23,156 nt of DNA from a virus, in the IMG/VR virus record IMGVR_UViG_3300047553_000646, positions 1-23,156 of that record; one strand, written 5' to 3'. Below, piece after piece: positions 1 through 23,156 of the stretch. A model generated the notes under the pieces. The model was not told the origin of the DNA. It was given only the letters and a program-made list of their open reading frames with translations, and did not search any database. Made by a program: the position numbers and the translations under genes. Position 1 is the stretch's first letter. Every line of letters begins with the position of its first letter.

Positions 1-547
1 ATTTAGAATACAAGTCATTTGAAACATTAAATACTTTTACTTTTCTTCTTAATAGTCCAGCACTTGCTTTTGGTTCCAAATCAACACCACCAGAACCAAC
101 TGCGTTTGCTGGAACACCATTCTCAACTAAAAAATTAGATGGTGATAAAAATCCTAAATTGTTTATGTATAAACCAACATCTAACATCTCTTCAATAAGA
201 ATATCGTCATCTATCATTAATTCTTCAATCTCATCTTCTAAAAATTCATCATCAAGCAAATCAGAATAATCAGAATGTTCTTTAATTAAATATAATGCTG
301 TTGCAAAAGATGATAATCTTTGTTTTGACTGAGGATAATATTTAGTTAATAATCTTTTTAATCTAAAAACTAATCTGTCTAATGCAGTATAAACAATCTG
401 CTCGGCACTTGTCAATGTATTAATATCTTTGGTTGGTTTGCCTGTTGCATCTATTAAACCTGCCTTAAATGCAGGAGTATCCTCAAACTTCGTTGTAAGA
501 AGTTTAAGGATTCTGAATGTTAACAGTTGGTCAAACAGTCTACCCAT
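1..547 (-). CDS. conserved phage protein of unknown function, 3' end missing
   Basis: The reading frame opens with ATG at 547 (MGRLFDQLLTFRILKLLTT) and runs open through 182 codons off the left edge, so the C-terminus is missing. The N-terminal ~80 residues are helical and basic (VFRLKRLLTKYYP). Residues ~98-125 are very acidic (DLLDDEFLEDEIEELMIDDD), and a Gly/Ser/Val-rich part follows. The start lies 1 nt after the stop of the upstream 120-aa gene, so the two are probably translated together. I recall similar N-termini (FRILRMLTTPFEKTxAFKLGIID) in T4-like aquatic phages near structural genes, but I know no established function. A virion or head-assembly role is only an inference from neighbourhood. 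I see no catalytic motif. Confidence 0.75.
   Translation of the reverse strand, partial: MGRLFDQLLTFRILKLLTTKFEDTPAFKAGLIDATGKPTKDINTLTSAEQIVYTALDRLVFRLKRLLTKYYPQSKQRLSSFATALYLIKEHSDYSDLLDDEFLEDEIEELMIDDDILIEEMLDVGLYINNLGFLSPSNFLVENGVPANAVGSGGVDLEPKASAGLLRRKVKVFNVSNDLYSK
386..415 (-). promoter_or_regulatory. possible internal sigma70-type promoter
   Basis: On the minus strand, TTGACA (410-415) is followed after 18 bp by TATACT (386-391). It lies inside the leftmost gene, around codons 45-54. The hexamers are good but the spacer is one longer than optimal and the site is coding, so this may be coincidence. If real it would serve genes beyond the left edge. Confidence 0.25.
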
Positions 548-548
548 A

Positions 549-911
549 TTAGATATTTCTTAAAGTTTTAATTGTTTCTACATGCAAAGGAATATTTTCA
601 TTGTCTTCTACACTCATAAGATTCAAAAAGCAAAGAAATGTTTTTAACATCGGCCAATGCTCTTTTTCTATCTTAAAGAATAGAATCTTTCTCAATGTTT
701 CAGGTTTATAAACATTACCTAAGACTACTAAATGATTTAAAATTAAACGCTCTTTGATTTCGCTTTTTTCTTCAAATCTTTTAAATAATCTTTTTAAATA
801 TTTTAACCTCTGTATATCTTCATGAAACTCTTCTATATTTACACATTGCGGGTTTTCATAATTATGCATTGCGTAAAGAAGAAAGTTTCTCTCGTTCAAT
901 TCAAATTCCAT
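549..911 (-). CDS. conserved small phage protein, function unknown
   Basis: This encodes a 120-aa, mostly helical, charged protein (MEFELNERNFLLYAMHNYEN at the start; ERLILNHLVVLGNVY in the middle). Its pattern (NFLLYAMHNYENPQC, RLKYLKRLFKRF, WPMLKTFLCFLNLM) matches a small family I recall as common beside structural and DNA-handling genes of T4-like aquatic phages. No function is established that I know of. It has no signal peptide, no membrane segment and no metal-binding motif. The start ATG at 911 follows the stop of the upstream 148-aa gene by 9 nt, and I see no strong Shine-Dalgarno sequence (AATTGAAATAA), so it may depend on translational coupling. It is followed after 1 nt by the leftmost gene. 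Confidence 0.75.
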   Translation of the reverse strand: MEFELNERNFLLYAMHNYENPQCVNIEEFHEDIQRLKYLKRLFKRFEEKSEIKERLILNHLVVLGNVYKPETLRKILFFKIEKEHWPMLKTFLCFLNLMSVEDNENIPLHVETIKTLRNI

Positions 912-920
912 TTATTTCAA

Positions 921-1367
921 TTATGCAATTGCTACGCTATTTACAGATAGAATATTCCACTTACTGTTTGTCCAAATTAATGTTGCTGTATCACCAGCCG
1001 CATTGAATGTTAGTGTAGTAAAACCTGATGGCGTTGTTGGTGTTACTACTGTGTTTGCTGTTGCATTTGTTTGAACAAGAACTTTAACTTGACCTTCTTT
1101 TGTTGCGTCTGCCAATGTTGCGGCAAGAGAAGCTGCTGGAGTGAAAAGAGTAATTGCTGTGGTCAAACTAACTGCACCACTTGCTGTCAATGTTTGTGGT
1201 GTTCCTTTTAATGATAAAACACCAGTTAATGCAACATCACCATCGATATTGTTAAACAAGTTTGCGAATGTTAATTTTTTATTTGTTCCGCCTTGAACAA
1301 TGCTTAGTAAATCAGCGGCTGCGGCTGCCGTAGCGGCAACTAATTGTGATATTTTTTGGTCGGCCAT
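921..1367 (-). CDS. virion structural protein, tail-fibre or decoration type (putative)
   Basis: This 148-aa protein has almost no charge and is rich in Ala, Thr, Val, Leu and Gly. That composition is typical of beta-rich phage fibre or capsid-decoration proteins. The opening MADQKISQLVAATAAAAADL followed by LLSIVQGGTNKKLTFANLF matches an N-terminal pattern widely seen in phage tail-fibre and appendage proteins (ADxKISQL...D.LPIV..GxTKKIT..NL). The C-terminal half (VVTPTTPSGFTTLTF, ATLIWTNSKWNILS) resembles a small beta-sandwich ending in a 'W..NSKWN' strand. The start is supported by AGGAG six to ten bases upstream. It is preceded by a 72-bp gap holding a weak late-promoter-like octamer, which fits late expression. 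The exact virion location is not deducible. Confidence 0.6.
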   Translation of the reverse strand: MADQKISQLVAATAAAAADLLSIVQGGTNKKLTFANLFNNIDGDVALTGVLSLKGTPQTLTASGAVSLTTAITLFTPAASLAATLADATKEGQVKVLVQTNATANTVVTPTTPSGFTTLTFNAAGDTATLIWTNSKWNILSVNSVAIA

Positions 1368-1439
1368 TTTTTTCTCCTATTTAAATTAACTAGATGTAAT
1401 GTTATTATTATCTAACATCACCATTTCTAGGTCTGTCTA

Positions 1440-1985
1440 TTATTTAGTGTATCCCAAATTCTTTAATTTTCTAATTGTTGATAATGTATCTTTATGAAGA
1501 ATACCAATCCCACCTGCTGTTTCCCATTCTAGAATATTTTTCTTATAATCATCTATTAGCAAGTTAGGATATCCGTCATCAGTAACAGCATATTTCTTTT
1601 TATCTTGTCTTCTTACAATATGAGTTTCACCAACAAAACGCAAATGTGTTCTTAACCACAAAATCTTTTCTACTTTACATGTAGGCATTCTGCGTGATGG
1701 TGTTGAAAGAATAGCAGGTTCAAAATCACGAATATATTTCCACAATAACATACCATCAGGCATGATTGGAAGATTTGCCCAAAAACCATTTACTTGTTTT
1801 AGTTTCTGCCACTTCTCTTCTTTCTCTCCTGGATATTCATTAAAAGGAACACCCAATATTTCTTGAGCACCCAACATAAAATTGACAAGAACTTGGTCCA
1901 TGTCACAAAAAATCTTAGGCAATCTACCTTGCTCAATTTTCTGTTTATTTTGCAACTCTTCTAGAATGCTCTGCAATTGTGACAT
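1440..1985 (-). CDS. HAD-superfamily 5'(3')-deoxyribonucleotidase-like phosphatase
   Basis: This 181-aa protein shows HAD phosphatase motifs in order. Motif I is KIFCDMDQVLVNF (nucleophile Asp28, acid/base Asp30), motif II is AILSTPS (Thr95 region), and motif IV is NLLIDDYKKNI (Asp145-Asp146). The DxD-xVL-xx-F pattern and the late IDDY..NI pattern fit the NT5C / 5'(3')-deoxyribonucleotidase family, which dephosphorylates dNMPs. Such enzymes occur in T-even-like phages and may balance nucleotide pools during host DNA recycling. One oddity is Gln at residue 31, where the family usually has Gly (DMDGVL). A Lys-rich stretch (RRQDKKKYA) supplies the expected motif III lysine. AGGA precedes the ATG. 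Family assignment is solid, but the substrate is inferred. Confidence 0.8.
   Translation of the reverse strand: MSQLQSILEELQNKQKIEQGRLPKIFCDMDQVLVNFMLGAQEILGVPFNEYPGEKEEKWQKLKQVNGFWANLPIMPDGMLLWKYIRDFEPAILSTPSRRMPTCKVEKILWLRTHLRFVGETHIVRRQDKKKYAVTDDGYPNLLIDDYKKNILEWETAGGIGILHKDTLSTIRKLKNLGYTK
1441..1448 (-). promoter_or_regulatory. weak late-promoter-like octamer
   Basis: The minus strand reads ACTAAATA, 6 of 8 matches to the T4 late -10 TATAAATA. It overlaps the TAA stop of the nucleotidase gene and lies ~75 bp upstream of the 148-aa structural gene. Position and context fit a late promoter, but the match is imperfect and the genome is AT-rich. Confidence 0.25.
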
Positions 1986-1994
1986 TATGTTTCC

Positions 1995-2240
1995 TTATTT
2001 GTTATTGGCGTCTGCTTTTTTCTTTACATCAGCAGGTGCTTTTCTTTGAACCTTTTCAGGTTTTTTAATTTCTGGTTTAGCATCAGACTTTGGTGGTGCT
2101 TTACACTCAATCTTGCCTTCATTTTTCTTTTGTGTGCAATCTACTTTAGGCGCAGGTTTTGTTTCTGCATATGCAACCTGATAACCAACAAAAGACCAAA
2201 TGACAACATTAATTCCTACTAAAAACTTTTTAAGATTCAT
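1995..2240 (-). CDS. small secreted Lys/Pro-rich protein next to the endolysin
   Basis: This is an 81-aa protein. I start it at ATG 2240, which gives a typical signal peptide: MNLKKF, a hydrophobic core LVGINVVIWSFVGY, and a probable cleavage site after AYA (residue ~25). The longer frame upstream would run back into the endolysin gene and hide that signal. The mature part is short, disordered-looking and rich in Lys, Pro and Ala, with two cysteines (PKVDCTQKKNEGKIECK). The gene begins 1 nt after the endolysin stop, so it is probably co-expressed with lysis. It could be a periplasmic lysis accessory such as a spanin-like component, or a membrane-anchored protein if the signal is not cleaved. 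It lacks the lipobox of classical Rz1. Function is unproven. Confidence 0.6.
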   Translation of the reverse strand: MNLKKFLVGINVVIWSFVGYQVAYAETKPAPKVDCTQKKNEGKIECKAPPKSDAKPEIKKPEKVQRKAPADVKKKADANNK

Positions 2241-2241
2241 T

Positions 2242-2874
2242 TTATGCTCCAAAAATATGAACAGCCTCGTTGTAATGCTTGATGCGGTCATCAAGTCCAA
2301 TTGTTCCGCCATTGATGCGCTTTGTCATACCAACAAAATCTCCTGCATCGGCGAAAGTATTTAAGTCATTTGAAAACCAGAACCAGCATGCTGAATGAAC
2401 TGCACCTCTTGGTGTCTCAATATAACCAGGTGCTTCTTCAACAGCAATGCCAGCATATTGTGCAAAATTAGAATAGTTTTGTTTACCTGTTAATTGTAGC
2501 AAACCTCTACCACAATATCTCCAACCGTCACCAGATTCAGTAGTTCCATTGCCCATGCGATTTGCATAAACTACATTAGCAATCTTTTCTGGTTGTCTTG
2601 CATATTGATTGGCATCACGACCAGCATCAACAAAATACTTATGAAAAATTTTATTTAATCCGTCTGCTGAATAGTTTAAATTTTCTGCCAATGCTCTATA
2701 CCCACCTGATTCGTGCGCTGTCTGTGCAATAAAAGCGGCAACACGACCAACTGTAGTAATTTCAAAAACTGGTAGTAACTCAGTTAATTCGTTAAACCAA
2801 ACATTAACACCATAGGCGGCATTGGGAATAATCTTCGCTAATTTTTCTTCTGTAAAATCGAATTCGAATGACAT
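2242..2874 (-). CDS. endolysin, glycoside hydrolase family 19 (chitinase-like lysozyme)
   Basis: This 210-aa single-domain enzyme is predicted to cut the glycan strands of host peptidoglycan during lysis. The GH19 signature is clear: FIAQTAHESGGYRALAEN with the catalytic Glu at about residue 55 and a second acidic residue in AENLNYS (Glu64). These are followed by GNGTTESGDGWRYCGRGLLQLTGK (~107-131), the substrate-cleft motif with the family's GRG..QLTG core. Length is usual for phage GH19 endolysins. There is no signal peptide, so export would need a holin, which I do not see in the window. The ATG at 2874 is preceded by AGGAAG. The upstream cupin-like frame overlaps its first 37 bases. The secreted protein directly downstream may belong to the same lysis step. 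Confidence 0.9.
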   Translation of the reverse strand: MSFEFDFTEEKLAKIIPNAAYGVNVWFNELTELLPVFEITTVGRVAAFIAQTAHESGGYRALAENLNYSADGLNKIFHKYFVDAGRDANQYARQPEKIANVVYANRMGNGTTESGDGWRYCGRGLLQLTGKQNYSNFAQYAGIAVEEAPGYIETPRGAVHSACWFWFSNDLNTFADAGDFVGMTKRINGGTIGLDDRIKHYNEAVHIFGA

Positions 2875-3155
2875 TTATCTTCCTTTATTTTTAATTTTAA
2901 TATGCCTTTACCTTTGATAATTCTATGATAAACCATCGCAGGTATTTCGTATTCACAACCCTCTTGCATTACAAAAGGAAGTTCATTATCCATCTGCAAT
3001 TGCCAACTGTCACACACAATGACTTCGACAATTCTTTTTTCTCTGTCACGATGCCACACTAGTTCAGCATCATCCACATTATCAAAAAAGTTTCTTATCT
3101 TATAACCATCACCAAGTAACTCTTGATATGGTTTACCAATAGAAATTTCCGCCAC
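2838..3155 (-). CDS. cupin-like small protein (putative), GTG start
   Basis: This encodes 105 aa beginning with GTG at 3155 (MAEISIGKPYQELLGDGYKI), with AGGA about 10 nt upstream. The core is beta-rich: a 'LVWHRDREKRIVEVI' strand pair, 'WQLQMDNELPFVM', then 'GCEYEIPAMVYHRIIKGKG'. The final His in a P-A-M-x-Y-H-R-I pattern followed by GKG looks like the second half of a cupin barrel, and related short proteins occur in T4-like phages. Catalysis or a bound ligand cannot be assigned. It overlaps the upstream gene by 23 nt and the endolysin gene by 37 nt, so its last ~12 codons share DNA with the start of the endolysin. That tail (CHSNSILQKKN) is probably not part of the fold. Confidence 0.65.
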   Translation of the reverse strand: MAEISIGKPYQELLGDGYKIRNFFDNVDDAELVWHRDREKRIVEVIVCDSWQLQMDNELPFVMQEGCEYEIPAMVYHRIIKGKGILKLKIKEDKCHSNSILQKKN

Positions 3156-3690
3156 CAGATAGTCCTAATGATTTAGCATAACGAGGTAAATTGCATGACC
3201 AATAGGCGGCACTTGTTCTATCTTTTTGTGTTGAACATTGGTGTCTCGCCGCAAAACTTTTTCTTGCTTCGGGGTCATTAAGTTTAACACTCAACCCTGT
3301 AGTATCACCAAAAGTAACTTTCTTGACATTACCTGTTGATGGGTCTTTAACATAAACAAAAAACTTTTTAGGACCACCACGCTTTGGTTTACCTAACTCA
3401 ATATCTTTTTCGTCTTCTTCTTCAATCATGGGGCAATCAAGAGGAACATGATGACCTTCGTATTCTGCAATTTCACCAATATCTGTTTCTTCTAATAGAT
3501 ATGTATCTGTGCATTTTTCATTATAAGCGATTGCACCTTCATTATATAATGCTCTTGCGGTGCGCCATAATTTGAAATAATTTTCTGAACCTACTCTAAA
3601 AATACTTTCGTGTAGTGGTGCATTTTCCATATGCCATGCAATAGCATTTAGAATTGCCTCTTCGTATAGGTGGTCTTTAAATTTTTTCAT
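3133..3690 (-). CDS. conserved phage protein with a C-terminal Cys-motif module
   Basis: This 185-aa protein has a helical N-terminal half (ILNAIAWHMENAPLHESIFR, SENYFKLWRTARALYNEG), an acidic linker (MIEEEDEKDIEL) and a distinctive C-terminal module at ~110-185. That module reads KKVTFGDTTGLSVKLNDPEA, then KSFAARHQCSTQKDRTSAAY, then WSCNLPRYAKSLGL. The order 'D.TGL..K.ND..AR.SF..RH.C......YWSC..PRYAK.LGL' is a module I recall in many unrelated large phages, usually near virion or kinase-like proteins; its function is unknown. Two cysteines and a histidine could form a zinc site, but only one clear pair is visible. The start ATG overlaps the upstream stop in an ATGA arrangement. The gene end overlaps the GTG start of the cupin-like gene. 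Confidence 0.75.
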   Translation of the reverse strand: MKKFKDHLYEEAILNAIAWHMENAPLHESIFRVGSENYFKLWRTARALYNEGAIAYNEKCTDTYLLEETDIGEIAEYEGHHVPLDCPMIEEEDEKDIELGKPKRGGPKKFFVYVKDPSTGNVKKVTFGDTTGLSVKLNDPEARKSFAARHQCSTQKDRTSAAYWSCNLPRYAKSLGLSGGGNFYW

Positions 3691-4559
3691 TTTGGTTTAT
3701 TTGCATTTCGAATTCTTTGTTGTTCCGCACTCTTAATCTTTGGTCTTAGTTTAGGAACCATACGATTAATAACTGGTCTTAATCTTTGAACAATCTTATC
3801 AACACGAACCTTTTCTCCTGGAGGCAATTTTGAATAGTCTCTAGTTTTTAAAATTCTTTTATGTATCAAACGAATTGCTTGGCGTCTTGCCTTCATGTCT
3901 AAACGCTGTGGTGTTGATGTGCGCTTCAATTGCAACTTTCTGCGAGACTGAAGTTTAGACTTGTTGCGTCTTGCTTGCTGTGCCTTTCTCATTCTCGCTT
4001 GTGTGCTTAACACTTCGCTAATATCACCTTCTTCTTGTTCAAATTCTTCATCATCATAAAGGTCTTCGATATCTTCGAAATCATCAATTGCCTCAATCTC
4101 TGCTTCAAAATCAGTATCGCTGATTGATAAAACATCTTTGATATCAATACCTGCATCTTTTACTAATTGTGCTAATTCAGAATCATCAGATAATTCTTCG
4201 TTTTCTTCACTAATGTTATCACCATCTAATTCTTCATCGATGTTAAAATCTTCTTTAACTTTCTTTGGGCGACCACGACCTGATTTTGCTTTAGGTTCAT
4301 CTTCATCATCGTCTTTAACTTTTACTTGCCCCATGTTTTCAACTTTAGTTCCAGAAGAAGTAAAAATATATTTTCTTTTATAGCCTTCACCGTCAACAGT
4401 TACATATGATGCTTGTGAAGATGAATGCTTAACATCACTAACACGAATGCCAGATTTCTCTAATTTAGCAATCTTATCTTTCAATTCAAAATAACCAGGA
4501 ACACTCTCTTCTAAAGATGTTCTTGAAGTTTGCTCCATTAACTTTTTGAAATCAGACAT
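3687..4559 (-). CDS. charge-polarised AT-hook protein, function unknown
   Basis: This 290-aa protein has three zones. Residues 1-90 are moderately structured (PGYFELKDKIAKLEKSGIRV, then strands YKRKYIFTSSG). An AT-hook-like motif (SGRGRPKKVKE, ~93-103) leads into a strongly acidic stretch (~105-185, many Asp/Glu runs). Residues ~188-290 are strongly basic and helical (ARMRKAQQARRNKSKLQSRR, then KARRQAIRLIHKRIL). The basic tail with 'KLPPGEKVRVDKIVQRLRPVI' matches a recurrent tail I recall downstream of nucleotidyltransferase/kinase genes in T4-like phages. DNA or RNA binding is likely from charge and the AT-hook. A condensing or scaffold-like role is speculation. Its ATG overlaps the kinase stop by one base (TAATG), with GGAGAAG upstream. 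Confidence 0.7.
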   Translation of the reverse strand: MSDFKKLMEQTSRTSLEESVPGYFELKDKIAKLEKSGIRVSDVKHSSSQASYVTVDGEGYKRKYIFTSSGTKVENMGQVKVKDDDEDEPKAKSGRGRPKKVKEDFNIDEELDGDNISEENEELSDDSELAQLVKDAGIDIKDVLSISDTDFEAEIEAIDDFEDIEDLYDDEEFEQEEGDISEVLSTQARMRKAQQARRNKSKLQSRRKLQLKRTSTPQRLDMKARRQAIRLIHKRILKTRDYSKLPPGEKVRVDKIVQRLRPVINRMVPKLRPKIKSAEQQRIRNANKPK

Positions 4560-6592
4560 TACTCTTCTCCTTGATAGTCATCTTGCTCTTCATCTTCCAT
4601 ACCAAACATCATGTAATCATAAATTGTGCTAATGCTTTCTTCTGCTCTTGTGATTTTGCTTGCTAACCAAGAAGGTAACTGTTGTCCTTTCATCTTGTTT
4701 AACTGTGAACACAACTCTTCTGCTTTTGCTTTGATTGATTCCATTTCATCATATGCCATACCTGAATCATCATACTCATCTTCTTCTCTTAACTTTGCTA
4801 AATCTTGACCATCAACTTTACCATTCTTATTGAAGTCAATCTTTTTTTGTTTAGGTGTTAACTCTTCTTTTTTCGCTCTCAATTTTTCAAAATCTTTTTT
4901 ATCAATATCAAGGTCATTATCAACATCTAAATGTTTCTTTTGTTTATCTGTTAATTCTTCAGCAACAGATTTCCATCCACCACCTTCGCCTTTATACCAC
5001 TTAGCAGCCCATCCATTTGCATATGCAGAGGGATAAACATCAAATTTAGATTTCGCTAGTGCAATCGCTCTGGCCCAAAGTTTTGGATTTGTTGGAACAT
5101 TTTTTTCATCAATCTGTTCGACTTCTTCATTTTTATCTTTACCTGCACAATGTGCTTTCTGACTAAATCCTTTTGGATTGTTACAATCAATGCTGTCTTT
5201 ATATTTTTGTGACCATTGTTCAAAAGTATTTAATTTTTTCATATCTTCTTCAACCTTTGCGTTAACATTTATTGGTTCACCCTTTCTCTCTGGATTTGGG
5301 TCTTCTTTTCTTTTTCTTCTTACTGCGCTAATCTTTTCTTTTTTAGAGAGAGATGCTCTCATTGAATTAGACATGCATTTTGGTTTTGGCTCACCAGGTT
5401 CTCTTGCACAGTCACCCACAACTTTACCTGAAGAGTTTACTCTTTTCCAACCACCTTCTGGATGTTTTGGGTCAAACCAATTACGCAAATCTTCTTTCAT
5501 TGCTTGTTTGTTTGCTGTAGCATACATTACTTCTTTCCAACGGTCACCGTAACGCTTTTTGAAGTCTGCGATGCCGCCATCTTTTTTCATAGACTTGACA
5601 ATTTCTTCACGCTTTTTCATTTCATCATCTGTCATTGGTCTTTCGTTGAGTTCATCGTCTGTCATTTCAACTTCCTCTTTTTGTAATTGTTTTAATTGAC
5701 CGCCCACAACACGATGCGTTGTTTTTCCTTGAACTCCATATCGACCAAAACCTTGATAAATTAATCCAAGTTTTTTTGCCTCTCTTGCGGCCTCTGAATC
5801 TTGAGGTTCTTGTGAGGCCTTTGCATCTTTAGTTGGTTCTTCACCACCATCTTTTGATTCTGGTTCTGTTGGTTCTGCTTTAGAAGTATCTTTCTTCTCT
5901 AACTCTTTTGCAATCCAATCAGATGCTTTTGTTGTTCCTGGTTTTGCAGATACAAATTTCTGCATACCTTTAAAAATACCTAACAGTTCATCTTCTTTTG
6001 CTTTAACTAATTCTGGTGGCGCTTTACGCAAGTCATCTGAATTATCATATTCAACATAATTGTCACCAAAAATTTTTGCAAATTCTGCTTTGGCTGCTTG
6101 CGCCGAATCCCATTTCTCTTTGCGAATGTCTTCTGGAACACTTCTGCCGCCTCGCTCACCTCGCTCAATATTTCTTTGCTTTGAAACTTCATCACGGGTA
6201 TTCACCATAATCATAGAAGTGTCATAACCCAATTCTTCTAAACGCTCTTTAATTTTTTTAATCTTTGCGGGGTCATCACCAGTTCCGTTAACAATAATTC
6301 CTTTGCGACCTTGTAATGCAAGTGTCTCACGCATTTTTGTAATGTTTTTTGCTTTAGCACGAACAACTTCACGCTCTGCTTTTTCACTATCGGGCATCTT
6401 CTTATCTAGATTATTTTTGTCCATCAAAAATTCTAATGCTGTATCTGAATTGATTTCTTGAAAACCTAACCCATCAACAGTTTTGTGAAGAACAAAGTCT
6501 TTACCTGAACCAGGACCACCAGCAAAAAATACTGCCTTGAAAATTCCTTTATCGTAAACGCCTTCGTCTAATTGTTTTGAAATTTCGGTCAT
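4559..6592 (-). CDS. mosaic P-loop kinase-like protein with EF-hand loops
   Basis: This 677-aa protein starts with a P-loop kinase domain: Walker A GGPGSGKD (25-32), then VNGTGDDPAKIKKI and a lid-like RNIERGERGGRSVP, as in zeta-toxin/polynucleotide-kinase-type enzymes that phosphorylate small molecules or nucleic acid ends. The rest is a string of phage modules. These are a linker rich in E/K/P (~235-275); CMSNSMRASLSKKEK (~405); DCNNPKGFSQKAHCAGK (~470); NPKLWARAIALAKSKFDVYP followed by SAYANGW (~500-545, DUF5872-like by recollection); and two canonical 12-residue EF-hand loops, DVDNDLDIDKKD (556-567) and DFNKNGKVDGQD (586-597), both with Asp at position 12. A conserved tail, LPSWLASKITRAEESISTIY, follows. 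The start overlaps the nucleotidyltransferase stop (ATGA). Substrate and location are unknown; calcium binding is likely. Confidence 0.75.
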   Translation of the reverse strand: MTEISKQLDEGVYDKGIFKAVFFAGGPGSGKDFVLHKTVDGLGFQEINSDTALEFLMDKNNLDKKMPDSEKAEREVVRAKAKNITKMRETLALQGRKGIIVNGTGDDPAKIKKIKERLEELGYDTSMIMVNTRDEVSKQRNIERGERGGRSVPEDIRKEKWDSAQAAKAEFAKIFGDNYVEYDNSDDLRKAPPELVKAKEDELLGIFKGMQKFVSAKPGTTKASDWIAKELEKKDTSKAEPTEPESKDGGEEPTKDAKASQEPQDSEAAREAKKLGLIYQGFGRYGVQGKTTHRVVGGQLKQLQKEEVEMTDDELNERPMTDDEMKKREEIVKSMKKDGGIADFKKRYGDRWKEVMYATANKQAMKEDLRNWFDPKHPEGGWKRVNSSGKVVGDCAREPGEPKPKCMSNSMRASLSKKEKISAVRRKRKEDPNPERKGEPINVNAKVEEDMKKLNTFEQWSQKYKDSIDCNNPKGFSQKAHCAGKDKNEEVEQIDEKNVPTNPKLWARAIALAKSKFDVYPSAYANGWAAKWYKGEGGGWKSVAEELTDKQKKHLDVDNDLDIDKKDFEKLRAKKEELTPKQKKIDFNKNGKVDGQDLAKLREEDEYDDSGMAYDEMESIKAKAEELCSQLNKMKGQQLPSWLASKITRAEESISTIYDYMMFGMEDEEQDDYQGEE

Positions 6593-8307
6593 TCTTTGGA
6601 CTCGTAAGTTACAGTTTGATTAGATGTTTTAAAATTTGCTTTACGCATGATTGTTTTCATTACAACTTCAAACTCATCATTCTTATAGTTTACGACAATA
6701 GGTAAATTCAAATTATATTGTAAATCTTTTAATACGCCTTCATTGCCTTTTAAACGCTTAACTTTATTGCCTTGTTCTCTAGCAATCTTTTTAAATAATT
6801 GTTGCAATTCATTAACTTTAATACATGGCACATTGCGAGAATCTGTCATGCGCTCACTAAAATGTTTTGTGAATTCAATATCAATATCAAATCTATCAAG
6901 CAAGTTATCTGCAAATTTTTCTAGGTCTTCAATTTGTTTTCTAGAAATGAACGCACAACGCTCTTCTTCTTCACCAAACAACTCTTTATAGCGATTGCGA
7001 TTTTCTTTGATATGTCCATATTTCTTTTTATACCAATCGGGCATACCATTCTTTTTTCTCCAATAACGAACAGTTGCGGAATCGTTTGCTTGGTCACGAT
7101 ATTTATTTTCTGCATTTGTGTTATGACTTTTCATTGCCTCTGCCGCTTTGTGTGCGTCTTTAGCAATATACTCTAATTCAGCATCGGTCTTTTTGTGATA
7201 CTCATGTCCTTCTAAGGGATGTCTTTGTGATGGGCGACCTTCATCTAGTTCTTCTACTTCTTCGCCTATGCTTTTCTTTAGTCCACGAATAGCAAAATCA
7301 TGGTCTTTTAGATGTGCAGGACCTGCCCACTCACCAGAATGTTTTCTTAGAGAATCTCTTTCTTTAGTTAGATTTCTAATAATTTCTTTTACTTTATTGG
7401 CGCCATATTTCTTAACAATATCACCATAGGTAGAACCACCTTTGATGTAGGTATCATAGACTGGAGTAGAACCTTCTTCAATTGATTCATCTTTCGCTTC
7501 AATTAAATCTGAGACCCATTTTTTATGAACCTTACCATTGAAGTCTTTTACTTTGACAAAATTTGTTCCTCTAGATACAACTTCATATTCAATATCTTCA
7601 TAGATATCACGAACAGTATCTCCAGGATTTAAAATTTCACCACAAATAAATTTTTCTCTAATTTGTTCACTAGGAAAAATTAAATTTTCTTGTGATGCTA
7701 ATTCAGTTAAATTTCCTTTAACTAGATTAAATATTTTTTTAGCGTCTGCATCGCTTAATGATGCAGGTGTATATTTTCTGAATGATGTGAAATCATCATT
7801 TCTTGCATACATACGCATGTTGGTTCCAGATGCACCAGAGGCATCTTCAGAATCAGCATCACGGTCACCAGATGATACAACATCAAATTTAATATCATAG
7901 AAACCGTGTGTAGATTTTACACCGTTATACTTTTTAACAAGTGCTTTGAATTCTGAAATTCTGTCACTACCAGCAACCATTGTAATGTCACGATAACCTT
8001 TATCGTATAGATGACCAATGATTTGAAGTGTGCTAGGCATTGTGCGACTAGTCAATTCCACATTGTTCTTTGGAAATGCTTTACGCAAGAATTTTAATTT
8101 GTCGTTTGGATTTAGGGGATTCTTTTTATTGTCGTGCGAATGTGACGCAAAGACAACATGATGGTCTTTTGAAGAACCAATTGATGCGACTTTTTCAAAA
8201 AGTTTTTGATGACCAATAGTTACGGGATTGAATCTGCCAAAAGCAAATACAACCGATTTGGATTTTTCTTCTTGAATCTGTGCTACAAAACTTTTAAAAT
8301 TTTTCAT
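6589..8307 (-). CDS. TxGH nucleotidyltransferase (cytidylyltransferase-like) with appended phage modules
   Basis: This is a 572-aa protein. Residues ~17-190 form a Rossmann nucleotidyltransferase: VVFAFGRFNPVTIGHQKLF (T30-I-G-H33, the HxGH motif), ITMVAGSDR (~108-116) and SGASGTNMRMYA (157-168, the ISxTxxR-type motif). This family includes NMN adenylyltransferase, pantetheine-phosphate adenylyltransferase and glycerol-phosphate cytidylyltransferase, so the substrate is open. An SH3-like module follows (ICGEILNPGDTVRDIYEDI to HKKWVSDL, ~221-268). Next come a GDIVKKYGANKVKEIIRNL module, an AELEYIAKDAHKAAEAMKSH...VRYWRKK module and a C-terminal domain with FTKHFSERMTDSRNVPCIKV (~475-560) that recurs at the ends of phage mosaic proteins. 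GGAG precedes the ATG. It lies 25 nt after the ligase-like gene and overlaps the kinase gene by 4 nt. Confidence 0.78.
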   Translation of the reverse strand: MKNFKSFVAQIQEEKSKSVVFAFGRFNPVTIGHQKLFEKVASIGSSKDHHVVFASHSHDNKKNPLNPNDKLKFLRKAFPKNNVELTSRTMPSTLQIIGHLYDKGYRDITMVAGSDRISEFKALVKKYNGVKSTHGFYDIKFDVVSSGDRDADSEDASGASGTNMRMYARNDDFTSFRKYTPASLSDADAKKIFNLVKGNLTELASQENLIFPSEQIREKFICGEILNPGDTVRDIYEDIEYEVVSRGTNFVKVKDFNGKVHKKWVSDLIEAKDESIEEGSTPVYDTYIKGGSTYGDIVKKYGANKVKEIIRNLTKERDSLRKHSGEWAGPAHLKDHDFAIRGLKKSIGEEVEELDEGRPSQRHPLEGHEYHKKTDAELEYIAKDAHKAAEAMKSHNTNAENKYRDQANDSATVRYWRKKNGMPDWYKKKYGHIKENRNRYKELFGEEEERCAFISRKQIEDLEKFADNLLDRFDIDIEFTKHFSERMTDSRNVPCIKVNELQQLFKKIAREQGNKVKRLKGNEGVLKDLQYNLNLPIVVNYKNDEFEVVMKTIMRKANFKTSNQTVTYESKE

Positions 8308-8332
8308 TTAATCTCCGTTATCCATTGGTTGC

Positions 8333-9565
8333 TTATCGTTGCCAACCTTTAATCACATCAGGCGAAAAGTTCGCATAACTAAATTCCATTCTATCAACTA
8401 GTTTGACGGCACCGCCAGTCAATTCATCGATAGCAACAAAACCCTCAACATTTGTAACTCTGAATCCATTCTTCGTTTTCAAGAATGTCGGGATATGACC
8501 TGCCAAGTTCATTTTATTAATAATCACTTGTTTTGCATTTGCCAGCATGTTCATAAGGTCGAACACTTTAGCAATGTCACTTTGACTGTGCTTTGTGAAG
8601 TAAGTTAGAACCTCATCACGCTCTTGCGTTTTTGAAGTCTTACCTTTTTCACTTTTCAACTTGTCAATTTCAGATTGAAACTTGTCATGAATATAATGAA
8701 ACAAACCTGTTGTGTGAGACTTAGTATTGGTAATTGTTTTACCTGCTTTGATGATAGAATTGTTATATTCTTTCACCAATGCTTTTAGTCTCTCATTATC
8801 TCTTATGTTATTTATAACATCGGCAGGCACAGACTGAAAAATACGACCAATTTCTGACAAACTTGATGTAATTTCGTCTGTTTCTGCTTTTGTGAATGTT
8901 GCGGTTCCTGAGACATTCTGATATGTGGCATCACACATCCAGATGCTAGAAACTGAATTGAATTTTGAAACAATAGACTGTCCAAATGATGCTGACATTG
9001 TTTCAAAGGTGCTTCCTTCATAGACTGTATGCCAAACAACACCGATTTTTGCACTTTGAATTTTCTTTGCAAGAGGGGTATCTGCTGGAATAGCATAGAC
9101 AATTGTGTTTGGATGAAAGGTGATGTATTTTTGACCATCGATAGTTTCGATTTTTTTGTCGTTGGTAAACATCAAATCACCTTGATAGACACCGGATTTG
9201 ATGCCTAGTTTTTTGAATTCTGATAGTGCTACTTTAAACTTGGCATTCAAATCGCCAGAAGTGTCGGCATCAATGTCTGCATTAGTTTTGTATACTTTAG
9301 GATTTTTATTGAATACGCCTTTTTTGGCAATAAAGAATTTGCCATCTGTAGGGTCAATGCCTGCAAAAATCGCAGGAGCGCCATCCCATTTTACAGTAGA
9401 TACAATTTTTGATTTTGAATGACCTGCAAGCATGTCTCGCAAATCACGCAAAAAATTGATTGCTTTGCGAGTTCCTTCAACACCATTATTGAAGATTTCA
9501 TCTTCCACATGTTCCATGTGGGTGTTCTTCTGTTCTTTGATGTAGGTTTTAAGTGTCTGTATCAT
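8333..9565 (-). CDS. covalent nucleotidyltransferase-superfamily (RNA/DNA ligase-like) protein
   Basis: This 410-aa protein resembles a phage family that I recall being listed as DUF6267. Ligase/capping-enzyme superfamily motifs can be picked out. Motif I is STVKWDGAPAIF, with the predicted adenylated Lys59. A motif III-like GVYQGDLMF sits at ~125-133, motif IV VEGFVAID at 373-380, and motif V GGAVKLVDR with Lys388. A long helical insertion (~225-360) separates the early and late motifs. The N-terminal THMEHVEDEIFNNGVEGTRK is the most conserved opening in the family as I remember it. Whether it seals nucleic acid, transfers AMP to something else or is inactive is unknown. It is the first gene after a sigma70-type promoter (9587-9615) with a ~15-nt leader and only weak ribosome binding (AGAAG). 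Confidence 0.7.
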   Translation of the reverse strand: MIQTLKTYIKEQKNTHMEHVEDEIFNNGVEGTRKAINFLRDLRDMLAGHSKSKIVSTVKWDGAPAIFAGIDPTDGKFFIAKKGVFNKNPKVYKTNADIDADTSGDLNAKFKVALSEFKKLGIKSGVYQGDLMFTNDKKIETIDGQKYITFHPNTIVYAIPADTPLAKKIQSAKIGVVWHTVYEGSTFETMSASFGQSIVSKFNSVSSIWMCDATYQNVSGTATFTKAETDEITSSLSEIGRIFQSVPADVINNIRDNERLKALVKEYNNSIIKAGKTITNTKSHTTGLFHYIHDKFQSEIDKLKSEKGKTSKTQERDEVLTYFTKHSQSDIAKVFDLMNMLANAKQVIINKMNLAGHIPTFLKTKNGFRVTNVEGFVAIDELTGGAVKLVDRMEFSYANFSPDVIKGWQR

Positions 9566-9586
9566 GGTCTTCTACGCTATAGGTTA

Positions 9587-9615
9587 AGTGTAACATTCGG
9601 CAAACGATTTGTCAA
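9587..9615 (-). promoter_or_regulatory. sigma70-type promoter before the ligase-like gene
   Basis: On the minus strand TTGACA (9610-9615), a 17-bp spacer and TACACT (9587-9592) are preceded by TG one base upstream, an extended -10. The predicted start at about 9580 leaves a ~15-nt leader before ATG 9565. It is intergenic and correctly oriented. Confidence 0.75.
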
Positions 9616-9631
9616 GTCTTTTTTGCCGATT

Positions 9632-9649
9632 TGTTGTAAAAATACAACA
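9632..9649 (-). repeat. 7-bp inverted repeat upstream of the promoter
   Basis: TGTTGTA and TACAACA flank a 4-base loop, ending 16 bp upstream of the -35 box and beginning 10 bp after the metallopeptidase stop. There is no U-tract on the minus strand, so it is either a weak terminator or processing hairpin for the gp41/metallopeptidase transcript, or an operator. Confidence 0.5.
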
Positions 9650-9659
9650 GTTTGTTACA

Positions 9660-10412
9660 TTATTTATTGGCGTAGAATTCGTGCCATTCTTTAGTGAATT
9701 GCTTTAGTTTTTTGATGGGTGCTACTTTTTTATTATGTTTGAATTCACGATAATATGAATACAGAGTAGTTACATCATTTGGAGTGAAATAAGTTGACGG
9801 CAATGAGAAAATTTCATCTACAGTCAATCCTGGATAATATTGTTTCATCTCCATGTATAGGTCGTGAGAATGAGTTTGAATCTCATCATAGTCGCCCAAG
9901 TATTCTTGGTATTCTTTTCTGCGTTTACGCAATTCTTTACTGCGATAGCAAAGGCGACCATCGATATTTTCACCGTCACGAATTTGATATTGAATTTGGT
10001 GAATTAACTCATGCATCAGAGTTTGAATAATTCTAAACTTGAACATGTGCCATCTGTCTTCGGTATCGAATTCAACAACATCACAATCTGCTTTCATGTG
10101 ACAATTTAACTGAATTGGATTAATGTCTGCATCGTCATCATCCTCTTCAGGAATAAACCAACCAGTGACAACAAAATGATTGCTGTCAATTTTTAGGTCT
10201 TCATATGTCCTAAAATTTACTTTGTAGTCTTTAAGGGCGCTTTTAATCACCCTTTTAAGATAAGAGATACCGACTGGTTTGTTAAAGAGTTTTGGTTTAA
10301 CAGAATCTAATACTCCGTTAAGAGTATTCAGGCAATACTTCTCAGTATTTAAAAGAGGAAAAATCTCTTTTATTTCTATTCTTAGCGCCTTTGTAGAAAT
10401 CTGGTTTGTCAT
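9660..10412 (-). CDS. putative zinc metallopeptidase (HELIH motif)
   Basis: This 250-aa protein has a zincin signature, IQTLMHELIHQIQYQ, with His134, Glu135 and His138 as two zinc ligands and the catalytic Glu. The later segment EYLGDYDEIQTHSHDLYMEM (~170-189) holds acidic and His residues that could give the third ligand, as in other phage SprT- or peptidase-like proteins. An N-terminal region (~1-65) is helical and an acidic patch EEDDDDADI (~89-97) follows. There is no signal peptide, so it acts inside the cell or is packaged. Its ATG at 10412 lies 71 bp inside the 3' end of gp41, an unusually long overlap. There is no other good start before the gp41 stop, and GAAGAAGAAA precedes it. The substrate is unknown. 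Confidence 0.7.
   Translation of the reverse strand: MTNQISTKALRIEIKEIFPLLNTEKYCLNTLNGVLDSVKPKLFNKPVGISYLKRVIKSALKDYKVNFRTYEDLKIDSNHFVVTGWFIPEEDDDDADINPIQLNCHMKADCDVVEFDTEDRWHMFKFRIIQTLMHELIHQIQYQIRDGENIDGRLCYRSKELRKRRKEYQEYLGDYDEIQTHSHDLYMEMKQYYPGLTVDEIFSLPSTYFTPNDVTTLYSYYREFKHNKKVAPIKKLKQFTKEWHEFYANK
9661..9668 (-). promoter_or_regulatory. possible late promoter octamer AATAAATA
   Basis: The minus strand reads AATAAATA across the stop codon of the metallopeptidase gene, 7 of 8 matches to the T4 late -10 (TATAAATA). It sits ~95 bp upstream of the ligase-like gene, giving that run a possible second, late promoter. An AT-rich stop-codon context makes chance matches likely. Confidence 0.3.
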
Positions 10413-11751
10413 TTTCTTCTTCAGTTTCGGGTATGTTAGTGTTTACTAAGTCCTTTTGTGCGGATTCTTCTAAGTCATACAAACGCATTTTTGCCCTATC
10501 AATTCCTACGACAAATCTTTTGTATTTCGTAGGGTCATTATATCTGTTTTTCAACTGCTTTACAACAATCTGATTGGCGGACTCTAACTCTTCCGTGGAA
10601 ACAAGTGCAAACATAAAATCAGTTGTGGCAGGCAAACCAAATGATTCTGAGGTATCTTCAAGACCAGGGTCAGTATTGGAAAAACCAGACCTTGTTGTTT
10701 GTGTGGCAGAAATAATAGGAACATCATGTTCTACTGCCAAACCTCTCAACTCTTCGGCGATTGCCTTAACATAAGTGTAAGTGTTCACATTACTTCCGTG
10801 TTTGAATCTTTGTGACGCACATATATTTAGATAATCGATAAACACAGCATCAGGTTTAAAAGACTTTTTGAGATAAAGTTCGTTCAAAAGTGCTTTAAAG
10901 TGGCCGGCATGGGCAGATGCGGTAGGATATTCTTTAATAATCAACTTACCTTGTGTCTTAGCCTTTAATTTGCTCACCTTGCTTTCATAGAAGGCCTTTG
11001 GGAGTTCGACCAACTGGTCTACTGTCACATCAAGCAAGTTTGCATCAATACGCTCTGCGATGCGTTCTTCTGCCATTTCCATAGAGATGTATAATACATT
11101 CTTGCCTTGCGACAAATAAGATGAGGCAACATGGCACATGAATAGTGATTTACCAACACCTGTACCTGCTAGGGCGACATTTAAGGTTTTTCTTGGAAGA
11201 CCACCTTTTGTGATTATGTTGAAATATTCTAAGTCAAAGGAGATTCTTTCTTCCACTCTATGGTAGAATTCATATCGTTTATCATAATCTTCAATATAAT
11301 CGTGACCGACATTTGGGTCAAATGAGATTGCTAAGGCCTCAGACAAAATCTGAGGTATAGCATCTTTACTCATGTTCTTATCCTTACCATCAAAGATAGT
11401 AATAGATTTCATGATAGCGTTATATACAGATTTGTCTTTACAAAACTTTTCAGTCTGGTCAAGTAACCAATCTTTATTTGTGTCTTCGGGTTTAAGTGTC
11501 TCTGCAATATCTTGTAATGTTTCATATTGCTTTTCAGTAAGACCTTTTAGATTTGATACTTCAATCTTCAATGCTTCAACTGACGGTCTTGCATTGTATT
11601 CCAACAAAAAGTTATTTACAATTTTATAAATTTGTTTTTCTGTATCATCATGAAAATATTCATCTTTCAAAAACGGTAAAACTTTTCTGCAATATTCTTC
11701 ATCATGGATAAGATGACCAAGAATTGCTCTTTCAATTCGTTCCGTTGGCAT
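10342..11751 (-). CDS. 41: replicative DNA helicase, DnaB-type (T4 gp41)
   Basis: This 469-aa hexameric 5'-3' helicase unwinds DNA ahead of the lagging-strand machinery and works with primase. The N-terminal domain begins MPTERIERAILGHLIHDEEY like other DnaB-family proteins. The RecA-like motor carries Walker A GTGVGKS (196-202), H1a-like LYISMEMAEERIAERI, and Walker B AVFIDYLNI. Further on are the H3-like PIISATQTTRSGF and the arginine-finger region VKQLKNRYNDPTKYKRFVVG. Length is near T4 gp41 (475 aa). It overlaps the 92-aa upstream gene by 20 bp and the metallopeptidase gene by 71 bp. The primase gene (61) and loader (59) are not in the window. Confidence 0.93.
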   Translation of the reverse strand: MPTERIERAILGHLIHDEEYCRKVLPFLKDEYFHDDTEKQIYKIVNNFLLEYNARPSVEALKIEVSNLKGLTEKQYETLQDIAETLKPEDTNKDWLLDQTEKFCKDKSVYNAIMKSITIFDGKDKNMSKDAIPQILSEALAISFDPNVGHDYIEDYDKRYEFYHRVEERISFDLEYFNIITKGGLPRKTLNVALAGTGVGKSLFMCHVASSYLSQGKNVLYISMEMAEERIAERIDANLLDVTVDQLVELPKAFYESKVSKLKAKTQGKLIIKEYPTASAHAGHFKALLNELYLKKSFKPDAVFIDYLNICASQRFKHGSNVNTYTYVKAIAEELRGLAVEHDVPIISATQTTRSGFSNTDPGLEDTSESFGLPATTDFMFALVSTEELESANQIVVKQLKNRYNDPTKYKRFVVGIDRAKMRLYDLEESAQKDLVNTNIPETEEENDKPDFYKGAKNRNKRDFSSFKY

Positions 11752-12010
11752 AAACTACACTTCCTGTCATTAATGATTTTTCGATGATATCAACTAAGAT
11801 ATCACCGGTTTGTTTTTCAAGTTCTTTATCTGATAGTCTCACACTTGTTTCATTGTGTTCAAGTATACGATAATCAAAATTCATTTTAGCTTGGTCGTTT
11901 TTCTCTTCAAACGCAACTCGACCATATTGAATAATACAACCTTCTAGTTCACCTGTCAATACTTTAACACGGTAACCTTCTTCAGTAGGAACAAAAGTAT
12001 AGTTACTCAT
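11732..12010 (-). CDS. small conserved protein between uvsX and 41, function unknown
   Basis: This encodes a 92-aa protein (MSNYTFVPTEEGYRVKVLTG at the start). The first half is beta-rich, with a pattern like a small barrel (YRVKVLTGELEGCIIQYGRV). The second half is helical and charged (SDKELEKQTGDILVDIIEKS). No catalytic motif is visible. It starts in an 8-nt overlap with the end of uvsX (ATGAGTAA) and ends inside the start of gene 41, so it is locked into the recombination/helicase unit. T4 has gene 40 in this slot, but I see no sequence similarity and do not equate them. Position suggests a small replication accessory. Confidence 0.7.
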   Translation of the reverse strand: MSNYTFVPTEEGYRVKVLTGELEGCIIQYGRVAFEEKNDQAKMNFDYRILEHNETSVRLSDKELEKQTGDILVDIIEKSLMTGSVVYANGTN

Positions 12011-13067
12011 CTAATTCTGCAAGTGCTTGTGCCACATCATCATCACTAATGATATCTGCGCTGGCAACTTGATAATTGGTTCTAACCCAATCATTAAATG
12101 TCTTATCCATTAAAACTGGCATCCAAAATTCTTTCGTATCAGTATCTTTGATACGATATTTCTTGTCTTCAATCTCTCCAGTTTCTTTGTTTACTTTAGA
12201 ATACCAACCATTGGAAGGTTTGATAACATGACCGGATTCAAGAGCAAGGTCAAGTAAGCCAGACCACTTGCTAATACCACCGTCAAAAGATACGCTAACA
12301 GGTATCTTAGATTTTTCTTTAACATATCTACTCTTCTCCACATTGATAATAAAATTGTAACCTACAATTTCTGTTCCTTCTTTTTCTTGCTGTCTTCCAA
12401 TAATGAAGATATTGTCTGCTGAATAATAAGAACCTGTACCACCACCAACAATTGCTTTAGGGAACATTCCAATTTCCATGTATGTGTGATTAACAACAAT
12501 CATCGGAATATCTTTTAAGTTTAAGTGTGGTGTAATCATACGGAACAAACTCTTAATTTGTTTCGCTCTTGACATATCAGCAACACCTTTGCCTTCTAGC
12601 GCATCTTCAACTTCTTTCTTTGATGCTAAATTACCTATAGAATCAACAACAATAATAAGTTTATCTCCACGCTCTAGGTTCTGTAACTGTTGCATAATAT
12701 CAAATTTCAATTGCTCAACATCTGTAAGCGGTGTGTGCAACACTCTATCCATATCAATCTTAAATGAATCGAAATAGGATTGTGGTGTTCCAAATTCTGA
12801 ATCATAAAACAACAAGGCAGCCTCAGGATATTTTTCCATGTATGATTTTGCCATCAATAAACTAAATGCTGTTTTGAAATGTTTCGATGGTCCTGCCCAC
12901 ATTGTTAAACCTGGTGTTAGACCACCATCAAGGCGACCAGATAACGCAAGATTAATAACAGGAACACTTGTAGGAATCATATCTTTCTTTGTGAAAAATT
13001 TTGATTGCGAAAGTATTGCTGAATCTTTGATTGTGCTATTCTTTTTAATTTTGTCTAAAATACTCAT
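12003..13067 (-). CDS. uvsX: RecA-like recombinase UvsX
   Basis: This 354-aa strand-exchange protein drives recombination-dependent replication and repair. Walker A is GPSKHFKT (59-66), close to the GPSKSFKS form of T4 UvsX and unlike bacterial RecA. Walker B is KLIIVVDSIGNL (~136-147). DNA-binding loop features include KGVADMSRAKQIKSLFR, and the segment MIVVNHTYMEIGMFPK precedes VGGGTGSYYSADNIFIIGR. The acidic C-terminus (DIISDDDVAQALAELDE) is family-like. The start is supported by GGAG lying in the last codons of the methyltransferase gene, 3 nt upstream. A good sigma70-type promoter lies ~275 bp upstream inside that gene, so uvsX may be expressed apart from the polymerase. Confidence 0.95.
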   Translation of the reverse strand: MSILDKIKKNSTIKDSAILSQSKFFTKKDMIPTSVPVINLALSGRLDGGLTPGLTMWAGPSKHFKTAFSLLMAKSYMEKYPEAALLFYDSEFGTPQSYFDSFKIDMDRVLHTPLTDVEQLKFDIMQQLQNLERGDKLIIVVDSIGNLASKKEVEDALEGKGVADMSRAKQIKSLFRMITPHLNLKDIPMIVVNHTYMEIGMFPKAIVGGGTGSYYSADNIFIIGRQQEKEGTEIVGYNFIINVEKSRYVKEKSKIPVSVSFDGGISKWSGLLDLALESGHVIKPSNGWYSKVNKETGEIEDKKYRIKDTDTKEFWMPVLMDKTFNDWVRTNYQVASADIISDDDVAQALAELDE

Positions 13068-13070
13068 TGT

Positions 13071-14339
13071 TCACTCCATAAATTGTTCAAGTGTTTTATA
13101 CTTGGTTGCAAATTCGTAATCTTTATCTTTAGAGAAACACCAAACATTCTCAATAAAGTTTTCTTGTAAAAACTCTGATAGAGTATCTGATTTTTTTGGT
13201 CTCTGTTTCATTTTCATTCCAATCTGTCCTAAGAAATGAAAGTCTTGTTTCATAAAATCAACTAACTCATCACAAACATTATATCTCTTGCCTTTGATAA
13301 CAGGGTCAATGATATTCATCAATATAATTCCATCGTCACTCATCATACCAGAAAAGTTTTTTAATGTCAAGAAGAAAAAATTGTCTCGCCATAATTCATA
13401 TGTGTCGTATCTTTTCCATGATTGTAAGTCTTCACCTTCACCGCCTTTGTTATATAACTCTGTTGCAAAATATGGTGGTGATGTAAAATAGCAATCGAAC
13501 TTGATTGGAATATTTGATAAGTTCAATTCCTCTGATGGTGATTTAAAAATCATAACTCTTTTGGCACCAACGCATTCAAACGCATCACCAAATACATTCA
13601 TCTGTGGCATCTGACCTGTTAAGATTCTTTCATAAGTTAAACACATCAACTTGTAAATTTCAAATGTTGTTTCATTAGGGTCGCAACCAATATAAATCTC
13701 TGTATTAGGTGATGCATAGAAAGCGGCAAGTCTATCACCCCAACCACACGATGTATCTAAAATGTTTTTGGAGTTTGTTGCTTGATATATCGCTTTAGCA
13801 ACATGGGGTTTAAATTGTGTAGCAACATATGAACCTAGTCTAAATGTTGCACGATAAGCACCCATATCAAGTTCTTTTGTTCCCATGCGCCATAAAGTCC
13901 AATTCAAGTTCTTCAACTTCTCTTTATCTTTCCAAATGTCTATTGGCGCTTCTCTATTATATCCTGCACATTGATATCTAACCGCCTGCATAAAATAATT
14001 AGAAACATCATTGTAATGATGCCCTAATTGAATGGTAAACAAACCAAAGTCTTTATATGGATACTTGTAATCAGAAAATTTCTCCATACACTCAACATCA
14101 TGCATATAATAATTGATGCAATCATCAGCACAAAAAGAGCGAAACTTTTCGGCCATGTCATTGAATGAAATTTTTCTAAAAGGAAACTTCGCTTGACCAT
14201 CTACAATGATGTTAGCAAGTTCTTCTTTTATTTCGTCTTTAGAATGTTTTTCATTCAACTCTTTCCATTCTGTTTCATTCAGAATAGGAAGATTGTATTC
14301 ATTCAATTTAGAATTTAAATAATCATGCAAAGAAGTCAT
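13071..14339 (-). CDS. DNA methyltransferase, amino type (N4-cytosine or N6-adenine)
   Basis: This 422-aa protein contains an S-adenosylmethionine-dependent methyltransferase core. Motif I is ILDTSCGWGDRLAAF (~193-207), followed by YIGCDPNETTFEIY. The catalytic motif IV is CYFTSPPYFATELY, with SPPY at 287-290. SPPY is most common in N4-cytosine enzymes but also occurs in N6-adenine enzymes. The N-terminal ~190 residues are unassigned and helical, and could form a target-recognition or phage-specific domain. It sits between gp43 and uvsX, overlapping the polymerase end by 17 nt and ending 3 nt before uvsX. That placement suggests methylation of newly made phage DNA, perhaps against host restriction. 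No partner nuclease gene is visible, so it behaves as an orphan enzyme. Confidence 0.82.
   Translation of the reverse strand: MTSLHDYLNSKLNEYNLPILNETEWKELNEKHSKDEIKEELANIIVDGQAKFPFRKISFNDMAEKFRSFCADDCINYYMHDVECMEKFSDYKYPYKDFGLFTIQLGHHYNDVSNYFMQAVRYQCAGYNREAPIDIWKDKEKLKNLNWTLWRMGTKELDMGAYRATFRLGSYVATQFKPHVAKAIYQATNSKNILDTSCGWGDRLAAFYASPNTEIYIGCDPNETTFEIYKLMCLTYERILTGQMPQMNVFGDAFECVGAKRVMIFKSPSEELNLSNIPIKFDCYFTSPPYFATELYNKGGEGEDLQSWKRYDTYELWRDNFFFLTLKNFSGMMSDDGIILMNIIDPVIKGKRYNVCDELVDFMKQDFHFLGQIGMKMKQRPKKSDTLSEFLQENFIENVWCFSKDKDYEFATKYKTLEQFME
13342..13370 (-). promoter_or_regulatory. internal sigma70-type promoter with extended -10
   Basis: On the minus strand TTGACA (13365-13370), a 17-bp spacer and TGG-TATGAT (-10 at 13342-13347) lie within the methyltransferase coding region. 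The predicted start is near 13335, ~270 bp upstream of uvsX. The -35 is perfect, the -10 matches 5 of 6 and TGn is present. No experimental support is available here. Confidence 0.55.
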
Positions 14340-16878
14340 CTAATGTTGCTACCTGTTCAATTTGCCAACCAACGCAATTACACATTGTTCGCAAAGGTTC
14401 TAGAAAAGATTTATTAAATTGTGTTTCATAATCAACATAATCGTGCAAATTTAATTCTTTTGGAATTTGATTGATGAATGATATCACATTTTCTTTAATC
14501 GGATTAGGCATCTTCAAATAAAGATACTTGATTTTCTCACCCTCTTTAATTGGATTATATTTCTTTTCAAGTTTCTTTTCTTTGAGAATATGATTATGTA
14601 GTAGGGCACCACGAACATGAAATGGTGTTCCTTTCGTGTAGATTGAAACACTAGATGAATATTTGTCAATACCATTTACTGAGCGAGGGAAAGCAACTTC
14701 TTCAGCAGGAAGACTAAAAAACTCATCTTTAGTTTTTTCAATAAATTCAATCAAAGCATTGTTATCTTTCTCTAGAATAATTTCAATCGCTTGTGTTAAC
14801 ATTTTACGAACAGGCGCAGGCGTTGATGATTTAACAGTCTCAAGACCAGTAATCTTCAATTGAGGTTCAGAATAACGAACACCTTCGTTGTCATACACAT
14901 TTAATGCATATCGTTTCTTTGCAGTCCAGAAACCACGATTGGCAATGCTCTCTCGTTTCATAAACATTTTTTGAGAGTAAGCATTAATATATTCTGCCAA
15001 GGCAGTATACTCACCATCAATCACATTTTGTAATTTACCTTCACAAACTTTATCTAAGAAATCAACAACTACTTTATGTTCAGGAATATTATCACCATAA
15101 ACTTTTTCGACAAACTTTTCTAGTGTGATATACAAAGAATCTGTATCCATTGCAATCACATAATCAACATCATCTGTTGCAAGAATTTTATTCAGGTATC
15201 GATTCATGCCATTCATAATCCATTGAATAGACAACTGCCCCGCCATTGTGATACCTTCTGCTTGGCGAATATCAAAGAATCTAAAATACTCATTACCTAA
15301 CGCACCATAAGCAGAGTTCAATCCAACTTTCTTCGCCAACTGTAGATTCTTATACTTAGCAATCTCAATTACATATTTTGCATCTTTTGTTTCTTCATAT
15401 TTCTTTTGTGCCTCAATCATTTTCTTTTTATAAATGACACGACCATCATACATCTTTTGCATAATCTCAGGCAAGAAACCTAGAATATCTGTTCGAAAGA
15501 ATTGACCATTTGGTGTTAGAGTAACTTGTTCAGATGCCAACACACTTGTATCAACTTCTTGCGAGAGCAATTTGTCAACATTGACGCCTGAAGAAATAAG
15601 ATTACGCAATGCTGGTGTATAGTCTTTTGGTTCAACCAATGTCTCTGGTGAGATATTGTATTGCATAATCAAATGTGGATAAAGACTGTTCAAGTCAAAA
15701 GAAACAACCCAATCAAATTTACCAATTTGCGGGTCTTTAACAAACGCACCTTCATATTGCGTATCTTTATCGTTTGTTTTCTTTGGTGGAATAATAATAT
15801 TCTTTTGCTTCAAATGATTGTAGGTAATTGTGTCCCACATTCTCACTTGAGAAAACACATCGTCAATATTTGTTTTGTTGTCGTAGGCAAGAGATAGTGC
15901 CATAGAAATCAATCCATTTGCTTTCTTACCTTTCACATTAATCATCTCAACAAGTTCAACATCTCGAATGTTATACTCAATATATTTTTGAAAATCTCTT
16001 GTGTATAAATCATGCAATGAATCAAACTCATCATAATTTAATTTAGCACCGACACCTTCTACTTGTGCAATATGGTCAAGTCGATAGGTTTCTTGTGAAT
16101 AGTTTGGCGCATATTTTCTGAATAACTGCAAGTAGTCAAGTATAGCAATACCAACAACATCATAAAATTTAATTTCACGATTATAAAAGTTCTCCGATTT
16201 TTGATGAATAATATTCCAAGGCGAGAATTTTCTCGCTTCATCTTCGCCAAGAATTCTTATTGTGCGATTGACAAGATAATACATGTCAAACCCTTTAACA
16301 TTCCATCCAGTCAACACATCAGGATAATTGTCTGTCCAATAAGTTAAAAACTTTTTTAGCAAATTATATTCATCGTCACACTTAATGTAATCAACATCAT
16401 CACGGTGTGGAACATAATCACCACAACCGAATGTAACGAAACGACCAACTTTAGACAGTTTGATTGTAATTGCAGTTACAGGTTCTCTCGCATATTCTGG
16501 TTCAGGAAATCCATTGTCTGAGTTAACTTCAATATCAACATATGCAACATTGATATCAGAAATATTCCAATCAATTACTTCTTCTTTGTGTTGTTCTGAA
16601 ATAAAAACATATTCAAATTTTGTATTACCAAAAATGCTGAACCCATCAACATTTTCATAATTCTTTACAAATTCTTTTGCTTCTTTAATAGAATCAAACT
16701 CAACAGGTTCAAGAATTTGACCGTTGAGTGTTCTATATTTGCTTTGTGTTTTTTTCTTGCTGTTTAGAAATAGAGTAGGTTTGAATTCTACTTTTTTCTT
16801 TACTGGTTGACCGTTTTCAATCCCACGGTAGTAAATATAATTTCCAAAGCAACGAACATTAGTATAAAATTTTGTCAT
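14323..16878 (-). CDS. 43: DNA polymerase, family B (T4 gp43)
   Basis: This is an intact 851-aa replicative polymerase with proofreading exonuclease (T4 gp43 is 898 aa). Exo I is VAYVDIEVNSDNG (Asp115, Glu117), Exo II is TGWNVKGFDMYYL (~190-202) and Exo III is YNIRDVELV (302-310). Polymerase motif A is SFDLNSLYPHL (Asp395), motif B KKVGLNSAYGALGN (516-529) and motif C IAMDTDSLYI (Asp578, Asp580). The C-terminus ATLDDFFA resembles the clamp-binding tail of T4 gp43, which docks on gp45. The start ATG overlaps the Sm-like gene stop (ATGA), so translation is probably coupled. No intron or split is seen, unlike some relatives. Confidence 0.97.
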   Translation of the reverse strand: MTKFYTNVRCFGNYIYYRGIENGQPVKKKVEFKPTLFLNSKKKTQSKYRTLNGQILEPVEFDSIKEAKEFVKNYENVDGFSIFGNTKFEYVFISEQHKEEVIDWNISDINVAYVDIEVNSDNGFPEPEYAREPVTAITIKLSKVGRFVTFGCGDYVPHRDDVDYIKCDDEYNLLKKFLTYWTDNYPDVLTGWNVKGFDMYYLVNRTIRILGEDEARKFSPWNIIHQKSENFYNREIKFYDVVGIAILDYLQLFRKYAPNYSQETYRLDHIAQVEGVGAKLNYDEFDSLHDLYTRDFQKYIEYNIRDVELVEMINVKGKKANGLISMALSLAYDNKTNIDDVFSQVRMWDTITYNHLKQKNIIIPPKKTNDKDTQYEGAFVKDPQIGKFDWVVSFDLNSLYPHLIMQYNISPETLVEPKDYTPALRNLISSGVNVDKLLSQEVDTSVLASEQVTLTPNGQFFRTDILGFLPEIMQKMYDGRVIYKKKMIEAQKKYEETKDAKYVIEIAKYKNLQLAKKVGLNSAYGALGNEYFRFFDIRQAEGITMAGQLSIQWIMNGMNRYLNKILATDDVDYVIAMDTDSLYITLEKFVEKVYGDNIPEHKVVVDFLDKVCEGKLQNVIDGEYTALAEYINAYSQKMFMKRESIANRGFWTAKKRYALNVYDNEGVRYSEPQLKITGLETVKSSTPAPVRKMLTQAIEIILEKDNNALIEFIEKTKDEFFSLPAEEVAFPRSVNGIDKYSSSVSIYTKGTPFHVRGALLHNHILKEKKLEKKYNPIKEGEKIKYLYLKMPNPIKENVISFINQIPKELNLHDYVDYETQFNKSFLEPLRTMCNCVGWQIEQVATLDDFFA

Positions 16879-17171
16879 TTAGGAATCGCTGTAGCAATCT
16901 GAATACCTGAACCGAACATTCTGTTATAATTGTTTACCAAATCAATAACAGGTTTAGTTTTAAAGTATAAATGAGTTTTGCTTACAACGAAAGACTTTTC
17001 TTCGGAAAATTGTGTCCAAGGCAACATCTGAACATTCATTGTTCCATTTGCTTGCGGAATAGTTAAAATGATGGCAGGTTTGCTTACTGTAATTGTTGTG
17101 TCAGTTTCGTTTTCTAATTCGGCAAGAACATCTTCTCCGCCAACGAATCTGAATAGATATAGTTCGTTCAT
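16875..17171 (-). CDS. Sm-like small beta-barrel protein (putative)
   Basis: This 98-aa protein opens MNELYLFRFVGGEDVLAELE, which looks like the Sm1 strand pattern (an 'L..G..V.G.L/E' turn). It continues with TITVSKPAIILTIPQ, MLPWTQFSEEKSFVVSKTHL and a tail LVNNYNRMFGSGIQIAT. I recall relatives in T4-like aquatic phages annotated as Sm-like, with the same 'PAxI.I......PW..FSEEK.F...K' and 'L...YNR.FG.GI' pattern. Sm/Hfq-type proteins bind RNA, but that function is not shown for this branch. The start ATG is 5 nt downstream of GGAGA. It directly follows a terminator/promoter pair and precedes gp43 with an ATGA overlap, so it may act on or be co-regulated with polymerase. Confidence 0.6.
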   Translation of the reverse strand: MNELYLFRFVGGEDVLAELENETDTTITVSKPAIILTIPQANGTMNVQMLPWTQFSEEKSFVVSKTHLYFKTKPVIDLVNNYNRMFGSGIQIATAIPK

Positions 17172-17187
17172 ATTATCTCCATTAAAT

Positions 17188-17214
17188 AAAAAACCGAGGC
17201 CTTTTAGACCTCGG
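17188..17214 (-). terminator. intrinsic terminator after the Hsp20 gene
   Basis: The minus strand reads CCGAGGTC - TAAAA - GGCCTCGG followed by six T. It forms an 8-bp stem with one G-U pair, a 5-base loop and a U-tract. It starts 18 bp after the Hsp20 stop. A promoter just upstream (17218-17246) would start RNA inside the 5' arm. Confidence 0.9.
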
Positions 17215-17217
17215 TGT

Positions 17218-17246
17218 ATTCTACATCACTTGTTATTTTTTGTCAA
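17218..17246 (-). promoter_or_regulatory. sigma70-type promoter nested against the terminator
   Basis: On the minus strand TTGACA (17241-17246), a 17-bp spacer and TAGAAT (17218-17223) overlap the last codons of the Hsp20 gene. The expected start, a purine at about 17211-17212, falls within the 5' arm of the terminator stem (17207-17214). It would drive the Sm-like/gp43 unit. Confidence 0.6.
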
Positions 17247-17769
17247 TAGCAAGTTCATCTTCAGTCAAAAATTGCTTAGGATTATCTGCCGCAAACTCTG
17301 AGACTGTAGAACCTTCATCTGCGATATCAATCTTGCGTGACTTCTTTGATTCTGGAATAATACGCTCTAAGAAAACTTTAAGCATACCATTAATCATTGA
17401 AGCACCTTGAACAACAATTTGGTCATCAACAGCGAAACTACGGGTAAATGCTCTTGTTGCAATTCCTTTATAGAGAAATGCTTGAGTATCATCTTTTGTC
17501 TCACCTTTGATAATCAATCTATCATTCTCAAGAGTGATTTCAATGTCCTGCTTACCAAAACCTGCAACGGCAAGTTCAACAACATATTTGTTTTCTGCTT
17601 GCTTGTAGATATTATAAGGAGGATAATTAGGAATGTTTTTTGTCAACTCATCGTGCAACTTTGCCATCTTATTAAATTGGTCTTCGAAACCAACAAAGAA
17701 TTTGTCAAAGTCTTTAAATGCGTTTGGATGCAAAAGTGCATCAGGGACAAATTTAGTTAATGAGTTCAT
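17233..17769 (-). CDS. hsp20: small heat shock protein, Hsp20/alpha-crystallin family
   Basis: This 178-aa chaperone would hold unfolding proteins in an ATP-independent way. The alpha-crystallin domain spans ~50-150: PPYNIYKQAENKYVVELAVA, GFGKQDIEITLENDRLIIKG (the typical 'AGF.K.DI.I...N..L.I.G' pattern) and the signature INGMLKVFLERIIPE with NGML at 127-130. The N-terminal arm carries MNSLTKFVPDALLHPNAFKD and the C-terminal tail is charged. Hsp20 is a known cargo of T4-like cyanophages and other aquatic phages, presumably aiding folding of virion proteins late in infection. GGGAGG lies just before the ATG. It follows the phasin-like gene by 13 bp and is closed by a strong terminator, so the two form a small unit. 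Confidence 0.9.
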   Translation of the reverse strand: MNSLTKFVPDALLHPNAFKDFDKFFVGFEDQFNKMAKLHDELTKNIPNYPPYNIYKQAENKYVVELAVAGFGKQDIEITLENDRLIIKGETKDDTQAFLYKGIATRAFTRSFAVDDQIVVQGASMINGMLKVFLERIIPESKKSRKIDIADEGSTVSEFAADNPKQFLTEDELAIDKK

Positions 17770-17782
17770 ATTACCTCCCTAA

Positions 17783-18001
17783 TTACTTAACTTTCAATGC
17801 TTTTTCAAAAGCAGTTTGAACAGTAGATGTAAAGGTATCAAATTGATTTACAAATTCTTTAGCGAATGTAGTTTGAGCATCTACAAAAGTTTGTAGAGGT
17901 TCTTTAACTTTTTTCTCTGTTACGAAAGTGTTTAGAAAAGTAGTTTTTGCACCTTGAATGGTGTCGATTGCCGTAATGGCTTGTGCTGAAATTGCGCTCA
18001 T
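17783..18001 (-). CDS. phasin-like small helical protein (putative)
   Basis: This 72-aa protein is almost entirely amphipathic helix. It opens MSAISAQAITAIDTIQGAKT, and the second helix is PLQTFVDAQTTFAKEFVNQF, continuing DTFTSTVQTAFEKALKVK. The repeated 'F.DAQT.F.KE.....D.F...V..A.EKA' heptad-like pattern resembles phasins, which coat polyhydroxyalkanoate granules, though it is much shorter than bacterial phasins (~180 aa). Some short phage and marine bacterial proteins carry this label. It could equally be a generic helical adaptor. It has GGAG before the ATG and is preceded by a structured gap with an exact late-promoter octamer. It is followed by hsp20, hinting at a shared folding or granule-surface role. 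Confidence 0.5.
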   Translation of the reverse strand: MSAISAQAITAIDTIQGAKTTFLNTFVTEKKVKEPLQTFVDAQTTFAKEFVNQFDTFTSTVQTAFEKALKVK

Positions 18002-18027
18002 GTTTTCTCCTTTAAATAAGCGAGTTC

Positions 18028-18053
18028 AAAAAATGCTACCCCTAAGGCGTAGC
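18028..18053 (-). terminator. hairpin with U-tract between regA and the phasin-like gene
   Basis: The minus strand reads GCTACGCC - TTAG - GGGGTAGC then ATTTTTT. It is an 8-bp stem with one mismatch plus a T-run. It probably terminates the clamp/regA transcript, yet lies downstream of the late promoter at 18120, so it may be a leader structure for that transcript. Confidence 0.65.
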
Positions 18054-18073
18054 GGTTTATTGGTGTTTATTGT

Positions 18074-18095
18074 CTGGCACACCTTTGAAAGCCAG
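18074..18095 (-). other. GC-rich hairpin in the phasin-like gene leader
   Basis: CTGGC pairs with GCCAG around a 12-base loop on the minus strand, immediately upstream of the terminator-like hairpin. No U-tract follows. It may be part of a folded 5' leader. Confidence 0.4.
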
Positions 18096-18119
18096 TTCCC
18101 ATCCCGAGGGGAATAAAAT

Positions 18120-18127
18120 TATTTATA
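18120..18127 (-). promoter_or_regulatory. T4-type late promoter, TATAAATA
   Basis: The minus strand carries an exact TATAAATA octamer, the -10 recognised by T4 late sigma gp55 with gp45/gp33. It overlaps the regA stop codon and sits ~118 bp upstream of the phasin-like start. It is correctly oriented and mostly non-coding, and fits late expression of the phasin-like/hsp20 pair. Confidence 0.6.
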
Positions 18128-18536
18128 CAACTTTTGCTTTTTTTCCGATATTATATTTCGGAACAAGTTCCCACTGGTCTTTCTCTTTATGAGACAAAAC
18201 CTTAATTTGTGATAATGGTGCTTGGTTTGTAACAAGTTCTTTATTTACAACACTAATCAAACCCCAATCTTCTAATAACTTTGTGATTGTGTTTCTGCGT
18301 TGAAAATCATTTTCTTCTAAGTTTGCTTCTTTGCCGTCTAATGCAAATAACTCTTTGAAATGAACAATGAAGTATCTGCCTTGCTTATGTAGAATATGGC
18401 AAGACTGATATAGTTTCATATCTTTACGGGAAGCAACACCAATGCGTGTTAGTGTCTCACGGACTTTTAAGAAATCGTCCGGTTCTCTAAGTTTCACCTC
18501 GACCATTTCATTAGGATTCCACTTTTCTTCAATCAT
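18123..18536 (-). CDS. regA: translational repressor RegA
   Basis: This 137-aa RNA-binding protein shuts off translation of many early phage mRNAs by occupying their ribosome-binding regions. It matches T4 RegA (122 aa) closely in the core: DDFLKVRETLTRIGVASRKD, LYQSCHILHKQGRYFIVHFK, ELFALDGKEA, LLEDWGLISVV and the C-terminal DQWELVPKYNIGKK. An N-terminal extension of about 10 residues precedes the usual MIEV-type start (MIEEKWNPNEMVEVKLREPD). The start is set by the ATGA overlap with the gp62 stop. Position directly after 44/62 is as in T4. A late promoter octamer overlaps its stop codon. Confidence 0.95.
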   Translation of the reverse strand: MIEEKWNPNEMVEVKLREPDDFLKVRETLTRIGVASRKDMKLYQSCHILHKQGRYFIVHFKELFALDGKEANLEENDFQRRNTITKLLEDWGLISVVNKELVTNQAPLSQIKVLSHKEKDQWELVPKYNIGKKAKVV

Positions 18537-18910
18537 TTCTTTCCACCTTTTTCCAATTTTTCTTTTATAGTTTTTATATTTTCATCGGTTAAGATTTTGA
18601 GTGCTTGTTTTGCCTTCTCGTCACTATAACGAAAATATTCTTTAACATACTCTAAGTCATCAATTTTGGCCGATTTAACCCATTTATTAAATCGTTTTTT
18701 CTTACTAATTGTATTTAGCAAAAAGGAAAATTGAAGATTATTATCAAGAAAATTGTGAATATTCATCTCATTTGCTTGCAAAACCGTATCCATGTTCATG
18801 CTTAGACCGAGATTAATGATATACGGCTTATATTCTTTTTCTGTTAAGTCATCAACAATTAATTGTTCTTTCGTTTGTGAGATAGCATTAATAAAGTCAA
18901 ATGGCGTCAT
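18533..18910 (-). CDS. 62: clamp loader small subunit (T4 gp62)
   Basis: This 125-aa protein is the probable partner of gp44 in the sliding-clamp loader. Assignment rests on the 44-62-regA order and on an N-terminus (MTPFDFINAISQTKEQL) that looks like gp62 openings, followed by a helical, charged body (KRFNKWVKSAKIDDLEYVKE). It is clearly shorter than T4 gp62 (187 aa), as in other aquatic T4-like phages. I start it at ATG 18910, which overlaps the gp44 stop by one base (TGATG). A GTG three bases upstream is less likely. It ends in ATGA overlapping regA. Such coupling helps set the 4:1 gp44:gp62 ratio in T4; here that is inferred. Confidence 0.8.
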   Translation of the reverse strand: MTPFDFINAISQTKEQLIVDDLTEKEYKPYIINLGLSMNMDTVLQANEMNIHNFLDNNLQFSFLLNTISKKKRFNKWVKSAKIDDLEYVKEYFRYSDEKAKQALKILTDENIKTIKEKLEKGGKK

Positions 18911-19854
18911 CACTCAAACTCACACGAAATCATAACTTCGGTTAAAAAGGCAACTAAATTCACTTCTTGGTTTGCTACAAATGCCGCTTGATATTGATAT
19001 CTAGCGAGAAGCAAAATTGCTTCAGGAACACTCTGAGGTTTAAGAAATTCGGAAAAAGATTCATACATCTTTTTGTAGATAAGAACAGGGTCTTGGTCTG
19101 TGTTGTCTGCGGCCCACTTTCTAACTTTTGCAAAGTCTTTTGATTTAAGGGCACCAGTTAAATCACGAATATTTGTATCACCAGCAACAAGAATGCCAGA
19201 ATCAATCTTACCTGAAACTGAATATCGTTGAAGTTCATTTAATACTCTGCGCCAATCGGGAAAGAATTTTTCAACAAGTGTGGCAACAACTTTAGAATCC
19301 GCCTCAACATTTTCTGCCGACAAAATATCAATCACTTTCTTGAAGAAAGTTGCGGCAATCTTTGGTTTGTCTGCTGGTTCAATTTTAAAATCTATAACTG
19401 AACAACGAGAATGTAGAGGTTCAATGATTCGATTTTTGTAATTACATGTCATAATGAATCGACATGTTTTACTATACTCTTCAATGAAATTACGCATTGC
19501 AGGTTGAACGGTCTGAGGATTCAGATAATCTGCCTCATCAATAATCACTACTTTTTTAGAACCAGTTAAAGATACTGTTGATGCAAAACCTTTAATTGTT
19601 GTTCGTAGTGTGTCAATAAGGCGCCCTTCATCTGAACCATTAATCATGAGAACATCATAATCAAGTTCATTACAAAGCGCCTTAGCGACTGTTGTTTTAC
19701 CTATACCTGGACCACCAGAAAGAATCAAATTAGGAATTTGTCCTTGCTCAACAAACTCTTTAAAAGTTTGTTTCAATTCTTTTGGTAGAACACAATCATC
19801 AATTGTTTTTGGGCGATACTTTTCAACCCACAAAAAATCTTCACGCTCAATCAT
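18910..19854 (-). CDS. 44: clamp loader large subunit, AAA+ ATPase (T4 gp44)
   Basis: This 314-aa replication factor C-like ATPase opens the gp45 clamp and loads it on primed DNA. The opening LWVEKYRPKTIDDCVLP is the RFC box. Walker A is GGPGIGKTT (47-55) and Walker B is VVIIDEADYL (102-111). Sensor 1 is RFIMTCNYKNRI, and the arginine finger is in LHSRCSVIDF (Ser148-Arg149-Cys150). The remaining C-terminal part is the collar domain. T4 gp44 is 319 aa. The start is supported by GAGG seven bases upstream. It follows the 73-aa unknown by 17 nt and is coupled to gp62 by TGATG. Confidence 0.95.
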   Translation of the reverse strand: MIEREDFLWVEKYRPKTIDDCVLPKELKQTFKEFVEQGQIPNLILSGGPGIGKTTVAKALCNELDYDVLMINGSDEGRLIDTLRTTIKGFASTVSLTGSKKVVIIDEADYLNPQTVQPAMRNFIEEYSKTCRFIMTCNYKNRIIEPLHSRCSVIDFKIEPADKPKIAATFFKKVIDILSAENVEADSKVVATLVEKFFPDWRRVLNELQRYSVSGKIDSGILVAGDTNIRDLTGALKSKDFAKVRKWAADNTDQDPVLIYKKMYESFSEFLKPQSVPEAILLLARYQYQAAFVANQEVNLVAFLTEVMISCEFE

Positions 19855-19871
19855 AATAAAACCTCACAAAG

Positions 19872-20093
19872 TTAAACTGCTGAAAATAAACGACCTACAA
19901 CATCAAGATATGATTCAGTAACATTATAGACATGGCCATCTGACATAACGATGTTTGTACCCTCTTCATACATTGCCTCATCGCATTTACCAATCTCAAT
20001 TACTGCGACAACTTGAGTGGGATTGAGTGCTACACTTTTAATTCCCCAATCACGAATTGTTCTCAATGTTGGTGTAAAATGTTGTAACGACAT
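19872..20093 (-). CDS. small conserved protein between 45 and 44, function unknown
   Basis: This 73-aa protein begins MSLQHFTPTLRTIRDWGIKS and is beta-rich after residue 20: QVVAVIEIGKCDE, TNIVMSDGHVYNVTESYLDV, VGRLF. The 'I.MSDGHVYNV.ES...V...L' stretch loosely resembles the small FlbD-like fold ('I.L.NG..Y.V.E....V...I'), but similarity is too weak to name it. It starts 3 nt after the gp45 stop, and its GGGG ribosome-binding sequence overlaps that stop. The clamp/clamp-loader context makes a replication accessory plausible. No catalytic residues stand out. Confidence 0.65.
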   Translation of the reverse strand: MSLQHFTPTLRTIRDWGIKSVALNPTQVVAVIEIGKCDEAMYEEGTNIVMSDGHVYNVTESYLDVVGRLFSAV

Positions 20094-20096
20094 AGT

Positions 20097-20762
20097 TTAC
20101 CCCTTATTATATTTGCTGTCTTCTAGTGCAATCCAATATTTTAGTTTACGGTTCTTTGCGGTGAATTGCGAGATGTTCAACTTCGATAATTTAACTTCAT
20201 AATCATCAGCAATAATCTTCCAATGTTCAGATTTAAAATTCATTTCGAACTTGCCATCTGAATCACATTCAATTGATGTATCGTAATTGTTTGAAGAGGA
20301 ATTCTTTTTATCACGAACAGAAAGAGAAACACCATCATCGTTAGATGAAATTGTGATATCAGGAAGAGACATAACACTTGACGCTTTAAGTGTGTCTAAA
20401 ATTGTTTGTTGCGACAGATTAAATGTCACTTCGCAATCAGGCATTGTAATTGATTTTTTAGGAACAACTAAGTTTTCTTTGTTCGCATAAAAATATTTAC
20501 TCTTCACACGACCCTTAGAAAAAATCATATGTGTATCATTGAATTCAATATCAGCATCTTCAAATAAAGAGAAGGTGCTTAGAAAAGAATTCAAATCGTA
20601 GATTGCAACTTCAACAGGAAAGTTTTCTGCAATTTCTGCTTCCGCAAAAATGTTTTTCATGCCTGAAATTGTTTGTAGTTTGTTACCAGGATTAATTAGA
20701 ATATTTTCATTGATTGTAGAAAAATTCTTCAAAATCTCTAGTGTTGTTTTACTGATTTTCAT
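20097..20762 (-). CDS. 45: sliding clamp / late transcription coactivator (T4 gp45)
   Basis: This 221-aa trimeric clamp tethers polymerase gp43 to DNA and, in T4, also activates late transcription with gp33 and gp55. Length is close to T4 gp45 (228 aa). Family features are visible: MKISKTTLEILKNFSTINEN, ILINPGNKLQTISGMKNIFA, VAIYDLNSFLSTFSLFED (the conserved 'YDLN.FL' segment), LSLFEDADIEF-like strands, and the C-terminal NRKLKYWIALED. A strong GAGGTG lies before the ATG, and the first 14 bases overlap the upstream gene end. Its presence is consistent with the TATAAATA late promoter at 18120, since T4 late transcription depends on this clamp. Confidence 0.93.
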   Translation of the reverse strand: MKISKTTLEILKNFSTINENILINPGNKLQTISGMKNIFAEAEIAENFPVEVAIYDLNSFLSTFSLFEDADIEFNDTHMIFSKGRVKSKYFYANKENLVVPKKSITMPDCEVTFNLSQQTILDTLKASSVMSLPDITISSNDDGVSLSVRDKKNSSSNNYDTSIECDSDGKFEMNFKSEHWKIIADDYEVKLSKLNISQFTAKNRKLKYWIALEDSKYNKG

Positions 20763-21105
20763 CGTTCACCTCTTTCGAATATAATATATCATGTTCATAC
20801 AAAAAGAATAGGCAACACATTGCATGTGCCAAGTGATGGGTTCCCGATTCAGGGTCCATCTGTTCACCTTCTTTCCAAGCCCACAGATGCCTTTGCATGG
20901 CATCAAAGTATCTGCGTTTGGAATCTGGAACTATCTTCCAATTATCAGGTTCGTATTTCTCTGCACCAAAGGTCAATACCTTGACCATCTCTTTCAATGC
21001 AAGAGGTGGGATAAGTCCATATTGCAACTTACCGCCATCAAATTTTCTGCCACCTGTTGTAGCATTTTGTGATTCTTTAATTGTATCTCTATTTAATTTT
21101 TTCAT
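20749..21105 (-). CDS. dATP/dGTP diphosphohydrolase-like protein (DUF5664 type)
   Basis: This is a 118-aa protein. I start it at ATG 21105 (MKKLNRDTIKESQNATTGGR) because a longer frame would begin before a strong terminator. The helical bundle motif is clear: FDGGKLQYGLIPPLALKEMV, FGAEKYEPDNWKIVPD, RRYFDAMQRHLWAWKEGE, then DPESGTHHLAHAMCCLFFLY. The EKY..NW, R.H..AW..GE, D.ESG..HL.HA.C motifs match the phage family I know as DUF5664, described as dATP/dGTP diphosphohydrolase. Metal-binding acidic residues and His fit a MazG-like fold. A role in emptying or reshaping nucleotide pools is inferred. Ribosome binding looks modest (AAGAG). It overlaps gp45 by 14 nt. Confidence 0.8.
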   Translation of the reverse strand: MKKLNRDTIKESQNATTGGRKFDGGKLQYGLIPPLALKEMVKVLTFGAEKYEPDNWKIVPDSKRRYFDAMQRHLWAWKEGEQMDPESGTHHLAHAMCCLFFLYEHDILYSKEVNDENQ

Positions 21106-21120
21106 CAACACTCTTATGAG

Positions 21121-21151
21121 AAAAAAGGGGCAAGTGCCAAAACACCGCCCC
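21121..21151 (-). terminator. intrinsic terminator after the helix-turn-helix gene
   Basis: The minus strand reads GGGGC g GTG ttttgg CAC tt GCCCC followed by TTTTTT. It has two helical segments, a small internal bulge and a six-T tract, starting 16 bp after the stop codon. It separates the helix-turn-helix gene from the clamp operon. Confidence 0.9.
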
Positions 21152-21167
21152 ATTTTCACTACTTAGA

Positions 21168-21428
21168 TTAAGCGGCGAATGCGCTGTCACCAAGAACTTT
21201 ATGTGCGACAGAAACCATTGAACGAGTTGGGCGACCAGAACGGTATTCGACCGACTGCGAACCCTTGCGTGGGTTACTGTAGATGCAATAACCTTTTTGG
21301 CGTAGGTCATAGATTCGGGCGCTCATACGCTCAACACCGAACATGCTTTGTGCTTGTTTGGCGGTTAGAGTTTTACCTTCTTTAGAAAAGAAAGATTCAA
21401 GTTTCTCTAGTTGAGTTTTATTTGACAT
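21168..21428 (-). CDS. small helix-turn-helix protein (putative regulator)
   Basis: This is an 86-aa protein from ATG 21428 (MSNKTQLEKLESFFSKEGKT), chosen over a TTG nine bases upstream because TGGAGA lies 9 nt before it. The helix-turn-helix is at ~22-50: LTAKQAQSMFGVERMSARIY, then DLRQKGYCIYSN as recognition helix and wing. This 'T..QA...FG......RI.DLR..G..I' pattern is that of small phage winged-helix proteins (HTH_39-like). The tail (VEYRSGRPTRSMVSVAHKVL) is basic. It stands alone between hairpins and its own terminator, so it may be strongly and separately expressed. A DNA-binding regulator or a small nucleoid protein is plausible; targets are unknown. Confidence 0.75.
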   Translation of the reverse strand: MSNKTQLEKLESFFSKEGKTLTAKQAQSMFGVERMSARIYDLRQKGYCIYSNPRKGSQSVEYRSGRPTRSMVSVAHKVLGDSAFAA

Positions 21429-21465
21429 AATTATCAATCTCCATATTGAAATACCACGATGTAAT

Positions 21466-21500
21466 AAAATCCAGAATGGCGTGGTCGACCACTCTGGATT
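21466..21500 (-). terminator. probable intrinsic terminator after cobS
   Basis: The minus strand reads AATCCAGAGTGG - TCGACCACG - CCATTCTGGATT then TTATT. It is a 12-bp stem with one G-U pair and a short U-rich tail. The loop contains GTCGAC, part of an inner palindrome (GTGGTCGACCAC). It lies ~36 bp after the cobS stop. Confidence 0.7.
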
Positions 21501-21501
21501 C

Positions 21502-21520
21502 GAAACTGTTAATCAGTTTC
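21502..21520 (-). other. second tandem hairpin after cobS
   Basis: GAAACTG - ATTAA - CAGTTTC on the minus strand is a perfect 7-bp stem, one base before the terminator stem. It has no U-tract of its own. It may protect the transcript 3' end or be a processing site. Confidence 0.5.
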
Positions 21521-21535
21521 TATATCATTAATGTA

Positions 21536-22741
21536 TCAGAAAGGTTGTTCCTCTGCAACACTATTTTCGGTAGAAGTAACTTGTGTTGCATTCTCTTCCA
21601 TTTGACCAGAATCTACTTTCGTATAGAGGTCAATGAATGCCGATTTCGTTTCGCTATCAAAACGATTGACACCGAGTTGAACTGCCTTTAGTTTATCTTT
21701 AAAGATTGCGTAACCTTGCACGATACGAACAAGGCGGCGAGTAGAAACAATCTCATCAATTGCACCTTGTGCAAAAGTATCACGAATCACATTTGCCCAC
21801 TTAACAAGTTTTTCGGCAAAGTCAACATCATCGATACCTTTCTTTTCAAGTTCGGCAACAATAATTTTTTTCTCTACTGTAGCGGCAGGATATTCCTGTT
21901 CGATTGTAATTGCAAAACGCTCAAGGAATGCCTCATCAAGAATTTGTGCGGCAGAGAAACGACCATCATCACTACCACGACCTTTGGTATTTGCAGTAGC
22001 AATCACTTGAAATCCTGAGGCGGCGTTAATCACTTCGCCAGTCTTATCGTTAAGGAATGCTTTACCATCAATCACTTCTTGCAAACACATTAGACGGTTG
22101 GTACCACGGTCAATCTCATCAAGGAGTAGAACCGCACCACGGCGCATTGCTAACAGCACAGGACCTTCACGGAATACTACATTACCATCAATCAGAGTTT
22201 CACCACCGATTAGAGAATCTTTATCAGTCTCAGGACCAATGTTCACTTTTACAACTTCACGACCAAGATTGGCACACACTTGTTCAACCATCAAAGTCTT
22301 ACCATTACCAGAAAGACCAGAGATGAAAACAGGATAGAAAATCTTAGATTGAATGATACCTTTAAGGTCATTGAAGAAACCGAAAGGAGCATAACCTTTA
22401 AATTTTTCAGGAATAAGGTTGGCAACATCTTGTTGCATTTTCGCTTGTTGCAAAACTTTTTGGTTTGGCATTTGAATTACTTGTGCAACCGCTTGGGCGT
22501 ATTCCATTTCAGGTTCAGGTTTTGTCACTACAGGTTTTGTTTTAACAACTGATTGGCCGGCATCAACACTCGGCACTTCATATTGACCACGACCAACACG
22601 ATACTTATCATTAATAAAATATGTTGGTGTTGTGAAACCATTCTCATCGGCAAAATTTACAATCTCATCACGGGTTAGAACCGTGCCAGGTTTGAAACTT
22701 TGTGAGAGAACTTCGAAAAACTGTTTTTGCTTTGCATTCAT
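21536..22741 (-). CDS. cobS: CobS-like AAA+ ATPase with N-terminal winged-helix-like domain
   Basis: This 401-aa MoxR/CobS-type AAA+ protein has Walker A GLSGNGKT (142-149), Walker B AVLLLDEIDRG (203-213), sensor 1 FQVIATANTKGRGSDDGRFS and an arginine-finger region DEAFLERFAITIEQEYP. In bacteria CobS is the ATPase of the cobalt chelatase for vitamin B12. Phage versions are common in T4-like cyanophages and pelagiphages, but a chelatase role is unproven. The N-terminal ~60 residues (MNAKQKQFFEVLSQSFKPGT, VLTRDEIVNFADENG, KYRVGRGQYEVP) look like a winged helix not found in bacterial CobS. A low-complexity Pro/Val linker and Gln-rich helix follow. It has its own consensus promoter and AAAGG ribosome-binding site, and is followed by tandem hairpins. 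Confidence 0.85.
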   Translation of the reverse strand: MNAKQKQFFEVLSQSFKPGTVLTRDEIVNFADENGFTTPTYFINDKYRVGRGQYEVPSVDAGQSVVKTKPVVTKPEPEMEYAQAVAQVIQMPNQKVLQQAKMQQDVANLIPEKFKGYAPFGFFNDLKGIIQSKIFYPVFISGLSGNGKTLMVEQVCANLGREVVKVNIGPETDKDSLIGGETLIDGNVVFREGPVLLAMRRGAVLLLDEIDRGTNRLMCLQEVIDGKAFLNDKTGEVINAASGFQVIATANTKGRGSDDGRFSAAQILDEAFLERFAITIEQEYPAATVEKKIIVAELEKKGIDDVDFAEKLVKWANVIRDTFAQGAIDEIVSTRRLVRIVQGYAIFKDKLKAVQLGVNRFDSETKSAFIDLYTKVDSGQMEENATQVTSTENSVAEEQPF

Positions 22742-22772
22742 AATAAAGATACCTTTCTCAATTTATACAGAT

Positions 22773-22801
22773 ATTATATCGCACTTCCACACATTTGTCA
22801 A
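22773..22801 (-). promoter_or_regulatory. consensus sigma70 promoter for cobS
   Basis: On the minus strand TTGACA (22796-22801), a 17-bp spacer and TATAAT (22773-22778) match the host vegetative consensus exactly. The start would be near 22766, leaving a ~25-nt leader. A TATAAATT (22760-22767, 7 of 8 to the late octamer) overlaps the start region. Confidence 0.9.
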
Positions 22802-22804
22802 GAG

Positions 22805-22830
22805 GGGGTGTTGTTTTTATACAACGCCCC
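22805..22830 (-). terminator. GC-capped hairpin between the edge gene and the cobS promoter
   Basis: The minus strand reads GGGG c GTTGT - ATAAAA - ACAAC a CCCC, a 10-bp stem with one mismatch. It begins 9 bp after the edge gene stop and ends 3 bp before the -35 box. It lacks a U-tract, so it may be a poor terminator or a regulator site. Confidence 0.5.
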
Positions 22831-22839
22831 AATCTCGCA

Positions 22840-23156
22840 TTACGCAATCATTTCGGAAAACTTTGTTAACAGCACACGGTTTTGAACACGACCTCCTGTA
22901 AATTTTGCGAATTGTTTTACCATTTGTGATTTGGTTGCGGAAGAATCGATTGTCAAATCTTCATCATCACAATCAAGATTATCGCCACCTTTGACTAGGA
23001 AATACTCATCATAGCCAAGGTCGAAACCGGTCAACAATTTTTCACTATGGAACATTTTTGATTTTGTTGCAACTTCATCTGAATAACCAATCATACCAAC
23101 ATTCTCAGTAAGAAACTGGCGAATGGCGCCACGCTTGTCATCAAGAACATGGAAAC
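22840..23156 (-). CDS. unknown protein, 5' end missing
   Basis: The frame is open from the right edge (first full codon at 23154) to TAA at 22840-22842 and gives 104 C-terminal residues. It includes FHVLDDKRGAIRQFLTENVG, then MIGYSDEVATKSKMFHSEKL, LLTGFDLGYDEYFLVKGGDN, an acidic stretch DCDDEDLTIDSS and the end FTGGRVQNRVLLTKFSEMIA. An ATG at 23094 is internal, because the frame continues upstream with good coding character. I do not recognise the family. Its position upstream of cobS suggests a CobT-like partner (von Willebrand domain), but no MIDAS motif is visible in the part seen, so this is only a guess. A hairpin follows the stop. Confidence 0.7.
   Translation of the reverse strand, partial: FHVLDDKRGAIRQFLTENVGMIGYSDEVATKSKMFHSEKLLTGFDLGYDEYFLVKGGDNLDCDDEDLTIDSSATKSQMVKQFAKFTGGRVQNRVLLTKFSEMIA

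Follow-up and report, generated by a model that had tools for sequence, protein, structure and literature searches.

How can a phage keep two neighbouring transcription units apart when the promoter of the second appears to be laid over the terminator of the first? This question is raised by the junction between hsp20 and the DNA polymerase gene gp43 in an uncultured T4-like phage (IMG/VR virus record IMGVR_UViG_3300047553_000646). The window, i.e. the whole stretch of DNA analysed, is 23,156 bp long. Its T4-type replication genes (gp45, gp44, RegA, hsp20 and gp43) each match their own phage family, and the minus strand carries nearly all genes of the window as well as the whole promoter/terminator element. 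Read along that strand, the order of the elements is TTGACA, 17 bp, TAGAAT, hairpin, T-tract, GGAG, the ATG of an Sm-like gene and gp43. An earlier note on this DNA had pointed out the two hexamers with their 17-bp spacing and the terminator stem, without naming the strand, and all of them are present. The features are as follows.

18120-18127, minus strand: T4-type late box TATAAATA, preceding the phasin-like/hsp20 unit; exact (8/8), kept in relatives
17233-17769, minus strand: hsp20, the gene upstream of the putative terminator (PF00011, phrog_432)
17241-17246, minus strand: -35 hexamer TTGACA, 6/6 matches, within the final hsp20 codons
17218-17223, minus strand: -10 hexamer TAGAAT, 5/6 matches
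17210-17212, minus strand: predicted transcription start A17211, alternatives G17212 and G17210, placed 6-8 nt past the -10 hexamer
17193-17215, minus strand: putative terminator hairpin ACCGAGGTCT-AAA-AGGCCTCGGT, 10 pairs, -15.4 to -16.0 kcal/mol
17188-17193, minus strand: T-tract TTTTTT of the putative terminator, read directly from the sequence
17177-17180, minus strand: Shine-Dalgarno GGAG of the Sm-like gene, 5-nt spacing to the ATG, outside the hairpin
16875-17171, minus strand: Sm-like ORF, 98 aa, first gene past the putative terminator (phrog_527, E 1.9e-14)
14323-16878, minus strand: gp43 DNA polymerase (phrog_262, 1044 bits)

The Sm-like ORF begins with the ATG at 17171 and overlaps the start of gp43. 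Its label is to be read with a Pfam Sm_like score below the curated cut-off, and PHROG 527 is a family of unknown function.

The hairpin after hsp20

The stem contains ten pairs, six of them G-C and one G-U, and is followed by TTTTTTATTTA. A GC-rich stem with a T-tract directly after it is the form of an intrinsic (Rho-independent) terminator, and the hairpin at 17215-17193 ranks first in the terminator list of the scan tool. The sole stronger hairpin on the minus strand is located at 21498-21470 (-16.7 kcal/mol). The hairpin is thus very likely a terminator, judged by its sequence and fold. The earlier note was right about the presence of the stem and too short in its length, eight pairs instead of ten, and the gap between the -10 hexamer and the stem is 2-3 nt rather than four.

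The earlier note also assumed that hsp20 belongs to a late unit. In agreement with this, the phasin-like/hsp20 pair is preceded by an exact TATAAATA late box, which is kept in relatives and in many of them lies ~1,020-1,040 bp before the Sm-like ATG. The label "late" for hsp20 is therefore a reasonable reading of the sequence.

Conservation among relatives

The junction was compared with IMG/VR loci, using the best 80 hsp20 loci, 46 gp43 loci and 14 Sm-like loci. Among the best 80 loci, hsp20 identity is 60-79%, same-population contigs excepted, and the Sm-like proteins of relatives are 23-39% identical. Two matching IMG/VR contigs belong to the population of the window itself (2 differences in 8.5 kb) and thus give no test of conservation.

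A terminator is predicted 16-24 nt before the Sm-like start in 30 of the 58 distinct loci that carry this gene, i.e. in the window lineage and in 29 others, and the stems in these loci have several different sequences. In addition, S-CRM01 has an annotated Rho-independent terminator after hsp20. No promoter was found at the homologous place in any of the 29 divergent relatives with the terminator; the best start-in-stem sites there reach 6-8 of 12 matches, with a mean of 6.8 compared with 7.0 at random positions. The putative terminator is conserved and the candidate promoter is specific to the window lineage. As the scores in the relatives match those at random positions, nothing points to selection for keeping promoter and terminator together, and the idea of a conserved device has to be given up.

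Three loci (L115, L117 and L119) have the same junction of hsp20, terminator, sigma70-type promoter and gp43. However, their promoter, TTGACT-17-TATAAT, lies past the terminator, which is the usual order and unlike the window, so the RNA need not pass the hairpin. Early-type promoters (TTGACA-17-GATAAT) are found ~1.6-1.8 kb upstream in relatives, and the simplest answer for gp43 transcription in the promoterless ones would be read-through of a leaky terminator from such upstream early-type promoters.

Between hsp20 and the terminator, many relatives (L024, L031, L041 and others) also carry a small ORF of ~26 aa that ends in a KHKAERFK-type sequence. This ORF is missing from the window lineage, whose hsp20 stop codon thus adjoins the terminator.

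Searches with the DNA itself gave little. The 1.7-kb region had no match by DNA similarity among 50,697 phage records, and the 101-bp core gave weak partial matches and nothing more. The window had no match in Rfam, and allowing E values up to 1 gave only chance-level hits. When IMG/VR was searched for a pattern that combines this promoter with a CCGAGG stem, only two contigs came back, both from the population of the window.

The predicted promoter

The -35 hexamer is contained in the final hsp20 codons, ATT GAC AAA AAA TAA. Together, the two hexamers match at 11 of 12 positions with a 17-bp spacer, scored against the TTGACA/TATAAT consensus, from which the preference of the host RNA polymerase may differ. 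Sites with at least 11/12 matches occur five times on the minus strand, compared with 0.67 expected from dinucleotide shuffles, and not once on the plus strand, where 0.77 are expected. When a 17-bp spacer is demanded, the minus strand has four such sites against 0.27. At this threshold, the coding strand of the window thus holds ~7 times as many sites as expected by chance and the opposite strand holds none, and it is therefore likely that the site studied here is a real sigma70-type promoter. Its hexamers, its spacing (16-18 bp being usual for this class) and the excess over chance all agree with the assignment.

At the threshold of the scan tool, at least 9/12, there is nearly no enrichment (65 sites against 57.9 by chance) and therefore only the strong sites are informative. 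If strong sites occurred at the shuffled density, one of them would start in the 5' arm of a particular terminator with a probability of ~3 in 10,000, a figure that overstates the case because the site was picked from many features.

Two further promoter-like sites were noticed in the window. A perfect 12/12 promoter, TTGACA-17-TATAAT, is located at 22773-22801 on the minus strand ahead of a CobS-like gene, with a TATAAAT box directly after it. A 10/12 site at 9615-9587 is found shortly before an ORF starting at 9565.

Folding of the two kinds of RNA

The predicted start A17211, 7 nt past the -10 hexamer, falls inside the 5' arm (17215-17206), which is where the earlier note had placed it. Distances of 6 and 8 nt would give G17212 and G17210. 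The RNA was folded with its 3' end fixed at the U-tract and its 5' end varied. The hairpin has an energy of -16.0 kcal/mol in RNA arriving from hsp20, -9.7 kcal/mol in RNA started at 17212, which retains seven pairs, -5.2 kcal/mol in RNA started at 17211 and -4.7 kcal/mol in RNA started at 17210. The folding thus supports a large loss of hairpin stability in self-started RNA.

The position of the remaining stem matters as well. Intrinsic termination requires a stem that abuts the U-tract, and with a start at 17211 three unpaired bases (CGG) separate the stem from it. As the stem is both weakened and stands off from the U-tract, escape is plausible from the starts 17211 and 17210 and doubtful from 17212, whose RNA might still terminate, at least partly. 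The escape postulated in the earlier note is therefore backed by the folding for the two inner starts and weakened for the outer one. All three starts (17212, 17211 and 17210) give folds that pair from the first nucleotide when the RNA ends at the U-tract; in a longer fold of the 17211-started RNA the stem shifts. The GGAG at 17180-17177 lies outside the hairpin in the read-through RNA and in the self-started RNA.

The earlier note regarded the element as an insulator that lets the two units abut without interference. The layout contradicts this, as the terminator (17215-17188) lies downstream of the -35 and -10 hexamers (17246-17218), and polymerases coming from hsp20 would cross both before stopping. 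In a transcriptional insulator the terminator lies upstream of the protected promoter, and here it does not. The arrangement would block read-through RNA, yet not interference with the promoter.

Comparison with known systems

In the protection of IS10 and IS50, transcripts entering from outside adopt a structure that is denied to the element's own transcript, which begins within it. This protection acts on the translation of transposase in a mobile element, unlike what is proposed for the hairpin in the window.

In T4, the genes e, soc, 49 and I-TevI have a late promoter inside an mRNA hairpin (PMC3014915, PMC2988022). Read-through RNA folds into the hairpin, by which its ribosome-binding site is concealed, and the self-started RNA is without the structure (PMC3014915, PMC2988022). 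The window resembles these cases in that it comes from a T4-like phage, has its promoter in the DNA of the 5' side of the hairpin with the predicted start A17211 inside the 5' arm, and would give two classes of RNA told apart by their 5' end. However, the inner promoter is late in the T4 cases, while in the window it is of sigma70-type and the incoming RNA is late. Further, the T4 hairpins hide the ribosome-binding site, whereas the hairpin in the window is followed by a T-tract and leaves the GGAG at 17180-17177 free in read-through RNA. Translational sequestration was rejected on the folding, with the Shine-Dalgarno sequence free of the hairpin. A literature search found no paper on a phage promoter inside an intrinsic terminator, and absence there is no proof.

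Promoters nested in hairpins in other T4-like phages

The loci of the relatives contain 117 terminators in 424 kb, and the sole nested case is that of the window's own lineage. Across 14 T4-like genomes (2.1 Mb) with 521 terminator-like sites in total, a start inside such a hairpin is predicted for four promoters with at least 10/12 matches. At 11/12 or better, two starts inside hairpins were seen, compared with about one expected by an estimate from the counts. Nesting in these 14 genomes is rare and not clearly above chance. A hairpin is present at the start of 19 of 301 strong promoters, against 41-61 of ~300 at shifted positions, and this depletion rules out a general tie of strong promoters to start-site hairpins. 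A start within a terminator is an occasional arrangement and not a conserved module.

Two of the four nested cases are credible as terminators in their context. In S-CRM01, between g292 and g293 (L215:17889-17936, ~177089-177136), a promoter TTGACA-17-TAGAAT overlaps a terminator hairpin, with TAGAAT as the loop of GACTCCTC-TAGAAT-TGAGGAGTC-TTTTTT, GAGGAG in the 3' arm and an ATG directly past the T-run. In the IMG/VR genome G003 (L162:17287-17375), TAGACT-17-TATAAT lies over a terminator-like hairpin of -19 kcal/mol at the junction of cobS and a small gene. The small gene resembles a winged-helix ORF at 21168-21437 of the window, where a hairpin-T site is present too (21498-21470). Both cases share with the window a sigma70-type promoter over a terminator-like hairpin directly before a gene. 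However, both are at non-homologous places, and the details differ: in S-CRM01 the -10 hexamer is the hairpin loop and the predicted start is at the 3' end of the hairpin, and in G003 the hairpin spans 34 nt, with the predicted start 9 nt into it. On the minus strand of another locus, L174 of the IMG/VR genome G004, the -10 hexamer of a strong promoter lies in the loop of a hairpin with an energy of -21 kcal/mol. As GGGAG lies in the 3' arm, this looks like the RBS-hiding arrangement of T4 e and I-TevI, with a sigma70-type promoter.

A structured leader downstream of the late box

The late box is followed by a conserved structured leader that precedes the phasin-like gene or hsp20, in the window at 18028-18127 on the minus strand and in relatives at L007:2550-2663, L019:3620-3767, L030:1991-2139, L131:1270-1394 and others. 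It consists of GGGATGGGAAC, a possible H-type pseudoknot, a hairpin with GCCTTCGGGG and then CTCGCTT. The leader occurs with an exact TATAAATA in 36 distinct sequences; others are without it, and some relatives have CTAAATA. It is also found once each in G007, G005 and G002, with a close variant in G006. The leader RNA had no match in Rfam.

The pseudoknot can form in the window by pairing of CUGGC/GCCAG and GGUGU/ACACC, and 5 of 500 shuffles are as good. L007 and L029 appear by eye to be able to form the same shape with other letters, in L007 by pairing GUAGUUA/UAACUAC and GUCGG/CCGAC; a script search gave none there. The last hairpin of the leader and its T-run (18035-18053 of the window, minus strand) are weakly terminator-like, at -9.1 kcal/mol, and sit between the late promoter and the gene that this promoter is expected to drive. 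An attenuator, a small RNA or a plain leader hairpin are all possible.

Proposed mechanism and alternatives

We suggest that the late phasin-like/hsp20 unit would end at the hairpin at 17215-17193, its putative intrinsic terminator at a conserved place, and that the window lineage may have acquired a host-sigma (early-type) promoter directly on this terminator, with the start in the 5' arm. RNA entering from hsp20 would form the full hairpin beside the U-tract and mostly stop. RNA started at 17211 or 17210 would lack the outer four to five pairs, and the weak remaining hairpin would stand 3-4 nt from the U-tract, so that this RNA could run on into the Sm-like gene and gp43. Late polymerases from hsp20 would also cross the promoter, and the arrangement would then both stop read-through and occlude the early promoter; the element would then act as an early-on, late-off switch rather than as an insulator. 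From the elements, the computed energies, the conserved terminator and the promoter confined to one lineage, we infer promoter activity, the start site, termination, escape and occlusion. Differential escape is physically plausible from the folding, and the comparison of relatives lends it no support. We give this combined mechanism, a conserved hsp20 terminator with a lineage-specific start-in-stem early promoter and differential escape, an even chance of being correct.

The promoter-like sequence could instead be fortuitous. The hairpin would then only end hsp20 transcription, TTGACA would be a by-product of the C-terminal codons of hsp20, and gp43 would depend on read-through or on initiation elsewhere, which has to be the case in the relatives. 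The 29 relatives with a terminator and no promoter, the position of the -35 hexamer within the codons ATT GAC AAA and the near-chance number of sites with at least 9/12 matches all favour such a reading. It has to be set against an 11/12 match at 17-bp spacing that lies on the coding strand immediately before a gene, and against the ~7-fold enrichment of sites this strong on that strand with none on the other; we consider it somewhat unlikely. If transcription began at 17212 or upstream, at least seven pairs would form, and the hairpin could act as a promoter-proximal attenuator, where part of the RNA stops at ~25 nt and the hairpin dampens its own promoter too. The seven-pair stem of -9.7 kcal/mol would allow this. 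However, the usual 7-nt spacing leads to 17211 and -5.2 kcal/mol, and the stem is set back from the U-tract in every truncation, which makes the attenuator distinctly unlikely.

The truncated stem could also serve as a stabiliser that guards the gp43 mRNA from +1 against 5'-end-dependent decay, with termination only secondary. Pairing from the first nucleotide in the folds that end at the U-tract, from all three starts, would suit such a role. The 17211 stem is however weak and shifts in the longer fold, and the T-tract and the conserved terminators of the relatives favour termination as the main role, so we regard the stabiliser as highly improbable. A translational switch of the T4 e/soc/49/I-TevI type, in which only read-through RNA would have its ribosome-binding site covered by the hairpin, has the same start-in-5'-arm geometry described for T4 (PMC3014915, PMC2988022). 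With the GGAG outside the hairpin in either RNA and the T-tract directly after the stem, we find it barely credible.

Implications

If the combined mechanism is wrong, the junction is an ordinary terminator with a promoter-like sequence nearby. A further reading, which we put forward tentatively as less likely than not, is that of a start-gated terminator, a single 60-bp element where the choice of termination or elongation would depend on nothing but the place at which the RNA begins. Late hsp20 RNA would stop, early gp43 RNA would pass and late transcription would shut the early promoter by crossing it, and the choice of start among 17212, 17211 and 17210 could tune the output of gp43. If the combined mechanism is right, the junction would offer synthetic circuits a compact part that keeps two transcription units separate. 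It would also mean that the T4 promoter-in-hairpin trick has moved from translation to termination, and that a phage can build an early promoter into a terminator already in place while adding hardly any DNA.
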